From contig JAPLSA010000017.1 in assembly GCA_026398815.1 (NCBI GenBank), positions 186,001 through 250,000 of the forward strand: a DNA stretch of 64,000 nt, given 5' to 3'. The stretch comes from Gammaproteobacteria bacterium. Its GTDB lineage: Bacteria; Pseudomonadota; Gammaproteobacteria; Nevskiales; Nevskiaceae. This document shows, piece by piece, positions 1-64,000 of the stretch (positions are counted from its first letter, which is position 1; every line of letters starts with the position of its first letter). A model generated the notes under the pieces. The model saw nothing but the letters and a program-made list of their open reading frames with translations, made no database searches and was not told the DNA's origin. Made by a program: the position numbers and the translations under genes.

Positions 1-2
1 CG

Positions 3-227
3 CGGCGCTACGGCGGCGTCTGCAGGCTGTGGATGAACGCGGCGGGCAACGGATTCCGTACCGGCGGACATCTGGCCGGGTTCGGCTGGGGGACAAACAG
101 CGGCGGCGGGTACTTGTCCGAAACGGCGTATACGCCTGGTAGCGATCTCACGCTGCAGATCCGCGCCCTCGGCGTGGTCGGCGAGATCGCGCGGCTCTGG
201 CGCTGGAAGCTGGTGGCCACCCGGTGA
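3..227 (+). CDS. C-terminal end of a phage structural protein (partial)
   Basis: The frame is already open at the left edge and ends at 227, so only about 74 residues of the C-terminus are visible. The protein is rich in Gly and Arg and shows no family motif I recognise. Its stop overlaps the GTG start of the PL7-like gene (GTGA, 224-227), so it belongs to the same tail operon. By position it is the gene before the lyase in a Mu/P2-like tail module. That is inference from context only, and the true start lies outside the window. Confidence 0.55.
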   Translation, partial: RRYGGVCRLWMNAAGNGFRTGGHLAGFGWGTNSGGGYLSETAYTPGSDLTLQIRALGVVGEIARLWRWKLVATR

Positions 228-1201
228 CGCGCTTCATCCGCACGCTGATCCGAGTACCGCCGACGTCGGTGCCCACCGCGCCGGCCGACATCCTCGACCT
301 CAGCAACTTCGACCTGGCATTGCCGGTGAGCGAGCCGATCGCCGCAGACAAGGTCGGTGGACCGTACGCGGGCGGTGAGCTCAAGTACTCGAACGCCAGC
401 GCTGCCGATATCGCGCAGTCCGACTGCTGGCAAAGCATCTTCCCGATCGGCCGGCTGACCAACGAGTGGTTCAAGGTGTCGCTCGGCCCGGACAACGTCT
501 GGGAAGTGCCCTGCAAAGCGCCGGTGTTCGGTTCTGTCAGCAACGCATTCGAGGGTTCCGATCACACGCGGACCGAGTGCCGAAGCCGGCTGAAGGGCAG
601 CGCACCAGCCAGCCCAAAGGGCGAGGTCCTGCAGGCCGACGGGGCCCGGCTGCGCGGTACGTGCCGGCCGATGCGGTGGCCGGACAACGATGCGAACGGC
701 CGCCCTGCGAGCGGCGCCAGCGGCACCATCAGCCACAACCTGACGGTCTGCCAGATTCACGATCTCAGCCTGGTGTTCGTGATCGTGCTGCTGCGCAAGA
801 AGACCAATGGGCTGGGCCGCATCGAGTTCACCAGCCGCAATGTCGACCAGAGCGCACGCCCATCGGTCGTGCTGCATGACGACGTTCCGCTGGAATCGTT
901 GCTGGATTACCAGCTGGTCTGGGGGCCCGACGCCAACCTGTACTGGCGCAGCCGCGTGAGCCTGTGGAACGGCAGCAGCTTCGGCGGCTACGGTGCATGG
1001 AACGAGCAGGTCATTCCCTGCGACCCCGGCTGGGCGAACAGGCCGCAGTATTTCAAGGCGTTCGCGTATCACGGGACCGGCCCCGAGTGGTCCACGGACT
1101 ACCTGCGTGGCGCGGTCGTCAACGGCGTACTGCCCGCTGACCAGGTCACCGACTACATCCAGGTGAACTACCGGTTCATCGCAGTGGACCGCGCGCCGTG
1201 A
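224..1201 (+). CDS. Alginate lyase-like protein, polysaccharide lyase family 7 type, in phage tail operon
   Basis: The 325-residue protein looks like a PL7 alginate lyase, an enzyme that cleaves alginate by beta-elimination. Three short blocks support this in the right order. RTECR (116-120) corresponds to the family's R-T/S-E-x-R strand. QIHD (177-180) corresponds to the Q-I/V-H block that supplies the catalytic His. YFKAFAYH (276-283) corresponds to the YFKAG-x-Y block that supplies the catalytic Tyr. The N-terminal DLSNFDLALPV (25-35) also matches the usual start of the domain. There is no signal peptide, as expected for a virion part. The GTG start overlaps the upstream stop and its own stop overlaps the next GTG, so it is fully embedded in the tail operon, just before the baseplate spike gene. 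It is probably a tail-associated depolymerase; substrate and activity are inferred. Confidence 0.72.
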   Translation: MTRFIRTLIRVPPTSVPTAPADILDLSNFDLALPVSEPIAADKVGGPYAGGELKYSNASAADIAQSDCWQSIFPIGRLTNEWFKVSLGPDNVWEVPCKAPVFGSVSNAFEGSDHTRTECRSRLKGSAPASPKGEVLQADGARLRGTCRPMRWPDNDANGRPASGASGTISHNLTVCQIHDLSLVFVIVLLRKKTNGLGRIEFTSRNVDQSARPSVVLHDDVPLESLLDYQLVWGPDANLYWRSRVSLWNGSSFGGYGAWNEQVIPCDPGWANRPQYFKAFAYHGTGPEWSTDYLRGAVVNGVLPADQVTDYIQVNYRFIAVDRAP

Positions 1202-1770
1202 GCCCGCTGCTGAACGCCATCCAGGCGGCCCAGCGCCCGCTGCTGCGCCGGCTGCGCGCGCTGGCCAGCCGCGCCACCATTGCCCGTGTCGACGACGCAC
1301 CGCAGCTGCAGCAGGTGCAGGTCACCGTGATGGCGGGCGAGCGTCTGACGGGTGTTCAGCGGCTGCAGTACTTCGGTCACAGCGCCGTGCCGCCGGCCGG
1401 CAGCACCTGCCTGCTGGTGTCGATCGCCGGCAGCAGGACGCATTGCATCGTCATCGGCGGCGAACACGAATCCCGGCCACGCGATCTCGAACCGGGTGAG
1501 AGCCAGCTCTACAACAGCGGCGGCGATCACGTCTGGCTGAAAAACAGCGGTGAAATGGTCGTTCAAAGCCGCGTGCAGGTAACGCTCGACGCACCGCTCG
1601 TCCACTGCACCGGCGAGCTCACCGCCGATGGCCGCATCTACAGCGCCACGGCCGTGCAAGACCCGCTCGGCACGATGCAGGAGATGCGCGACCGCTACAA
1701 CGCGCATACCCACGGCGGGGTGCAGACGGGCGGTGCCAGCACCGGCACCACCAGCCTGGTCATGAACTGA
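1198..1770 (+). CDS. Phage baseplate assembly protein V / Mu gp45-like spike
   Basis: The protein has 190 residues and the layout of the Mu gp45/P2 gpV family, which forms the membrane-piercing spike under the tail tube. An OB-like N-terminal half is followed by a repetitive beta region, and the C-terminus contains the NAHTHGGVQTGG block typical of these spikes. That block has the H-x-H pattern often used to bind a metal at the spike tip. GTG start at 1198 overlaps the stop of the lyase gene (GTGA), and the stop overlaps the ATG of the gp46-like gene (TGATG). The following genes gp46, gp47 and gp48 are in Mu order, which fixes its identity. Confidence 0.85.
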   Translation: MSPLLNAIQAAQRPLLRRLRALASRATIARVDDAPQLQQVQVTVMAGERLTGVQRLQYFGHSAVPPAGSTCLLVSIAGSRTHCIVIGGEHESRPRDLEPGESQLYNSGGDHVWLKNSGEMVVQSRVQVTLDAPLVHCTGELTADGRIYSATAVQDPLGTMQEMRDRYNAHTHGGVQTGGASTGTTSLVMN

Positions 1771-2309
1771 TGGCCGATCTCGCGCTACTGCCGATCGCCG
1801 CCGACCTCGATGCCGGCATCGGCCTCGACCTCGTCGACGGCGATCTCGCTATCGATGATGGGCTGCGCAGCGCCGTCACCATCAGCCTGTTCACGGACCG
1901 CGAGGCGGATGGCGCGGACCGCCGGGGCTGGTGGGGCGATGCGCTGACGCCGGGGCAGGACCGCATCGGCAGCCTGCTGTGGCAGCTGCAGCGGCGCAAC
2001 GAGAGCCCCGCGCTGCTGACGGATGCCAAGCGTCACACCGAGGCCGCGCTGCGCTGGCTGATCGACGACGGCGTAGCCCGCGCAGTCACCGCCACGGCCT
2101 CGTTTCCGGCGCGTGGCCGGCTCGACATGCAGGTCGAGATCGAGCGCCCGAACGGCACGCGCGAGCTGATCCGCTTTGCGGACATCTGGGCGGCGTCGCT
2201 GAGCCCCTACCAGAACCGCGTCGTCTCCGAGCGCCTGCTGGCGCTGCAGCAGCTGGCGGCCGACTGGACGTACATCGCACAAGTTCTCTACCCGCAGGTT
2301 CACGCATGA
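1770..2309 (+). CDS. Phage GP46-like baseplate protein (Mu gp46 / P2 gpW family)
   Basis: The protein has 179 residues. Its N-terminal half has the family pattern of an acidic segment followed by D-G-L-R-S-A-V and then a R-G-W-W-G-D block, seen in Mu gp46 and P2 gpW/gp25-like wedge proteins that join the spike to the baseplate. It sits directly after the spike gene with a one-base overlap and ends in an ATGA overlap with the next gene. In Mu, gp47 would follow directly; here two extra genes intervene. No odd features in the protein itself. Confidence 0.82.
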   Translation: MADLALLPIAADLDAGIGLDLVDGDLAIDDGLRSAVTISLFTDREADGADRRGWWGDALTPGQDRIGSLLWQLQRRNESPALLTDAKRHTEAALRWLIDDGVARAVTATASFPARGRLDMQVEIERPNGTRELIRFADIWAASLSPYQNRVVSERLLALQQLAADWTYIAQVLYPQVHA

Positions 2310-2734
2310 GCGCAACGACCGAAGCCGAGCTGCAACAAGCCGCGACCACCACGCGGCTGATGGTGGAGATCATGGCCGCCGTCGCCCAGGGCGGGCCGAC
2401 GCAGACCGTCAACAACGGCCAGGTCGATCTGCCGACGCTCGCGAAGTTCTTCGCGGACGCACAGGCGCAGGTGAATGCCGCCGTCGCTGTCATCGTTGCC
2501 ACGCCGACCGGCGGACAGAACCCAGCGCCGATCATCCCCAGCGACACCGCTGTACTCGCCGGCCTGGTCGGCGGCCTGGAGTTCATCACCGGCGGCATGG
2601 TGGTGATGGAGTTCAGCAACGGCCAGGTCATCACGCGCACCTTTGCGCCGGGCGAGTTCTATCCGAACAACCCGAGCCGCGTTCGGGCCACCGGCACGGA
2701 TGTCGGCATCCAGATCATCGGCTACTTCATCTGA
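2306..2734 (+). CDS. Small phage tail protein of unknown function
   Basis: The 142-residue product starts at an ATG inside the ATGA overlap with the gp46-like gene. Residues 1-60 are helical and contain the segment VDLPTLAKFFADAQAQVNAA. Residues about 80-142 are beta-rich and end in IQIIGYFI. A helical N-terminus with a small C-terminal beta domain would suit a trimeric fibre or chaperone piece, perhaps acting with the following 1111-residue protein, whose ATG overlaps its stop by one base. I do not recognise the family. Its place between gp46 and gp47, next to the large lyase protein, suggests it came in together with that protein. Confidence 0.6.
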   Translation: MSATTEAELQQAATTTRLMVEIMAAVAQGGPTQTVNNGQVDLPTLAKFFADAQAQVNAAVAVIVATPTGGQNPAPIIPSDTAVLAGLVGGLEFITGGMVVMEFSNGQVITRTFAPGEFYPNNPSRVRATGTDVGIQIIGYFI

Positions 2735-5700
2735 TGATCCGCACCACCACGCCCAACCGCAGCAACATTCGCCTGCAGGCGGATTACCGCCGCAACCGCG
2801 CATTCGTCGCCGGCCTGCGCAGTTCGGCATCGCCGCTGGCCGGGCTGATCTGCGCACGCGCAGCGGCGGCCACGGCGCAGATGGCCAACGGCACCACGGT
2901 CACGTTCGGCAGCAACGTGCTGCGCGCGGTCGATCGCGGCGCAGTCGTCGAGCGTCCCGCGACGCAGTTGATGACCAACCCGTCACTGGCCGGGGCTGAA
3001 GGCGGCTCGCCGGGCAAGGTGCCGACTGGCTGGCGTCTGCCTGCCGGCTCGGTGCTGCTGTCCGTCGCCTTGATCACGGTCAACGGCCTGCCCGGCATCA
3101 CGGTCGAGCTCAGCGCCGTCAACGCGTCGGCAACGGCCGCAGGGCTGACGCTGAATCTGGAACCGGCGGCCGGCATCGCCGTGCCGGCCAGCCGGCGTGC
3201 GGTGTTCAGCGCCAGTACGTCGGTGGTGTCCGCGAGCAATGTGGGTGATGTCAGCACGCGCCTGATCGGCCGCAACAGCAGCGGCACCGGTGTGGGCGAC
3301 CAGGGGCGCGGCACGGTACCGGCCGGCAACCCGGCCCCCATCGTCACCGCTCCCGCAATCGACGACTCGGCCGTGGCGCTGTTCCCGGTGCTGACCTGGT
3401 CGGTGGCCGCACTCAGCACCGGCATCCTCAAGTTCACGCTGATCGCGCCGCAGGTCACCGAAGGCAGCAACCCCACCACCTTCATTCCGCGTTCGCCGCC
3501 GGCGGAGAGCCGCGAGAACCGCTACCCGAACCCCGGCCTCACCGGGGCCGCCGCCGGCACGCCCGGCACGCCGCCCACGTACTGGTCGAACGCGACGATG
3601 ACCAGCAGCCGCATCCTGGCGGTCAACGGTGACGGCAGTATCGACATCGAACTGAGCGCCACCGCTGGCGCCAGTGCCGCGATCCCGGCCTATCGGCTCA
3701 ACGTGCCGCCGCCGGGCGGCCCGGCCGGGCTGATCGCTGCCGCCGCTGGGCAGACCTGGGAAGCGTCGGTCGAAGCGCAGGTGCTGTCCGGCCCGGCAGA
3801 CGCCAACCCGCGCTTGAACTTCACGGCGCGCAATAGCAGCGGCAGCACCATCAGCGGCTTCAATACGTCGGCGAGCTTCGTGTCGACAACGTCGCTGGCA
3901 TCGGTCGGCCGGCGTTTCGAGTCGCTGCCGGATGGCGTAGCCGGTCTGCAGATGCAGATCCTGCTGTCGATCCCGGCTGGCGAAACCCGCACCGTGCAGC
4001 TGCGCATCCGCGCGCCGCGATGCGACCTGATCACGCTCGTCGCCGGCAGCGGCAGCGCCGTCCGTGAGCAGGACGTGGTCAGCTGGGCCAACCCCAGCGT
4101 GTTCGCGGGGCCGAGCACGGTCATCATCGAAGCCGAGATGGCCGCGCTGGATGCCGGCGCCACCCTGCTCGCGCTGGCGTTCGGCGGCGGGCACCGCCTG
4201 CGCCTGGTCGCGGGCGACTATATCGGCGTCATCGTCACATCGCCCGGCGGCCCGCCGGTATCGGCGCTGGCCCCGATCTTCGCGCCGCCTGGCGTGATCC
4301 GCCTGGCGCTTTCCTATGCCAACGGCCAGGTCAACATCGCGTTCAGCGATGCCTGCGACGGCGGCGCGGCCTCGCTCAGCGTGCCCGGCCTCGATGTCGG
4401 CACGGTCACCGGTGCCTGGTTCGGCTCAGATGCCGGCGCCAACGGCATGACCAGCGCGCTGCGCAGCATCGACATCCGCAGCGGCGCGCGGCCGGCCAGC
4501 GACCTGCGCCAGCGGACGCGTGCGGGCTGGTTCGCGCGGACGATGGTCGCTCCGATCGCCGGCCTGCGCTCGCCCGATCTCGCCAGCGTGCCGCCGTACG
4601 AGCCGCCAGCGAACATCGTCGTCGGCCCGTCGATGACCTACAGCTGGATCGGCAACCGCTACTGGAAGCGCTCCAACGGCGGCGCGCCGATGTCCGATCA
4701 CCTGCCGCACGCCAACTCGGTCGGCTCCATCGAAGGCAGCCCGCGCGCAATCCTGGTCATCAACAACGACGCATCCGCGACCCTCACCATCGATTCGCTG
4801 GGCGGCAACATCTACGCGCCGGCCGACGAGGTGCCGTACCTGCTGCCACCGGTACCGCAGATCGTCGTCGCGGCGCAGAAGCGCCTGTTCATTCAGAGCG
4901 ATGGCTACGACGGCCCGACCGCCGAGTACGTCACCGGCAATGACAACTGGTGGTACGTCGAGCGTGACAACGACCTGATCAACCTGCAGCAGGCGTACTC
5001 GTTCCCGTCGGTCTACGGGCCGATCAACACGGAACTGAACGCCTCCCGCGCCGTGCTGTACCCGCCGGCCTCGTCTGCCTACAACGCGGACATCGGCCCG
5101 TGCCGGCAGATGAGCGCCTACGCGGTGGCCGCCGCCAACCGCTGGGTCTACTACCGCTCGGCCTACGACGCCGCCCGCGCCATGCGCACGCTGCGGGACG
5201 CCTGTGCCGCCGACTACTGGCGGATCTCGCTGCCGCCGAAGACCACCATCACCCAGCTGAAAACGCAGATCACGTCCACCGGCATGGCGTATCTGCAGAT
5301 CCGCGATGCCGGCGTCGGCACGGCGCAGGACCATGCTGTCATCCGCGAATGGTTTCGCGATAGAACCGAGCAAACGATCGCGTTCTACGACGCCGAAGCA
5401 GCGGCGGGCACCGGCACCGCGCGCGGCAATCACGTCTATGCCGCAGCGCTGGCCTGCGCCACCGCCGCCGAGATTCTCGACCGGGCCGACTACTACCGCT
5501 GGGCGGTCGGCAAGTTCGAGCTGGCCATGCAGGACTCCGCCTCGATCCCCGGCAACACCGGCTCGATGCTGCTGGAGCTGCGCCGCGCAGATAAAGCAGT
5601 GCAGTACCACTGCCTGGCGATGACCCAGCTGATGTCGCTGGCTGAATCGCTGATCCGGATGGGCTACGACGCATACGGCTACCTCGGTGGGCAGCTGATC

Positions 5701-6069
5701 AAGTGCGTCAACTTCGTCGCGGCAACCATCGACAACCCGAGCCTGATGACCGCCGAGCAGCAGCGGCTCGTCAACTACGGCGGCGCGTGGGCTGTTGGCA
5801 TGGTCGTGGCCACACAGCAGAGCCTGGGCTTCAGCCGCGACATCGATCCGATCACCGGCGAGCAGCTCTTCAACGAGTCCCGCGTCGCCTGGCTGTACTA
5901 CGCCTGCGGCCGGCTCACCGACCAGCAGATGCCATCACGGCCGATCTGGGTGCCGCGCGCCGAGGTCTACGACAACAACTACAACGGCAGCACCGGCGGC
6001 GCCTACGCCACGATCCGGCCGTTCCCCGGCATCAACGTGCCGCCACCCCCACCGCCGGTGATCGCCTGA
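2734..6069 (+). CDS. Large phage tail protein with C-terminal PL5-like alginate lyase domain
   Basis: This 1111-residue protein is modular. Residues about 80-245 and 264-430 are two related beta domains that begin with near-identical blocks (NPSLAGAEGGSPG and NPGLTGAAAGTPG), probably carbohydrate-binding or fibre-shaft modules. Residues about 445-585 look like a concanavalin/LamG-type beta sandwich. Residues about 760-1060 are alpha-helical and resemble alginate lyase PL5 (AlgL/A1-III). GNH (N899, H900) and R951...Y958 reproduce the family's N-H pair and R-x6-Y pair; the N-to-R spacing is 52 here against 48 in AlgL. There is no signal peptide. A proline run ends the protein. It overlaps its neighbours by one base on each side, between gp46 and gp47. 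It is best read as a receptor-binding/depolymerase tail protein acting on alginate-like polysaccharide; activity is inferred. Confidence 0.72.
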   Translation: MIRTTTPNRSNIRLQADYRRNRAFVAGLRSSASPLAGLICARAAAATAQMANGTTVTFGSNVLRAVDRGAVVERPATQLMTNPSLAGAEGGSPGKVPTGWRLPAGSVLLSVALITVNGLPGITVELSAVNASATAAGLTLNLEPAAGIAVPASRRAVFSASTSVVSASNVGDVSTRLIGRNSSGTGVGDQGRGTVPAGNPAPIVTAPAIDDSAVALFPVLTWSVAALSTGILKFTLIAPQVTEGSNPTTFIPRSPPAESRENRYPNPGLTGAAAGTPGTPPTYWSNATMTSSRILAVNGDGSIDIELSATAGASAAIPAYRLNVPPPGGPAGLIAAAAGQTWEASVEAQVLSGPADANPRLNFTARNSSGSTISGFNTSASFVSTTSLASVGRRFESLPDGVAGLQMQILLSIPAGETRTVQLRIRAPRCDLITLVAGSGSAVREQDVVSWANPSVFAGPSTVIIEAEMAALDAGATLLALAFGGGHRLRLVAGDYIGVIVTSPGGPPVSALAPIFAPPGVIRLALSYANGQVNIAFSDACDGGAASLSVPGLDVGTVTGAWFGSDAGANGMTSALRSIDIRSGARPASDLRQRTRAGWFARTMVAPIAGLRSPDLASVPPYEPPANIVVGPSMTYSWIGNRYWKRSNGGAPMSDHLPHANSVGSIEGSPRAILVINNDASATLTIDSLGGNIYAPADEVPYLLPPVPQIVVAAQKRLFIQSDGYDGPTAEYVTGNDNWWYVERDNDLINLQQAYSFPSVYGPINTELNASRAVLYPPASSAYNADIGPCRQMSAYAVAAANRWVYYRSAYDAARAMRTLRDACAADYWRISLPPKTTITQLKTQITSTGMAYLQIRDAGVGTAQDHAVIREWFRDRTEQTIAFYDAEAAAGTGTARGNHVYAAALACATAAEILDRADYYRWAVGKFELAMQDSASIPGNTGSMLLELRRADKAVQYHCLAMTQLMSLAESLIRMGYDAYGYLGGQLIKCVNFVAATIDNPSLMTAEQQRLVNYGGAWAVGMVVATQQSLGFSRDIDPITGEQLFNESRVAWLYYACGRLTDQQMPSRPIWVPRAEVYDNNYNGSTGGAYATIRPFPGINVPPPPPPVIA

Positions 6070-7127
6070 TGCCGCTCTCACGCCCCACGTTGGGCGCGCT
6101 CAACGCGCGCCTGCAGGCCGACATCCGCAGCAGCATCGAGGGCGCGCAGCCGGCCCTGCGCCGCTCCGTCCTCGGCGTGCTGGCCAGCGCGCTGGCGGCG
6201 GCCGTGCACGCGCTGTACGGATACATCGCGGATCGCGCGAAAGCAGCTGTACCGCAGACGGCTGTCGATGATGACCTCGACGACTGGGCCAGCCTGTGGA
6301 AGATCGGCCGCAGGCCCGCGTCGATCGCCACCGGCACGGTCGTGATCACCGGCGATGCGGGTGCTGAAGTGCCAGCAAACACGTCACTGCAGAGCACGCG
6401 CGGCGTCGAGTACCGCACGCTCACGGCCGTCATCATCGCAGCCGGCGGCACGGTGGCGGCTGGCGTCTACGCCGTACTGCCTGGCACCGCCGGCAACCAG
6501 CCGGGCAGTGCAGTGCTCGCCTTCGTCAGCCCCGCCATCGGCGTCGACGTGCTCGCGACCGTCGATGCCGGCGGCATCAACGGCGGTGCCGGCGTCGAAG
6601 ACGACGAAGCCCTGCGCGCCCGGCTGCGCGAACGCATCAGCCAGCCCGGCCACGGCGGCAATGCCGCCGACTACCGGCGCTGGGCGCTGGACGTGCCCGG
6701 CGTCGACCGCGCATGGGTGTTCCCGCTGTACCTCGGCGATGGCAACGTCCGGGTCTACATCGCCGATGACGACTACACGGGCAGCACGCTGGCCAGCCCG
6801 GCCACCGTCGCCGCCGCCCAGGTCGCGCTCGATGCGGCGCGGCCGGTGACGGCCGATGTCGACGTCGTCGCGCCGAACCGCCAGCCGGTCAACGTGCGCG
6901 TCACTCTCGGCCCGGACACGCCTGCAACCCGCGCCGCCGTCACGGCCGCGCTGGCGGATCTGTTCGCCCGCGAAGCGGCACCCGAGGGCACCATCCCGCG
7001 CACCCACATCGCCCAGGCGATCAGCGACGCTGCCGGCGAGTACGACCACAACCTGATCCTGCCGGCCGGCAACGTCACCGCCGGGGCGGGTGCCATCCTG
7101 ACGCTGGGCACGCTGACGTGGTCATGA
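6069..7127 (+). CDS. Baseplate J-like protein (Mu gp47 / P2 gpJ family)
   Basis: The protein has 352 residues and begins at the ATG overlapping the previous stop (TGATG, 6067-6071). It has the baseplate_J layout: a helical N-terminus with a DDDLDDWASLWKI block, a beta-rich middle with G-x-x-V-P-x-N-T-x-L (phage J signature 'evpants'), then the GG-G-x-x-x-E-D-D-E-A-L-R-A-R-L segment with the nearby PGHGGNAADYRRWAL block, all well-known family hallmarks. It forms the baseplate wedge. Its stop overlaps the ATG of the gp48-like gene. Confidence 0.9.
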   Translation: MPLSRPTLGALNARLQADIRSSIEGAQPALRRSVLGVLASALAAAVHALYGYIADRAKAAVPQTAVDDDLDDWASLWKIGRRPASIATGTVVITGDAGAEVPANTSLQSTRGVEYRTLTAVIIAAGGTVAAGVYAVLPGTAGNQPGSAVLAFVSPAIGVDVLATVDAGGINGGAGVEDDEALRARLRERISQPGHGGNAADYRRWALDVPGVDRAWVFPLYLGDGNVRVYIADDDYTGSTLASPATVAAAQVALDAARPVTADVDVVAPNRQPVNVRVTLGPDTPATRAAVTAALADLFAREAAPEGTIPRTHIAQAISDAAGEYDHNLILPAGNVTAGAGAILTLGTLTWS

Positions 7128-7657
7128 CCGCAGCGGACTACGCCGCCCAGCTCGCCGCGCTGCTGCCGCTGGGCAATGCCTGGCGCGCCGGACCAGACAC
7201 GCTGCTCGGCCGCCTGCTGCTGGCGCTCGGCACCGAGCTCGCCCGCGTTCACGCCCGCGCCAACACGCTGCGCCTCGAGGCCGACCCGCGCAGCACCATC
7301 GAGCTGCTGTCGGAATGGGAAGCCATCGCCGGTCTGCCGGACCCCTGCGTCAACGTGGCCCAGACCGTCGACCAGCGCCGCGCCGCCCTGGTTGCGCGCC
7401 TGGTCGGCACCGGCGGTGCGTCGCGGGCGTACTTCATCAGCGTCGCAGCGGCGTACGGCTACACCGTCACCGTCGAAGAGCCGGCATCGCACACCTGGCG
7501 ATTGCGCTCCGCTGAAGTCGTCGGCGTCACCCGGTTCCGCGCCGGCCTGAGCACGGCCGGCGACCCGCTGGCCAGCTTCGGAAACGAGGCGTTCGAATGC
7601 CTTTTCAACCGCATTAAACCCGCCCACACGGCCCTGCTGTTCGCCTACGGAACCTGA
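7124..7657 (+). CDS. DUF2313 / YmfQ-like tail protein (Mu gp48, P2 gpI position)
   Basis: The 177-residue protein contains the YmfQ/DUF2313 pattern: an N-terminal LLPLGNAWRAGP block, a LLSEWEAIAGLPD block and a C-terminal FNRIKPAHTALLFAY block. The family closes the baseplate wedge and precedes the tail fibre gene. The start is placed at the ATG at 7124, which gives the ATGA overlap seen throughout this operon; an in-frame GTG at 7118 is possible. The next gene starts four bases after the stop. Confidence 0.85.
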   Translation: MTAADYAAQLAALLPLGNAWRAGPDTLLGRLLLALGTELARVHARANTLRLEADPRSTIELLSEWEAIAGLPDPCVNVAQTVDQRRAALVARLVGTGGASRAYFISVAAAYGYTVTVEEPASHTWRLRSAEVVGVTRFRAGLSTAGDPLASFGNEAFECLFNRIKPAHTALLFAYGT

Positions 7658-7660
7658 TCA

Positions 7661-8287
7661 ATGGACCGCATCAACCATCCCACCGCGACCCCCGGCCGCC
7701 AGTTCACAGAAGGCGACGCGGGCTCCGGTACGCCAGCCACAGTCGTGACGGCGCAGTTCCTGAACGGCATGCAGGAAGAGCTGGTCGGCGTTATCGAGGC
7801 GGCAGGGCTGTCGCCCAACGCCTCCCTGGTCAACCAGCTGCGGCGAGCCATCTTCGAGCTCAGCTACCCGGTCGGCAGCTACTACTGGACGCGCCGCACG
7901 GAGGTGACCGCATCGCAGATCCTCGGCTTCGGCACATGGGTGCAGCTGCCGCCCGGCCGGGTGCCGGTGACGCTGAACATCAGCGAGACCGAGTTCAACG
8001 CGATCGGCAAGACCGGCGGTGCCAAGACGCATCAGCTGACGCCCGCCCAGATTCCGGCTCACAACCACCGGCCGCCGAACGACGCCACCGGCACGGGCTA
8101 CGGCTTCATCCCCACCTCGATCTCGGGCCAAGACGTGACGCCGAGCAACTTCGACACCAGCGCATCGGGCGGCGAGCCGAATATCCGCAACCAGCCGGTC
8201 GCCCCGGTCACGGTCGGCGCCGACGAAGCCCACAACAACCTGCAGCCGTACGTCGTCGTCGGCCTCGTCTGGTACCGGATCAGCTGA
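7661..8287 (+). CDS. Phage tail fibre protein with collar-type C-terminus
   Basis: The protein has 208 residues. The N-terminus (DRINHPTATPGRQFTEGD) is typical of short Mu/P2-type fibres that attach to the baseplate. The C-terminal part contains GGAKTHQLTPAQIPAHNH, the tail-collar motif, and ends with NNLQPYVVVGLVWYRI, a common ending of these fibres. It follows the gp48-like gene by three bases and is the last gene of the tail module. No assembly chaperone gene follows before the host gene at 8425, so this could be the prophage's right end. Confidence 0.85.
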   Translation: MDRINHPTATPGRQFTEGDAGSGTPATVVTAQFLNGMQEELVGVIEAAGLSPNASLVNQLRRAIFELSYPVGSYYWTRRTEVTASQILGFGTWVQLPPGRVPVTLNISETEFNAIGKTGGAKTHQLTPAQIPAHNHRPPNDATGTGYGFIPTSISGQDVTPSNFDTSASGGEPNIRNQPVAPVTVGADEAHNNLQPYVVVGLVWYRIS

Positions 8288-8424
8288 CCTGCAAGGCTGT
8301 TGCAGTTCCGATTAAATGCTGTTTCGCAGGCGTCTCAAATCAACCTGTCAACCGTCTCAGACCAATTCGCGCCCTACAGCGGTGCCAGAATCCGCTTCTG
8401 GCTTCCCTGTCCCCCGACTGCCCG
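8288..8424 (+). other. Noncoding gap at the prophage-host boundary
   Basis: About 137 bases separate the last phage gene from the response regulator. The first part (about 8288-8345) is less GC-rich than the flanks. I see no convincing integrase site, terminator with a T run, or transposase end. The prophage right end, and the promoter of the downstream regulator, should both lie here, but I cannot place them exactly. Confidence 0.4.
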
Positions 8425-9774
8425 ATGACCGCTTCCCGCCGCGTGCTGATCGTCGATGACGAACCGAACATGCGCCGCGTGCTGGAAATCATGCTCGGCC
8501 GCCGCGGCTACCGCACCGATGCCGCCGCCGACGGCGAAGAGGCCTGGGAGCGGCTGCGCGATGGCGGCTACGACCTGGTCTGCAGCGATCTGCGGATGCC
8601 GCGCCTGGATGGCATCGAACTGCTGCGGCGCATGCGCGACCAGGGCCTGGACCTGCCGCTGATCCTGATGACCGCGCACGGCAGCCTCGACAGCGCCGTG
8701 GAAGCGCTGCGTCTCGGCGCCTGCGACTACCTGCTGCGGCCGTTCGACGTCGAAGCGCTGGAACTGGCGATCGACCGCGTGTTCGCCACCCGTGGCCTGC
8801 TGCGCCAGAACGCCTATCTGCGCGACGAGGCGGCGCGGCCGGTGCAGTCCGGCCTGCTCGGCCGCAGCGCGCCGATGGTGGCGCTGCGCGAGCAGGTGGC
8901 GAAGGTCGGCCCGACCCGGGCCAGCGTGCTGCTGACCGGCGAAACCGGCACCGGCAAGGAAGTGGTGGCGCGCGCGATCCACCAGGCATCTGAGCGGCGC
9001 GACGCGTTGTTCGTCGCGGTGAACTGCGCGGCGATTCCGGCCGACATGCTGGAAAGCGAGCTGTTCGGCCACGAGAAAGGCGCGTTCACCGGCGCGCAAA
9101 AGCAGCGCATCGGCAAGTTCGAGCTGGCCCAGGGCGGCACGCTGTTCCTCGACGAGCTGGGCGAGATGCCGATCGCGCTGCAGGCCAAGCTGCTGCGAGC
9201 GATCGAGGCCGGCGAGATCAGCCGGCTCGGCGGCAATGATCCGGTGACGCTCGACGTGCGGCTGATCGCCGCCACCAACCGCGCGCCGCGCGAGGCGATC
9301 CGCGACGGCCGGCTGCGCGAGGACCTGTACTTCCGGCTCAACGTGTTCGCGCTGGAACTGCCGCCGCTGCGGGCGCGGCGCGAGGATGTCGGCCTGCTGT
9401 TCGCGCATTTCCTCGGCCAGCCGGAAACCGGGCTGCCGGTGGCCGTGCTCGATCACCTGGCCAGCTATGGCTGGCCCGGCAATGTCCGCGAGCTGCGCAA
9501 CATGGCCGAGCGGGCACGCATTCTCGCCGGCGCCTCGGCGCTGGCGCCTCGGCATTTCCCGCTGCCGGCCGAGCCGGCCATCGCCGAGGCACCGTCGACC
9601 GCGGCGCTGCCGGACGATCTGGCGCTCGACCCGGCGGTGGAAACGCTGGAGCGCCGCTACCTGGAGGCGGCGCTGAAGCTCAGCGGTGGCAACAAGGCGC
9701 GCGCGGCGCAGAAGCTCGGCATCAGCGAGCGGACCATCTGGTACAAGCTGAAGAAGTACGGCCTCGGCGACTGA
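8425..9774 (+). CDS. Sigma-54-dependent response regulator, NtrC family
   Basis: The 449-residue protein has a receiver domain (about 5-120, D11, D12 and phosphoacceptor D55), an AAA+ sigma-54 interaction domain and a Fis-type helix-turn-helix near the C-terminus ([19 protein letters not shown]). Walker A is GETGTGKE and the GAFTGA loop that contacts sigma-54 is intact, so it should activate transcription by RNA polymerase-sigma-54. No histidine kinase gene is adjacent, so its partner is unknown. The gene stands alone between the prophage and the convergent PilZ gene. Confidence 0.92.
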
Positions 9775-9793
9775 TGCCGGCCGCCGGCACCGC

Positions 9794-10156
9794 TCACATC
9801 GTGTGCGTGGCCCGCTCGCTGTTGACGCCCGCCAGGTAGGACTCGATCTTGCGCTGGGTGTCGCCGTTGTCCTGCATGCTGAACTGCACACCGATGCCCT
9901 GCTGGCGCTTGCCCTGGGCATTGCGCGGCGTCAGCCAGACGATCCGGCCGGCGACCGGAATCCGCTCCGGGTCTTCCATCAGGGTCAGCAGGATGAACAC
10001 CTCGTCGCCGAGCCGGTATTCCTTGTTGGTCGGAATGAACAGCCCGCCGTTCTTGATGAACGGCATGTAGGAGGCATACAGCGCGTTCTTGTCCTTGATC
10101 GCCAAGGTCAGGATGCCGGGCGAAGCCGGACCGCTGCGGGGCGGAGGTGTACTCAT
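9794..10156 (-). CDS. pilZ: PilZ domain protein (type IV pilus assembly PilZ-like)
   Basis: The 120-residue protein matches the small PilZ of type IV pili: AIKDKNALYASYMPF near the N-terminus, then NGGLFIPT and a W-L-T-P region ending in GIGVQF. The R-x3-R / D-x-S-x-x-G c-di-GMP signature is not evident, which is usual for the pilus PilZ that binds PilB rather than c-di-GMP. ATGA overlap with holB (10153-10156) puts it last in the long leftward operon; holB-pilZ adjacency is also common in pseudomonads. Confidence 0.85.
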   Translation of the reverse strand: MSTPPPRSGPASPGILTLAIKDKNALYASYMPFIKNGGLFIPTNKEYRLGDEVFILLTLMEDPERIPVAGRIVWLTPRNAQGKRQQGIGVQFSMQDNGDTQRKIESYLAGVNSERATHTM

Positions 10157-11154
10157 GAGCCGCGATTCTGGGCAGGCCGCCCGGCCCGCGCAAGCAAGGC
10201 CAGCCAGCCGATCAGCAGCGATTCGATCAGCAGCTTCCGGTCTGCCGCGCCGTGCAGCCGGGGCAGGCTGGCCTGCACCTCTGCGATGTAGCGATCAAGC
10301 AGTTCCGCCGGCAGCCGGGTGGCCAGGCCGACCAGTGCTGCGTCGTCGTCCGTAGTCGCGGCGATGCGCAGCCGCAGCAGCCGGCCCAGCCAGCCGTACA
10401 GCCAGTGCAGCCAGCCGACCGGATCGGCCTCGTTGATCGCGGCGGCGATCAGCGCCGGCTCGCCACGGCCGTTGACCAGATCGATGAGCCCGCGCGACCA
10501 GTCGCTGCGCAGCGCCAGTCCGGCGCCTTCCAGCAGCGCCGCCGCCTTCAGCGGCGCGCCGAAGGCATGGTCGAGTGCCGCGCTCAGGGTGGCGTCGTCA
10601 TGCTTGCCGCCGGCGGTCTTGCGCAGCCAGTCGAGCGCGACCTCGCGGCCCGGCGCTGGCAGCCGCAGCCGCTGGCAGCGGCTGCGCAAGGTCGCGGCCA
10701 GCGCCTGCGGCCGGGCGCTGATCAGCAGCAGATGGCTGCCCGGCGTCGGCTCCTCGATGGTCTTCAGCAGCGCGTTGACGCCGTTGACGTTGAGCGCATC
10801 GGCCGGCTCGATGATCGCCACCTTGGCCCGGCCGTCGTACTGGGTCATGGTCAGCTTTTCGCTCAACACCCGGACCTGTTCGATCGAGATGTCGCGCTTG
10901 CCGTCCTCGACCTGCACCGGGAAGTAGCCGGAATGGGCGCCGCTGGCGACCTGCAGGCAGTCGGCGCACTGGCCGCAGGCGCTGCCGTCGGCCGCCAGCT
11001 GCCGGCACCAGAGTGCGGCGGTGATGCAGCCGGCGAAGTGGCGCTTGCCGGCGCCGTCCGGCCCAGCCAGCAGCAGCGCGTGACCGAGGCGCTGTTCGCC
11101 GATCGAGCTGGCCACGGTGGCCCAGACCTCGCGCTGCCAGGGCAGCGGTTTCAT
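10153..11154 (-). CDS. holB: DNA polymerase III delta' subunit
   Basis: The 333-residue protein is the clamp-loader subunit delta'. The P-loop reads GPDGAGKR rather than GKT/GKS, as in delta' proteins that do not hydrolyse ATP. The zinc-binding cysteines CGQCADC are present, and the sensor region ALLKTIEEPTPG is typical. It starts at the ATG in the ATGA overlap with tmk and ends in an ATGA overlap with pilZ, matching the tmk-holB order of E. coli and Pseudomonas. Confidence 0.93.
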   Translation of the reverse strand: MKPLPWQREVWATVASSIGEQRLGHALLLAGPDGAGKRHFAGCITAALWCRQLAADGSACGQCADCLQVASGAHSGYFPVQVEDGKRDISIEQVRVLSEKLTMTQYDGRAKVAIIEPADALNVNGVNALLKTIEEPTPGSHLLLISARPQALAATLRSRCQRLRLPAPGREVALDWLRKTAGGKHDDATLSAALDHAFGAPLKAAALLEGAGLALRSDWSRGLIDLVNGRGEPALIAAAINEADPVGWLHWLYGWLGRLLRLRIAATTDDDAALVGLATRLPAELLDRYIAEVQASLPRLHGAADRKLLIESLLIGWLALLARAGRPAQNRGS

Positions 11155-11771
11155 GGCAGCACCTCGACCTGGGCCGCAAGCTCGGCGGCCACGGTGTCGG
11201 CATCGCGCGCGGCGTCGATCACCCGGTAGCGCGCCGGCGCCGCTGCCGCGCGTGCCCGGTAGGCCGCCCGGACTCGCTGCATGAAGGCCATCGACTCGGC
11301 ATCGAAACGGTTGTTGCCGCTGCGCTCGGCGATCCGCTGCAGACCGATTTCCGGCGCGATGTCGAGCAGCAGCACGCAGTCCGGCTGCAGGTCCCCGAGC
11401 ACCAGCCGCTCCAGCGCCGCGATGTCGGCCGGATCGACGCCGCGCCCGGCGCCCTGGTAGGCGTAGCTGGCGTCGACGAAACGGTCGCAGATCACGTCGC
11501 GGCCATCGGCCAGCGCCGGCCGGATGGTCGCCTGCAGGTGAGCGGCCCGGGCCGCGAAGATCAGCAGCAGTTCGGTCGTTGCATCGACGCCTTCCGGCCA
11601 CTGGCCGAGCACCAGCGCGCGGATCGCCTCGGCCAGCGGCGAACCGCCGGGCTCGCGGGTCAGCAGCACGCGGCGGCCGCGTGCTTCGAGGTGATCGCGC
11701 AGCCGCCGCGCCTGGGTGGACTTGCCGCCGCCCTCGCCGCCTTCGAGCACGATGAACCGGCCGCGCGTCAC
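11151..11771 (-). CDS. tmk: Thymidylate kinase
   Basis: The 206-residue protein phosphorylates dTMP to dTDP. It has the P-loop GGEGGGKST, the TREPGGSPLAEAIR block and the DRFVDASYAYQGAGRG block that binds dTMP. GTG start at 11771 overlaps the mltG stop (GTGA). It sits between mltG and holB as in E. coli. Length is normal. Confidence 0.95.
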   Translation of the reverse strand: MTRGRFIVLEGGEGGGKSTQARRLRDHLEARGRRVLLTREPGGSPLAEAIRALVLGQWPEGVDATTELLLIFAARAAHLQATIRPALADGRDVICDRFVDASYAYQGAGRGVDPADIAALERLVLGDLQPDCVLLLDIAPEIGLQRIAERSGNNRFDAESMAFMQRVRAAYRARAAAAPARYRVIDAARDADTVAAELAAQVEVLP

Positions 11772-12823
11772 TTCGGCACTCCGCCGCCCAGCTGGTAGCG
11801 CTTCACCGCCAGATTGTGCTCGGCCAGCGTGGCCGAAAACTGATGGCCGCCGTCGCCACGGGCGACGAAATACAGCGCATCGCCCTCCGCCGGATGCAGC
11901 GCGGCATGGATCGCTGCGCGGCCCGGCAGGCAGATCGGCGTCGGCGGCAGGCCGTCGCGGGTATAGGTGTTGTACGGCGTGTCGGTGATCAGGTCGCGGC
12001 TGCGGATGTTGCCGTCGTAGGCCTCGCCGATGCCGTAGATCACCGTCGGATCGGTCTGCAGCCGCATGCCGAGTTGCAGGCGGCGGACGAACACGCCGGC
12101 GATCTGCGGGCGTTCGGCGCCGATGCCGGTTTCCTTCTCGATGATGGAGGCCATCACCAGCGCCTGCTCCGGAGCGTCGTACGGCAGATTCGGCGCCCGC
12201 TGCGCCCATTCCTCGGCCAGCACCCGGTCCTGGGCGGCCAGCGCATTGCGCAGGAAGGCGACATCGCTCATGCCGCGCGTGTAGCGATAGGTGTCCGGGA
12301 ACAGGCGGCCTTCCGGTGCCTGGTCGGGGCGGCCCAGCGCCGCCATCACGCCGGCGGCGTCAAGATCGGCCGGCAGGCTGTGGCTGAGCGTCGGCGCGGC
12401 GCGGACCCGCTTGAGGGCATCGGCGAAGCGCCAGCCTTCGATCAGCTGCAGTTCGTGCAGCACGGTCTTGCCCGACACCCACAGCGCCAGCAGATCGCGC
12501 GGCTTGAGGCCCGGTTCCAGCGCGTATTCGCCGGCCTTGATCGCCGAGGCGAGACCATCGATCCGCGCCTGGGCCGCGAGGTAGTAGGCCTGCCGGGTGC
12601 TGGCGAACAGGCCGTGCGCGCGCGCGTCGTTGATCACCCTGGGCAGGCTGCTGCCGGGCGCGATCTCGAAATGCAGCGGTGCTTCGATCGCCAGCGGCGT
12701 GTCGAGCTGGCGCTGCGCATCCAGCCACAGCGCCACGCTCAGCAGCGCGGCCAGCAACAGCAGCCGGACCAGCGTGCCGAAAGCACGCAGGATCGGATTC
12801 CGCTTGGCAGCAGGCTGGCTCAT
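11768..12823 (-). CDS. mltG: Endolytic murein transglycosylase MltG
   Basis: The 351-residue membrane-anchored enzyme cleaves nascent peptidoglycan glycan chains. A single N-terminal membrane segment (about 17-34) is followed by a LysM-like region and the YceG domain with the catalytic Glu block ASIIEKETG and the downstream LQTDPTVIYG and TYTRDGLPPTPI blocks. It lies six bases after pabC and overlaps tmk. The order pabC-mltG-tmk-holB is conserved in gammaproteobacteria. Confidence 0.95.
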   Translation of the reverse strand: MSQPAAKRNPILRAFGTLVRLLLLAALLSVALWLDAQRQLDTPLAIEAPLHFEIAPGSSLPRVINDARAHGLFASTRQAYYLAAQARIDGLASAIKAGEYALEPGLKPRDLLALWVSGKTVLHELQLIEGWRFADALKRVRAAPTLSHSLPADLDAAGVMAALGRPDQAPEGRLFPDTYRYTRGMSDVAFLRNALAAQDRVLAEEWAQRAPNLPYDAPEQALVMASIIEKETGIGAERPQIAGVFVRRLQLGMRLQTDPTVIYGIGEAYDGNIRSRDLITDTPYNTYTRDGLPPTPICLPGRAAIHAALHPAEGDALYFVARGDGGHQFSATLAEHNLAVKRYQLGGGVPK

Positions 12824-12829
12824 CGTGGC

Positions 12830-13672
12830 TTATCGGGTGTTCGACGGAACGAGGTCGGTGGGATGCGCCAGCAGGCTCTGCAAGTGCTGCGTCACCGGCC
12901 GCTGCGCTTCATAGCAGTGGCCGTCGATGGCGCGCAACGGCCAGATGCCGATCAGGCTGCCGCTCAGGAAGGCTTCATCGGCGGCCAGCAGCGCCGACCA
13001 CGGCTGGCTGCCGATGCGGCAGTCGATGCCGGCCGCCGCCGCCAGCGCCAACACCCGTGCGCGGGTTACGCCGGCGACGCCGCAGCGATCCAGCGCCGGG
13101 GTGTGCAGCACGCCGTCGCGCACCCAGAACAGGTTGGCGCGCGTGGCGCAGACCGGCTGGCCACGGTCGTCGCCGAGCAAGGCCTCGTCGATGCCCTCCG
13201 GCCAGCCGCGACTGGCCAGCACCTGTTCGAGCCGGTTCAGGTGCTTGATGCCGGCCAGCAGCGGCTGCGCGGCCAGGGTGACCGGCGAGCGGATCGCCCG
13301 GATGCCGTCGATCGCCCGCCCGCCTGCCGCTGCCGGCGATGGATGGACGACCAGCAGGCGATCCGCCGCATCGGTCTGTGGCCGGTAGCCGCGACGCTCG
13401 CCGGCGCGCACCAGCAGCAGCTTCACCGTGGCATCGCCGAAGCGCGACGCTGCGGCAAGATCCGCCTGCAGCTGCGCGATCGGCGGCGGCGCGATGCCGA
13501 TCGCCGCTGCATCGGCCAGCAGCTTCGCCAGCTGCAGTTCGGCCGCGATCACCGTGCCGCGCTGCTGCAGCAGGGTGCGGAACACGCCGTCGCCGTAGTG
13601 CAGGCCGCGGCTCAGCGCCGGGATCGCCGACACCGGCTCGCCGTTCCAGAGGATGGCCAGCGCCTCGCTCAC
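12830..13672 (-). CDS. pabC: Aminodeoxychorismate lyase
   Basis: The 280-residue fold-type IV PLP enzyme converts 4-amino-4-deoxychorismate to p-aminobenzoate and pyruvate for folate synthesis. The N-terminal GLHYGDGVFRTL block and the PLP-lysine block GIKHLNRLEQ identify it. GTG start at 13672 lies in a GTGA overlap with pabB, so the two folate genes are translationally coupled. Confidence 0.93.
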   Translation of the reverse strand: MSEALAILWNGEPVSAIPALSRGLHYGDGVFRTLLQQRGTVIAAELQLAKLLADAAAIGIAPPPIAQLQADLAAASRFGDATVKLLLVRAGERRGYRPQTDAADRLLVVHPSPAAAGGRAIDGIRAIRSPVTLAAQPLLAGIKHLNRLEQVLASRGWPEGIDEALLGDDRGQPVCATRANLFWVRDGVLHTPALDRCGVAGVTRARVLALAAAAGIDCRIGSQPWSALLAADEAFLSGSLIGIWPLRAIDGHCYEAQRPVTQHLQSLLAHPTDLVPSNTR

Positions 13673-14976
13673 GCCGAGGCGCCCAGCGCCAGCAGCAGGC
13701 CGCGCGCCTTGGCGCGGGTTTCGGCCAGCTCGGCCACCGGACGCGAGTCGGCGACGATGCCGGCGCCGGCACGGAAGCTGACCGTATCGCCCTCGCAGAC
13801 CAGCGTGCGGATCAGGATGTTGGTGTCGAGCCGGCCGCAGCGCGACAGATAACCCATCGCGCCGGTGTACGGGCCGCGGCCGACACCTTCCAGCTCGGCA
13901 ATGATCTCCATCGCCCGCACCTTCGGCGCCCCAGTGATGGTGCCGCCGGGAAACACCGCGCGCAGCGCCGAGCCGGGCCCGACGCCGGGCCGCAGGCGGG
14001 CGCGGACGTTGGAGACGATGTGGTGCACGTGGGCGTAGCTTTCGATGGTCATCAACTCGCTGACTTCGACGCTCCCGGGCACCGCGATGCGGCCCAGGTC
14101 GTTGCGTTCGAGATCGATCAGCATCACGTGCTCGGCCCGCTCCTTGAGGCTGGCGATCAGGCGCTCGCGATCGCGGGCATCCTCGGCCCGATCGCGGGCG
14201 TGGGTGCCGGCGATCGGCCGGGTCTGGGCCAGGCCGTCGGCCACTTCGATCAGCCGCTCCGGCGAGGAGCTGAGCACGGTGCTGTCGCCCCAGCGCGCAA
14301 GCCCGGCGAACGGCGCCGGATTGGCCTGGCGGAGCTGCGCGTACAGCGCGCCGGCATCCACCGGCTGCGCGTAGCGCGCCTGCCAGCGCCGCGACAGATT
14401 GGCCTGGAAGATGTCGCCGGCCTGCAGGTAGTCGAGCACCCGCTGCGCGCCCGCGACGAAACGATGCTCGTCGTCCTCGGCGATGGCGACCGGCTGCTGG
14501 CGCACCTGTGCAGGACCAGGGTCCAGGGTCCGGCAATCCTGCTCGATCCGGGCCAGCGCGGCCTCGCTGGCTTCGCTGATCGCCAGCGCGGTGCCGTGCA
14601 GACGGTCGATGACGATGGCAGCGGAGCAGCGCACCGCCAGCGCATCCGGCAGGCGGTGCGGCGACGGCGGCAGGCGCAGCCTCGGTTCGGCCCAGCGCGC
14701 GGCCTCGTAGCCCAGCAGCAGGAACCAGCCGCCAACGAAGGGCAGATCGGTCCCGGGCAACGGCGGCAACGCGGCAGCGGCGTCATCGAGCCGGGCGAAG
14801 AAATCGGCATCGCCGGCGCGCGCTTCGATCGCCTCGCCGGGATCGGCGAACAGCAGGTCGTAGCGCCCCGCCAGCGGGTGGGACGCGACCGATTGCAGCA
14901 GGAACGGGTAGCGCGCCGGGAACCGGCGGTGCAAGGCCAGCAGATCCACCGTTGCTGGCAGTGCACGTCGAAGCAT
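13669..14976 (-). CDS. pabB: Aminodeoxychorismate synthase component I
   Basis: The 435-residue chorismate-utilising enzyme has the chorismate-binding core: QANLSRRW, SSSPERLI, DLERNDLGR, PGGTITGAPK and MGYLSRCGRLDTNI. The block that reads PIKGT in E. coli PabB reads PIAGTHARDR here, so the active-site Lys is replaced by Ala, as in anthranilate synthase TrpE. The overlap with pabC argues that it is nevertheless PabB. It could conceivably act as TrpE, but its position and coupling make that unlikely. No glutamine amidotransferase partner is nearby. Confidence 0.88.
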   Translation of the reverse strand: MLRRALPATVDLLALHRRFPARYPFLLQSVASHPLAGRYDLLFADPGEAIEARAGDADFFARLDDAAAALPPLPGTDLPFVGGWFLLLGYEAARWAEPRLRLPPSPHRLPDALAVRCSAAIVIDRLHGTALAISEASEAALARIEQDCRTLDPGPAQVRQQPVAIAEDDEHRFVAGAQRVLDYLQAGDIFQANLSRRWQARYAQPVDAGALYAQLRQANPAPFAGLARWGDSTVLSSSPERLIEVADGLAQTRPIAGTHARDRAEDARDRERLIASLKERAEHVMLIDLERNDLGRIAVPGSVEVSELMTIESYAHVHHIVSNVRARLRPGVGPGSALRAVFPGGTITGAPKVRAMEIIAELEGVGRGPYTGAMGYLSRCGRLDTNILIRTLVCEGDTVSFRAGAGIVADSRPVAELAETRAKARGLLLALGASA

Positions 14977-14994
14977 CGCGGTTCCGGTGGGGCA

Positions 14995-15021
14995 ACGTGC
15001 CGGCGACAGCCGGCGGCACGT
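14995..15021 (-). terminator. Hairpin after fabF
   Basis: A 7-bp perfect stem (ACGTGCC/GGCACGT) with further GC pairing inside lies immediately after the fabF stop, between fabF and pabB. There is no T run, so it may be an RNA-stabilising or partially attenuating hairpin rather than a full terminator. It could lower pab expression relative to the fab genes. Confidence 0.4.
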
Positions 15022-16262
15022 CAGATGCGGCGAAACACCACGGTTCCGTTGGTGCCGCCGAACCCAAAGGAGTTCGACATCGCGATGTCGATGCGACGCT
15101 CGCGCGGCGCATTCGCGCAGTAGTCGAGATCGCAGCCTTCGTCCGGGTTCTCGAGATTGATCGTCGGCGGCGCGACGTTGTCGCGGATCGCCAGCACCGA
15201 GAAGATCGCTTCGATGCCGCCCGCTGCACCCAGCAGATGGCCGGTCATCGACTTGGTACCGCTGATCGCCACCTTGTAGGCGTGCTCGCCAAGCGCCGTC
15301 TTGATGGCGTCGCTTTCGGCGACGTCGCCCAGCGGCGTCGACGTGGCGTGGGCGTTGACGTGATCGATGTCGGACGGATTGAGCCCGGCATCGCGCAGTG
15401 CATTCTTCATGCAGCGCGCCACCTGCGGTGCGCCCGGCACCGGCTGGGTGATGTGGAAGGCGTCGCTGGTCATGCCGAAGCCGATCAGTTCCGCGTAGAT
15501 CTTGGCGCCGCGCGCCTTGGCATGCTCGTAGTCTTCCAGCACCAGTACACCGGCGCCGTCACCGAGCACGAAGCCGTCGCGGTCGCGGTCCCACGGCCGT
15601 GAAGCCGTGGTGGGGGATTCATTGCGGGTCGACAGCGCCCGCGAGGCGCAGAAGCCGGCGACGCCGGCCGGCGCGGAACCGGCCTCGGCACCACCGGCGA
15701 TGACCACGTCGGCATCGCCGTACGAGATCATCCGATGGGCCATGCCGATCGAGTGCGAGCCGGTCGTGCAGGCCGACACGATGCCGAAGCTCGGACCGTT
15801 GAGTCCGAGTTCGATCGAAATCGCGCCGGACACCATGTTGATGATGCAACCGGCCACGAAGAACGGCGACACCTTCTTCACGCCACCCGGGCCGTTCAGA
15901 AGGGTGCACTGGTCTTCGATGGTGCCGATGCCGCCGATTCCGGAACCGACGATCACCGCGATGCGCTCGCGGTTGGCATCGGTGATTTCAAGACCGGAAT
16001 CGATGACCGCCATCTTTGCGGCCCCCAGGCCGTAATGGATGAACGGATCGTTGCGGCGAGCCTCCTTGGGCCCCATCCACTTCAGGGTATCGAAGCCCTC
16101 CACCAGCCCGGCGAACCGCGTCGGGTAGGTCGAGCAGTCATAGGCAGTGATGGGCTTGATGCCGCTGCGGCCTGCAAGGACATTCGTCCAGGCCGTTTCG
16201 ACATCCGATCCGACCGGAGAAACAATACCGAGGCCGGTAACGACCACTCGACGTCGCGTCAT
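15021..16262 (-). CDS. fabF: 3-oxoacyl-[acyl-carrier-protein] synthase II
   Basis: The 413-residue condensing enzyme elongates acyl-ACP with malonyl-ACP. The Cys-His-His triad is seen in SACTTGSHSIG, NAHATSTPLGD and KSMTGHLLGAAGG, and the C-terminus ends SNSFGFGGTNGTVVF. It starts 49 bases after acpP, in the standard acpP-fabF order. Full length. Confidence 0.97.
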   Translation of the reverse strand: MTRRRVVVTGLGIVSPVGSDVETAWTNVLAGRSGIKPITAYDCSTYPTRFAGLVEGFDTLKWMGPKEARRNDPFIHYGLGAAKMAVIDSGLEITDANRERIAVIVGSGIGGIGTIEDQCTLLNGPGGVKKVSPFFVAGCIINMVSGAISIELGLNGPSFGIVSACTTGSHSIGMAHRMISYGDADVVIAGGAEAGSAPAGVAGFCASRALSTRNESPTTASRPWDRDRDGFVLGDGAGVLVLEDYEHAKARGAKIYAELIGFGMTSDAFHITQPVPGAPQVARCMKNALRDAGLNPSDIDHVNAHATSTPLGDVAESDAIKTALGEHAYKVAISGTKSMTGHLLGAAGGIEAIFSVLAIRDNVAPPTINLENPDEGCDLDYCANAPRERRIDIAMSNSFGFGGTNGTVVFRRI

Positions 16263-16311
16263 GAGCCGAAAGGCAGGTGAAAGTGGGTGGGGACGCTGGA
16301 GCTCAGGCGAA

Positions 16312-16557
16312 TCAGGACGCCTGATTGGTATGCGACTTGATGTAGCTGAGGACGTCGCGGAAAGTCACGATCTTCTCGGCTTCCTCGTCCGGGATGTCGA
16401 TCTCGAATTCTTCTTCGAGGGCCATCACCAGTTCCACGGTGTCCAGCGAGTCGGCGCCGAGATCTTCGACGAACGAGGCTTCGGGCGTGATCTGGTCTTC
16501 AGCCACGGAAAGCTGTTCGGCAATGATCTTTTTGACTTTTTCTTCAAGACTGCTCAT
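16312..16557 (-). CDS. acpP: Acyl carrier protein
   Basis: The 81-residue acidic protein carries the growing fatty acid on a phosphopantetheine arm attached to the Ser of [15 protein letters not shown]. The start at 16557 (MSSLEEKV) is preferred over the upstream in-frame ATG at 16584 because a GGGAG ribosome site lies just before it and the resulting length is normal for AcpP. It lies between fabG and fabF as usual. Confidence 0.97.
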
Positions 16558-16594
16558 CGGGACTCCCTCGGAGTTGTGGGGCAAAAGCGGGGCT

Positions 16595-16625
16595 AGTGTA
16601 AGAGATTCAAGCGCGTTGCTGGCAA
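16595..16625 (-). promoter_or_regulatory. Candidate acpP promoter
   Basis: On the minus strand TTGCCA (16620-16625) and TACACT (16595-16600) are separated by 19 bases in the fabG-acpP gap. The -35 has one mismatch; the spacer is long. A separate acpP promoter here would fit the very high AcpP level known in other bacteria. Read by eye only. Confidence 0.35.
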
Positions 16626-16665
16626 CAACCTGCCGCGTTCGTCGGGCAAGTGCGTCGAAACAGTT

Positions 16666-17424
16666 TCAAATCATGTACATGCCGCCGTTGACGTGCAGGG
16701 TTTCACCGGTCACGTAGGCAGCGTCATTGGAGGCGAGAAATGCGACTGCAGCGGCGATGTCGTCGACCGCGCCGAGCCGCTTGATGGCCACCTGTTCGAT
16801 CAGCGCGGCGCGCTGCTCGTCCTTCAGGCCCTTGGTCATGTCGGTGTCGATGAAACCCGGCGCGACGACGTTGACGGTGACCCCGCGCGAGCCGATCTCG
16901 CGGGCCAGCGATTTCGAGAAGCCGATCAGGCCGGCCTTGGCGGCGGCGTAGTTGGTCTGCCCGCCGTTGCCCATGGTGCCGACCACCGAACCGATCGAGA
17001 TGATGCGGCCGCTTCTCGCCTTCATCATGCCGGGCACCACGGCGCGGCTCAGGCGGAACACGCTGGACAAGTCGGTTTCGATGACATCGGCCCAGTCGGC
17101 GTCCTTCATCCGCAACAGCAGCGTGTCACGGGTGACACCAGCGTTGTTGACCAGGATGCCGATCGGTCCGAATTCCTTGGCGACGCTGCCGACCAGGGCA
17201 TCGACCGCCGCCGGGTCACGGACGTCGAGCACGCGGCCGACGCCGCCGCTGGCGGCCAGGTATTCGGTGATCTGCGCGGCACCGCTTTCGCTGGTGGCGG
17301 TGCCGATCACCTTCACGCCTTCGCGCGCCAGGCGCTCGGCGATGCCGCGACCGATGCCGCGGGTGGCACCGGTGACCAGGGCTACTGCGCCCGCCGAAAA
17401 CCGGCCGGGATGTGCTGTGCTCAT
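16666..17424 (-). CDS. fabG: 3-oxoacyl-[acyl-carrier-protein] reductase
   Basis: The 252-residue short-chain dehydrogenase reduces 3-oxoacyl-ACP with NADPH. It has the TGATRGIGRGIA cofactor motif, NNAGVTRD, the catalytic Ser in SIGSVVG and the Y-x3-K in YAAAK. The ATG at 17424 lies in an ATGA overlap with fabD, so the two are coupled. Length and C-terminus (LHVNGGMYM) are typical. Confidence 0.96.
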   Translation of the reverse strand: MSTAHPGRFSAGAVALVTGATRGIGRGIAERLAREGVKVIGTATSESGAAQITEYLAASGGVGRVLDVRDPAAVDALVGSVAKEFGPIGILVNNAGVTRDTLLLRMKDADWADVIETDLSSVFRLSRAVVPGMMKARSGRIISIGSVVGTMGNGGQTNYAAAKAGLIGFSKSLAREIGSRGVTVNVVAPGFIDTDMTKGLKDEQRAALIEQVAIKRLGAVDDIAAAVAFLASNDAAYVTGETLHVNGGMYMI

Positions 17425-18383
17425 GCCTGCTCCGTCTCTGCTGTGAAAAGTTGTCGGCCCTGTGCGTAGCCGTCCGGTTCGCCAATGGCGATCGAGGCGA
17501 ACGCGCCCGGCGCCACGTTGACGATCCGCTTGTTGATTGTTGCAAGCACCTTGCCGGGACCGCACTCGAGCAGTGCGGTGACCCCGTCGGCTTCCAGATT
17601 CCGGATCGTCTGCACCCAGCGCACCGGGCGGTACAGCTGTTCGACGAGGGCCGTGCGGATGGCATCCGGATCGCTCCTCGAACTGCCATCGAGGTTGTGC
17701 AGCACCGGAATCGCCGGCGTGCGGATGACCAGCTGCCGCAGCCGTTCGCCGAGTTGCTCGGCGGCACCGCGCATCATCGAACAGTGCGACGGCACCGACA
17801 CCGGAATCGGCATCACCTTGCGGATGCCGAAGGTCTTGGCATTGGCGACCAGCCAGTCGACCGCCGGCTTGCTGCCGGCCACCACGACCTGCCCCGGCGC
17901 GTTGTAGTTGGCCGGCTCCAGCACGCCGTCGCCGTCGTAGGCGGCGCAGGCCTTCTCGACCACCTCGTCATCGACGCCGATCACCGCCGCCATCGCGCCG
18001 ACCCCCTGCGGCACCGCCGCCTGCATCAGCTGGCCCCGCAGTTCGACGAGCTTCAGGGCATCGGCGAAATCGATCGCGCCGGCCACCACCAGCGCCGAGT
18101 ACTCGCCAAGGCTGTGGCCGGCCATCGCCGCTGGCGGCGGCAGGGCCTGTGACTGCCAGAGGCGGGCCACGGCGACGCTGGCGGCCAGCAGCGCCGGCTG
18201 GGTCCGCTGGGTGCGGTTGAGTTCCTCGGCCGGCCCCTTGCGGGTCAGCTCGATCAGGTCCTGCCCCAATACGGCGGAAGCTTCGCGCAGGGTGTCGTCA
18301 ATCACCGGATGCTCGGCGGCAAGCGCAGCCAGCATGCCGACTTCCTGGGACCCCTGGCCCGGGAACAGCAAGGCATATCTCAT
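17421..18383 (-). CDS. fabD: Malonyl-CoA:ACP transacylase
   Basis: The 320-residue enzyme loads malonate onto ACP. FPGQGSQ at the N-terminus, the catalytic Ser in GHSLGEYSA and the late VSVPSHCSMM block with its catalytic His identify it. It heads the fab cluster. Unlike E. coli, fabH, plsX and rpmF are not upstream; a rhombosortase gene 34 bases away in the same direction takes that place. Confidence 0.96.
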   Translation of the reverse strand: MRYALLFPGQGSQEVGMLAALAAEHPVIDDTLREASAVLGQDLIELTRKGPAEELNRTQRTQPALLAASVAVARLWQSQALPPPAAMAGHSLGEYSALVVAGAIDFADALKLVELRGQLMQAAVPQGVGAMAAVIGVDDEVVEKACAAYDGDGVLEPANYNAPGQVVVAGSKPAVDWLVANAKTFGIRKVMPIPVSVPSHCSMMRGAAEQLGERLRQLVIRTPAIPVLHNLDGSSRSDPDAIRTALVEQLYRPVRWVQTIRNLEADGVTALLECGPGKVLATINKRIVNVAPGAFASIAIGEPDGYAQGRQLFTAETEQA

Positions 18384-18417
18384 TTTTTATCGGATCTCGT
18401 TTGGGATGCTTACGCTG

Positions 18418-19035
18418 TCATGGCGCGGCGGCGGGCGTCGGCGGACGCCGGAACGAACCTGCCGCCAGCCCGTAGATGGCCGCCGAAAAGGCGCCGTAGA
18501 GGTGCGACTCCGCAACCACGGCGCCGCCGATCAGGGCCTGTTCTGACGCGGGCGCGCCAATCATCAGCTCCCACACGATACGCGCCCCGAGGAAAGCGAG
18601 ACAAGCGATTGCGAAACGATCGCCAGCGGCGATCTGCCGGCCGAAGCCGAGTGCGAACAGGCCGTAGACCAGACCCGACAGACCGACGTAATACGACAGG
18701 CTCGGAGTGAACAAATGTAGGCAGGCCGACATGCCGATGCCGATCACCAGCAGCCGCGCCACCCAGACCTTCGGCGCCACCCGTTCCGGGCACAGCAGCA
18801 CCAGCAGCGCGACGCTCAGCGCATTCAGGAACCAGTGCCACCAGCCGAGGTGAACGAAGTTCGCCGTCAGCAGTCTCCACCACTGTCCGCCGTCGACGGC
18901 CACGCGGTCGTAGCGCAGCCATTCGGTCACCGGATCGCCGCCCAGCCCGAGCAGCGCCGACAGCACCACGATCGCCAGCGGCGGCGCCCAGACGGCGGGA
19001 GTGGCTACGGAGGCCTCTGGTATCATCGTTGTCAT
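18418..19035 (-). CDS. rrtA: Rhombosortase (rhomboid-family protease for GlyGly-CTERM proteins)
   Basis: This is a small rhomboid-type intramembrane protease of about 205 residues with five or six hydrophobic segments. The catalytic Ser lies in YYVGLSGLVYG and the His in ESHLYGAFSAA; the N-terminal VHLGWWHWFLN block is also typical. Rhombosortases process proteins with a C-terminal GlyGly-CTERM tail that travel through type II secretion, and the divergent neighbour is the T2SS gene block. The start is uncertain: ATG at 19080, 19035 or 19026 are all in frame. The longest form would overlap gspG, so 19035 is preferred. Confidence 0.8.
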   Translation of the reverse strand: MTTMIPEASVATPAVWAPPLAIVVLSALLGLGGDPVTEWLRYDRVAVDGGQWWRLLTANFVHLGWWHWFLNALSVALLVLLCPERVAPKVWVARLLVIGIGMSACLHLFTPSLSYYVGLSGLVYGLFALGFGRQIAAGDRFAIACLAFLGARIVWELMIGAPASEQALIGGAVVAESHLYGAFSAAIYGLAAGSFRRPPTPAAAP

Positions 19036-19078
19036 TGTTCTTGTTGCATTCTCGTGGGACTCCAACACCTTGCGCATC

Positions 19079-19525
19079 ATGAAAAACCGGACTTACGCGC
19101 AGCATTCGCGCGGCTTCACGCTGATCGAGATCATGGTCGTTGTCGTGATCATCGGCATCCTCGCGGCGATCGTGGCACCGAACATCTTCGACCAGCCTGG
19201 ACGTGCCCGGCAGGTCAAGGCCAAGCAGGACATCGCGGCGATCGAAACAGCGCTGAACCTGTACAAGCTCGACAACTTCAACTACCCGAGCACCCAGCAG
19301 GGGCTCGAGGCACTGGTGGCGCCGCCGCAGGGCGATCCGCCAGCCCGCAACTGGAAGCCGGGCGGCTACCTGAAGTCGGTGCCGAAGGATCCGTGGCAGA
19401 ACCCGTACCAGTACCTGAGCCCGGGCGTGAAGGGCGAAATCGACGTGTTCAGCCTCGGCGCCGACAACAAGCCGGGCGGCGACGGCGAAGCGGCCGATAT
19501 CGGCAACTGGGCCGCCACCCCGTGA
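19079..19525 (+). CDS. gspG: Type II secretion major pseudopilin GspG
   Basis: The 148-residue protein forms the T2SS pseudopilus. The prepilin site and hydrophobic helix GFTLIEIMVVVVIIGILAAI lie at residues 13-32, and the C-terminal domain has the family's YPSTQQGLEALV and PKDPWQNPYQYL blocks and a calcium-loop-like ending. The start (MKNRTY) is placed so that the leader is short and basic. A possible -10 (TATCAT, 19021-19026) precedes it. First of eight T2SS genes; gspC, D, E and F are not in the window. Confidence 0.95.
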   Translation: MKNRTYAQHSRGFTLIEIMVVVVIIGILAAIVAPNIFDQPGRARQVKAKQDIAAIETALNLYKLDNFNYPSTQQGLEALVAPPQGDPPARNWKPGGYLKSVPKDPWQNPYQYLSPGVKGEIDVFSLGADNKPGGDGEAADIGNWAATP

Positions 19526-20157
19526 CATCGGGCGCTGTGCGGGCGCTGCCCGCCAGCGCCGACGGCCGTCTCCGGCAGCGCGGCTTTACGCTGCTGGAGC
19601 TGCTGGCCGTCATCGTCATCATCGGCATCATCGTCACCTTTGCCAGCCTGTCGATCGGCAACCGCGCGCTCGATGACCGCCTGGAAGCGGAAGCCAAACG
19701 GCTGGAGCAGTTGCTGCGGTTGGCGGAAGACGAGGCCGACCTGAAAGGCATCGCGATCGGCCTCGTGTTCACCAAGGACGGCTACCGCTTCCTGACCCCG
19801 AGCAGCACCCAGAGCTGGGACGACTACGCGCAGAGCGGCGTCCTGCGCAGCCGCGCGCTGCTGCAGCCGTTTTTCGCCGAGCTGCGCATGGAAGGCCGGC
19901 TGATTCCGCCGTTGCCGTCGGCCGGCGAGGCCGAGACCGCGCCCGCCAAGCCCGGTGCCGGCGCTGCCTCCGACGACGAGAAGGACGAGGCGAAGAAGCT
20001 CAAGCCGCAGGTCCTGCTGCTGCCCGGCGGCCAGATGACGCCGTTCACGCTCGACCTGAAAGCGCCCAACTACCCCTCGTACTTCCGTATCGAGGGCGAC
20101 CTGCTGGGCCGCGTCAGCCGCGAGCGCCGACAGATCACGCCGGGAACCGAGCGATGA
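19522..20157 (+). CDS. gspH: Type II secretion minor pseudopilin GspH
   Basis: The 211-residue protein starts at a GTG in a GTGA overlap with gspG. The prepilin motif RGFTLLELLAVIVIIGII follows a basic leader of about 20 residues. A charged, Ala/Pro/Asp-rich insertion around residues 135-165 is longer than in typical GspH. It belongs to the minor pseudopilin complex. Confidence 0.87.
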   Translation: MTSGAVRALPASADGRLRQRGFTLLELLAVIVIIGIIVTFASLSIGNRALDDRLEAEAKRLEQLLRLAEDEADLKGIAIGLVFTKDGYRFLTPSSTQSWDDYAQSGVLRSRALLQPFFAELRMEGRLIPPLPSAGEAETAPAKPGAGAASDDEKDEAKKLKPQVLLLPGGQMTPFTLDLKAPNYPSYFRIEGDLLGRVSRERRQITPGTER

Positions 20158-20546
20158 CGCGGCACCGGGCGCTCGGCTTCACGCTGATGGAAATGCTGGT
20201 CGCCGTCGGCGTGCTGGCGATCGCGCTCGGCGCCATCATCGGCAACGCCGCGCGCTATGCCGACAGCGCCGCCGGCCTGCGCGACAAATCGATCGCGCTG
20301 TTCGTCGCCCGCAACCGGATGGCCGAAATGGAACTCTCGCCGATCTGGCCGGCGACGGGTCGCACCAACGAGGACGTCGAGATGGGCGGCCTCAAGTGGA
20401 CCTGGCGCACCGAAGTGAAAGCAACGCCCGATCCGAACCTGCGCCGCGTCGACGTGCGTGTGGAGAAGAAAGGCGACAAGTCCGGCACCGCGTTCGCGAC
20501 CCTGAGCGGTTTCATCTCCAACGTCGGCAAGCAGGCCTCGCCATGA
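20154..20546 (+). CDS. gspI: Type II secretion minor pseudopilin GspI
   Basis: The 130-residue protein has the prepilin segment GFTLMEMLVAVGVLAIALGAI after a six-residue leader, and the GspI-type N-R-M-A-E-M segment. It initiates the pseudopilus tip with GspJ and GspK. ATGA overlaps at both ends show coupled translation. Confidence 0.93.
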   Translation: MTRHRALGFTLMEMLVAVGVLAIALGAIIGNAARYADSAAGLRDKSIALFVARNRMAEMELSPIWPATGRTNEDVEMGGLKWTWRTEVKATPDPNLRRVDVRVEKKGDKSGTAFATLSGFISNVGKQASP

Positions 20547-21328
20547 GTCGCCAGCGCGGCTTCACCCTGCTCGAACTGATCGTGGTGATCGGCATTTTCG
20601 GCGTCTTCGCGACGATGGCCTATGGCGGTCTGAACACGGTGCTGAGCGCGCGCGCCAAGATCGAGCAGAACCTGCAGCGCACCGAGGAATACGACCGCGC
20701 CTACCTGCGCCTGCGCAACGATCTGCAGAACGCCGTGCCGCGCCCGGTCCGCGACGGCAACGGCGAACCGCAGCCAGCCTTCGGCTACGACAGCTTCAGC
20801 ACCCGCGTCGAATTCACCCGCGGCGGCTGGCAGAACCTGATGGCCCTGCCCCGCTCGACGCTGGAACGGGTCAGCTACGCGCTGGAGGAATCCGAGAACG
20901 CCGACCGCTCGCGCGGCGCGCGCCTGCTCGACAAGCGGCTGGTACGGCGCAGCTGGTACGTGCTCGACCGCGCGTCGCAGACCAAGCCGGTGGAAGTCAC
21001 CGTGCTGGATCGCGTGCAATCGCTGGACTGGCGCTTCTTCGACCGCAGCGGCCAGCGCTCCGAAACCTGGCCACCGTCGAACGGCACGCCGGTGACGCCG
21101 GGCGCCACCTTCCCGACGCCGACCGCCGTCGAACTGAAGATCACCACCAAGGACTGGGGCGAGCTGCGGATGATGTTCCGCGTCGGGGCGGAAGGCGCTG
21201 CCCGCTATGCCGAACTCAGCAAGCCGCCACCGCCGCCGGCACCCGCCCCCGGCCAGCCGGGCAATCCAGCGAATCCGGACGGCAACAAGCCTCCACCCGA
21301 CGAGCCTGAAACGCCGCCAACCGAATGA
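20543..21328 (+). CDS. gspJ: Type II secretion minor pseudopilin GspJ
   Basis: The 261-residue protein starts at the ATG in the ATGA overlap after gspI. The prepilin motif QRGFTLLELIVVIGIFGVFA is at the very N-terminus. The globular domain has the RSWYVLDRA and LDWRFFD blocks usual for GspJ. The last 40 residues are a Pro-rich tail, unusual in length. Tip complex member. Confidence 0.93.
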   Translation: MSRQRGFTLLELIVVIGIFGVFATMAYGGLNTVLSARAKIEQNLQRTEEYDRAYLRLRNDLQNAVPRPVRDGNGEPQPAFGYDSFSTRVEFTRGGWQNLMALPRSTLERVSYALEESENADRSRGARLLDKRLVRRSWYVLDRASQTKPVEVTVLDRVQSLDWRFFDRSGQRSETWPPSNGTPVTPGATFPTPTAVELKITTKDWGELRMMFRVGAEGAARYAELSKPPPPPAPAPGQPGNPANPDGNKPPPDEPETPPTE

Positions 21329-22299
21329 GCAGGAGCAAGACCTTCCGCCAGCGCGGCGTGGCGCTGATCACCGCGATGTTCGTCGTGGCGCTGGCGACGA
21401 TTGCCGCCGTGGCGATGTTCGAAGGCTCCAACGTGGCCGTGCGCCGGGCATCGAACATGGTCGAGTCGGAAGCCGCGCTCTGGTACGCGTTCGGCGTCGA
21501 GTCGTGGACCAAGGGCATCCTCAAGCAGGATGCCAAGAACAATGACATCGACTCGCTGGGCGACATCTGGGCACGGCCAGTGGATTTCCTGCCGATCGAC
21601 AACGGCTCGCTGCGCGGCCGCGTCGAAGACCTGCAGGGCCGCTTCAACCTGAACAACCTGGCGACCACCGATCCCAACCAGCTGAAGATCTACCTGCTGC
21701 AGTTCCAGCTGCTGCTCGACGCCATCGGTGGCGAGGATGCCGCCAAGGCCACCGGCATCGGCGCCGCGATCCGCGACTGGGTCGACGCCGACAGCGAACG
21801 GCTGGATCTCAACGGTGCGGAAGACAACGAGTATCAGGGGCTCGATCCGCCCTACCGCGCCGCCAACCGGCCGATGCAGAGCGTCTCGGAATTGCTGCAG
21901 GTGCGCGGCGTCACCAAGGGCCTCTACGCGGCGCTGAAGCCGTATGTGGCGGCGCTGCCGACGGTCGGCACCCGCATCAACGTCAACACCGCACCGCCGC
22001 AGGTGCTGGCGGCGCTGTCGAAGACCGTGGATCGCAGCGCGCTGGCCAAGTTCGTCGAATCGCGCATCGGCTCGCCGGCCAAGACCGCGCAGGAAGTGCT
22101 CAACGGCGGCGCCAACAGCTTCCTCGGCGCCGACAACAACCTGAAGCCGGAAACCCAGATCGACGTCCGTTCCCGCTACTTCGGTCTGACCGCCGAAGTG
22201 TTCATTGGCAGCGGCCGGGTCGCCCTGTACAGTGTTTACATTCGGCCTGAAGGTGGCTCAGATCCCGTCGTGATCGCCCACGCCACCGACGCTGACTGA
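21325..22299 (+). CDS. gspK: Type II secretion minor pseudopilin GspK
   Basis: The 324-residue protein caps the pseudopilus. The prepilin-like segment RGVALITAMFVVALATI lacks the usual Glu5, as is normal for GspK. The D-x-x-G-R-F-N-L-N-N-L block and the SVSELLQVRGV and INVNTAPPQVL blocks are family hallmarks. ATGA overlap with gspJ. Confidence 0.94.
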   Translation: MSRSKTFRQRGVALITAMFVVALATIAAVAMFEGSNVAVRRASNMVESEAALWYAFGVESWTKGILKQDAKNNDIDSLGDIWARPVDFLPIDNGSLRGRVEDLQGRFNLNNLATTDPNQLKIYLLQFQLLLDAIGGEDAAKATGIGAAIRDWVDADSERLDLNGAEDNEYQGLDPPYRAANRPMQSVSELLQVRGVTKGLYAALKPYVAALPTVGTRINVNTAPPQVLAALSKTVDRSALAKFVESRIGSPAKTAQEVLNGGANSFLGADNNLKPETQIDVRSRYFGLTAEVFIGSGRVALYSVYIRPEGGSDPVVIAHATDAD

Positions 22300-22323
22300 T
22301 CCCGAAACGACTGACCGAATCCC

Positions 22324-23553
22324 TTGCGCGACACCCTCTACATCCGCCTGCGCGATACCGCTCCGGACGCGCCGACAGCGTACGCGCTTGTCCATTCGGA
22401 TTCGCCCGACAGCCCGGCGCCCCGCCCCGGCGTGATCGTCCAGGAACTGCCACTGGACCAGGTGCTTGCGCTTGGCAGCGGCCGCCGCGTGGTGGTGTTC
22501 GTGCCCGGGGTCGATGTCCGGCTGACCCGCGTCACGGTGCCGGCCCGGCAGGCAGCGAAAGTGCTGCAGGCAGCGCCGTTCGTGCTGGAAGACCAGTTCG
22601 CCGAGGATGTCGACACGCTGCATTTCGCGATCGGTGACCGTCAACCGGGTGGCAGTTTCCCGATCGCCGTGGTGGCCCGCGCCCAGGTCGACGAATGGCT
22701 GGCGCCGTTCACGGCAGCCCGGGTTCGCGTCGCCGCGCTGGTGCCGGACACCCTCGCCCTGCCGTGGCAGAACGAAGGTCCGTGGAGCGTGCTGCCGGAT
22801 AGCGGCCAGGTGATCGTCCGCAACGGCCCGTACGCCGGCTTTTCCTGCGTGCCGGATGACTTCGAGCTGCTGCTGCAACTGGCCGAAAACGGCACGCCGG
22901 CAGCGCTGCGCATCCTGGTGTCGCGTAACGATGCCACCGACTACACCAGCCTGAACCGCGCGCTGGAATTGCTGCCCGGCTTCGAGCATCCGCTGGAAGC
23001 GCTGATCCGCTACTGGAAGCCGGCGCAGTCGATCGACCTGCTGCAGGGCACCTATTCGCAGCGCGACGACCTGCAGCGCTACTGGCAGCCCTGGCAGCGC
23101 GCTGCGCAGCTGGCGGCGGTCGCCGTGCTGCTCGGCCTGGGTCTCAACATCGCCGACTCGGCGCGGCTCCGGCGTGAAGTCGCCACCCAGCAGACGGCCA
23201 ACGAAGCGACCTTCCGGCGTCTGTTCCCGCGCGAGACGCGGATCATCAATCTCGATGCCCAGGTCGAGCAGCAACTGCGCCTGCTGCATGGCGGCGCCAG
23301 CCAGGGCGGCCTGTTCGAGCTGATGCAGTCGGCGGCCAGCGGCCTGTCCGAGAACCCTGGCCTGACCTTGCGCAACATCCAGTTCCGTGAAGGCGCGCTG
23401 TTCCTCGACCTGTCCGGCACCGATCTGCAGGTGCTCGAGCGGCTGCGCGGCTGGTTCAACAACCATCGCGGCGCGAAGCTCGATGTCGAATCGGCGGACT
23501 CCAATGAAAACGGCGTGCAGATCCGCTTGAAGCTGACTCCGGTGGCGGCATGA
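22324..23553 (+). CDS. gspL: Type II secretion platform protein GspL
   Basis: The 409-residue inner-membrane protein links the GspE ATPase to the platform. It has a cytoplasmic actin-like domain (1-250), one membrane segment near 260-280 (AAQLAAVAVLLGLGLNI) and a small periplasmic domain. The start is a TTG at 22324, 24 bases after gspK; no better start lies upstream. Its stop overlaps gspM. Confidence 0.88.
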   Translation: MRDTLYIRLRDTAPDAPTAYALVHSDSPDSPAPRPGVIVQELPLDQVLALGSGRRVVVFVPGVDVRLTRVTVPARQAAKVLQAAPFVLEDQFAEDVDTLHFAIGDRQPGGSFPIAVVARAQVDEWLAPFTAARVRVAALVPDTLALPWQNEGPWSVLPDSGQVIVRNGPYAGFSCVPDDFELLLQLAENGTPAALRILVSRNDATDYTSLNRALELLPGFEHPLEALIRYWKPAQSIDLLQGTYSQRDDLQRYWQPWQRAAQLAAVAVLLGLGLNIADSARLRREVATQQTANEATFRRLFPRETRIINLDAQVEQQLRLLHGGASQGGLFELMQSAASGLSENPGLTLRNIQFREGALFLDLSGTDLQVLERLRGWFNNHRGAKLDVESADSNENGVQIRLKLTPVAA

Positions 23554-24104
23554 TGGCAACGCTGCGGCAACGTCTTTCCGGCAGCGGGCTGTCGTCGACG
23601 CTCGGCACCCGGCTGGCACCGCTGCGCGCCCGTTATGAAGCGCTGCAGCCGCGCGAACAGGTGCTGGTCGGCATCGCGGCGGTGCTGCTGGTGATCGCGC
23701 TGCTGTACTCGGCGATCTGGCAACCGCTGGCACGGGCGCGCAAGCAGCTGGCCGACGATCTGGAGGCCGCCCACGCCGTGGCGATCAAGCTGGCCCAAGC
23801 CGAGGCCGATCTCCGCGTCGCCGCCCCGCAGAGCGCGCCGATCGTCGGCGCCGATGTCTCGCTGCTGACGGCGGTCGACCAGGCCGCCAAGAACGGCACC
23901 CTGAAGAAGCCGCCGTCGCGACTGCAGCCGGACGGCGAGAACACCGCCCGCATCTGGTTCGAGGATGTCGAGTTCGACGTGCTGCTGCGCTGGATGCAGG
24001 AACTGCAATCGCGCTACGGCGTGACCATCGATGTGGTCGACATCGAGAAACGCGATACCGCAGGCCTCGTCAACGCCCGTTTGTCAGTGCTGCGCGCGCC
24101 ATGA
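23550..24104 (+). CDS. gspM: Type II secretion platform protein GspM
   Basis: The 184-residue protein has one membrane segment (about 42-59, VLVGIAAVLLVIALLYSAIW) and a periplasmic ferredoxin-like domain that pairs with GspL. ATGA overlaps with gspL and gspN. Sequence conservation is low in this family, so position is part of the evidence. Confidence 0.87.
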   Translation: MMATLRQRLSGSGLSSTLGTRLAPLRARYEALQPREQVLVGIAAVLLVIALLYSAIWQPLARARKQLADDLEAAHAVAIKLAQAEADLRVAAPQSAPIVGADVSLLTAVDQAAKNGTLKKPPSRLQPDGENTARIWFEDVEFDVLLRWMQELQSRYGVTIDVVDIEKRDTAGLVNARLSVLRAP

Positions 24105-24853
24105 AAACCCGCAACCTGGTGTTGATCGGCGTGCTCAGCTTCGTCGGCTTCGTGGTCGCCGGCGCACCGGTGGCGGCGGTCTGGCCGCACCTTGCACCAC
24201 GCCTGCCGTCGCTGAACCTGGCCGGGCTGTCCGGCACCGTGCTGGCAGGATCGGCCTCGGCGGTCAGCGTCAACGGCAAGGCCGTCGCCCGGCCGCTGCA
24301 CTGGTCGTTCAGTCCGCTGGCGCTGCTGGCCGCCCGCCTCGGCTTCAACGTGCAAGGCGAACTCGAAGGCCTGCAGTTCGACGGACGCGTGGCGCGCACG
24401 CTCGGCGGTGATCTGGTGGTCGATGCGCTGCACGGCAGCGGCTCGCTGAAAGGCCTGCTGAATCTCACCGGCGATGTCTTCCTGCCGGTCGATGGCAGCG
24501 TCGCGCTGAGCCTCGACAGCCTGCGGCTGGTCGGCAACTTTCCGAAGCAGGTCACGGGCGATCTGCAGCTGAGCAATCTCCGCTCGACCCTGACCCGCGA
24601 CGGTCAGCCGATGGGCGATTTCACGATCAGCATCCGCACGGAAGCCGACGTCATCGTCGCCCGAGTCGAGCCGACCGCCGGCCCGCTCGACGTCGGCGGC
24701 GAAATCCGGGTGATGGCCGATCGCAGCTACGAGGTCGACCTGAAGGTGAAAGCCAAGCCCGAGGCCACGCCGGCGATCCAGAACCTGGTCCGCACGCTCG
24801 GCCAGGCGGACACCGAGGGCTATTTCCGGATCAAGACGCGGTCGCGGTTCTGA
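24101..24853 (+). CDS. gspN: Type II secretion protein GspN
   Basis: The 250-residue protein has an N-terminal membrane anchor (about 6-28) and the GspN pattern: LSGTVLAGSASAV early and beta-rich AsmA-like repeats afterwards. GspN is an accessory T2SS protein of unclear role. It closes the gsp block and overlaps the ATG of nudJ by one base, so nudJ may be co-transcribed. Confidence 0.85.
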   Translation: MKTRNLVLIGVLSFVGFVVAGAPVAAVWPHLAPRLPSLNLAGLSGTVLAGSASAVSVNGKAVARPLHWSFSPLALLAARLGFNVQGELEGLQFDGRVARTLGGDLVVDALHGSGSLKGLLNLTGDVFLPVDGSVALSLDSLRLVGNFPKQVTGDLQLSNLRSTLTRDGQPMGDFTISIRTEADVIVARVEPTAGPLDVGGEIRVMADRSYEVDLKVKAKPEATPAIQNLVRTLGQADTEGYFRIKTRSRF

Positions 24854-25302
24854 TGGCGGCCCGTCATCACATCACCGTGGCCTGCGTGGTGCGGCGCGAT
24901 GACCGTTTCCTGTTCGTCGAGGAATCGGTCGGCGGCCGGACCGTGCTCAACCAGCCGTCCGGCCATTGGGAAGACGGCGAGACGCTGGTCGACGGCGCGA
25001 TCCGCGAAGCGCTCGAGGAAACCGGCTGGGACGTGCGGCCGACGGCCCTGCTCGGCATCTACGAATACGAACCACCCGGCCTCGGCTACGGTTTCCTGCG
25101 CTTCGCGTTCCTGGCCGAAGCGGTTCGTCACCACGCCGATCGACCGCTGGACGACGGCATTTCGGCCGCTGTCTGGCTGACACCGGACGAATTGCGGGCC
25201 GCCGCCGGTCGTCACCGCAGCCCGATGGTGCAGCGGGCGGTCGACGATGCGCTGGCCGGCCGCCAGCTGCCGCTGTCGATGATTGCCCACCTGCACGATT
25301 GA
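24853..25302 (+). CDS. nudJ: Nudix hydrolase NudJ-like
   Basis: The 149-residue protein has a complete Nudix box (GHWEDGETLVDGAIREALEE followed by TGW). E. coli NudJ acts on thiamine precursors and nucleoside phosphates; the substrate here is inferred. In E. coli nudJ directly precedes mnmA; here a TauE gene on the other strand has been inserted between them. Confidence 0.85.
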   Translation: MAARHHITVACVVRRDDRFLFVEESVGGRTVLNQPSGHWEDGETLVDGAIREALEETGWDVRPTALLGIYEYEPPGLGYGFLRFAFLAEAVRHHADRPLDDGISAAVWLTPDELRAAAGRHRSPMVQRAVDDALAGRQLPLSMIAHLHD

Positions 25303-25309
25303 GCGCAGT

Positions 25310-26098
25310 TCAGAAGAACACCATCTTGGCGCCGACGGCGAGCAGCACCGCCGAGATCGCGCCGCGAATGATGCGGTCCGGCGCATAGGACGCGCCCAGC
25401 GAGCCGACCAGGATGCCGGGCACCGAACCGACCAGCAGCGAGCCCAGCAGCGCGGCATTGACGTTGCCCATCATCAGGTGCCCGGTGCCGGCCAGCACGG
25501 TCAGCGGAATGGCGTGGACGATGTCGGTGCCGACCAGCGATTTCGGGCTCATCCGGCGCGGATACAGGTACAGCAGCATCACGGCGCCGAGCGCGCCGGC
25601 ACCGATCGATGTGAACGTGACCAGAAAGCCGAGGATTGCGCCGCACACCACCGTCGCCGCCGGCTGCGCCGCCTTGAAGCGCTCCGGACTGCCGGCGCGC
25701 AGCCGTTCGCCGATCCGATGAAAGCGGCTGCGGAACAGCGCTGCGATCGAGCTCAGCATCAGCGTGCTGCCGAGTCCGACCACGATCAGCGCGTTGTGGC
25801 TGCGCCCGACGCCGCTCAGCCACAGCCACAGCAGCGTCAGCAGCGAGGCGGGAATGCTGCCGTAGAACATCCGGCGCAGCACCGGCCAGTCGATGCTGCC
25901 GGTCTTGCCGTGAACGGCGCCGCCGACCATCTTGGTGATCGCCGCGAACCAGAGATCGGTGCCCACCGCGACGCCGGGCGCGACGCCGAACAGCAGCACC
26001 ATGATCGGCGTCATCAGCGCGCCGCCGCCGACACCGGTCAGGCCGACCAGCACGCCGACGCCGAAACCGGCGACGGCGTTGAGCCATTCGAAGGTCAT
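25310..26098 (-). CDS. Sulfite exporter TauE/SafE family membrane permease
   Basis: The 262-residue protein has about eight membrane segments in two halves. The first has GLTGVGGGALMTPIMVLLFGV and the second GFLVTFTSIGAGALG, the two repeats typical of the family. These proteins move sulfite, sulfoacetate or other small anions. It converges with nudJ, seven bases away, and diverges from mnmA. The substrate cannot be told from sequence. Confidence 0.88.
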   Translation of the reverse strand: MTFEWLNAVAGFGVGVLVGLTGVGGGALMTPIMVLLFGVAPGVAVGTDLWFAAITKMVGGAVHGKTGSIDWPVLRRMFYGSIPASLLTLLWLWLSGVGRSHNALIVVGLGSTLMLSSIAALFRSRFHRIGERLRAGSPERFKAAQPAATVVCGAILGFLVTFTSIGAGALGAVMLLYLYPRRMSPKSLVGTDIVHAIPLTVLAGTGHLMMGNVNAALLGSLLVGSVPGILVGSLGASYAPDRIIRGAISAVLLAVGAKMVFF

Positions 26099-26295
26099 CG
26101 GCAGTCGCCGGCGATCATCAAGGCGACGGTTCGCCGACCGGTCGGAGCGATCGGCAGCGCCTCTGCACTGCGGGCAGGCTTCAACATGGCTCTGGTCGCT
26201 GGCTCACGGCGCGCCAGGGGCACGACACGCGGCGTGACCACCGCGTGTATTTATTCCAAAAGATCAATTCAAATGGCCCGTAAAGACGTTTTTAC

Positions 26296-26338
26296 GATAA
26301 TGGCATCCATGACAAGCCTGCGGAAGCACCGCGAGTGA
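26296..26338 (+). promoter_or_regulatory. Candidate mnmA -10 and 12-codon leader frame
   Basis: GATAAT (26296-26301) follows a small hairpin (CGTAAA/TTTACG, 26279-26296). A 12-codon frame (26300-26338, MASMTSLRKHRE) ends in a TGA that overlaps the GTG start of mnmA. The junction is the same GTGA type used by coupled genes elsewhere in the window. The -35 is poor. Whether the short frame is translated is unknown. Confidence 0.3.
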
Positions 26339-27426
26339 CAAGTTCTCGAGTCGAAGGCGCGCACGTTGTCGTCGGCCTGTCCGGCGGCGTCGATTCGGCC
26401 GTGGCCGCCTACCTGCTGAAGGAACAGGGCTACCGGGTCTCGGGGCTGTTCATGGTCAACTGGACCGAGGACGAGGCGGGCTACTGCAGCTCCGCCGAGG
26501 ATTTTCAGTCGGCCCGCGCCGTCGCGGCCGAGCTGGACATCCCGCTGCATCGGGTCGATTTCTCGGCCGAGTACCGGCGTCGCGTGTTCGATCTGTTCCT
26601 GGCCGGCTATGCCGCCGGCAAGACACCGAACCCCGACCTGCTGTGCAACCGGGAAGTGAAGTTCCAGCCCTTCCGCGAGCACGCGCTGCGACTCGGCGCC
26701 GACTGGGTGGCGACCGGCCACTACGCGCGCATCGATCACGGCGCCGCCGGACCGCGCCTGCTGCGGGCCGTGGACGACAACAAGGATCAGACCTACTTCC
26801 TCGCCGCAGTGGCGCGCGCGCATTTCGAACGCGTGCTGTTTCCGCTCGGCGGTCTGAGCAAGCCGGAAGTCCGCGCCATCGCCCGCGATGCCGGCCTGCC
26901 GAACCACGGCCGCAAGGATTCCACCGGCATCTGCTTCATCGGCGAGCGCGAGTTCCGCGACTTCCTCGGCCAGTACCTGCAGCCGCAACCCGGTGCGATC
27001 GAGGACGACAGCGGCACGGTGCTCGGCCAGCACCAGGGGCTGTCGTTCCACACGCTCGGCCAGCGAAAAGGGCTGTCGATCGGCGGCCAGCGCGGTGCTC
27101 GCGAAGCGCCGTGGTACGTCGTCGCCAAGGACCCGGCACGCAATGTGCTCATCGTGGCGCAGGACGCCGAACATCCCCGGCTGATGACCACGCAGATCAC
27201 CACCGAGCCGTTCCACTGGGTACGCCGCCCCGAAACCCTGCCCGAGCGCCTCACCGCCCGCATCCGCCATCGCCAGGCGCTGCAGCCCTGCGCCGTCGCG
27301 GCGCTCGACGGAACGCGGGTGTCGTTCCGCTTCGAGCAGGCGCAGCGCGCCGCCGTGCCGGGCCAGTATCTGGTGCTGTACGACGGTGACGAATGCCTGG
27401 GATCGGGGGAAATCGTCGTCGGCTGA
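26335..27426 (+). CDS. mnmA: tRNA-specific 2-thiouridylase MnmA
   Basis: The 363-residue enzyme makes 2-thiouridine at wobble position 34 of tRNA-Lys, -Glu and -Gln. It has the PP-loop GLSGGVDSA (14-22), catalytic Cys C104 in NPDLLCNREVKF and C200 in DSTGICFIGER. GTG start at 26335; no in-frame ATG gives a better N-terminus. Downstream are 237 noncoding bases. Confidence 0.96.
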   Translation: MTSSRVEGAHVVVGLSGGVDSAVAAYLLKEQGYRVSGLFMVNWTEDEAGYCSSAEDFQSARAVAAELDIPLHRVDFSAEYRRRVFDLFLAGYAAGKTPNPDLLCNREVKFQPFREHALRLGADWVATGHYARIDHGAAGPRLLRAVDDNKDQTYFLAAVARAHFERVLFPLGGLSKPEVRAIARDAGLPNHGRKDSTGICFIGEREFRDFLGQYLQPQPGAIEDDSGTVLGQHQGLSFHTLGQRKGLSIGGQRGAREAPWYVVAKDPARNVLIVAQDAEHPRLMTTQITTEPFHWVRRPETLPERLTARIRHRQALQPCAVAALDGTRVSFRFEQAQRAAVPGQYLVLYDGDECLGSGEIVVG

Positions 27427-27504
27427 GCGGCGGCCGGCGCCGATCTTCCAAAGCCGGCGCGGGCTTGCGTCAAAACATGAACCAGCTCACAGATCAAAGT
27501 AATC

Positions 27505-27536
27505 TTGGCGGATCCGGGGGATCGCTCTGCTAGACT
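27505..27536 (+). promoter_or_regulatory. Candidate promoter for lipoprotein-caspase operon
   Basis: TTGGCG (27505-27510) and an extended -10 (TGC-TAGACT, 27528-27536) lie upstream of the lipoprotein gene at 27664. The spacer is 20 bases, which the extended -10 may tolerate. A short inverted repeat GATCC/GGATC lies in the spacer. Predicted leader is about 120 nt. Confidence 0.35.
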
Positions 27537-27663
27537 TTCCACCGCGTGTTTGAGCGCAAAATCAATCAGATGGCGATCCTGGTGTGATCGGATTCACGCC
27601 CTGGTCGAATGGCTGTCACCGAGCGGACCTACGCTGTCCACCTTGTGCCTTGCGAGTTGATGA

Positions 27664-28839
27664 ATGAACAGAACGATTCCAGCAGCCGCCTGCCTTGCTG
27701 CCCTCCTGAGCCTCGCCGGCTGTGCGACCACGTCCGAGCCGCCGCGCATGCAGCTGCTGCAGCGCTACGACACCCGGATCAGCAATGACGGCATCCGGAT
27801 CGCGCCGAGAATGGTGCGCGCGTGGATCGAAACGGTCGGCTCGGAAAGCTCGTCGGCAACGCTGATGGCGCGCGTGCAGCCGAACCAGTCGATCGGCGGG
27901 CTGGCGTTGACCGCCAACGGCGAATCGCTGCTGTTCTCGGTGGTCGAAACGATCAGCAGCGAGGACGGCGACGAGAAGAAGCAGGGCAAGCAGAACGCCG
28001 AAGCCAAGCGCCGCGCCGAGGAACTGGCCAAGCAGGGCGGCGTCACGCTCGGCCTTGCCGATGACGGCCGCAAGGTGCAGGCCAATATCCGCATGATGAA
28101 GGCGGTCCAGGGCGGCGGCGTCACCACCATCACCAACGGCAGCTGGTCCGACGTGCAGCCGGCCGTCGGCCCGGGCGGCACCGTCACCTTCGCCGCCAAC
28201 CGCATGCGGCCGAAGGGCGTCGACCTGTTCCGCATCTCCTCGGATCGTCCGGGCGGTGTGTCGGTGGTCCGTCAGGGCAGTGAGGGCCTGAGCTCGAATC
28301 CGTCGCTGGCCCGCGACGGCACCATGGCCTACGAGTTCCGGCCGATCTATCCCGGCATGGTCGGCGAATCGACGCCGCAGATCTGGCTGCAGGGCGGTTC
28401 GGCGGCCTATCCGACGCAGCTGCGCGAAGGCAGCGAGCCGTCGATCTCGCCGGATGGCGCCGAAATCACCTACATCGGCACCGACGGCCAGCTGTGGACG
28501 ATGCCGGTCTCCGGCCAGAATCCGGTGCAGCTGACCACCTCCAAGAATCCGTCGAATCCGGCGGCGCCGGGACAGGTGATGACCAAGCACAGCCCGGTCT
28601 GGACGCCGGACGGCGGCAGCATCGTGTTCGTCGCCGCCGACGGCAAGGACGAGCAGGGCCTGCCGAACTACGACATCTGGCTGATCCCGAAGTCCGGCGG
28701 CATTCCGAAGCAGCTGACCTCGAACGGTTCGGAAGAACGCAATCCGGCGCTGGACCCGGAGCAGGAGTGGGTCTATTTCGTGTCCGACCGCGGCTTCCGC
28801 GAAGGCATCTGGCGCATCCCGTTCCCGACCGGGCAGTGA
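27664..28839 (+). CDS. TolB-like beta-propeller lipoprotein
   Basis: The 391-residue protein has a lipoprotein signal peptide with lipobox LAGC (cleavage before Cys at about residue 20). The mature part contains repeated PD40/WD40-like strands such as SEPSISPDGAEITYIG, HSPVWTPDGGSIVFVA and ERNPALDPEQEWVYFVSD, as in TolB-type propellers. It is not TolB itself: no tol genes are nearby and the N-terminal domain differs. The caspase-FKBP gene follows 61 bases downstream on the same strand, so the two may be co-transcribed. A periplasmic binding or scaffold role is inferred. Confidence 0.75.
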   Translation: MNRTIPAAACLAALLSLAGCATTSEPPRMQLLQRYDTRISNDGIRIAPRMVRAWIETVGSESSSATLMARVQPNQSIGGLALTANGESLLFSVVETISSEDGDEKKQGKQNAEAKRRAEELAKQGGVTLGLADDGRKVQANIRMMKAVQGGGVTTITNGSWSDVQPAVGPGGTVTFAANRMRPKGVDLFRISSDRPGGVSVVRQGSEGLSSNPSLARDGTMAYEFRPIYPGMVGESTPQIWLQGGSAAYPTQLREGSEPSISPDGAEITYIGTDGQLWTMPVSGQNPVQLTTSKNPSNPAAPGQVMTKHSPVWTPDGGSIVFVAADGKDEQGLPNYDIWLIPKSGGIPKQLTSNGSEERNPALDPEQEWVYFVSDRGFREGIWRIPFPTGQ

Positions 28840-28900
28840 TCGCCGCGTCACGCCGCTGCACCGCAACGGATGTTCCGATTGACCGCGACAAGGCTACGCT

Positions 28901-30742
28901 GTGCATGACATGAGGCACGACAGAATCCCCGCTTTCCTGTTCACCGGCGTTCGGCGCGGCCTGGTCGCTGCCGTCGCCGCCATGGCCGCTCAGACGGTAC
29001 CGGCGCTGGCAGGCGGCACCGTCGCTTTCGTGGCGGCGGAAGCGGATTACCCGGCGCTGTCGAAGCTGCCGTCAGCGATTCCTGACGCCGAGATCGTTGC
29101 CGCCGCGCTGCGGGAATCCGGCGCCACGGTCTATTTCGCCGAGAACATCGACGCCTCGACGCTGAAATCGCTGGCCGGCGAGTTCCGCGCCGCTGCCGAG
29201 TCAGCCGGCCGCGTCGTCGTCTACTTCTCCGGCCACGGCGCCAATGTCGGCACCCAGTCGCTGCTGCTGCCGGTCGATCTGCCATCGCTCGACGAACGCG
29301 ATCTGAGCCGTTACGGCGTGCCGCTGGAGCAACTGCTGCCGGTCGCCGGCAGCCGCGAGATCGTGCTGTTCCTCGACGACTGCTGGACCCTGCAGCCGCA
29401 ACGCGATCCCGCCAGCGCCGCCGCCTGGACCTGCATCGACGAAAGCCCGCGCATCGCACCCGCCGCCACGGTGGTGTCGCGCAGCGTCAAGCGCCAGCCA
29501 ACGCTGACCAGCCGGGTGGAAAGCAGCTTCGGCATCGCGGTGGCCGCCGCCATCGGCAGCCCGGCCTTGCGTGATCCGGCCTTGCTGGCCAGCGAAGCCC
29601 GCAACCGCTACAGCGCGGCGACCGGAGCATCGCTGGCCGTGCTGTCGACGGTTGCAGGCGCGTCCTCGGCCACCGTCGCCGCCGCGCCGGCCGCGAGCGC
29701 CGCGCCGCTGGTGCTGGCGGCAGCGGCAGCTCCGCCAGTCACCGCGATCGGCGCACTGCCCTCGCCGGCCGCCATCCCGGCGATGCCGCCACCGGCGCCG
29801 ACGGCCGCTGCCGCGCTGGCCGCCCCCGCTCCGAGCGCAACGCCGGCAGCGCTGCCGGCGGTTGTCGCCCCGGTTGCAGTCGTTGAAGCCGCACCGCGTC
29901 CCTACGATGCCGGGGCCGTTGCGCCGGCCGGCAGTCCGCGTGCCGCCGCCGTCGAAGCTGCCGTCAGCATCCTGCGCAAGCTCGTGCAGGCGGGGCTCAA
30001 CGATTACGTCGACATCGAGATGCTGATCCAGGGTCTGCAGGCGGGCTTCGACACCAACATCCTGCCGCCGCGCTCGGAAGCCGATCTGCTGCTGTCCAGC
30101 AAGCTGGTGCCGAACCTGGTCAGCGCCGGCGTGCCGGCCAGCTCCGAAATGGTGTCCGACCACCTCGTCGCCTACAGCTTCCAGCTCGGCCGCCAGCAGG
30201 CGCACGAACTGCTGGAATCCGGCCGCTACCGGGCGATGCCGGATCTGCAGGTGTTTCGCGAAACGCTGAAGTCGCCGCCGATGGATGCGGTCGCCAGCAG
30301 CTCGTCAGCCGGCGTCGGCAAGTCACGCGCCGCACAGCCGATCAAGGATGTCTATCTGGCACGCAGCGAGGCTGAGCAGTTCCTGATGACCAACGGCCAG
30401 CGCAGCGACGTCAGCAGCCTGCCGAGCGGCCTTCAGTACCAGTCGATCACCACCGGCAACGGCCGGCTGCCGCTGCGGCGCAATACCGTGCGCCTGAACC
30501 TGACGATGTCGCTGAAGAGCGGCGACGTGATCCAGGATTCCCGGCGCACCGGTGCGCCGCTGGAAACGCCGATCAACAGCCTGATCAAGGGCCTGCAGGA
30601 AGGCCTGATGCTGATGCGCGAAGGCGGCCGGATGCGGCTGTTCGTGCCGAGCCGCCTCGCCTACGGCGAAGCCGGCAGCGGCGCCATCGGACCGCACGAA
30701 GTGGTGATCTGCGACGTCGAGCTGCTCGAAGTCGTCAAGTAA
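28901..30742 (+). CDS. Caspase-like (peptidase C14) domain fused to FKBP-type domain
   Basis: The 613-residue protein combines two unlikely partners. After an N-terminal signal or anchor (about 17-38) comes a caspase-fold domain (about 40-190) with the His block VVVYFSGHG (H112) and Cys block LFLDDCW (C161). An Ala/Pro-rich linker (about 240-345) leads to a helical FKBP dimerisation-like segment (about 348-440) and a C-terminal FKBP domain (about 508-613, ending AYGEAGSGAIGPHEVVICDVEL). Several FKBP pocket aromatics appear replaced (Leu for the usual Trp in L-I-K-G-L), so isomerase activity may be reduced. GTG at 28901 has an AAGG site; ATG at 28910 is an alternative. The gene converges on a Ser/Thr kinase. 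Function unknown. Confidence 0.75.
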   Translation: MHDMRHDRIPAFLFTGVRRGLVAAVAAMAAQTVPALAGGTVAFVAAEADYPALSKLPSAIPDAEIVAAALRESGATVYFAENIDASTLKSLAGEFRAAAESAGRVVVYFSGHGANVGTQSLLLPVDLPSLDERDLSRYGVPLEQLLPVAGSREIVLFLDDCWTLQPQRDPASAAAWTCIDESPRIAPAATVVSRSVKRQPTLTSRVESSFGIAVAAAIGSPALRDPALLASEARNRYSAATGASLAVLSTVAGASSATVAAAPAASAAPLVLAAAAAPPVTAIGALPSPAAIPAMPPPAPTAAAALAAPAPSATPAALPAVVAPVAVVEAAPRPYDAGAVAPAGSPRAAAVEAAVSILRKLVQAGLNDYVDIEMLIQGLQAGFDTNILPPRSEADLLLSSKLVPNLVSAGVPASSEMVSDHLVAYSFQLGRQQAHELLESGRYRAMPDLQVFRETLKSPPMDAVASSSSAGVGKSRAAQPIKDVYLARSEAEQFLMTNGQRSDVSSLPSGLQYQSITTGNGRLPLRRNTVRLNLTMSLKSGDVIQDSRRTGAPLETPINSLIKGLQEGLMLMREGGRMRLFVPSRLAYGEAGSGAIGPHEVVICDVELLEVVK

Positions 30743-30771
30743 GCAGGGCCCGTCGCGCCTTACTTGACGAC
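30731..30771. terminator. Bidirectional inverted repeat joining two convergent genes
   Basis: A 13-bp perfect inverted repeat (GTCGTCAAGTAAG at 30731-30743, its complement at 30759-30771) with a 15-base loop spans both stop codons. It encodes V-V-K-stop in both the caspase-FKBP gene and the kinase gene, and similarity extends into the preceding Leu codons. It probably ends transcription from both sides, though no T run follows. Confidence 0.65.
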
Positions 30772-33700
30772 GCGCAGCAGCCGGAAGCCGACCGCCGGAT
30801 CGGCGCCCGCATAGGGTTTCAACGCGTTCGGCGAGCAGTCGGCGCCGGCATCCTGGAAGCTGGCACCGGCCACCAGGTGCCGGCCCTTGTCGGTGACGAT
30901 CTCGGCTGCGTTGCCGATGATGTTGACCGCGCCCTTGGCCTGCCCGATCTGCTTGTCGACATTGTTCAGCCGCGCCGCCGGATTGCGCGAGCCATCCGGT
31001 GACAGTCCAGCGCAGTTCGCGGTGGCCAGCACATTCGGGCGAATCTCGCGTGCCGCCGTCTGCCACTCGTCGGCAGTCGGCAGGCGGAACGTATGGCCGG
31101 TCAGCGCCGACAGCTTTTCCGCGAACCGCCGGGCGTCGTCGGCGCTGATGCCGGTTACCGGCAAGCGTGGCGCCGAGGTCATCCCCACCCCCATGACGAT
31201 GCTGTACAGCTCGGCCGACACTTCCTGTTCCTGGATGAACAGCGTGTCGAACGGCGCGCTGGCGCCCAGCCGGTAGGCACGCAGGCTCTGGCCGGCCACC
31301 GTGTCGGTGCAGGATTTCTGCGCGGTGCAGGGATCGTTTCCGGACAAGGCGGGCGCCGCCGGTGCGGGCGCCGGCACCGCGGCAGGAGCCGGCGCGGCAG
31401 CAGCAGCCGGCACCGGCGGCGCGGCTTGCGCGGCGCTCGTACGCCGCAATTTCTCCAGCGCCGCTCCGAAGCGGGCCTTCAGCGCGGCGCGCTCGCCGGC
31501 AGCCGCCACGCCGAGCTGGGTCAGCGCCAGATCGAGCGTGATGCCGGCCTGCACGGCCTGCTCGCCGGTCAGCGTGCTGCCGGCGACCACGGTGTCGGAC
31601 AGCTCGCGCGCCTGGATCAGCTCGGCCTTGAGGCGCTGGGTGTTCTGCACCGCGCCGATGTCGACCCGTCGCGACAGCTGGCGGATGTTGGCCAGCAAGG
31701 CCGCCTTCAGCTCGATCGCCGCCGGCGTGTCCTTCAGCACCGACACCGCATCGATCTCGCTGCGCGCCTGCTCCAGATACTTGCTTGCCACCTTGTCGGC
31801 CAGCAGCTTGGCGCGCTCGGAGCCCAGCTTGTTGGCCTTGCGCAGCTTCAGGATTTCGCTGCGGGCGTCGTCGAGCTTGTTGCCGGCCAGTGCCGCGTCG
31901 ACCAGCCGTTCGGATGCCGCCAGCAGCTTGTCGTCATCCGCCGAAACATTCGGGCTGACCGCCACCTCCGGCTCGCCGACCTCGTCATTGCGTGCCTGCA
32001 ACGCTGCCCGACGCGTCGGGTCGGCACCGTAGACCACTTCGATGTCGCCCAGTACGCGTTCGAGGGCTGGCAGGTCCTTCTTCTTGGCGCTGCCGATCGC
32101 GGCATCGAACTTGCGCAGCACGTCGGCGCGGAAGCGCCGCTCGAGCCGCTTGTCATCGCCGGCCACCGCCAGCTGGCGCAGCACACGCAGCGTCGATGGC
32201 TCTTCGGCCGACAGGCTGAAGAGCGCCGAACGGTCAGCCGTGTCCAGCAACTGGTAGAGCGGCTCGGACAGGCTGTCGATCCGTTCCGCCAGCGCCCGGT
32301 TGGGACGCGTGAAAATTTCCAGATTGGCCTTGCGCAGCATCGCCAGCGCCGCCACCCGTTCATCGCTGAAGGCATCGGCGGCAGCCGCCGCTTCCGAACG
32401 CGCCAGGAAATAGCGCTCCGCCGGACCGCCCGGCACCAGCAGCGCCTCGCGATCGGCGGCATCCAGTTGCAGCAACAGCTCAACCGTGGCTGCCGGTGCC
32501 GCGCTGTCCGGCTGGGCCAGCGCCGCGTCGATCTGTTGCTGCAGGCGGCGATGACCGGTGCCGTTCCAGACCGCAACCCCCGCCACCGACAATGCGATGA
32601 CGCCAGCGGCCGCCCCGCCCAGCAAGGGCCCGCGCGGCAAGGCGCGCGCGCGCTGGTAGCCCGACTGCAGCACGTCGCGCGCCTGCCGAAGTGCGGCGTC
32701 GACCGCCGAGCCACGCCGCGCCGATGCCGATTGCGGTCGCCGGGGCGCACTCAGATCGGCCAGCACCGACGGTGGCACGACGGTGGTCGACGGCGAGAAC
32801 GCCGGCTCAGACGCGCCGTCGAGCGCGGCATGGGCATCCTGTTCGGCCGCCTGTCGTTGCGCCGCGCGCGCGCGCTCGATCCGCTCCGCTTCGGCGCGCT
32901 GACGCGCGGCTTCTTCGTCGGCTGCGCGCTGGCGGGCCAGCGCTTCCTGGCGGGCGCGCTCTTCTTCGGCGGCACGACGTTCAGCTGCTTCCTGTTCTTC
33001 GCGCCGGCGCTGCTGCTCGGCGGCGCGAGCCTCTGCCTGTTCGCGTTCGATGCGTTCGGCTTCGGCGCGCTGGCGCGCGGCTTCTTCATCGGCTGCACGC
33101 TGGCGTGCCAGCGCTTCCTGCCGCGCCCGTTCTTCTTCGGCGGCGCGACGTTCTGCCGCTTCCTGTTCTTCGCGCAGGCGCTGCTGCTCGGCAGCACGCG
33201 CCGCAGCCTGTTCGCGCTCGATCCGCTCGGCCTCGGCGCGCTGGCGTGCGGCTTCTTCGTCGGCTGCACGCTGGCGTGCCAGTGCTTCCTGACGGGCACG
33301 CTCTTCTTCGGCCGCACGACGTTCGACCGCTTCCTGTTCTTCGCGCAGGCGCTGCTGCTCGGCAGCGCGCGCCGCTGCCTGCTCGCGTTCGATCCGTTCA
33401 GCTTCGGCGCGCTGACGCGCGGCGGCTTCATCGGCGGCGCGCTGGCGTTCCAGCGCTTCCTGCCGCGCCCGTTCTTCTTCGGCCGCACGACGTTCGGCGG
33501 CTTCCTGCTCTTCGCGCAGGCGCTGCTGCTCGGCAGCACGCGCCGCCGCCTGTTCGCGTTCGATCCGTTCGAGTTCCACCGAACCACTGATGGCACCGAC
33601 GCCTACTCCCTGCGTCTGGCCGGTCGTGCGTGTGCCTGCGTTCCCGCGCGTCGGGCGCTGCGGCAGCAAGGGATCGACCAGCGCCACCAGATCGCGAGCG

Positions 33701-34476
33701 GATGCGACGCGTTGGGCCGGGTTCTTGGCCATCATCGCGTCGAGCAGATCCTGGTACTGCGTGTACGGCTCCGGGAACTGCGGAATCGGCTCGGTGACGT
33801 GCTTGAAGATGATCGAGATCTGGTCCTCGCCGTCGTACGGCGGAACCTTCATCAGCATTTCGTAGAACAGCGTGCCGAGGCTGTACAGGTCGGCCCGGCC
33901 GTCGAGATCCTTCTTGCCGCGAGCCTGCTCCGGGCTCATGTACAGCGCCGAGCCGATGGCGACGCCGGTTGCCGTCAGGTTGCGGTTGCCATCCATCGCC
34001 TTGGCGATGCCGAAATCGGTCAGCAGAGGACGGCCCTGTTCGTCGAACAGGATGTTCTCGGGTTTGACGTCACGGTGGACCAGCGGCGGCTGCCGGCTGT
34101 GCGCGTGGCCGAGCGCGTCGGCCATGTCGCGCAGGATCGACAGGGCTTCCTGGTCGTCCAGACCTTCGTCGATGCGATTGCGCAGGCTGCCGTGGGTCAG
34201 CAGCCGCATCGAGTAGTAGTGGGTGCCGTTCTCCAGGCCGAAATCGAACACCGGCACGATGCCGCCGTGGTTTAGCGACGCCGCCTTGCGGACTTCGCTC
34301 TCGAAGCGCTGGATGAACTGCGGGTTACGGGCCAGTTCCGGCGGCAACACCTTCAGCGCCACGCGTCGGCCGAGCCGGCTGTCCTCGGCTTCATAGACAT
34401 CGGCCATGCCGCCGGAGCCGAGATGGCGAATGATCAGGTACTTGCCGAGGACCGTGCCTTCCGGAAGCGTGCTCAT
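30760..34476 (-). CDS. Ser/Thr protein kinase with coiled-coil repeats, membrane segment and FGE-like C-terminus
   Basis: The 1238-residue protein starts with a Hanks-type kinase domain (about 11-270): GSGGMADVY loop, VALKV (K42), HRDVKPEN (D136) and DFG (D154), so it should be active. Residues 303-530 are four 57-residue Glu/Arg/Ala repeats, strongly coiled-coil. One membrane helix lies at about 617-638. The outer part is helical to about 1060, then Ala/Pro-rich. The last 150 residues resemble the FGE-sulfatase/SUMF1 fold (FRLPTADEWQTAARE, AGASFQD, VGFRLLRV), often used as a binding domain. Its ATG overlaps the stop of the PP2C gene (ATGA), so kinase and phosphatase are co-expressed. Confidence 0.9.
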   Translation of the reverse strand: MSTLPEGTVLGKYLIIRHLGSGGMADVYEAEDSRLGRRVALKVLPPELARNPQFIQRFESEVRKAASLNHGGIVPVFDFGLENGTHYYSMRLLTHGSLRNRIDEGLDDQEALSILRDMADALGHAHSRQPPLVHRDVKPENILFDEQGRPLLTDFGIAKAMDGNRNLTATGVAIGSALYMSPEQARGKKDLDGRADLYSLGTLFYEMLMKVPPYDGEDQISIIFKHVTEPIPQFPEPYTQYQDLLDAMMAKNPAQRVASARDLVALVDPLLPQRPTRGNAGTRTTGQTQGVGVGAISGSVELERIEREQAAARAAEQQRLREEQEAAERRAAEEERARQEALERQRAADEAAARQRAEAERIEREQAAARAAEQQRLREEQEAVERRAAEEERARQEALARQRAADEEAARQRAEAERIEREQAAARAAEQQRLREEQEAAERRAAEEERARQEALARQRAADEEAARQRAEAERIEREQAEARAAEQQRRREEQEAAERRAAEEERARQEALARQRAADEEAARQRAEAERIERARAAQRQAAEQDAHAALDGASEPAFSPSTTVVPPSVLADLSAPRRPQSASARRGSAVDAALRQARDVLQSGYQRARALPRGPLLGGAAAGVIALSVAGVAVWNGTGHRRLQQQIDAALAQPDSAAPAATVELLLQLDAADREALLVPGGPAERYFLARSEAAAAADAFSDERVAALAMLRKANLEIFTRPNRALAERIDSLSEPLYQLLDTADRSALFSLSAEEPSTLRVLRQLAVAGDDKRLERRFRADVLRKFDAAIGSAKKKDLPALERVLGDIEVVYGADPTRRAALQARNDEVGEPEVAVSPNVSADDDKLLAASERLVDAALAGNKLDDARSEILKLRKANKLGSERAKLLADKVASKYLEQARSEIDAVSVLKDTPAAIELKAALLANIRQLSRRVDIGAVQNTQRLKAELIQARELSDTVVAGSTLTGEQAVQAGITLDLALTQLGVAAAGERAALKARFGAALEKLRRTSAAQAAPPVPAAAAAPAPAAVPAPAPAAPALSGNDPCTAQKSCTDTVAGQSLRAYRLGASAPFDTLFIQEQEVSAELYSIVMGVGMTSAPRLPVTGISADDARRFAEKLSALTGHTFRLPTADEWQTAAREIRPNVLATANCAGLSPDGSRNPAARLNNVDKQIGQAKGAVNIIGNAAEIVTDKGRHLVAGASFQDAGADCSPNALKPYAGADPAVGFRLLRVVK
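32887..33570 (-). repeat. Four tandem 171-bp repeats inside the kinase gene
   Basis: Four consecutive 171-bp units (33400-33570, 33229-33399, 33058-33228, 32887-33057) encode near-identical 57-residue blocks beginning ERIEREQA. Differences between copies are few (for example EALERQ against EALARQ, and QRRREEQ in the last). The next residues (ERIERARA) look like the start of a fifth, eroded copy. Such repeats change number easily and are prone to assembly collapse. Confidence 0.9.
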
Positions 34477-35219
34477 GGCGGCAGCACCATGCAGACCGCC
34501 GTGACGTTGTCAGCGGCGTCGGTGCCGTTCAGCGTCAGGCGGACCAGTTCCTCGGCCATGGCCGTTGCGTTGCTGGCGCTGCGCATGCAGTCCGCGATGC
34601 GCTGGTGGCTGAGGAAACCGGACAGGCCATCGCTGCACAGCAGCAGGCGATCACCGCCGCGCAGCGCGAGATCCAGCGTATCGACCTGCAACGTGGCGAC
34701 ATCCTGCACCCCGATCGCCCGGGTCAGCGCGTTGCGGTTCGGATGCGTCTCCGCCTCTTCAGCGGTCAGTGCGCCGGCTTCCAGCAGTTCCGCGACAAAC
34801 GAATGATCACGGGTGATCTGCCGAAGCTCGCCGTCGCGCCACAGGTAGGCACGGCTGTCGCCGACCCAATCGATGCGCGCCTGCTGGCCATGCACGGTGA
34901 TGGCGACGGCTGTCGACCCCATCCGCTCGCCGGCAGAGGCTGCCCGCAGCTCGCAGAGGCGCTGGTGGGCGTCGAGCAATCCTTCGGCCGCCGTACGCTG
35001 GTCTCGCATCGCGTCGGTCACCGCGTCAATCACCAGCGCGCTGGCGATCTCGCCCTTCGAAAGCCCGCCCATGCCATCGGCGACGACCGCCACGGCCTGT
35101 TCGGGGAAGGTGGCGAAGGCATCCTCGTTGTGATCGCGCACCAGACCGGGATGGGTGACCCCGCCGATCTCCAGCCGGGATTCCTTTCCACGCCACCAGC
35201 GACCGAACCAGTTGGACAT
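34473..35219 (-). CDS. PP2C-family Ser/Thr protein phosphatase
   Basis: The 248-residue protein has PP2C metal-binding motifs: RDHNEDAF, VADGMGG, GDSRAYL, CSDGLSG and DNVTA. It probably reverses the adjacent kinase, to which it is coupled by an ATGA overlap. The start is placed at ATG 35219 (MSNWFGRW); a GTG at 35243 adds eight residues and cannot be excluded. Confidence 0.92.
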   Translation of the reverse strand: MSNWFGRWWRGKESRLEIGGVTHPGLVRDHNEDAFATFPEQAVAVVADGMGGLSKGEIASALVIDAVTDAMRDQRTAAEGLLDAHQRLCELRAASAGERMGSTAVAITVHGQQARIDWVGDSRAYLWRDGELRQITRDHSFVAELLEAGALTAEEAETHPNRNALTRAIGVQDVATLQVDTLDLALRGGDRLLLCSDGLSGFLSHQRIADCMRSASNATAMAEELVRLTLNGTDAADNVTAVCMVLPP

Positions 35220-35534
35220 ACGGGCGTCAACGGCTCCGGTCACGACCCGCCGGCCGCGCGAGGGCGCGGCGCGCGGCGATCGTCAGCATCGGCAGAGGCG
35301 GGATGCGCGAAGCGGGCAAGGCGTTGAGTCCGGTTTGACGGTGGTAGCGCAGGCGAACGCGCTGTGCGCGAAGTCGCAGTACGGCGTGTTCATTATCGGC
35401 GAAACTCATGCCAACCGCATGCTGTACCGACCGGTCCTGGGCAAGAATTGCTGCGCCAACCGAGCGGTGGTTCTCAAGCCCCGGCGGCGACCCGGCAATT
35501 CTTCTACGGCAGCAGCACTCTTGACGGACCAGAC
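35220..35534. other. Divergent intergenic region
   Basis: This 315-base stretch separates the leftward phosphatase-kinase operon from the rightward cytochrome gene and should hold both promoters, but none stands out. A leftward 60-codon frame (35227-35409) is Arg-rich, unlike any family I know, and is probably chance. Confidence 0.4.
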
Positions 35535-36878
35535 ATGGGCATTCGGCCTTCGCGACGCACTTCGATCCTGTTCTCGCGCACCACGCTGGCCCTGATCCTG
35601 CTGTTCGCGTCCATCGCCGACGCCGACACTCCGGACACCAACAAGCACGTCGGCGTCGCGACCTGCGCCGGCAGCACCTGTCATGGCTCGTCGCGGCCGA
35701 TCAGCAACTCGCCGGTGCGCCAGGACGAGTACTTCATCTGGCAGCAGAAGGACGGGCACCAGAACGCCTTCAAGCTGCTGCTCAAGCCGGCCGCCCGGCG
35801 GATCGCCGACAACCTCGGCATCAAGGACGCCAGCAAGGCGGCCGAGTGCCTGACCTGCCATTCCGATTACGTTCCCGAAGCCCAGCGCGGACCGCATTTC
35901 TCGCTGTCCGAAGGCGTCGGCTGCGAGGCCTGCCACGGCGGCGCGAAGAACTGGCTGGGGCCGCATGTCTCGGGCAACAGCCACGCCCAGAACATCGCCC
36001 AGGGGCTGATTCCGCTGGAAGACCCGACCGTGCGCGCCAAGCTGTGCCTGGACTGCCACCTCGGCTCGGCCAGCAAGCCGATCAACCACCGCATGATGGG
36101 CGCCGGCCATCCGCCGCTGGAGTTCGAGCTGGCCTTCAACACGCTGATCCAGCCGGCGCACTTCAAGGTCGATGCCGACTACCGCAAGCGCAAGAACTTC
36201 GCCGCCAGCGGCACCGTGTGGGCCACGGGCCAGCTGGTGTCCGGCCAGTTCCTGCTCGACGGCCTGAGCAGCGAGCGGATGACCGCCAACGGCCTGACCC
36301 CGGAACTGGTGTTCTTCGAATGCTCGTCGTGTCATCACGCGATGCGGCCGCCGCGCTGGAACGCCGGCCTGGGCGGCCACCAGGATCCCGGCCAGCTTCG
36401 TATCGCCGATGCCAGCCTGGTGCTGTCGTCGTTGATCCTGCGCACGCTCGACCTGCCCTCGTCGCGCGCCTGGGATACCGCGCTGAAGCAGTTGCACGAA
36501 GGCTCGCGGCAGTCGGTGCCGGCGATCCGGAGCGCTGCCGCCGACCTTCGCAAACTGACCGACACCGCGCTCGGCGAACTTCGCGGCAAGACCCTTGGCA
36601 AGGCCGAGTTGCTGAAGCTGATCAACGCCCTTGCCACCGCTGGCGGCGGCAAGCTGGCCGGCGATTTCACGATGGCCAAGCAGGTCTACTACGGCCTCGA
36701 CGCCTTGAGCAGCCATCTGCAGACCGAAACGCAGCTTCCGGAGACGGTCTTCGCGAAACCGGTCCGCGAGGTCTTTGACGCCGTCGATGACAGCCAGCGT
36801 CCGTACGATCCCGAGCGCCTGCGGAAAGCGCTCGAATCCATCAAGGCCGCGGCCGTCGAGCAATCCGCCAGCAGCTGA
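35535..36878 (+). CDS. Periplasmic multihaem cytochrome c (c554-like)
   Basis: The 447-residue protein has a signal peptide (about 1-30) and five haem-binding motifs: CX4CH at 44-50 (CAGSTCH), then CxxCH at 105-109, 130-134, 171-175 and 263-267. Extra His residues (for example HRMMGAGH at 185-192) could be distal ligands. The spacing recalls cytochrome c554/nitrite reductase-like electron-transfer proteins. The C-terminal 170 residues are helical and haem-free. No partner redox gene adjoins, so the pathway is unknown. A terminator follows at 36904. Confidence 0.85.
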   Translation: MGIRPSRRTSILFSRTTLALILLFASIADADTPDTNKHVGVATCAGSTCHGSSRPISNSPVRQDEYFIWQQKDGHQNAFKLLLKPAARRIADNLGIKDASKAAECLTCHSDYVPEAQRGPHFSLSEGVGCEACHGGAKNWLGPHVSGNSHAQNIAQGLIPLEDPTVRAKLCLDCHLGSASKPINHRMMGAGHPPLEFELAFNTLIQPAHFKVDADYRKRKNFAASGTVWATGQLVSGQFLLDGLSSERMTANGLTPELVFFECSSCHHAMRPPRWNAGLGGHQDPGQLRIADASLVLSSLILRTLDLPSSRAWDTALKQLHEGSRQSVPAIRSAAADLRKLTDTALGELRGKTLGKAELLKLINALATAGGGKLAGDFTMAKQVYYGLDALSSHLQTETQLPETVFAKPVREVFDAVDDSQRPYDPERLRKALESIKAAAVEQSASS

Positions 36879-36903
36879 AACGGAGCCACTGCCGGACACA
36901 AAA

Positions 36904-36935
36904 AAAGCCGCAGTCCCGTTTGGGATTGCGGCTTT
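36904..36935 (-). terminator. Intrinsic terminator
   Basis: A 14-bp stem (one G-T pair) with a four-base loop. On the minus strand it is followed by seven T, so it mainly ends the tRNA transcript; on the plus strand it may also stop the cytochrome transcript. Confidence 0.85.
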
Positions 36936-36979
36936 CCTGTGTTTCCTCAGCCTGTTTCAGACCTCGGAAGAAGTGCGGG

Positions 36980-37055
<76 letters not shown>

Positions 37056-37070
37056 GCAACTTGCCGAAAA

Positions 37071-37137
37071 TGGGGTGGACGATGGGACTCGAACCCACGA
37101 CCTCTGGAATCACATAACCAACTGAGCTACGCCCACC
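37071..37137 (-). pseudogene. tRNA-His-like gene about 10 nt short
   Basis: The acceptor stem with the His-specific G-1:C73 pair, the T arm (GTGGG-TTCGAGT-CCCAT), the loop containing GTG and the 3' anticodon strand TCCAG all match tRNA-His, and CCA is encoded. The segment between the D loop and the anticodon is missing: GGTTA is joined directly to TGTGATTCCAG. This removes the 3' D strand and 5' anticodon strand. The total is 67 nt against 77 in E. coli. It is either a broken gene, a sequence error or an odd D-armless tRNA. Confidence 0.75.
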
Positions 37138-37245
37138 ATTTGATGCTGCAACTTTAACTCAGCCCCGCTGCGCCGGAATCTTTTCGACAGTTTCAACGCA
37201 ACTTCGCGCTGGTCTGCGTCCCGATCCCATGGCTGCGGGGCGCGC

Positions 37246-37274
37246 AGTATACCCATCCTGAGACCTGATGCCAG
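37246..37274 (-). promoter_or_regulatory. Promoter of the tRNA unit
   Basis: On the minus strand CTGGCA (37269-37274) and TATACT (37246-37251) are 17 bases apart, and the bases after the -10 are GCGCGCC, a GC-rich discriminator typical of stringently controlled stable-RNA promoters. Transcription would start near 37239, about 100 nt before the first tRNA. Confidence 0.6.
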
Positions 37275-37287
37275 CATTTTTTTCAGT

Positions 37288-38070
37288 TCAGGGCTGCCGA
37301 TAGAATTTTCGCGGATCGAACCGGCTCTCCGGGAATGATTCGACGACCGACTCGGTCCCGAGCCGGATCTCGGAACGGTTGCTGGCGCGCAGATCGGTCA
37401 GCAACACCCGCCCAGCCTGCCAGCGTCCACCGCGCTTCGACACCGAAGCCGGATCGACCTCCAGCGTCTTCCACGGCACGCCGCCGAACAGATCGGCATG
37501 GGTCGGCAGGCACCAGAGATCGTCGATCACCAGTTCGACCTTGTCGTAGAGGATGTCCGGCGCCGATGGCGGCTGGTAGCGCCAGCGCTCGCCGCTGCGA
37601 CCGCCGCGGCTGTCGGTACCGAGATAGCGGACCTGCCCGCCGGCCAGGCCGCTGAACAGGAACTTCAGATCGAACGCCGACAGACCGCTGCCGAACAGCG
37701 ACTGGGCAATCGTTGCGCCGACCACCTTGCGCACCTGGCCGACGCTCGGCAGGTACAGCCAGAAGGTCTCCTTGCCGCCGTCGCGGATGAACAGGTAGGC
37801 GGCGCCGTTCAGGTCTTCTGGCGCCGACAGTTTCAGCATCGCGCGCTGGCGGCTGTCGCTGCGCTGCCAGTACCAGCGGCCGCTGAGGCGCTTGACTGCC
37901 CCACCGGCGTCGGTCTGGGTGATCACGATGTCCTGCGAGACCTCAGCCGACGGCAGGTTGGCGCGCAGGCAGGCGCGCAGCGCGGCCTCATCGCGGGCTG
38001 CGGACGCAGGCGCGGCCGCCAGCACCAGGGCTGCCAGCCAGGCCTGCGCCAGCAAGCCCGGCCGGGTCAC
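37288..38070 (-). CDS. LolA-like outer membrane lipoprotein-sorting protein
   Basis: The 260-residue protein has a signal peptide (about 1-24) and a LolA-like fold. The tract APEDLNGAAYLF, then FWLYLPSVGQVRKV and the FGSGLSAFDLKFL block, matches the family called 'outer membrane lipoprotein-sorting protein', often found with RND lipid exporters and DUF1302 proteins. It probably shuttles a hydrophobic molecule across the periplasm. GTG start at 38070 is in a GTGA overlap with the DUF445 gene. Last gene of the operon. Confidence 0.8.
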   Translation of the reverse strand: MTRPGLLAQAWLAALVLAAAPASAARDEAALRACLRANLPSAEVSQDIVITQTDAGGAVKRLSGRWYWQRSDSRQRAMLKLSAPEDLNGAAYLFIRDGGKETFWLYLPSVGQVRKVVGATIAQSLFGSGLSAFDLKFLFSGLAGGQVRYLGTDSRGGRSGERWRYQPPSAPDILYDKVELVIDDLWCLPTHADLFGGVPWKTLEVDPASVSKRGGRWQAGRVLLTDLRASNRSEIRLGTESVVESFPESRFDPRKFYRQP

Positions 38071-39356
38071 GAGATCAGCAGGCTCAGCGCGGCCTGCACG
38101 TCCGGTGCCTTCTTGGCGAGATGCTCCATCAGAAACACCTGCATTTCGCCGACGATGAAGCCGAGCGAGGCGCCGACCGCGATCAGGATCCACTCGTCCT
38201 GTTCGAACGCCGGGTGCAGCAGGCCTTCGAATTCCTCGACCGACAGTTCGGTCATCTTGGTCGCCAGCGTGTTCTCGATCGCCATCGCATCGCCGGCATA
38301 GGCTTCGATGTGCTTCAGCGTGTCCGGCAGCCGCTTCATGATTTCCTCGGCCACCAGGCGCTTCATCTCCTGGTATTTGGTCGAACCGACCGCGAACACC
38401 ACGAACGGCTTGGCGACGCCGGACTGCTCGTCGACGACCTTCTGCACCTGCTTCTGGACCATGTTGAACAGGCGGTCCGACAGCGGGCCCTTCAGCACGG
38501 CATCGATGATGTTGCGCGGGGTGACGATTTCCTTGGCGATCAGCCGCCCGTACTCGGCCGACACTTCGGCGCGGCGCTTCAGGAACAGGCCCTGCCATTC
38601 GACGAGGCCCATGAAGTACTTGGTCGGGTGCTTGGGGTTGAACACCATCTTCAGCGCCAGCCAGTCGGTGAACCAGCCGGTGAACAGGCCGAACAGCGGC
38701 ATCACCAGCGGGTTCTGGGTCAGCGCCCAGGTCACGGCCTGCACCAGGCCGATGATGAAGCCGAAGTAGATGCCCGAGTTGCGGATGAACTTGAACTCGC
38801 CGCTGCCGGCCTCGAGGAAGATCCGGTTCAGCAGCGGCTTGTCGCGCAGCAGGTTGGACACCACCATGTCCTTCAGGTCGAACACCGAATCGATGTTCTG
38901 CTTGATGTCGATCATGATGGCCCGGACGATGTTCGGCGCCTCGTTCTGGATGCGGCCGATGATCAGCCGCTTGACCGCCTCCGGCGCTGCTTCCCACAGG
39001 CCTGGCGAGTAGACCGCCGCCACTTCGCGGGTGATGTCCTCGACGGCCGCCAGCAGCGGCTTCTCGATTTCCCGGGCAATGCGGTCCGGATCCAGCTTGT
39101 TGAAGATGTCCTCCGGCCTGATCAGCCGCGAAGTCATGGTGTCGCAGGCGATCGACGCCATGGTTGCCGCCTTGCGCGGCACGATGCCCTGCCAGCCGAA
39201 GATCGGCTTGATGCCGACGAACTCGATCGGCTGGAACATCATCTTGATCGCGACGATCTTGGTCACGTAGCCGATCAGCGCCGCGACGAATGGCATCGAC
39301 AGGTACAGCCACCAGTTCAGTTGTACATCGGTAACGATCTGTGCCCAGCTTTGCAT
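38067..39356 (-). CDS. DUF445 family membrane protein
   Basis: The 429-residue protein has membrane segments at the N-terminus (about 15-38), in the middle (about 200-240, TWALTQNPLVMPLFGLFTGW) and near the C-terminus (about 392-415). The repeated GYVTKIVAIKMMFQP and GWFTDWLALKMVFNP blocks are the two-fold signature of DUF445. Function unknown. It lies between the LolA-like gene (overlapping) and the DUF4393-like gene (54 bases away). Confidence 0.85.
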   Translation of the reverse strand: MQSWAQIVTDVQLNWWLYLSMPFVAALIGYVTKIVAIKMMFQPIEFVGIKPIFGWQGIVPRKAATMASIACDTMTSRLIRPEDIFNKLDPDRIAREIEKPLLAAVEDITREVAAVYSPGLWEAAPEAVKRLIIGRIQNEAPNIVRAIMIDIKQNIDSVFDLKDMVVSNLLRDKPLLNRIFLEAGSGEFKFIRNSGIYFGFIIGLVQAVTWALTQNPLVMPLFGLFTGWFTDWLALKMVFNPKHPTKYFMGLVEWQGLFLKRRAEVSAEYGRLIAKEIVTPRNIIDAVLKGPLSDRLFNMVQKQVQKVVDEQSGVAKPFVVFAVGSTKYQEMKRLVAEEIMKRLPDTLKHIEAYAGDAMAIENTLATKMTELSVEEFEGLLHPAFEQDEWILIAVGASLGFIVGEMQVFLMEHLAKKAPDVQAALSLLIS

Positions 39357-39410
39357 TGCGTTCTCTCCCCCGCGCGTACTTGTTGTGATCCGCTTGGCTG
39401 CAGCCGCCGC

Positions 39411-40175
39411 TCAGTCTTCGGTGATCCGGCAGGCTTCCCAGAGGTTGCGGCCCAGCTCGGAAATCTTCAGCACCCGGCGCTTGATCTGGCTGCGCTGGCC
39501 GGCTGCCTTCATCTGGTTGATCAGCTTGCGCAGCACGTCATCGGTTTCCAGGATTTCGTATTTGGTGGTCAGCGCGTAGTCCTCGGGCCCGGTTTCCACC
39601 AGCCCGGCGGCCATCAGGCGCTGCAGGTAGCCGCGCGTCATCTCGGGCAGCTGCACGCCGGCCGCGCGGCCGACCGAGCAGGTGTTCTCCAGCACCACAT
39701 GGGTCTGGATGCCGAGCTTGGACAGCGCCACCAGATTCACCAGCGGATAGGTGCCGCCGTCCGACACCGCCGACAGAATCCGTGCCTCGTCCGGCAGCAG
39801 CGCGCGGATCAGGCTGGAGTAGTAGGCCAGCTCGGCCTGCTCCTTGGTCTGCTCGCTGGAAATCGCCAGCAGCTCGCGCAGCATCTCGGCCGGCTCGCGC
39901 AGTTCGCGGGTCGGCGCATGTGCGGTCTGGGCCTCCATCGAGAACGCCACCACCTGCAAGGTCTGCTCGTGGCTGCCACTGTCCAGCCGATCCAGCCGCG
40001 CCTTGAGCTCGCCGAGCACACGCTTCTCGACTCTGTCGAGCTGTTCCTGGACGATCGCCCCGCCCGGCAGCTTCGCCAGCAGGCGGTTGGCCAGCGGCGT
40101 GTCGCCCTGCAGGTCTTCGCCGACCGCTTCCAGCGCTCGCTGCCACAAGCTGGGATTCTTCTTGCTCTTGCTCAT
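39411..40175 (-). CDS. DUF4393/Abi-alpha-like cytosolic protein
   Basis: The 254-residue protein has no signal peptide or membrane segment. The segment YYSSLIRALLPDEARILSAV and the following winged-helix-like C-terminal part (ALTTKYEILETDDVLRKL) resemble DUF4393, named after an abortive-infection protein but mostly housekeeping in context. The match is by eye and uncertain. It overlaps the next membrane gene (ATGA), so it acts with the operon rather than as defence. Confidence 0.45.
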   Translation of the reverse strand: MSKSKKNPSLWQRALEAVGEDLQGDTPLANRLLAKLPGGAIVQEQLDRVEKRVLGELKARLDRLDSGSHEQTLQVVAFSMEAQTAHAPTRELREPAEMLRELLAISSEQTKEQAELAYYSSLIRALLPDEARILSAVSDGGTYPLVNLVALSKLGIQTHVVLENTCSVGRAAGVQLPEMTRGYLQRLMAAGLVETGPEDYALTTKYEILETDDVLRKLINQMKAAGQRSQIKRRVLKISELGRNLWEACRITED

Positions 40176-40924
40176 CGTGCGGGCGCTCCGGCCAGGCCTT
40201 GCTTGCGTTGCGGTTGGGACGGATCAGCGGCTTTGGACAGGCGCAGGGTGTCGGCTTTCAGCCGCAAATCCGAATGCTGGATGATGACCGGAATCGGCTG
40301 TGTCGGTGATGTCACATCCAGCCCGAAGCGGGCCAGGATCGGCGTGGTGACTTCGCGCTGCGCCTTGATCCGCGTGCGCAGCACGGTGTCGACCGGCGCC
40401 TTGATCGTCTGGTTCAGCTTCAGGCCGATCGGGCCGCGAAACTTCACCCGCAACTGGGTATCGATCGGCACCACGAACTTCACCGGCTGCTCGAACTGCA
40501 GCGGCACGCGGCCGGCGAAGGCGACGTTCCGCAGGCGCTTGACGTTCTGGTAGACGAAGTCGGTGCGGCCCTGGATGTCGGCAAAGGTGTCGACCGGAAT
40601 CACGCCGCTGTACTCGATGGTGAAGCGCAGCGGCACCACGGTATCGAGGTTGATGTCGGCGGTGTAGTCGCCTTCGATCGGCAGGTCCAGCGTCTGCTTG
40701 AACGGCACGATGGCGTCGATGAAGCCATCGAGCTTGATCGTCACGTCGTTGGTGGCCCGGGCCTGGGCGACGAACTTCGGCGGCAGCGTGATCAGGCCCG
40801 GCTGATCGGTCAGCGTCAGCCCGACCACCAGCCACGAGTACACCCAGAAGCCGAGCAGGCCGGCTCCCGCCAGCAGGCCACCGGCGGCGAGCAGGCCGGC
40901 CAGCCAGGTCAGCAGGCGTTTCAC
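40172..40924 (-). CDS. Membrane-anchored beta-repeat protein A (unknown)
   Basis: The 250-residue protein has one N-terminal membrane segment (about 5-32), then a periplasmic part made of alternating strands with recurrent short motifs such as D-x-x-V-P-L-R-F-T, FVVPIDTQLRVKF and IKAPVDTVLRTRI. GTG start at 40924 overlaps the previous gene (GTGA). It has the same layout as the upstream protein, so the two look like diverged duplicates. I do not recognise a named family. Confidence 0.65.
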   Translation of the reverse strand: MKRLLTWLAGLLAAGGLLAGAGLLGFWVYSWLVVGLTLTDQPGLITLPPKFVAQARATNDVTIKLDGFIDAIVPFKQTLDLPIEGDYTADINLDTVVPLRFTIEYSGVIPVDTFADIQGRTDFVYQNVKRLRNVAFAGRVPLQFEQPVKFVVPIDTQLRVKFRGPIGLKLNQTIKAPVDTVLRTRIKAQREVTTPILARFGLDVTSPTQPIPVIIQHSDLRLKADTLRLSKAADPSQPQRKQGLAGAPAR

Positions 40925-41658
40925 GGCGCCGCCGGGGCCGGCGCCGGGGCCGGCGCGGCGGCGGGACGCGGATTGCCGGTGGCGCCGAGCACCACGGTGC
41001 GCAGCGGCAGCAGCAGGTCGGATTCGACAATCACGATGTCGGCCGGATCGGGAATCGTGATCGAGGCTTCCAGCGCCGACTTCACCGGCACCGACATCTG
41101 GCTCTTGATCGGGATGGTGGTGGAGATGTCGGCCTTCAGCGGCACGGTCAGCGCCTGCCGCAGCTTGGCCTGCACCGGCGCCCTGAACTTGAGCCGCACC
41201 AGCTGATCGACCGGAATGTTGAGGTTCACCGGCACGATCGCCTTGACCGGAATGCGGCCGCGCAGCGGCAGATCGTGCTTGTCGCCGAGAATTTCGGCCT
41301 TGATCACGGTGTCGATGTCGAGCACCTGGTCGATGGCGATCTTGTCCTTCACCGGCACGTTGATCTTGATCGGCACGTCGCCGTCGAAGTCGGCCATCAC
41401 GTTCAGCGTCTCGGCGATCGGGATGGTGATCACCTGATCGATCGGCACCGTCGTGGTGATGCTGGTGTCGAGCTCGATTTCCAGATTGTTCAGCACGTTC
41501 GCCGACACCCGCAGCGGCTCGGGAATGATCACCTTCGCCGGCTGGTTGGTCAGCAGCAGCCGGGCGTCGACGTTGCGGAACACCCAGACGCCGACCAGTA
41601 CGCCAGCGGCGACGCCGATGATGGCGATGACGCCGATGGCAGCAAGGATGGTTTTCAT
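40921..41658 (-). CDS. Membrane-anchored beta-repeat protein B (unknown)
   Basis: The 245-residue protein has one N-terminal membrane helix (about 5-27) and about ten repeats around V-P-[IV]-x-x-x-[IV], for example TTVPIDQVITIPIAE, DVPIKINVPVKDKIAI and LNIPVDQLVRLKF, ending in an Ala/Pro tail. The repeats suggest an elongated beta structure in the periplasm, such as a shaft or bridge. It lies 12 bases after the DUF1302 gene. Confidence 0.65.
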   Translation of the reverse strand: MKTILAAIGVIAIIGVAAGVLVGVWVFRNVDARLLLTNQPAKVIIPEPLRVSANVLNNLEIELDTSITTTVPIDQVITIPIAETLNVMADFDGDVPIKINVPVKDKIAIDQVLDIDTVIKAEILGDKHDLPLRGRIPVKAIVPVNLNIPVDQLVRLKFRAPVQAKLRQALTVPLKADISTTIPIKSQMSVPVKSALEASITIPDPADIVIVESDLLLPLRTVVLGATGNPRPAAAPAPAPAPAAP

Positions 41659-41670
41659 GAGGATCGCGGC

Positions 41671-43863
41671 TCAGAACTTGTAGGCGATGCTGGCGGCGAC
41701 GAAGTCGCGGTCGGCCAGCGTGTTGCGGGGTCCACCACCGAAGAAGAAGGTGCCGACCAGATTGAGGTCGACGTCGCCGTAGCTGAAGCGCAGGTCGGCC
41801 ACGCCCAGCTTGCGGCCGCGCAGGAAATTCTCGGCCAGGCCCGGCGACACGCCGCCGACGTCGTGGGTGAAGACCAGGAACGGGGTGACGTCGAGGCCGG
41901 GCATGACGACATCGGCGTAGTGCAGCAGCGCGCCGGCGCGATAACCCCACGAGAACGGCGTGACATAGCCGCCGGTGTTGCGGATCGGGTTGATGTGCAG
42001 CGCGTTGCCGGTATCGGCCACGCCAGGGCCGGCATGGGTGTCGGTGCCGGGCGCCTCGAACTGCAGCCGCGCCCGCGACGGCAGGTTCGGAATCCAGATC
42101 TCGGTGACTTCCAGCAGCAGCGCGGTGTCCTTGGTGCCGAGGAAGCCGGTATTGCCGAAGATCCGCGTCAGGCCGATCGACGCCTGCTGCACCTGCAGCC
42201 GTTCGTAGCCGCGGATGTAGGCCCCCGGCGCCACTTCGCCGGGCACGCCGCCCCGGTACTCGGTGACGAAGTCCGGAATGCCGGTGCGCGAGCCCGGCAC
42301 CGTGGTGCCGAGCACACCCGGCGCGCCGGCCAGCGCCTGCAGCGCCCCGATGGCGCCCTGCAGGTTGCCGGTGGTGGCCGCCAGCACCGACAGCGCATTG
42401 GTCGGGTCCTGCAGCGCCAGCACCAGGCCCTGCACGGTGTTGTCGGTGGTGAACAGCGGAATGTCGTTGCGTGGCAATGCCGGTTGCAGCGCGGCCAGCA
42501 GCACATCTTCCAGATCGACCTGCACCGGCTGATTCGGCCGGAACGAGAACTCGCCACGCACGGCGACGCCCGCGATCAGGGTCGAGAAGCTGGCGCCGAA
42601 CAGGTGGATGTCTTCCGGGTATTCGAGGAAGTACTGCGCGGTGTCGAGCGGCACCGCTTCGCGCTGGTGGGTGCCGGGCACGCCGCAGGCGGCGATGAAG
42701 CTGGTCAGGTCGATCGCGTCGATGCCGGCCGGATTGCCTTCGCGACGGGCGCAGCTGGCGTCCGAGGCGGTGGCGCTGGCGGTCGGAATCCGCGAGTGGT
42801 AGCGCGAGTAGTACAGGCCCAGTTCCGAGCCACCGAGCCAGTCGTCCGGATGCCAGTACAGCGCCAGTCCGTACTGGCCGCCGTTGTCCGGATTGCGGTT
42901 GGCGCCCCGGCGCAGCGTGAGGCTGGTTTCGCTGACCAGCGCCAGCACGTCGTTGCCGGGCGTGCCGATCTGCAGCGGATCGTAGGGCGCCTTGGCGAAC
43001 GGCGCGATGATGCCCTCGTTGGCCGTCAGGTGGTTCGAGGCATTGAAGAACGACAGGTAGGAGCCGCGCGGCGGAATGCCGACCGGCCGCCATTCGAACT
43101 GGTAGAAGGCCTCGAAGCTCAGGCGCTCGTCGATCGGCCCTTTCGCGATCACCATGCCGGCCGGCCGGTAGACCTCGTCCAGCGTGCCGCCCGGCCGGCT
43201 CAGGTTGTTGACGTCCGGCGGATTGTTGAAATTCAGGCTGCCCTGGGTTGCGAAACTGGCCTCGCCCCAGACCAGCCGCTGGCGGCCGATGGAGATGTCG
43301 ATCGGCCGGTCGTTGATGTCGAAGGTGTCCTGCACGTAGACATCGAGCAGCTGCGCGCCGTAGCCGATCTGGTGGATGGTGTCGATGTCGCGCTTGTTGC
43401 GCACCACCTGGCCCGGCGGCGTGCCGGGCGTGACGATCTGGTTCGGGTGGTATTCCTTCAGCGTGGTGTTGACGTAGTCGTAGAACAGCAGCACGCCGGC
43501 CTCGAACTTCAGGTTGTCGCGGCTGACCTTGAGCCGTGACGTCCACTTGACCGGCGAGGAAATGAAATCGCCGCGGTCGTAGTTCAGGTTGCCTTCGTCG
43601 TACACCGAGTTGCGCGCGCCCGGTGCATTGAGCCAGCGCGTGTTCGGACCGGTCTGGTCCGGGCTGACGCTCAGGCATTCATCGGCGGCGCAGAGATTCG
43701 GATCGAGGTTCGACTTGCCGACCAGGTTCGGGTCGCGCGCCTCGATGCGCAGCGCGGCGCCGACCGACACCCGGTTGCTCCAGTCGAAGCTCAGTTCGTC
43801 GAGCCAGCCATCCGCCGCGACCACCTGCGGCAGCAGACCCAGCGCCAGCACCAGTCGCCTCAT
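41671..43863 (-). CDS. DUF1302 family outer membrane protein
   Basis: The 730-residue protein has a short signal peptide (cleavage near AADG, about 17) and DUF1302 features: SFDWSNRVSVGAALR at the mature N-terminus, ISIGRQRLVWGEASF, a FEAFYQFEWRP block and the C-terminal Phe of an outer membrane barrel (AASIAYKF). DUF1302 proteins usually work with LolA/LolB-like or RND partners in hydrophobic compound traffic. ATGA overlap with the DUF4282 gene. Confidence 0.85.
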   Translation of the reverse strand: MRRLVLALGLLPQVVAADGWLDELSFDWSNRVSVGAALRIEARDPNLVGKSNLDPNLCAADECLSVSPDQTGPNTRWLNAPGARNSVYDEGNLNYDRGDFISSPVKWTSRLKVSRDNLKFEAGVLLFYDYVNTTLKEYHPNQIVTPGTPPGQVVRNKRDIDTIHQIGYGAQLLDVYVQDTFDINDRPIDISIGRQRLVWGEASFATQGSLNFNNPPDVNNLSRPGGTLDEVYRPAGMVIAKGPIDERLSFEAFYQFEWRPVGIPPRGSYLSFFNASNHLTANEGIIAPFAKAPYDPLQIGTPGNDVLALVSETSLTLRRGANRNPDNGGQYGLALYWHPDDWLGGSELGLYYSRYHSRIPTASATASDASCARREGNPAGIDAIDLTSFIAACGVPGTHQREAVPLDTAQYFLEYPEDIHLFGASFSTLIAGVAVRGEFSFRPNQPVQVDLEDVLLAALQPALPRNDIPLFTTDNTVQGLVLALQDPTNALSVLAATTGNLQGAIGALQALAGAPGVLGTTVPGSRTGIPDFVTEYRGGVPGEVAPGAYIRGYERLQVQQASIGLTRIFGNTGFLGTKDTALLLEVTEIWIPNLPSRARLQFEAPGTDTHAGPGVADTGNALHINPIRNTGGYVTPFSWGYRAGALLHYADVVMPGLDVTPFLVFTHDVGGVSPGLAENFLRGRKLGVADLRFSYGDVDLNLVGTFFFGGGPRNTLADRDFVAASIAYKF

Positions 43864-44363
43864 GCCCGATCCTCGCCGCTGCCGTCGCCGCGCCGCCGGC
43901 GTGGCTTCCAGAACTGGATGCGCGGCAGATCGATGATTTCGGTCCGGTCCATGATCGTTTCGGTCTGGCCCTTCAGCGTCGCGACATGATCCATCAGCGA
44001 TTCCATGTACACGACGATGCGGAAGATCGACAGGATCACTTCCAGCGCCACCCGCACCACCACCACGCCGGAAATGAACAGCACCGGCATGATCAGCAGC
44101 AGCCAGATCAGGCCCAGCACCAGCGAGTAGCCGAACACCAGCGCCGCCAGGTAGACGTTGATCGCCGCGACGCCGGCCACGCACAGCATGTAGATCGCCG
44201 GCGCCAGCCGCGTGGTGACGATGGAGCGCATCTGCACGTCGGCCAGGCCGACCAGCACTTCGCCCAGCTCGGCCCGGGTGGCGGCCCACGGCGGCAGGTC
44301 GGAACCGGTCGACGGCCCTGCCGAGGGGCCAGTGGCGGACACGCTCGGCCGATCCGGTTTCAT
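43860..44363 (-). CDS. DUF4282 membrane protein
   Basis: The protein is about 167 residues from the ATG at 44363 (MKPDRPSV), which has a purine-rich stretch upstream; the frame stays open to 44531 but the extension looks noncoding. Two membrane helices (about 52-76 and 78-105) and the following VRVALEVILSIFRI match DUF4282. It is the first gene of the seven-gene envelope operon. Confidence 0.75.
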   Translation of the reverse strand: MKPDRPSVSATGPSAGPSTGSDLPPWAATRAELGEVLVGLADVQMRSIVTTRLAPAIYMLCVAGVAAINVYLAALVFGYSLVLGLIWLLLIMPVLFISGVVVVRVALEVILSIFRIVVYMESLMDHVATLKGQTETIMDRTEIIDLPRIQFWKPRRRRGDGSGEDRA

Positions 44364-44701
44364 TGCTCCGCGTCTCCCCTCGCACTGTTGACTGGTCGAC
44401 GGCTCGGGCCGTCTTGGATTTTTCGTTGCGGACCGCGATCTGCCGTCGCGTGTCCGCCGCCCCATCCCTTGATCGCATGCTGTCATCGGGATGCTGACGA
44501 AGCCGTCACAGCCTACACACGACTGTGACATCCGACAATGGCATCGTCAGCGCCGCAGAAATGGTCTGCACGCCACCTGGATCGACCGGTATCCCGTCGC
44601 CCGGTCGCCCGCGTAATCGCGGTGTCGACCCCTTGCCGGCCGCCACCCGCCGGGCGCGCCCTATCATTCGCTTTCCTCCGTCACGACGATCCCCAGCCCC
44701 G
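44364..44701. other. Divergent intergenic region
   Basis: These 338 bases separate the leftward DUF4282 operon from the thioesterase gene. A TATCAT box near 44669 could serve the thioesterase. Nothing else stands out; an in-frame upstream extension of the thioesterase to 44525 is Pro/Arg-rich and unlikely to be translated. Confidence 0.4.
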
Positions 44702-45154
44702 ATGTCCGCCTCCCCGACCGGCTATCCGGCCAACCCGGCCCTGCGCATCCACAGCCATTACCGCCACTTCGAACGCGAGCGGGTGCGCTGGTCCGACACC
44801 GACCAGATCGGCCACGTCAACAACCTGGCCTTCGCCGCCTACTGCGAAACCGGCCGCTCGATGTTCATGAACCAGGTGACGATGCAGAACCGCGCGCTCG
44901 GCCGGCTGTTCGTGGTCAGCCAGCTGGTCGTCAACTTCATCGAGGAACTGCACTGGCCGGCCGAGGTGATGGTCGGCACCGGCGTGATGCAGATCGGCCG
45001 CACCTCGTACCGCGTCGGCCAGGGCCTGTTCGCCAACGACCGCTGCTTCGGCACCTCCGAGTCGCTGCTGGTGCAGATCGACGCCGAAAGCCGCCGGCCG
45101 ACGCCGATCAACGACGAACTGCGCGCCTGGCTGGAGACCTACCGGATCGCCTGA
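44702..45154 (+). CDS. Acyl-CoA thioesterase, hotdog fold
   Basis: The 150-residue protein has the 4HBT signature RVRWSDTDQIGHVNNLAFAAY, including the catalytic Asp of the YbgC/FadM type. The ATG at 44702 gives a normal N-terminus. Substrate unknown; the family hydrolyses acyl-CoA thioesters. It precedes argA by 55 bases. Confidence 0.88.
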   Translation: MSASPTGYPANPALRIHSHYRHFERERVRWSDTDQIGHVNNLAFAAYCETGRSMFMNQVTMQNRALGRLFVVSQLVVNFIEELHWPAEVMVGTGVMQIGRTSYRVGQGLFANDRCFGTSESLLVQIDAESRRPTPINDELRAWLETYRIA

Positions 45155-45197
45155 GGCGGCGCGCGCCAGTGGCCGCGGGGTCGCCAGGGCCGCCGCC

Positions 45198-45203
45198 TAT
45201 AAT
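45198..45203 (+). promoter_or_regulatory. Consensus -10 box just before argA
   Basis: A perfect TATAAT ends six bases before the argA ATG. A start site about seven bases downstream would fall on or next to the ATG and give a leaderless mRNA. The -35 region is poor. Confidence 0.5.
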
Positions 45204-45209
45204 CCGCGC

Positions 45210-46541
45210 ATGACTCCCGACGACTTCGTCGCCGCGCTGCGCAGCGCGGCGCCCTATGTGCACACCCACAGCGGCCGGACCTTCGTGGTCGCCTTCGGCG
45301 GCGAAGCCGCGCTGCGCCCGGATTTCGAGCGTTTCATCCACGACCTGGCCCTGTTGCACAGCCTCGGCGTGCGGCTGGTGCTGGTGCACGGCGTGCGCCC
45401 GCAGATCGAAGCGCAGCTCGGCGCGCGGCAGCTGGCGCCGCAGTTCTCCGGCGACCTGCGGATCACCGACGCGCCGACCATGGAATGCGTCAAGGCGGCG
45501 GTCGGCATCCTGCGCATGGACATCGAGGCGCGGCTGTCGACCGGCCTGGCCTCGACGCCGATGGGCGGCGCCCGGCTGAAAGTGGCCGGCGGCAACTGGG
45601 TCACCGCACGGCCGGTCGGCGTACGCAGCGGCATCGATCACCTGCTGACCGGCGAGGTCCGCCGGATCGACACCGCCAGCATCGAGAACGCGCTCGACGA
45701 AGGCCGCATCGCGTTGCTGAGCCCGGTCGGCTATTCACCGACCGGCGAGATCTTCAACCTGCGCGCCGGCGACGTCGCGCAGGCGGTGGCCACCGAGCTC
45801 AAGGCCGACAAGCTGGTGTTCCTGCTCAATGCCGACCCGGACCGCTGGCAGCTCGCCGACGACACCGGCGACGCCGGCCAGCTGCCGCTCGGCGAAGCCG
45901 AAAAGCTGCTGGCGCGGCCGGCCATCCAGGCCTCGCTGTCGGCCGAGGACCGGGCGCTGCTGCAATCGGCGCTGGCGGCCGGACGCGGCGGCGTCGAGCG
46001 CGTCCATCTGATCGGCGCGGAACCGACCGGCGCGCTGCTGCGCGAGCTGTACACCCGCGACGGCTGCGGGCTGATGTTCTACAGCGACGAGAACTACGAA
46101 GCGGTCCGCGAAGCGACGATCGAGGACATCGGCGGCATCCTGGCGCTGATCCAGCCGCTGGAAGCGGCCGGCGTGCTGGTGCCGCGTTCGCGCGAGCAGC
46201 TGGAGATCGAGATCAGCCTGTTCGACGTGATGGTCCGCGATGGCACGGTGATCGCCTGCAGCGCACTGATCCCGTTTGCCGACGAGGCAATGGCCGAATT
46301 CTCCTGCGTGGCCGTGCACCCGGACTACCGCCGCGAAGGCCGCGCCGAGGCGCTGCTGAAACGGGCCGAGGCCTCGGCCCGTCAGCTCGGCGTCCGGCGG
46401 CTGTTCGCGCTGACCACCCGCACGCCGCACTGGTTCATCGAGCACGGCTTCGTCAGCGGCACGCCGGACGATCTGCCGGCGCAGAAGGCACGCATGTACA
46501 ACTGGCAGCGCAAGTCGATGGTGCTGGTCAAGACGCTGTAG
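45210..46541 (+). CDS. argA: Amino-acid N-acetyltransferase (N-acetylglutamate synthase)
   Basis: The 443-residue enzyme makes N-acetylglutamate for arginine synthesis. It has the N-terminal amino acid kinase-like domain (FVVAFGGEAALR, LVLVHGVRPQI) used for arginine feedback and a C-terminal GNAT domain (AEFSCVAVHPDYRREGRAEALL). Length matches the classical ArgA. No other arg gene adjoins. Confidence 0.95.
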   Translation: MTPDDFVAALRSAAPYVHTHSGRTFVVAFGGEAALRPDFERFIHDLALLHSLGVRLVLVHGVRPQIEAQLGARQLAPQFSGDLRITDAPTMECVKAAVGILRMDIEARLSTGLASTPMGGARLKVAGGNWVTARPVGVRSGIDHLLTGEVRRIDTASIENALDEGRIALLSPVGYSPTGEIFNLRAGDVAQAVATELKADKLVFLLNADPDRWQLADDTGDAGQLPLGEAEKLLARPAIQASLSAEDRALLQSALAAGRGGVERVHLIGAEPTGALLRELYTRDGCGLMFYSDENYEAVREATIEDIGGILALIQPLEAAGVLVPRSREQLEIEISLFDVMVRDGTVIACSALIPFADEAMAEFSCVAVHPDYRREGRAEALLKRAEASARQLGVRRLFALTTRTPHWFIEHGFVSGTPDDLPAQKARMYNWQRKSMVLVKTL

Positions 46542-46553
46542 CGCCGCCGCCGT

Positions 46554-47759
46554 TCAGCCGGGGCTGCAGGCCGGCGCCAGGTACTGCGTGGCGGCCGCGC
46601 CGCTGCCGACCCAGCCCGCCACCGCCGCCTGCGGCGAGACATCGCCGAGCGCGGCGACCGGCGCCGTCCACACCGCGTTCTGCGACGACTGCGTGTGCAG
46701 CTGCGGCGATGCGCAGACACCGAACACGCCCTGGCCGCCGGTGACGCCGACGCGGCTCAGGATGCCGGTCATCGCCGGCAGGTAGGTGTCGCGCAGCCAG
46801 GCCTGAAGCACCGGATCGCTGAGGTCGGCATCGGCCGGCAGCAGGCCGACATTGGCGATGCCGACCAGATCGATGGCGTTCTGCAGCACGAAGAACGGCG
46901 TCGCCAGCGTCGGCGCAGCGTGCTCGAACAGGTAGCACAGCGACGGCGCGGTCGGGTTGGCAGCGATGCAGTCGGCATCCGGCTGACCGTTCCAGTAGCT
47001 CAGGCCGATGACGCCGAGATCACGCACCGATTCGCGCGGCGGCGTGCCCGGCCTCGGCGGCGCGACATCCGGGTACACGCCGGCATCGATCAGCGTCAGC
47101 ACGGTGGCGCCCGGCAGCGCGCCGCGCACCCGGTTGGCGTTGATGAAGGCGCCGACCGCGCCGGCCGAAGTGCCGGCCAGCAGCACGGTGTCGCCGGCCT
47201 TGCCGATGCCGTAGCGGCTGTTCAGCGTGGCGATCACTGCCTGCACGATCTTCGCGCCGCGGAACTGGAAATTGGTGCTGCCGCCGGTCGGACCGGCATC
47301 GCCACTGTAGAAATCGGAACTGCAGTACGGCACCCGCACCCGGTTCCAGCTGCGGAAGGTCGGGTTGCTGTCGGTGCTCGACAGCAGGCCTTCCGGCACG
47401 ATGCCGGCCGGGTAGCCGGCCGACGAGGTCAGGTCAGACGAGCGAGCACGGCACTCGGCGTCGCTCAGGCAGTAGCCGCCGCCCTGCAGCCCGATCACCG
47501 TGCGGCTGGCCGGTGCGCTCGCCGAACTGCCGACGCCGGCCTGGATGTAGAACACCGCCGGCGTGCCGTCGTTGCAGCGCGCCTCCGGATACAGGCGGGT
47601 ATCCAGCGTCACCTTGCTGAACGCGACCGGAATGCCGCCCGGGTCCGACGCACCGCCACCACCGCCGCAGGCGCTGAGCAGCATCGCCAGCAGCGCGGCG
47701 ACCGGCCAGGCGGCACAGCGCAGGACATCGTTCAGGGCAAGCGGACGGCAGTGCGACAT
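46554..47759 (-). CDS. Pectinacetylesterase-like lipoprotein
   Basis: The 401-residue protein has a lipoprotein signal with lipobox LSAC followed by a Gly run. The oxyanion block GLQGGGYC and the nucleophile elbow GTSAG are as in the pectinacetylesterase/Notum alpha-beta hydrolase family, and several Cys pairs suit an exported enzyme. It probably removes acetyl or acyl groups from a polysaccharide or lipid; substrate unknown. The start at 47759 is chosen for its GGAG site. The gene converges with argA, 12 bases apart. Confidence 0.75.
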   Translation of the reverse strand: MSHCRPLALNDVLRCAAWPVAALLAMLLSACGGGGGASDPGGIPVAFSKVTLDTRLYPEARCNDGTPAVFYIQAGVGSSASAPASRTVIGLQGGGYCLSDAECRARSSDLTSSAGYPAGIVPEGLLSSTDSNPTFRSWNRVRVPYCSSDFYSGDAGPTGGSTNFQFRGAKIVQAVIATLNSRYGIGKAGDTVLLAGTSAGAVGAFINANRVRGALPGATVLTLIDAGVYPDVAPPRPGTPPRESVRDLGVIGLSYWNGQPDADCIAANPTAPSLCYLFEHAAPTLATPFFVLQNAIDLVGIANVGLLPADADLSDPVLQAWLRDTYLPAMTGILSRVGVTGGQGVFGVCASPQLHTQSSQNAVWTAPVAALGDVSPQAAVAGWVGSGAAATQYLAPACSPG

Positions 47760-47900
47760 GAGCATCTCCAGCACCGGGAGCGGGCGTTTGAAGCCGCAGG
47801 GCTTGCGGCGGCGGCGATGGTAGCGCCCCATCGCTGCCACCGCGCACGACACTCCGGCGGTGCTAAGGTTCCTGCCGCTTCCCGACTGCCGCCGCCACCG

Positions 47901-49259
47901 ATGCACAACGACGACTGGATCCGCCGCTCCCTCGCCCACGTCTGGCATCCCTGCACGCAGATGCGCGATCACGAGCCCGGCGGCGCGCTGCCGCTGGTGC
48001 CGATCGCCACCGCCGAAGGCATCTGGCTGACCGACTTCGACGGCAAGCGCTACATCGACGCGGTCAGCTCCTGGTGGACCAACATCTTCGGCCACCGGCA
48101 TCCGGTGATCGTCGAGCGCCTGAAGGCGCAGATCGACCGGCTCGATCACGTGCTGCTCGGCGGCTTCACCCATCAGCCGGTCGTCGAACTGTCCGAGCGC
48201 CTCGTCAAGCTAGCGCCGAAAGGCCTCAACCGCTGCTTCTATGCCGACAATGGCAGCAGCGCCGTCGAGGTCGCACTGAAGATGAGCGCCCACTACTGGC
48301 GCAACAGCGGCCAGCCGGGCAAGACCAAATTCATTGCGCTGTCGAACGGCTACCACGGCGAAACCCTGGGCGCCCTCGGCGTGTCCGGCGAAGGCATGTA
48401 CCGCGATGCCTATCAACCGCTGCTGATGCAGCCGATCGTCGTGCCGTCGCCGGACTGCTACGACCGCACGCCCGGCGAAGCCTGGGAGGACTACACCCGG
48501 CGGCGCTTCCGGCTGATGGAAGAGACGCTGGAAAAGCACGCGAACGAAGTGGCGGCGGTGATCGTCGAACCGCTGGTGCAGTGCGCCGGCGGCATGCGCA
48601 TGTACCACCCGATCTACCTGAAGCTGCTCCGCGACGCCTGCACCCGCCACGGCGTGCACTACATCGCCGACGAGATCGCCGTCGGCTTCGGCCGCACCGG
48701 CCGGATGTTCGCCAACGACTGGAGCGGCACCACGCCGGATTTCCTGTGCCTGTCGAAGGGCCTCACCAGCGGCACCTTGCCGCTGGCCGTGACGATGACC
48801 ACCGACACCGTCTACAACGCCTTCTACGACGACTACGCCAGCCAGCGCGCCTTCCTCCACTCGCACAGCTACACCGGCAATCCGATCGCCTGCGCCGCCG
48901 CGCTCGGCACGCTCGACATCCTTGAAAGCGACGACTGGCAGGTCCGCAATCGCGCCACTGCCGCCGGCATGTGGGGCCTGATGAGCGAAGTGGCCAACCA
49001 TCGCAACGTCATCGACCTGCGCCAGCAGGGCATGATCCTGGCCGTCGAACTGGCGAAGAACCCGCGCAAGCGCGAACCCTACCCGGCGGCCGAACGACGC
49101 GGCCTGCGTGTCTACCGCCACGCACTCGCCAACGGCGTGCTGCTGCGCCCGCTCGGCAACGTCGTCTACCTGATGCCGCCGTACGTGATCAACGACGACG
49201 AACTGGTGCAGATGTGCCGGGTGGCGATCGATGGCATCAATGCCGCCACTGTCGATTGA
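47901..49259 (+). CDS. bioA: Adenosylmethionine-8-amino-7-oxononanoate aminotransferase
   Basis: The 452-residue PLP enzyme makes 7,8-diaminopelargonate in biotin synthesis. HVWHPCTQM and SSWWTNIFGHRHP at the N-terminus are BioA-specific, and the PLP-Lys lies in LSKGLTSG. Other bio genes are not nearby. Confidence 0.95.
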   Translation: MHNDDWIRRSLAHVWHPCTQMRDHEPGGALPLVPIATAEGIWLTDFDGKRYIDAVSSWWTNIFGHRHPVIVERLKAQIDRLDHVLLGGFTHQPVVELSERLVKLAPKGLNRCFYADNGSSAVEVALKMSAHYWRNSGQPGKTKFIALSNGYHGETLGALGVSGEGMYRDAYQPLLMQPIVVPSPDCYDRTPGEAWEDYTRRRFRLMEETLEKHANEVAAVIVEPLVQCAGGMRMYHPIYLKLLRDACTRHGVHYIADEIAVGFGRTGRMFANDWSGTTPDFLCLSKGLTSGTLPLAVTMTTDTVYNAFYDDYASQRAFLHSHSYTGNPIACAAALGTLDILESDDWQVRNRATAAGMWGLMSEVANHRNVIDLRQQGMILAVELAKNPRKREPYPAAERRGLRVYRHALANGVLLRPLGNVVYLMPPYVINDDELVQMCRVAIDGINAATVD

Positions 49260-49297
49260 TCAGCCGCGCTGCTGATCCGGAATCCCGGGCCTCGGCT

Positions 49298-50692
49298 TCA
49301 CGCTGCCGGCGACTCGCCGCCGGCCGTTTCGGCGATCGGCAAAGAAATCTCGATACAAAGCCCCTTCCCGCCCTCGCCCGGTCCGGCGCGCACTTCGCCG
49401 TGGTGCAGGTCGACGATTTCACGAACGATGGCGAGGCCAAGGCCGGCGCCGTCGTGGTGGCTGTCGTCGGCGCGGGCGAAGCGGGTGAACAGCCGGGGCG
49501 CCAGCTCGGGATCGACGCCAGGGCCATCGTCGCGAACGGTCAGCAGCGCCCGTTCGCCGTCGATGGTCACGGTCATTTCGATCAGGCCCTGGCCGGGGTG
49601 GTAGCGCACGGCGTTGTCGATCAGGTTCGACAGCGCTTCCTGCAGCAGCAGCGCGTGGCCGGTGATCAGGGCCGGCGTCGACGGCAGATCGAGCGTCACA
49701 TCGATGCCTCGGTTGATGGCCAGCGGCACGTACTCGGCGCCGGCGGCGCGCACCGTTTCGCCGAGATCGAGGGTCCGCAGCGGCAGCGGCGGCCGGCTGC
49801 CGGGCTCCAGCCGCGCCAGTGACAGCAGCTGCTGGGTGAGCCGGCGGGATCGTTCGATCGACCGCCGCAGCTGGGCCATGCTGCGCTGGCGTTCGGCGTC
49901 GTCGCCGGCGCGATCGATGCCGTCCAGGTGCAGTTCGGTGGCTGCCATCGGGCCGCGCAGCTGGTGGGCGGCGTTGGCGATGAACTGCTGCTGGGCCTTG
50001 AGCAGCAGGCCGTTGCGCTTGACCAGGCTGGCGAAGGCGACGGTCAGGCCGCGCAGTTCCTTCGGCAGCTGACCGGTTTCGATCGCGAACGGTCGGCCTT
50101 CCGGGTGATGGCAGAGGCGCTGGGTCAGTTCGTCGATGCCGCGCAGGCCGGCACGCACGGCGCGGCCGGTCAGCAGGAAGGCGATCAGGATCAGCAGCGC
50201 CGCCGGCAGCGAGACTGCGTAGAGAATCTCGTCCGCCAGTTCGTAGCGGACCGCCAGGTCCTGCGCAACCCGCACCTCCAGCACGCCGTGACGCTCATTG
50301 GCCGGCACGGTCAGATGCATCACCCGCAGCACCTGAGCGCCGCGCGCCAGATCGGCGACCCGGGCGTCGTCGGCGTAGCGCTGCCCCTGCGCATCGGCGG
50401 CCCGCAGCGCTTCGTCGCCAGCGATGCGACGGCCCGCCGAGGTGATCAGGTAGACCTCGCTGTCGCCGGTCTTCCAGGTCCTCAGCTGCTTGTCGATCTC
50501 GCCGGTGTGGACCGTTTCCGGGCCGTCCTCGCCCACTTCCAGCGACACCGTGTGGGCCAGGTCGTACAGCCAGCTGTCGTAGATGCGATCGGCGTAACGC
50601 AAGGTCAGCCGGTAGGCCAGGATGCTGCTGATGACCAGCAGCAGCGCCACCGGCGCCAGCAGGCGCAGCAGCAAGGCGCGCTTGAGGCTCAT
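49298..50692 (-). CDS. Sensor histidine kinase (TctE/QseC-like)
   Basis: The 464-residue protein has two membrane segments (about 7-28 and 155-180) around a periplasmic sensor domain, then the His box FIANAAHQLRGP, an N box (ALSNLIDNAVRYHP) and G boxes (DDGPGVD, GAGLGLAIV). The usual T after HQLR is G here. It overlaps its response regulator gene by ATGA, and the pair diverges from the Cyc2-like cytochrome operon. Confidence 0.92.
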   Translation of the reverse strand: MSLKRALLLRLLAPVALLLVISSILAYRLTLRYADRIYDSWLYDLAHTVSLEVGEDGPETVHTGEIDKQLRTWKTGDSEVYLITSAGRRIAGDEALRAADAQGQRYADDARVADLARGAQVLRVMHLTVPANERHGVLEVRVAQDLAVRYELADEILYAVSLPAALLILIAFLLTGRAVRAGLRGIDELTQRLCHHPEGRPFAIETGQLPKELRGLTVAFASLVKRNGLLLKAQQQFIANAAHQLRGPMAATELHLDGIDRAGDDAERQRSMAQLRRSIERSRRLTQQLLSLARLEPGSRPPLPLRTLDLGETVRAAGAEYVPLAINRGIDVTLDLPSTPALITGHALLLQEALSNLIDNAVRYHPGQGLIEMTVTIDGERALLTVRDDGPGVDPELAPRLFTRFARADDSHHDGAGLGLAIVREIVDLHHGEVRAGPGEGGKGLCIEISLPIAETAGGESPAA

Positions 50693-51393
50693 GACGGCGC
50701 GCCGGGCAGTTCTTCGCCAGCCGGGCCCGCGACCTCGCGCAGCAGGTAGCCGAAGCCGCGCACGGTGCGGATCTCCACCGAGCCGCATTCGATCTTGCGG
50801 CGCAGCCGGTGCACGTGGACATCAAGCGCGGCACTGCTCAGGTCATCGTCCCAGGCGCACAGCGCATCGCGCATCACCGGCTTGCTGACCACCCGCCCCT
50901 CGGCCAGCACCAGCACTTCGAGGATGCCGTACTCGCGCGGCGTCAGGCTCAGCGGCTGCGCGCCGAGCCGGGCCAGGCGCTGCTCGAGATCGAGCTGCAG
51001 ACTGCCGAGCCGGGCCTGTCCTTTCAGCGCCCGGCTGCCGCGCCGGGCCAGCGCCCGGATGCGCGCATCGAGTTCGTCGATCGCGAACGGCTTGGTCAGG
51101 TAATCGTCGGCACCGGCATCGAGTCCGGCGACCCGGCTTTCGATCGCATCTCGGGCGGTCAGCACCAGCACCGGCAACGCCGGATGCCGCTTGCGCAGCT
51201 CGGCGAGCACTTGCAGACCGTCGATGTCCGGCAGGCCGAGGTCGAGCAGCAGCAGATCGTGCACCGGCTCGCGCAGCGCCTCGGGCACCTCGCCGCCACG
51301 GCCGAGCACGTCGACGACATGGCCGCGCTGGCGCAGCGCCCGCGTCAGCCCATCGACGATCAAAGGGTCATCCTCGACCAGCAGTATCCGCAT
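50689..51393 (-). CDS. OmpR-family response regulator
   Basis: The 234-residue protein has a receiver domain (VEDDPLIV, phosphoacceptor Asp in LLLLDLGLPDIDG, Lys in LTKPFAI) and a winged-helix DNA-binding domain (LTPREYGILEVL, VDVHVHRLRRKI-like). Start at ATG 51393. By position it may control the divergent cytochrome operon. Confidence 0.93.
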   Translation of the reverse strand: MRILLVEDDPLIVDGLTRALRQRGHVVDVLGRGGEVPEALREPVHDLLLLDLGLPDIDGLQVLAELRKRHPALPVLVLTARDAIESRVAGLDAGADDYLTKPFAIDELDARIRALARRGSRALKGQARLGSLQLDLEQRLARLGAQPLSLTPREYGILEVLVLAEGRVVSKPVMRDALCAWDDDLSSAALDVHVHRLRRKIECGSVEIRTVRGFGYLLREVAGPAGEELPGAPS

Positions 51394-51485
51394 CGCAGTT
51401 CCGGGCTCGTCGGCGGCGCAGAAGCACCGCTGGTCATGAGGCGAGTCATCGAAAGGCTTTCGTAAGGAGGCCTTCGGCAGAATCC

Positions 51486-51509
51486 GGCGAAATCGCAACA
51501 AGTTTCGCC
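51486..51509. promoter_or_regulatory. Inverted repeat in TCS-cytochrome intergenic region
   Basis: GGCGAAA and TTTCGCC are separated by 10 bases, 30 bases before the cytochrome-porin start. It could be an operator for the divergent regulator or an mRNA hairpin in the leader. Confidence 0.35.
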
Positions 51510-51539
51510 AAATCAGCAACTTCCGGGACCCAGCCTACT

Positions 51540-52901
51540 ATGAAGTCACGCCATCTGCCGCTGCTGCCGCGCCATTTTTCATCGACCGGAGTGGCCCTGG
51601 TGCTGCTCGCCGCCATCAGCTGGACGCTGCCTGCCCAGGCGCTGCCGAGCTACGCCAAGCAGACCGGCCAGGCCTGCGCGGCCTGCCATGAAGGCAGCCT
51701 CGGCCCGCAGCTGACGCAGGAAGGCCGGAACTTCAAGCTGCTCGGCTATGCCGGCGGCAGCGGCTTCTTCCCGCTGTCGGGCCAGACCATCGTCCAGTTC
51801 ACCAATACCAACCAGGGCCAGGAAGGCGGCGCGGCGCCGCATTTCGGCGACAACCACAACACCGCGGTCAACGAGACCAGCCTGTTCTACGCCGGCCGCA
51901 TCGCGCCGAACGTCGGCGCCTTCATCCAGGGCACCTATGACGGCGTGGCGCGCAGCTTTGCGCTCGATCACACCGACATCCGCTTCGCCCGCGCCGCTGC
52001 GCTGCTCGGCAAGGACGTGGTCTACGGCCTGAGCCTCAACAACAACCCGATGGTGCAGGACCTCTACAACACCACGCCGGTCTGGCGTTATCCGTACACC
52101 TCCAGCGGCCTGGCGCCGGCGCCGTTCGCGGCGACCCAGCTCGAAGGCGGCCTGGAACATCAGGTGGCCGGCCTGACCGCCTACACGATGATCGACGACC
52201 TCCTGTACCTGGAAGGCGGCGCCTACAAGGGCATGGGCCGCCAGCTGCGCCAGAACCTCGGCGAGGACAACGAGGACAAGCTGAGCGGGCTGGCGCCGTA
52301 CTGGCGGCTGGCGCTGCAGAAGAACATCGGCAAGTCGTTCTTCCACGTCGGCAGCTTCGGCATGCACGACGCGCTGTACCCGGGCTACGACCGCAGCTTC
52401 GGCCGCAACCGCTACACCGACTACGGCTTCGACGGCAGCTGGCAATACACGCCGAGCAAGCGGCATCACCTGAGCCTGTACGTCGCCGACATCTACGAGC
52501 GCCAGAACCTGGAGGCGGCCTTCGGCGCCGGCGAAGCCAGCACCCGGAAGCAGTTCCTGAACTCCTTCAACGCCAGCAGCTCGTACTACTACGCCGGCAC
52601 CTACGGCGCGACCTTCGGCGTGTTCTCGACCAACGGCACGACCGATTCGGTGCGCAATCCGGCCGGCGACATCGACGGCTCGGCCAGCGGCAGCCCGAAC
52701 TCCAACGGCTACATCCTGCAGGCCGACTGGACGCCTTTCGGCAAGAAGGAATCCTGGCTGTTCCCGTACGCCAATGTCCGCTTCGCCGCCCAGTACACGC
52801 ATTACCTGCACTTCAACGGCGGCGCTGCCGACTACAACGGCGACGGTCGCAACGCCAACAAGAACGACACCTTCCTGCTGTTCGCCTGGCTGGCCTACTG
52901 A
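51540..52901 (+). CDS. Cyc2-like outer membrane cytochrome-porin
   Basis: The 453-residue protein has a signal peptide (about 1-35) and one haem c motif CAACH (46-50) in the context Y-A-K-Q-T-G-Q-A-C-A-A-C-H, followed by the GRNFKLLGY block. The remainder is Tyr/Phe- and Gly-rich alternating strands ending in an aromatic residue (LFAWLAY), as in a beta-barrel. This monohaem N-terminus plus barrel layout is that of Cyc2-type fused cytochrome-porins, which pass electrons across the outer membrane. The next two genes are also cytochromes and overlap it. Confidence 0.72.
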   Translation: MKSRHLPLLPRHFSSTGVALVLLAAISWTLPAQALPSYAKQTGQACAACHEGSLGPQLTQEGRNFKLLGYAGGSGFFPLSGQTIVQFTNTNQGQEGGAAPHFGDNHNTAVNETSLFYAGRIAPNVGAFIQGTYDGVARSFALDHTDIRFARAAALLGKDVVYGLSLNNNPMVQDLYNTTPVWRYPYTSSGLAPAPFAATQLEGGLEHQVAGLTAYTMIDDLLYLEGGAYKGMGRQLRQNLGEDNEDKLSGLAPYWRLALQKNIGKSFFHVGSFGMHDALYPGYDRSFGRNRYTDYGFDGSWQYTPSKRHHLSLYVADIYERQNLEAAFGAGEASTRKQFLNSFNASSSYYYAGTYGATFGVFSTNGTTDSVRNPAGDIDGSASGSPNSNGYILQADWTPFGKKESWLFPYANVRFAAQYTHYLHFNGGAADYNGDGRNANKNDTFLLFAWLAY

Positions 52902-53275
52902 TGCGCGCCCCGATCCTGATCGCCAGCCTGCTGATCGCCAGCAGCTCGCTGGCCGCCCACGCGGCGGGCGATGCCCAGCGCGGCGCCGAGGTCTTCGACA
53001 ACGAATGCTCCGACTGCCACACCGCCACCGCCAAGGGCGGCAACGGCAAGGGACCGGCGCTGTTCGGCATCGTCGGCCGCAACGCCGGCAGCGTGGCGGG
53101 CTACGACTACTCCGATGCCAACAAGGCCTCGCATTTCGTCTGGACCGCCGAGCAGCTGGAGGCCTACCTGCCGAATCCGAAAGGCGCGATGCCGGGCACC
53201 AAGATGCGCTACTCCGGCGTCAAGGATGCCGCCGAGCGGGCTGATGTCATCGCCTTCCTGCAATCGCTGAAATGA
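52901..53275 (+). CDS. Periplasmic class I cytochrome c
   Basis: The 124-residue protein has a signal peptide (about 1-22), haem motif CSDCH (36-40) and the Met ligand region GTKMRYSG, resembling cytochrome c2/c550. It probably carries electrons between the porin-cytochrome and the inner membrane. One-base overlap upstream, ATGA overlap with the b561 gene downstream. Confidence 0.92.
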   Translation: MRAPILIASLLIASSSLAAHAAGDAQRGAEVFDNECSDCHTATAKGGNGKGPALFGIVGRNAGSVAGYDYSDANKASHFVWTAEQLEAYLPNPKGAMPGTKMRYSGVKDAAERADVIAFLQSLK

Positions 53276-53817
53276 GCGTGAGCGACGATCTTGCGGCCGA
53301 GCCGCTGCATCCGCTGACCCGGGCCATCCACTGGTTCACGGTGCTGGCGATCGTCGTCCTGTTCGTCGCCGTGCTGGTCGGCGCGGATCTCGAAGATCCG
53401 GCGCAGAAGAAGCCGCTGATCGCCCTGCATCAGAGCCTGGGCTTGAGCGTGCTGCTGCTGAACGGCCTGCGGCTGCTGTGGCGCTGGCGGATGCCGCTGC
53501 GTTCGCTGATTGCCGATCCGCTGAAGCGGCGCATCGGCCACGCCAACCATCTGCTGGTCTACACGCTGCTGCTGGCCCAGCCGCTGCTCGGCTGGCTGTA
53601 CGTTTCCGCGCGCGGCCGCGAGGTCGCGCTGTGGGGGCTGCCGCTGCCGGCGCTGATCGCCAAGGACCGCGCGCTGGCCGAACAGGTCCATGACTGGCAC
53701 GCGCTCGGCGGCTGGCTGCTGCTGGCGCTGGTCGGCCTGCATGCAGCCGCCGCGCTGTACCACCACTACGTGCTGCGCGATGGCGTGCTGCGGCGGATGC
53801 TGACCGGCCGGCCCTGA
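53272..53817 (+). CDS. Cytochrome b561 family protein
   Basis: The 181-residue protein has four membrane helices with haem-ligand His residues in RAIHWFTV, LIALHQSLG, GHANHLLVYT and HDWHALGGW. YceJ/CybB-like proteins exchange electrons between quinones and periplasmic carriers. It completes the three-gene cytochrome operon. Confidence 0.9.
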   Translation: MSVSDDLAAEPLHPLTRAIHWFTVLAIVVLFVAVLVGADLEDPAQKKPLIALHQSLGLSVLLLNGLRLLWRWRMPLRSLIADPLKRRIGHANHLLVYTLLLAQPLLGWLYVSARGREVALWGLPLPALIAKDRALAEQVHDWHALGGWLLLALVGLHAAAALYHHYVLRDGVLRRMLTGRP

Positions 53818-53855
53818 CCCGGACGCGCGTTGCTCACGCGCCGGCGATTAGGCCG

Positions 53856-53861
53856 TAAAAT
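53856..53861 (+). promoter_or_regulatory. Candidate fdxA -10 box
   Basis: TAAAAT lies 34 bases before the fdxA start; TTGCTC (53830-53835) is a weak -35 with a 20-base spacer. Confidence 0.35.
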
Positions 53862-53894
53862 CGCCCACCCGCAATCGCTACGTCACCAATCGCC

Positions 53895-54218
53895 ATGACT
53901 TTTGTCGTCGTCGAAAACTGCATCAAGTGCAAGTACACGGACTGTGTCGAAGTCTGCCCGGTGGACTGCTTCCACGAAGGTCCGAACTTCCTGGTCATCG
54001 ACCCGGAGGAATGCATCGACTGCACGCTGTGCGAACCGGAGTGCCCGGCCAACGCCATTCTCGCGGAGGATGACGTGCCCGAGGAGCAGAAGCATTTCAT
54101 CAAGCTGAACAAGGAGTTGTCGGCCGAATGGCCGGTGCTGACCGAGAAGAAGGACGGCTTGCCCGGCGCCAAGGACTGGGACGGCAAGCCGGATAAGTTC
54201 AAGCTGCTGGAGCGCTGA
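53895..54218 (+). CDS. fdxA: Seven-iron ferredoxin FdxA
   Basis: The 107-residue protein has the two cluster motifs [17 protein letters not shown] and [12 protein letters not shown] of [3Fe-4S][4Fe-4S] ferredoxins, with the FdxA-type C-terminal extension. General electron carrier. It precedes addB by 28 bases. Confidence 0.95.
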
Positions 54219-54246
54219 GCCGCCGCTTTCGCGCTCCGCATCCGGC

Positions 54247-57075
54247 GTGAGCGCATCGGTACCCGTCCTGCTGCTGCCGGCCTCGGCCGATTTCATCGGC
54301 GAGGCCGCCACCCGGCTGGTCTCGGCCCACGCCGACCGGCTGCCCGACCTTTCCGGCCTGACCGTGGTCATCGCTCACCCGGCGATGCAGCGGCCACTGC
54401 GGGTGGCACTGGCCGAGGCGGCGGGCGGCGCCGTGCTGCTGCCGCGCATCCTCGGCGCCCGGCAGCTGGCCGCCGAGGCCCTGCCCGACACCGCCGCCAC
54501 GCCGCTGCCGGAACTGGAATGCGTGCTGCGGCTGGCCGAGGCGCTATCGCGTTTCCGCTCGATCTTTCCCGACCAGGACCCGCTGCGAGTCGCCGAAGCG
54601 CTGTACGCGATCTTCGACGAGCTGGTGCTGAACGCCGCGCGCCTGCCCGATGACGAGGCCGCGTTCGCCGAACGGCTGCGCGAAGCCTACGGCGCGCAGC
54701 TGATCGAACCGCTGTCGCGGGAAGCGCAGATCGTCCACCGCCTGTGGCGGGCCTACATCGAGGACATCGGCGAACGCGCGCCGGCCTTCGCCTATCTCGC
54801 CGGGCTGACCGCCGCGCTCGACCAGCTCCCGGATGACGCGCCGCTGTACTGGCTCGGCGCCGACGCGCTGGCCCAGGCGGAAGCGGTGCGCCTGCGGCCG
54901 CTGATTGCCGCCGGCCGCCTGCAGTTCTGGACCCAGGGCCGCAGCCAGGGTCGCGACGGCGCGGCAGCGCGCGCCTTGTTGGAAGCGCTCGGCCAGCCGC
55001 TGCCAGCGCCGGACAGCAGCACCGCGCCGCCGCGCCAGGTGCTGCTCGATCTCGCCTTCGCCGACGATGCCCGCCCGGCCCGCGAGCGGGCCGCCGAGGT
55101 GCCGCCGGCCGCCGCCCGCGGCCTGCGCATCGTCGCCGCTGCCCATGCCGAACACGAGGCGCGGATCGTCGACCTGGCGGTGCGCGAGGCGATCCTGAAC
55201 GGCGCGCGCCGGGTGGCGATCGTCAGCCCCGACCGCCGGCTGGCGCGCCGGGTCCGGGCACTGCTCGAACGCGCCGGGCTGACGCTCGAAGACCGGGTCG
55301 GCTGGGCGCTGTCGACCAGCCGCGCGGCGGCGGCGCTGGCCAGCTGGCTCGACTGCCTGGCCACCGGCTTCCACTTCCGGCCGCTGCTCGATCTGCTCAA
55401 GTGCGGCTTCTTCCACATCGACGAAGGCGATGACGGCCACGAGTCCGGCCCGGAGGCGGAAGCGGTGCTGGCCGGCCTGCTGGCACGCGCGCTGCTGCAG
55501 GGGCGCAGCGACGACAGCCGGCCGATCGCCGGGCTCGACGCGCTGCAGGCGCTGGTCGCCGGCCGCTATCCGGCCGCCTTCGAACGCCTGCGCAGCGCCG
55601 CCGCCGCGCTGCCACTGGCCGACGCCGGCCGGTCCCGCAGCGACTGGGCCAGCAGCCTGCGCGACAGCCTGAAGCGGCTCGGCCTGGCAGCGGCGTTCGC
55701 CGAAGACGATGCCGGCAGCCAGGTGTTCGCGGTGCTGAACGCGCTGGACGCGGCGATCGCCGGCTCGGCGATCCGCCTGCGCTGGCAGGAATTCCGCGCG
55801 CTGCTCGACCGCCGGCTCGAACAGGCGACCTTCCGGCCGTCGAATCTGGCCCAGCCGCAGGTGGCGCTGTACACGCTGGAGCAGACCCAGGGCCTGTCCG
55901 CCGACTGCCTGATCCTGGCCTCCGCCACCCGTGCCCAGCTGCCCGGCAGCGCGCCCGGCGAAGCCTTCTTCAACCAGGGCGTACGCCGCGAACTGGGCCT
56001 GCCGACCTGGCCACAGCGGCAGAGCCTGAGCCTGGCGCGACTGCGCCGGGTGCTGGAAGCCGCGCCGCAGGTCGTCATCACCCACGCCGGCAGCGATGGC
56101 GAGCCGCCGCAGCTGTCGCCGTGGCTCGATGCGCTGGACGCCTTCGCCCGCGCGGCCGGCGCAACGCCGCTGCAGGAACCGAGGCTGGCCGCGCAAGCCC
56201 TGCTGGCTGCCGCCGAAGTCACCGATCCCCAGGCCCAGCGCCTGCCGGCCGCGCCGACACCGCCTGCCGAGGTTGTGCCGGACCCGGCGCTGATCGACTG
56301 GCTACTCAGCGCCAGCGGCCATCAGGCGCTGATCGACTGCCCGTACCGCTGGTACGCCAGCCGGCTGCTGCGCCTGTCGGCCGACAACCCTGCCGATCAG
56401 GACCCCGGCCGCGCCGACTACGGCCAGCGGGTGCATCGCATCCTGCAGGCCTTCCACGCCGAGATCGACCCAGCGCTGCCGCCGCCCTATGCCGGCGGCT
56501 TCACGGCCGATGACGCCCCGGCGATCGTCGCCCGGCTCGCGGCACTGGCCGACGCCGTGTTCGCCGCCGATCTCGCCGCGCGGCCGCTGGCCCAGGTCTG
56601 GCGGCAGGATTTCGAGCGCCTGACGCCGTTCCTCGCCGGCGAGCTGATCGCGGCCGGCGGCGGGCCGGTGGAAGTCGAGATCGACCGCCAGGCAGCCGTT
56701 GCCGGCTGGACCCTGCATGGCCGGCTGGACCGGCTGCAGCGCAGCGCCGGCGGCACGGCGGTGGTCGACTACAAGACCGGCGCCGTGCCGAGACGCGAGG
56801 ACGTGCTGGCCGGCGAATCGGTGCAGCTGCCGCATTACGCGCTGGAGGCCGGCGACGTGCAGCGCGTCGCCTACTGGGACTTGAAGAAGCTGGCGGCGGT
56901 GGCGATCGAAGGCGAGGAACTGGCCGACCTGGCCGCCGGCGTCGAGACCCGCCTGGCGACGATGCGCGGACAGCTGGTCGACGGCGCCGTGCTGCACGCG
57001 CAGGGCGACCGGCGAACCTGCGAGCGCTGCGATTTCAGCGGCGTCTGCCGCCGCGACGGCTGGCAGGCGCCATGA
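54247..57075 (+). CDS. addB: AddB-like PD-(D/E)XK exonuclease subunit
   Basis: The 942-residue protein is the AddB-type partner of a helicase-nuclease that processes double-strand breaks. The N-terminal helicase-like part has no Walker A. The C-terminal nuclease has LHGRLDRL, VVDYKTG and QLPHYAL (Q-x3-Y), and an iron-sulfur cysteine set: one in LIDCPYRWYA and three in CERCDFSGVC. GTG start at 54247. ATGA overlap with the helicase gene. Confidence 0.82.
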   Translation: MSASVPVLLLPASADFIGEAATRLVSAHADRLPDLSGLTVVIAHPAMQRPLRVALAEAAGGAVLLPRILGARQLAAEALPDTAATPLPELECVLRLAEALSRFRSIFPDQDPLRVAEALYAIFDELVLNAARLPDDEAAFAERLREAYGAQLIEPLSREAQIVHRLWRAYIEDIGERAPAFAYLAGLTAALDQLPDDAPLYWLGADALAQAEAVRLRPLIAAGRLQFWTQGRSQGRDGAAARALLEALGQPLPAPDSSTAPPRQVLLDLAFADDARPARERAAEVPPAAARGLRIVAAAHAEHEARIVDLAVREAILNGARRVAIVSPDRRLARRVRALLERAGLTLEDRVGWALSTSRAAAALASWLDCLATGFHFRPLLDLLKCGFFHIDEGDDGHESGPEAEAVLAGLLARALLQGRSDDSRPIAGLDALQALVAGRYPAAFERLRSAAAALPLADAGRSRSDWASSLRDSLKRLGLAAAFAEDDAGSQVFAVLNALDAAIAGSAIRLRWQEFRALLDRRLEQATFRPSNLAQPQVALYTLEQTQGLSADCLILASATRAQLPGSAPGEAFFNQGVRRELGLPTWPQRQSLSLARLRRVLEAAPQVVITHAGSDGEPPQLSPWLDALDAFARAAGATPLQEPRLAAQALLAAAEVTDPQAQRLPAAPTPPAEVVPDPALIDWLLSASGHQALIDCPYRWYASRLLRLSADNPADQDPGRADYGQRVHRILQAFHAEIDPALPPPYAGGFTADDAPAIVARLAALADAVFAADLAARPLAQVWRQDFERLTPFLAGELIAAGGGPVEVEIDRQAAVAGWTLHGRLDRLQRSAGGTAVVDYKTGAVPRREDVLAGESVQLPHYALEAGDVQRVAYWDLKKLAAVAIEGEELADLAAGVETRLATMRGQLVDGAVLHAQGDRRTCERCDFSGVCRRDGWQAP

Positions 57076-60000
57076 ACATCGCTCTTGATCCGCAGCGTTC
57101 GGTCAGCGTTTCGGCGTCCGCCGGCAGCGGCAAGACCTGGCAGCTGGTGTCGCGCATCGTGCGGCTGCTGCTCGATGGCGCCGAGCCCGGTGGCATCCTG
57201 GCGCTGACCTTCACCCGCAAGGCCGCCGCCGAGATGCGCGAGCGCGTCGAGGCCCGCCTGCGCGAGCTGGCCTATGCCGATGACAGCACGCTCGACGCGC
57301 TGCTGCGGCAGATCGACCTGGCGCCGACCGACCCTCTCCGCGAGCGCGCCCGCCGCCTGCACGAAACGCTGTTGCACGCGCCGTTCGCGCTGCGCGCGCA
57401 GACCCTGCACGTGTTCTGCCACGAGCTGCTGAGCCGCTTTCCGCTGGAAGCCGGCGTGCCGGCCGGCTACACGCTGACCGAGAACGAGCGCGAGCTTCGC
57501 GACACCGCCGTGGCCGCGCTGATGCAGCGCATCCGCCAGCAGCCGGACGGCCCGGAGGCGCGGGCGCTGGCCGTCTGGATCGCCGGCGGCGCCAGCGAGG
57601 CGACGATCCTCGGCTGGCTGCACGGCTTCATCGAGCGGCGCAGCGACTGGTGGGCCTACACCCACGGCTGGACCGTCGATGCCGTCGCCGAAGCGATCGA
57701 CCGGCTGGCCGGGCAGCTCGGCATCGACCCGGACGACGACCGTCCGCTGACCGCCGCGCTCGACCACCCGGACGTCGACCGGGCGATCACCGAGCTGCAG
57801 GCCCGGCTGCTGGCCGCCGCCGGGGTCGGCCGGCTGAAGGCGGAGATGGTGGCGCCGGCCCTTGCCGCCGGCGGCGATGAGCGCTTCATGACGCTGCGCA
57901 GCGCGCTGCTGACCAGCGACGGCAGCCGCCGCAGCCTGAGCCAGAAGAAAGCGATCAGCGACAGCGCCTGGCAGTCCTTCCTGCATGCCTACGGTTTTTT
58001 GGCCGACCAGATCGACGCGATCGAGGCCGAGCGCCGCCGCCGCGAGACCTGGCTGCGCACGGCCGCCGGCTACCGGCTCGGCGACCGCCTGCTGCAGGAA
58101 CTGGCGGCCGAGCTGCAGCGCACCCAGCAGCTGACCTTCGCCGACCTGGAGTGGCGCAGCTACCGGCTGCTGACCGATTCCGAGCAGGCCGACTGGCTGC
58201 GCTACAAGCTCGACCAGCGCATCGATCACCTGATGCTCGACGAGTTCCAGGACACCAATCCGACCCAGTGGCAGCTGCTGCGGCCGATCCTCGACGAGAT
58301 GAGCGCCAGCGATCCGGAACGGGTCCGCACCGCCTTCATCGTCGGCGACGCCAAGCAGAGCATCTACGGCTTCCGGCGCGCCAATCCGGAGCTGCTCGGC
58401 AGCGCCGCGCAGTTCCTGCAGCAGCAGCTCGGCGGCGCGCCGATGCCGCTGAACGATTCGCGGCGCAGCGCGCCGGCGGTGATCGCCTTCGTCAACGCGC
58501 TGTTCAGCGGCCCGGATGGCGAGACCATCGCCTTCCAGCCGCACGGCACGCACTTGAAGTCCGACTGGGGCGCCGTCGAGGTCGCGCCGCTGGTGCTGGC
58601 CGACGCGCCGACCGCCGAAGCGGACGACGACGAAGCGCTGCGCAATCCGCTGACCACGCCGCGCCGGGTCGCCGAGGATCTGCGCCTGCAGCGCGAAGCC
58701 GATGGCGTCGCCACGCGGATCAGGGCGCTGGTCGCCGCCCGGCTGCCGGTGTCCGAACACGGCCGGGCGCGGCCGCTGGACTGGGGCGATGTGATGATCC
58801 TGGCCCGCCAGCGCACCCATCTGCCGGTGATCGAGCAGGCGCTGGCTGCGGCCGGCATTCCGTTCATCGGCGCCAGCAAGGGCACGCTGCTCGGCACGCT
58901 GCCGGTGCGCGACCTGATGGCGCTGCTGCGCTTTCTCGACGTGCCGCAGCGCGATCTGGACCTGGCGCAGCTGCTGCGCTCGCCGCTGTTCGAGGCCAGT
59001 GACACCGATCTGATGCAGCTGGCCAGCGCTCGCGACCGGGGCCCGCACTGGTGGGCGCGGCTGCTGGCGCTGGATGGCGACGGCCAGGCCAGCCCGGCGC
59101 TGCAGCGCGCCGCCGCGCTGATCGGCCGCTGGCAGCGCGAAGCGCGCCGGCTGCCGGCGCACGATCTGCTCGACCGCATCGCCTACGACACCGACCTGAT
59201 CCGCCGCTACGAACAGGCGCTGCCGAACGACGGCCGGGTGCGCGCCAATGTCGGGGCCTTCCTGCAACTGGTGCTCGACGCCGACCAGGGCCGCTATCCG
59301 ACGCTGGGCCGGCTCAACCAGAAGCTCGAACAGCTGGCGGATGCCGCCCGCGATGCGCCCAGCGAAGCGCCGCCGGCCGCCAGCGACGGCCAGGTGCGGG
59401 TGCTGACCATCCACGCCGCCAAGGGTCTCGAAGCGCCGGCCGTGTTCCTGGTCAACAGCGCGCCGGCCGCCAACCACCGGCACGGCGGCTGGCAGGTCGA
59501 ATGGCCCTCGGACGCCGCCGCCCCCAGCCATTTCCTGCTGGCCACCAACGCCGATGCCCGCGACGCGCTCAGCGAGCAGCTGATCGACGCCCGCCGCGCC
59601 CGCGAGGCGCGCGAAGCGCTGAACCTGCTGTACGTCGCCGTGACCCGCGCCCGCCAGTACCTGTTCGTGTCGGCTTTCGAGAGCAGCAAGGCCGGGCCGG
59701 AACCGAGCTGGCACCAGCGCTGCCTGTCCGCCGCGCAGGCGCTGCCGGCCAGCCCTGAGCCGCTGCCCGGCGCGCCGGACGGCGTGACTGCGGCCCGTCA
59801 CGGGCAATTCCCGGTGGTCGACGATCCGCCCGCGACCGCGTCGCCGACCACGCTCGATCCGCGCCTGCGCAGCCCGCTGCGGCCGGCGCCGACGCCGATC
59901 TGGACGCCGTCGCAAAGCGGCGATGCCCGCGATCCGGACGCCGTCACCCGCGGCCGGGCGATCCACTGGCTGTTGCAGCAGTCCGCCAACGGCCGGCGCC

Positions 60001-60422
60001 CGCTGCCCGAGACCCTGGCGGCGAAACTGGCGGCAGTGCTCGGCGAGGACATCGACGCCAGCCTGGTGCCCGGCTGGCAGGCAGAGGCCGACGCCGTGCT
60101 GGCGGCCGCGCCGCTGTCGATACTGTTCGACCGGACGCAGCTGCGGCGCGCCTGGAACGAGGTGCCGGTGCAGTGGCAGGCCGCCGATGGCAGCGCCCGC
60201 CACGGCGTGCTCGACCGGCTGGTCGACGACGGCCACGGGCTGACGATCATCGACTACAAGACCGCACCCAGGCCGAATGCGACGCTGCTGGTCGACCGCT
60301 ACCGCGAGCAGCTCGCCGCCTATGTCGATGCGATCGGCAAGGTCTTCCCGGGCCGGCCGATCCGCGCCGGACTGCTGCTGACCGCCCGCCGCGAATGGTT
60401 GCCGGTGCTGGCACGCGGCTGA
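57072..60422 (+). CDS. addA: AddA-like UvrD helicase-nuclease subunit
   Basis: The 1116-residue protein has an SF1A helicase core: Walker A ASAGSGKT (K21), LTFTRKAAAEM, LDEFQDTN (Walker B), VGDAKQSIYGFRRA and LLYVAVTRAR. A C-terminal PD-(D/E)XK nuclease (VLDRL, IIDYKT, YREQLAAY) follows. With AddB it resects breaks for RecA. AddAB here takes the place that RecBCD has in enteric bacteria; whether RecBCD also exists cannot be seen. Confidence 0.85.
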   Translation: MNIALDPQRSVSVSASAGSGKTWQLVSRIVRLLLDGAEPGGILALTFTRKAAAEMRERVEARLRELAYADDSTLDALLRQIDLAPTDPLRERARRLHETLLHAPFALRAQTLHVFCHELLSRFPLEAGVPAGYTLTENERELRDTAVAALMQRIRQQPDGPEARALAVWIAGGASEATILGWLHGFIERRSDWWAYTHGWTVDAVAEAIDRLAGQLGIDPDDDRPLTAALDHPDVDRAITELQARLLAAAGVGRLKAEMVAPALAAGGDERFMTLRSALLTSDGSRRSLSQKKAISDSAWQSFLHAYGFLADQIDAIEAERRRRETWLRTAAGYRLGDRLLQELAAELQRTQQLTFADLEWRSYRLLTDSEQADWLRYKLDQRIDHLMLDEFQDTNPTQWQLLRPILDEMSASDPERVRTAFIVGDAKQSIYGFRRANPELLGSAAQFLQQQLGGAPMPLNDSRRSAPAVIAFVNALFSGPDGETIAFQPHGTHLKSDWGAVEVAPLVLADAPTAEADDDEALRNPLTTPRRVAEDLRLQREADGVATRIRALVAARLPVSEHGRARPLDWGDVMILARQRTHLPVIEQALAAAGIPFIGASKGTLLGTLPVRDLMALLRFLDVPQRDLDLAQLLRSPLFEASDTDLMQLASARDRGPHWWARLLALDGDGQASPALQRAAALIGRWQREARRLPAHDLLDRIAYDTDLIRRYEQALPNDGRVRANVGAFLQLVLDADQGRYPTLGRLNQKLEQLADAARDAPSEAPPAASDGQVRVLTIHAAKGLEAPAVFLVNSAPAANHRHGGWQVEWPSDAAAPSHFLLATNADARDALSEQLIDARRAREAREALNLLYVAVTRARQYLFVSAFESSKAGPEPSWHQRCLSAAQALPASPEPLPGAPDGVTAARHGQFPVVDDPPATASPTTLDPRLRSPLRPAPTPIWTPSQSGDARDPDAVTRGRAIHWLLQQSANGRRPLPETLAAKLAAVLGEDIDASLVPGWQAEADAVLAAAPLSILFDRTQLRRAWNEVPVQWQAADGSARHGVLDRLVDDGHGLTIIDYKTAPRPNATLLVDRYREQLAAYVDAIGKVFPGRPIRAGLLLTARREWLPVLARG

Positions 60423-60481
60423 GCCGGCCAGCAGCGCCGAACCGCTGCGGTCAAACTGTTGTCCGAGCTTTCGTTGTCCCC

Positions 60482-62320
60482 ATGCCGCCGACCATGACGC
60501 GCCACTTCGCTTTCCTTCCGCTGCTGCTGATCGCCACCGTCGCCGCGAGCGGCTGCGCCTCCAAGCAGGCGCGCTTCATCGAACCGACCACGCTCGAACT
60601 GGGCCACGCCCCCGGCCCGCGCTCGTTCGAGCTGGGCGAGGACGGCTACCTGCAGGTGCAGGTGTCCTCGAACCTCGGCGAGAACGCCGAGCGGCTGAAG
60701 TTCTACGGCGAGGACGCGCCGAAGCTGATCGTGGTCACCGCCAAGCTGCAGCCGCTGTCCGGACCGGGCCGCGACACGCCGGCGCCGGAAGTGCCGCTGC
60801 TGAGCTACGACGTCACCAAGGGTTCCAGCGAAGACCTCACCGCCCGCACGCTGGCCGGCGGCATCGTCGTCAAGGCCGGTTCGCTGAGCGGTGCCGCGAC
60901 CCTGACCCTGATCGTGCGCGGCATCACCGCCAGCGGCGCGACGGCGCTGGCGCCGCTGATGGAAACCATCAAGAAGACGCCGGCCGCGATCACCGGCGTC
61001 GCCACCCTGCTCGGCGGCGTGCCGATCACCGCCTTCCAGACCTTCGTGGTGCCGATGCTGGAGAAGTCGACGACCGCCACCAACCATCAGTGGGAGCGCA
61101 AGAAGGAATACACCTTCCAGGTCGGCGACACGCTGGATTCGCTGGACGGCCGCGTGGTCGCCTTCCTGATGCTGACCGAGGACCGCAAGGGCGGCCTGAC
61201 CATCGACGCCGAGCTGTGCAGCATCGAGGTCGAGCAGCCGAAGCTGTGCCGGCAGGTCGACAAGCCGGGCGCGCCGGTGACCACGCCGTACCTGCTGTTC
61301 GACCTGCGGGTCAGCGATTACCGGCCGATCGACGATCTGGTCGCCCAGGGCGGCCCCTGCGCGACCGACCGCGCCGTGCTGGCCAAGACCGCCGAGGTGC
61401 TGGCCAGCGGCGCGATGACCGGCCGCCAGGCGTTTCTCGAAGACCTGCTGCTGCGCCGGCGCACGGTGCTGGCCGACATCCGCGAATCCGGCGGCTCGAT
61501 CGACCGCCTGTCGCGTGCCGCCTGGCGTTACCAACGGCTGGTCACGCCGGACGCCGCCAATCCGCGCCACGCCTACTGGCAGCGCTACTTCGCCAGCCGC
61601 GCGTCGCGCATCGACGCCTGCCTCGACGAGGCGCTGGCCACCGCCACGCCGACCACCCGCAAGAGCTGGGCGACCTTGCTTGACGGCTTCCGGGCGATCG
61701 ACGAGGTCGATGCCGCCGTGGCCCGCAATGCCGATCTCGACGCCCCGGACGCCGCTGATGCCGCCGCACTCGAAATCGCGCTGCGCCGGCTCAACACCGC
61801 CGAAGCGGTGCCGGCGATCGACGCCGAATCGCGGGCCTGGCTGGTCAACGGCATCAGCAATGCGTCCGGCCTGCTCGACCGCTGGTACCGCGCCGAGGTG
61901 CTGCGCATCACCGGCAGCGCCGCCAGCCCGGAAGCGGCCAGCCGGGATCTGAAGAAGCTGCTGTCGAAGACCCGCTGCACGGCCTGCGTCGGCGGCATCA
62001 ACACCGCGCTCGCGGCGCTGCAGGCCGGTTCCAGCCTGCGCTCGACCGAAGCGGCGGTGAAACGCGAGAACCTGGTGGTCGATGCGCTGAAGGCCGGCAG
62101 CAAGGTCGACGCCGCGCAGAGCCTGGGCGACAGCGGCGCCGGCAGCGCCAGAAGCAGCCAGGACGCCGTCAAGCGCAGCCTGGCGGTCGATCCGGCGACG
62201 CCGGAGGCCGCGCCGCAGCTGGAACAGCTGCAGCAGCAGGTCGATCGCCAGCGGGCGCGTGCCGAATCGGCGATCGACGCCGCCGCGCCAGCGGCCGACA
62301 GCCGCCCCGCGATGCCCTGA
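60482..62320 (+). CDS. Large lipoprotein of unknown function
   Basis: The 612-residue protein has a lipoprotein signal (lipobox AASGC, Cys about residue 25; ATG at 60482 or 60494). Residues about 30-300 are beta-rich; the rest is helical and Ala-rich. Two close cysteine pairs occur near 504 (RCTACVGG). I do not recognise a family. It sits alone between addA and a terminator before kdp. Confidence 0.7.
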   Translation: MPPTMTRHFAFLPLLLIATVAASGCASKQARFIEPTTLELGHAPGPRSFELGEDGYLQVQVSSNLGENAERLKFYGEDAPKLIVVTAKLQPLSGPGRDTPAPEVPLLSYDVTKGSSEDLTARTLAGGIVVKAGSLSGAATLTLIVRGITASGATALAPLMETIKKTPAAITGVATLLGGVPITAFQTFVVPMLEKSTTATNHQWERKKEYTFQVGDTLDSLDGRVVAFLMLTEDRKGGLTIDAELCSIEVEQPKLCRQVDKPGAPVTTPYLLFDLRVSDYRPIDDLVAQGGPCATDRAVLAKTAEVLASGAMTGRQAFLEDLLLRRRTVLADIRESGGSIDRLSRAAWRYQRLVTPDAANPRHAYWQRYFASRASRIDACLDEALATATPTTRKSWATLLDGFRAIDEVDAAVARNADLDAPDAADAAALEIALRRLNTAEAVPAIDAESRAWLVNGISNASGLLDRWYRAEVLRITGSAASPEAASRDLKKLLSKTRCTACVGGINTALAALQAGSSLRSTEAAVKRENLVVDALKAGSKVDAAQSLGDSGAGSARSSQDAVKRSLAVDPATPEAAPQLEQLQQQVDRQRARAESAIDAAAPAADSRPAMP

Positions 62321-62351
62321 CGCCGGGCCCTGAAGCCGGCGGCGCACGCCC

Positions 62352-62380
62352 GGCGGCCGGCCATTCCGCCGGCCGTCTTT
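62352..62380 (+). terminator. Terminator before the kdp operon
   Basis: A 10-bp GC-rich stem with a six-base loop (62352-62377) followed by TTT. It ends the lipoprotein transcript. The AT-rich stretch just after it (about 62378-62397, TTTACG and TTTATT) could hold a KdpE-type site. Confidence 0.6.
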
Positions 62381-62483
62381 ACGCGTTCTTTATTTTCGCT
62401 GCCGCGCAGCCGTCTCGAATCCCAACGCCCGTCCGTCGCCCAATGCAGGGGCCGGAAGCAGTCCGGCGAACGGGACGTATTCG

Positions 62484-62564
62484 ATGACCACCTTCCTGCT
62501 GCTGCTCGGCGCCGCCGGCATTGCCGTGCTGATTGCCTACGTGTCGTTCTGCGACCGCATCTGA
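62484..62564 (+). CDS. 26-residue membrane peptide upstream of kdpF
   Basis: A short frame ([12 protein letters not shown]...CDRI) encodes one hydrophobic helix with a charged end. It lies 11 bases before kdpF, so it is probably translated with the kdp operon. Similar tiny proteins are sometimes present before kdpF, but I cannot name a family. Confidence 0.5.
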
Positions 62565-62575
62565 AGGCCGCATTG

Positions 62576-62668
62576 ATGAGCTTCGATCACGCCCTCGGCG
62601 GTCTCGCCGTGCTGGTGCTGCTGGCCTATCTCGGTTACGCGCTGCTGAAGCCGGAGAAGTTCCAGTGA
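62576..62668 (+). CDS. kdpF: Potassium-transporting ATPase small subunit KdpF
   Basis: The 30-residue single-helix protein ends LLKPEKFQ, the typical KdpF ending, and its TGA overlaps the kdpA GTG (GTGA). KdpF stabilises the Kdp complex. Confidence 0.85.
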
Positions 62669-64000
62669 CGCCGTCACCACTGCTCGACGGCAGCCTGCCG
62701 ATCGCGCTGTTCCTGCTGGTGCTGACCCTGACCACGCGGCCGCTGGGCGGCTACCTGCAGCGAGTGTTCGACGGCGAACGGACCTGGCTGTCGCCGCTGC
62801 TCGGGCCGCTCGAACGCGGCTTCTACCGGCTGGCCGGCGTCAGCGCCGAACAGTCGCAGCGCTGGCCGCAGTACGCCACGGCGATGCTGGTGTTCAGCCT
62901 CGGCGGCTACCTGCTGCTGTTCGCCTTGCAGCAGGCCCAAGGGCTGCTGCCGCTGAATCCGCTGGGCCTGCCGGCGCCGTCGGCGGACCTGACGCTGAAC
63001 ACCGCGATCAGCTTCGTCACCAACACCAACTGGCAGAGCTACGGCGGCGAATCGACGCTGTCGCTGCTGAGCCAGATGCTCGGGCTGGCGGTGCAGAACT
63101 TCCTGTCGGCGGCCACCGGCATCGCGCTGGCCATCGCGCTGATCCGCGGCTTCGCCCGCGAGCGCGGCGCGGCGGCGGACCTCGGCAACTTCTGGGTCGA
63201 TATCACGCGCGCCACGCTCTACGTGCTGCTGCCGCTGTCGATCCCGATGGCGCTGTTCCTGGTCTGGCAGGGCGTGCCGCAGAGCTTGGTCGGCGCGGTC
63301 GACGCCACGACGCTTGAAGGCGCCAGGCAGACGATCGCCCAGGGCCCGGTGGCCTCGCAGGTGGCGATCAAGATGCTCGGCACCAATGGCGGCGGCTTCT
63401 TCAACGCCAATGCCGCGCATCCGTTCGAGAACCCCACCGCCGTCGCCAACTTCGTGCAGATGCTGGCCATCTTCCTGATCAGCGCCGCGCTGACCAACAC
63501 CTTCGGCCGCGCGGTGAAGAACGAATGGCAGGGCTGGGCGCTGTACACGGCGATGAGCCTGCTGTTCGTGGCCGGCGCCGGGCTGGCCTACTGGGCGGAA
63601 AGCGGCGGCAATCCGGCGGTGGCCGCGCTCGGCGTGGACCAGCAGATGAGCCTGGTGCAGTCCGGCGGCAACATGGAAGGCAAGGAAGCGCGCTTCGGCA
63701 TCGCCGCCTCGACCTTGTTCGCGACCATCACCACCGATGCCTCCTGCGGCGCGGTCAACGCGATGCACGACAGCTTCATGCCGCTTGGCGGCGCGGTGAC
63801 GCTGGTCAACATCCTGCTTGGCGAAGTGGTGTTCGGCGGCGTCGGCGCCGGCCTGTACGGCATGCTGCTGTTCGCGCTCGTAGCGCTGTTCATCGCCGGG
63901 CTGATGGTCGGCCGCACGCCGGAATATCTCGGCAAGAAGATCGAGGCCCGCGAGATCAAGCTGACGGTGCTGGCGATCCTGTGCATGCCGCTGGCGCTGC
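62665..64000 (+). CDS. kdpA: Potassium-transporting ATPase subunit KdpA (partial)
   Basis: About 445 codons are present before the right edge; full-length KdpA is about 560. The product has many membrane helices and the selectivity-filter-like blocks [30 protein letters not shown] and [16 protein letters not shown]. KdpA is the potassium-binding channel-like subunit of the high-affinity Kdp pump; kdpB and kdpC should follow. Confidence 0.95.

Follow-up and report, generated by a model that had tools for sequence, protein, structure and literature searches.

Alginate lyases have been reported for Pseudomonas phage PT6 and for a phage of Azotobacter vinelandii; the relevant sections of the sources give 'ND' in place of an accession for both enzymes, and the Azotobacter phage is called unsequenced (PMC5380687, PMC12772287). 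As in those cases, the locus described here is phage-borne and appears to be aimed at an alginate-coated host. A pair of lyases from two families, as found here, is not mentioned in those sections of the sources (PMC5380687, PMC12772287).

The window, by which we mean the whole stretch of 64,000 nucleotides analyzed (C23:186001-250000; genome of 4.30 Mb in 32 contigs), opens within a prophage of 39,114 bp (C23:155265-194378). The right-hand portion of this Mu-like prophage occupies positions 1-8378 of the window on the forward strand, the prophage start lying outside the window. Encoded upstream of the window are a Mu transposase, MuB, a terminase, a Mu portal, gpF, a head protease, the major head protein gpT and a contractile sheath. 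The prophage starts with TG and ends with CA, and GCGGT flanks it on both sides, the right copy of this 5-bp target duplication being located at 8379-8383. Judged from its genes and ends, the prophage looks like a complete temperate Mu-like phage, and the nearest relative of its portal among 50,697 phage records was less than 60% identical. The element has inserted into a sensor-kinase gene with Cache, HAMP and HisKA domains, at its 3' end (C23:153099-155321 and window 8378-9774); when the prophage flanks are joined, the frame continues into a kinase end of ordinary appearance, and the insertion alters the last residues of the kinase and parts it from an NtrC-type regulator. Elsewhere in the window, a PD-(D/E)XK nuclease gene adjoins a UvrD-helicase/nuclease gene (54247-60422), a make-up resembling AddAB.

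The tail operon lies on the forward strand. The 3' end of a collagen-like fibre gene (3-227, an open frame whose gene starts upstream of the window; PF01391 5.2e-28 in the upstream part) is overlapped at its stop by the GTG start of a gene for a 325-aa PL7-related lyase (224-1201). This is followed by gp45, the baseplate spike (1198-1770; PF06890 5.6e-21, with the Apex motif PF18946 above cut-off), gp46, a baseplate wedge (1770-2309; PF07409 6.5e-27, phrog_180 2.4e-37), a small tail protein (2306-2734; phrog_12296 5.2e-7) and a 1111-aa PL5 tail protein (2734-6069). The run continues with gp47, baseplate J (6069-7127; PF04865 1.2e-63), gp48, a baseplate wedge (7118-7657; PF10076 1.4e-31), and a Gp10-type short fibre (7661-8287; PF21939 1.1e-19). 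Adsorption genes thus occupy two slots, the collagen-like fibre and PL7 gene between gp44 and gp45, and the small tail protein and PL5 gene between gp46 and gp47. A sequence-only reading of the window had placed PL7-like and PL5-like genes on either side of gp45-gp46, and this arrangement was borne out. Both genes are encoded in the tail gene run, as expected for virion-associated depolymerases. That they are cellular enzymes lying beside a phage by chance was rejected, since phage genes stand on both sides and the lyase starts overlap or touch their neighbors within the tail gene run.

The C-terminal part of the PL5 tail protein matched PF05426 with an E-value of 4.2e-20 and 72.8 bits, well above the curated cut-off of 22.2, which all six tail PL5 proteins exceeded (52-82 bits). 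A phmmer search against the PDB matched alginate lyase A1-III (1hv6, 4.3e-7). In the alignments to PDB PL5 chains, N899 and R951 aligned to Asn and Arg, H900 to the Ala position of 4f10 (titled H192A), and Y958 to the Phe position of 4f13 (titled Y246F). The protein is a PL5 member that possesses the catalytic Asn, His, Arg and Tyr. These four residues are invariant in all six tail PL5 proteins, at 34-49% identity to the window's. An AlphaFold model built from six sequences (mean pLDDT 64.6, pTM 0.46) predicts a low-confidence N-terminus followed by beta-sandwich domains and a C-terminal PL5 domain, whose helices, at about residues 777 to 1060 (5062-5913, the stretch that holds N899, H900, R951 and Y958 and aligns to A1-III), would form the alpha-helical toroid. 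Foldseek placed Smlt1473 (7fhu) first (E 7.5e-9, TM 0.70 by target, 3.4 Å), followed by PanPL, AlgL and A1-III, all at 15-22% identity to the characterized enzymes. With PL5 lyases as the best matches, the predicted toroid agrees with the fold proposed by the sequence-only reading, at the confidence of a model with a pLDDT of 64.6. Other matches were carbohydrate-binding modules, among them CBM40 with a fair TM of 0.56-0.61 by target and a CBM22 pair with a low TM of 0.30-0.33.

The window's PL7 protein scored 21.3 bits against PF08787 (E 2.6e-4), under the curated cut-off of 29.7, and we name it PL7-related because its own score falls short. Three tail relatives, 28-40% identical to it, lie above the cut-off (45.1, 31.0 and 49.1 bits). 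A phmmer search of the PDB with the single window protein gave zero matches at E up to 10, and a joint profile of the four tail PL7 proteins matched 12 PDB sequences with E-values of 1 or lower, the best being 1.3e-4; 11 of these are lyases of alginate or polyguluronate, and the remaining one is a glucuronan lyase. Residues R116, E118, R120, Q177, H179, K278 and Y282 are invariant in the four tail proteins. They belong to RxExR, QxH and K...Y, which we take to be the active-site motifs of PL7; all three are present and invariant in the four proteins, and the first and last aligned opposite 1uai in the profile search. The AlphaFold model was of low confidence (mean pLDDT 54.5), and its Foldseek matches were mostly lectin-like beta-sandwiches with low TM, an unspecific result; no PL7 chain was among the best 50 of 757 matches of this model. 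The putative jelly roll is assigned from the sequence profiles, not from the low-confidence model. The PL7 assignment of the sequence-only reading thus holds at the level of the family, supported by the relatives, the joint profile and the motifs, but with its own score under the cut-off the window protein can be called PL7-related only. As far as their sequences tell, the two unrelated lyase families proposed for one tail operon are both represented, each with its conserved active-site residues.

To place the pair in context, tail lyases were counted in related genomes, all of them metagenome-assembled as far as their titles tell. We name the host a Nevskia on grounds of kinship, as genomes related to it are placed in one genus with it. 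Full-length tail PL5 proteins numbered six in five genomes, the window's included (100 relatives; 18 Nevskia genomes), and scanning the GTDB species genomes by sequence pattern recovered the five remaining tail PL5 loci and none further. Profile A1 found four tail-type PL7 genes in the 18 Nevskia genomes, at 470 bits or more, all of them within 1.6 kb upstream of a tail PL5 gene on the same strand, at distances of 0 to about 1.5 kb. That every tail-type PL7 gene adjoins a tail-type PL5 gene in these 18 genomes exceeds chance. The pair is thus present at four of the six tail PL5 loci. One of the others (L025/L029) lies on a contig that ends inside gp45. At the Mu-like locus L024/L030 (L024:14042-17726), genes for a GDSL esterase and for a K1-lyase-C protein occupy the PL7 slot next to the PL5 gene; the genome G007 is the sole carrier without a PL7 above cut-off and its prophage has the esterase in the PL7 slot, a single case that may be chance. 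Three virion types carry the pair: Mu-like prophages (that of the window and L023; L023, like L024 and L025, was classed as Mu-like by its gp44-gp48 genes), a siphovirus-like prophage (L014/L012, with PHROGs for terminase, portal, head protease, tape measure, minor tail protein and central fibre J) and a podovirus-like prophage (L013, with PHROGs for head-tail adaptor/portal, major head protein and internal virion protein). The counts leave out a match in G034 (E 5e-4, a 67-aa frame with a stop), weak partial PL5 matches in G002, G021, G041, G050 and G059 and, for the 18 genomes, eleven PL7 loci scoring no more than 41 bits and five PL5 loci scoring no more than 38 bits. Beyond these genomes, profile A1 found the window's own gene only among 229 gammaproteobacterial genomes, tblastn with the window lyases and the L012 copies gave no match in 50,697 phage records, and short peptide patterns confirmed no relative in IMG/VR, a type of search that can miss distant relatives.

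Taken together, these data are probably best explained by a Mu-like Nevskia phage whose particle-borne PL7 and PL5 proteins cut through a coat of polyuronate during adsorption, with alginate as the most likely polymer. We infer that both proteins are catalytically active, that both are on the virion, and what their substrate and division of labour are. Both lyases would ride on the particle as part of the tail adsorption apparatus. PL5 enzymes act on mannuronate-rich stretches and PL7 enzymes on guluronate-containing stretches. The PL5 protein would accordingly cut the mannuronate-rich and the PL7 protein the guluronate-containing stretches of the polymer, and because the two families cut different stretches, an epimerized alginate could be opened by two complementary enzymes, letting the baseplate reach the cell surface. 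At L024, the GDSL esterase might, speculatively, deacetylate the polymer in the place of PL7.

The host genome encodes an alginate operon, transcribed in one direction (C26:38830-54617; L043:830-16617), with algD, alg8-like, alg44-like (PilZ plus HlyD), algK-like, algE, algG, algX, algL, algJ-like and algI-like genes and two further open frames between them; the epimerase AlgG and acetylation genes are thus included. Several of these names rest on Pfam domains and gene order, and AlgK, AlgG and AlgL gave strong NCBIfam matches that are yet under the equivalog cut-offs. AlgX was detected in six of the 18 Nevskia genomes and in three of the five tail-PL5 carriers, the window's among them, these three having PL5 matches adjoining it; it was not found in the other two carriers (G013 and G014, 95-96% complete). 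The association between AlgX and tail PL5 was not significant (three of six AlgX-positive versus two of 12 AlgX-negative genomes; p 0.27). Three further PL7 genes occur elsewhere in the window's genome, and PL7 genes outside tail loci in three of the four other carriers, with none in G007.

These distributions bear on the strongest competing view, namely that the pair attacks some other uronate-containing slime or capsule, a serious if unlikely alternative. The two carriers lacking a detected AlgX speak for it, as do the title of the best PL5 fold match, Smlt1473, as a multi-functional enzyme and the one glucuronan lyase among the 12 PDB sequences that the joint PL7 profile matched. It is weakened by the AlgX genes with adjoining PL5 matches in three carriers, the window's genome included, and by the 11 alginate or polyguluronate lyases in the same set of PDB matches.

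The place of the PL7 protein can also be read differently: it could be soluble, released on lysis or secreted, leaving the PL5 protein alone on the particle. The domain search recognized no virion-binding domain in this free-standing 325-aa protein, and the copy of the siphovirus-like prophage (L012:8259-8340) has, by eye, an N-terminus resembling a secretion signal. Such a stretch is absent, however, from the other three of the four tail copies, and the genomic context argues against a soluble enzyme, the gene lying inside the baseplate run right behind the fibre gene, and its start adjoining or overlapping the preceding stop codon at all four loci. We consider a soluble PL7 protein rather doubtful.

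Improbable, in our judgement, is that both proteins are degenerate lyases kept as lectins, binding without cutting. The low identity of the PL5 protein to characterized enzymes in the Foldseek comparison, the weak E-values of the PL7 profile and the carbohydrate-binding-like domains in the N-terminal part of the PL5 protein would fit such a role, but the seven PL7 residues are kept in all four proteins and the four PL5 residues in all six, despite the divergence of the sequences. Finally, a tailocin in place of a phage, an option that the sequence-only reading had left beside the phage and that the tail genes of the window, taken by themselves, might suggest, can be dismissed almost entirely, as head, packaging and replication genes (terminase, portal, gpF, head protease, gpT; transposase, MuB) lie just upstream in the same prophage, which also has its sheath gene, both ends and the target duplication. 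Of the earlier proposal that particles bore through alginate, the phage version is thus retained, backed by the lyase families, their active sites and the alginate operon of the host, and the tailocin version is dropped.

Returning to the putatively particle-borne pair, a comparison of the window with the Mu-like locus L023 showed that gp44, a 113-aa protein, gp45, gp46, gp47, gp48 and Gp10C are 64-92% identical, while the small tail protein (53%), the collagen fibre (42%), PL7 (34%) and PL5 (49-50%) are less so. The siphovirus-like and podovirus-like PL7 proteins are 63% identical to each other, and the PL5 protein of the window shows much the same identity to its podovirus-like counterpart (50%) as to that of L023 (49%). 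Since the backbone is 64-92% but the lyases only 34-50% identical, and PL5 is equally close to a podovirus-like copy, the lyase genes do not track the backbone, a pattern consistent with exchange or with rapid divergence. Moreover, the C-terminal 65-75 aa of the small tail protein recur in blastp, twice per protein, behind other N-termini at the siphovirus-like and podovirus-like loci, making this stretch a candidate adaptor. On balance we lean towards an alginate-penetration module of PL7 and PL5 that is exchanged among temperate Nevskia phages of differing virion architecture (contractile Mu-like, siphovirus-like and podovirus-like). It would dock to each virion through this shared small domain, fused to N-termini specific to the phage type, with one acidic host polymer selecting for this two-fold set of enzymes in phages that are unrelated. 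The data gave no support to a recent capture of lyases from the host itself, the E-values being weak in a very small search set: for frames around the genome's three other PL7 genes, 0.086 with the window's tail PL7 and 0.0028 at best with any of the four (L023), and for tail PL5 against host AlgL, 0.0079.

Among the literature matches listed, none could be recognized from its title or the opening of its abstract as a report on a Nevskia phage, on Nevskia alginate or on phage PL5/PL7; the material in PMC10507051 concerned bacterial genomes. Alginate lyases of phages are a known kind of enzyme; what looks new within the scope of our searches is the pair with its sequences, the host that carries it and its distribution. 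Such enzymes were reported decades ago, without an accession in the relevant parts of the review literature (PMC5380687, PMC12772287), and the present locus supplies the sequences of two such enzymes, together with active sites that are conserved and a host whose genome includes an alginate operon. With the pair recurring across three virion types of a single genus, it becomes directly testable whether an acidic mixed-block slime selects two complementary tail enzymes, and the pair itself is a natural candidate for biofilm-degrading enzymes.

The extra structural module of Alishewanella phage LSH1 differs from the one described here, its match 7dmk belonging to family PL6 and a rhamnogalacturonan lyase scoring almost equally in the part of the report concerned (PMC13243795). 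The PL5 lyases A1-III, AlgL, Smlt1473 and PanPL share with the window's protein the toroid, as modeled, and the catalytic Asn, His, Arg and Tyr, whereas here the PL5 fold is the C-terminal domain of a 1111-aa phage tail protein. The PL7 lyases 1uai, A1-II' and PA1167 share the profile match and the conserved residues; the proteins described here are distant from them and encoded in a tail operon, with the window protein alone under the Pfam cut-off. Mu-like phages have the transposase, MuB, Mu portal, gpT, gp45-gp48 and 5-bp duplication in common with the window's prophage. In Mu itself the fibres follow gp48, whereas in the window's prophage adsorption genes are placed between gp44 and gp45 and between gp46 and gp47.
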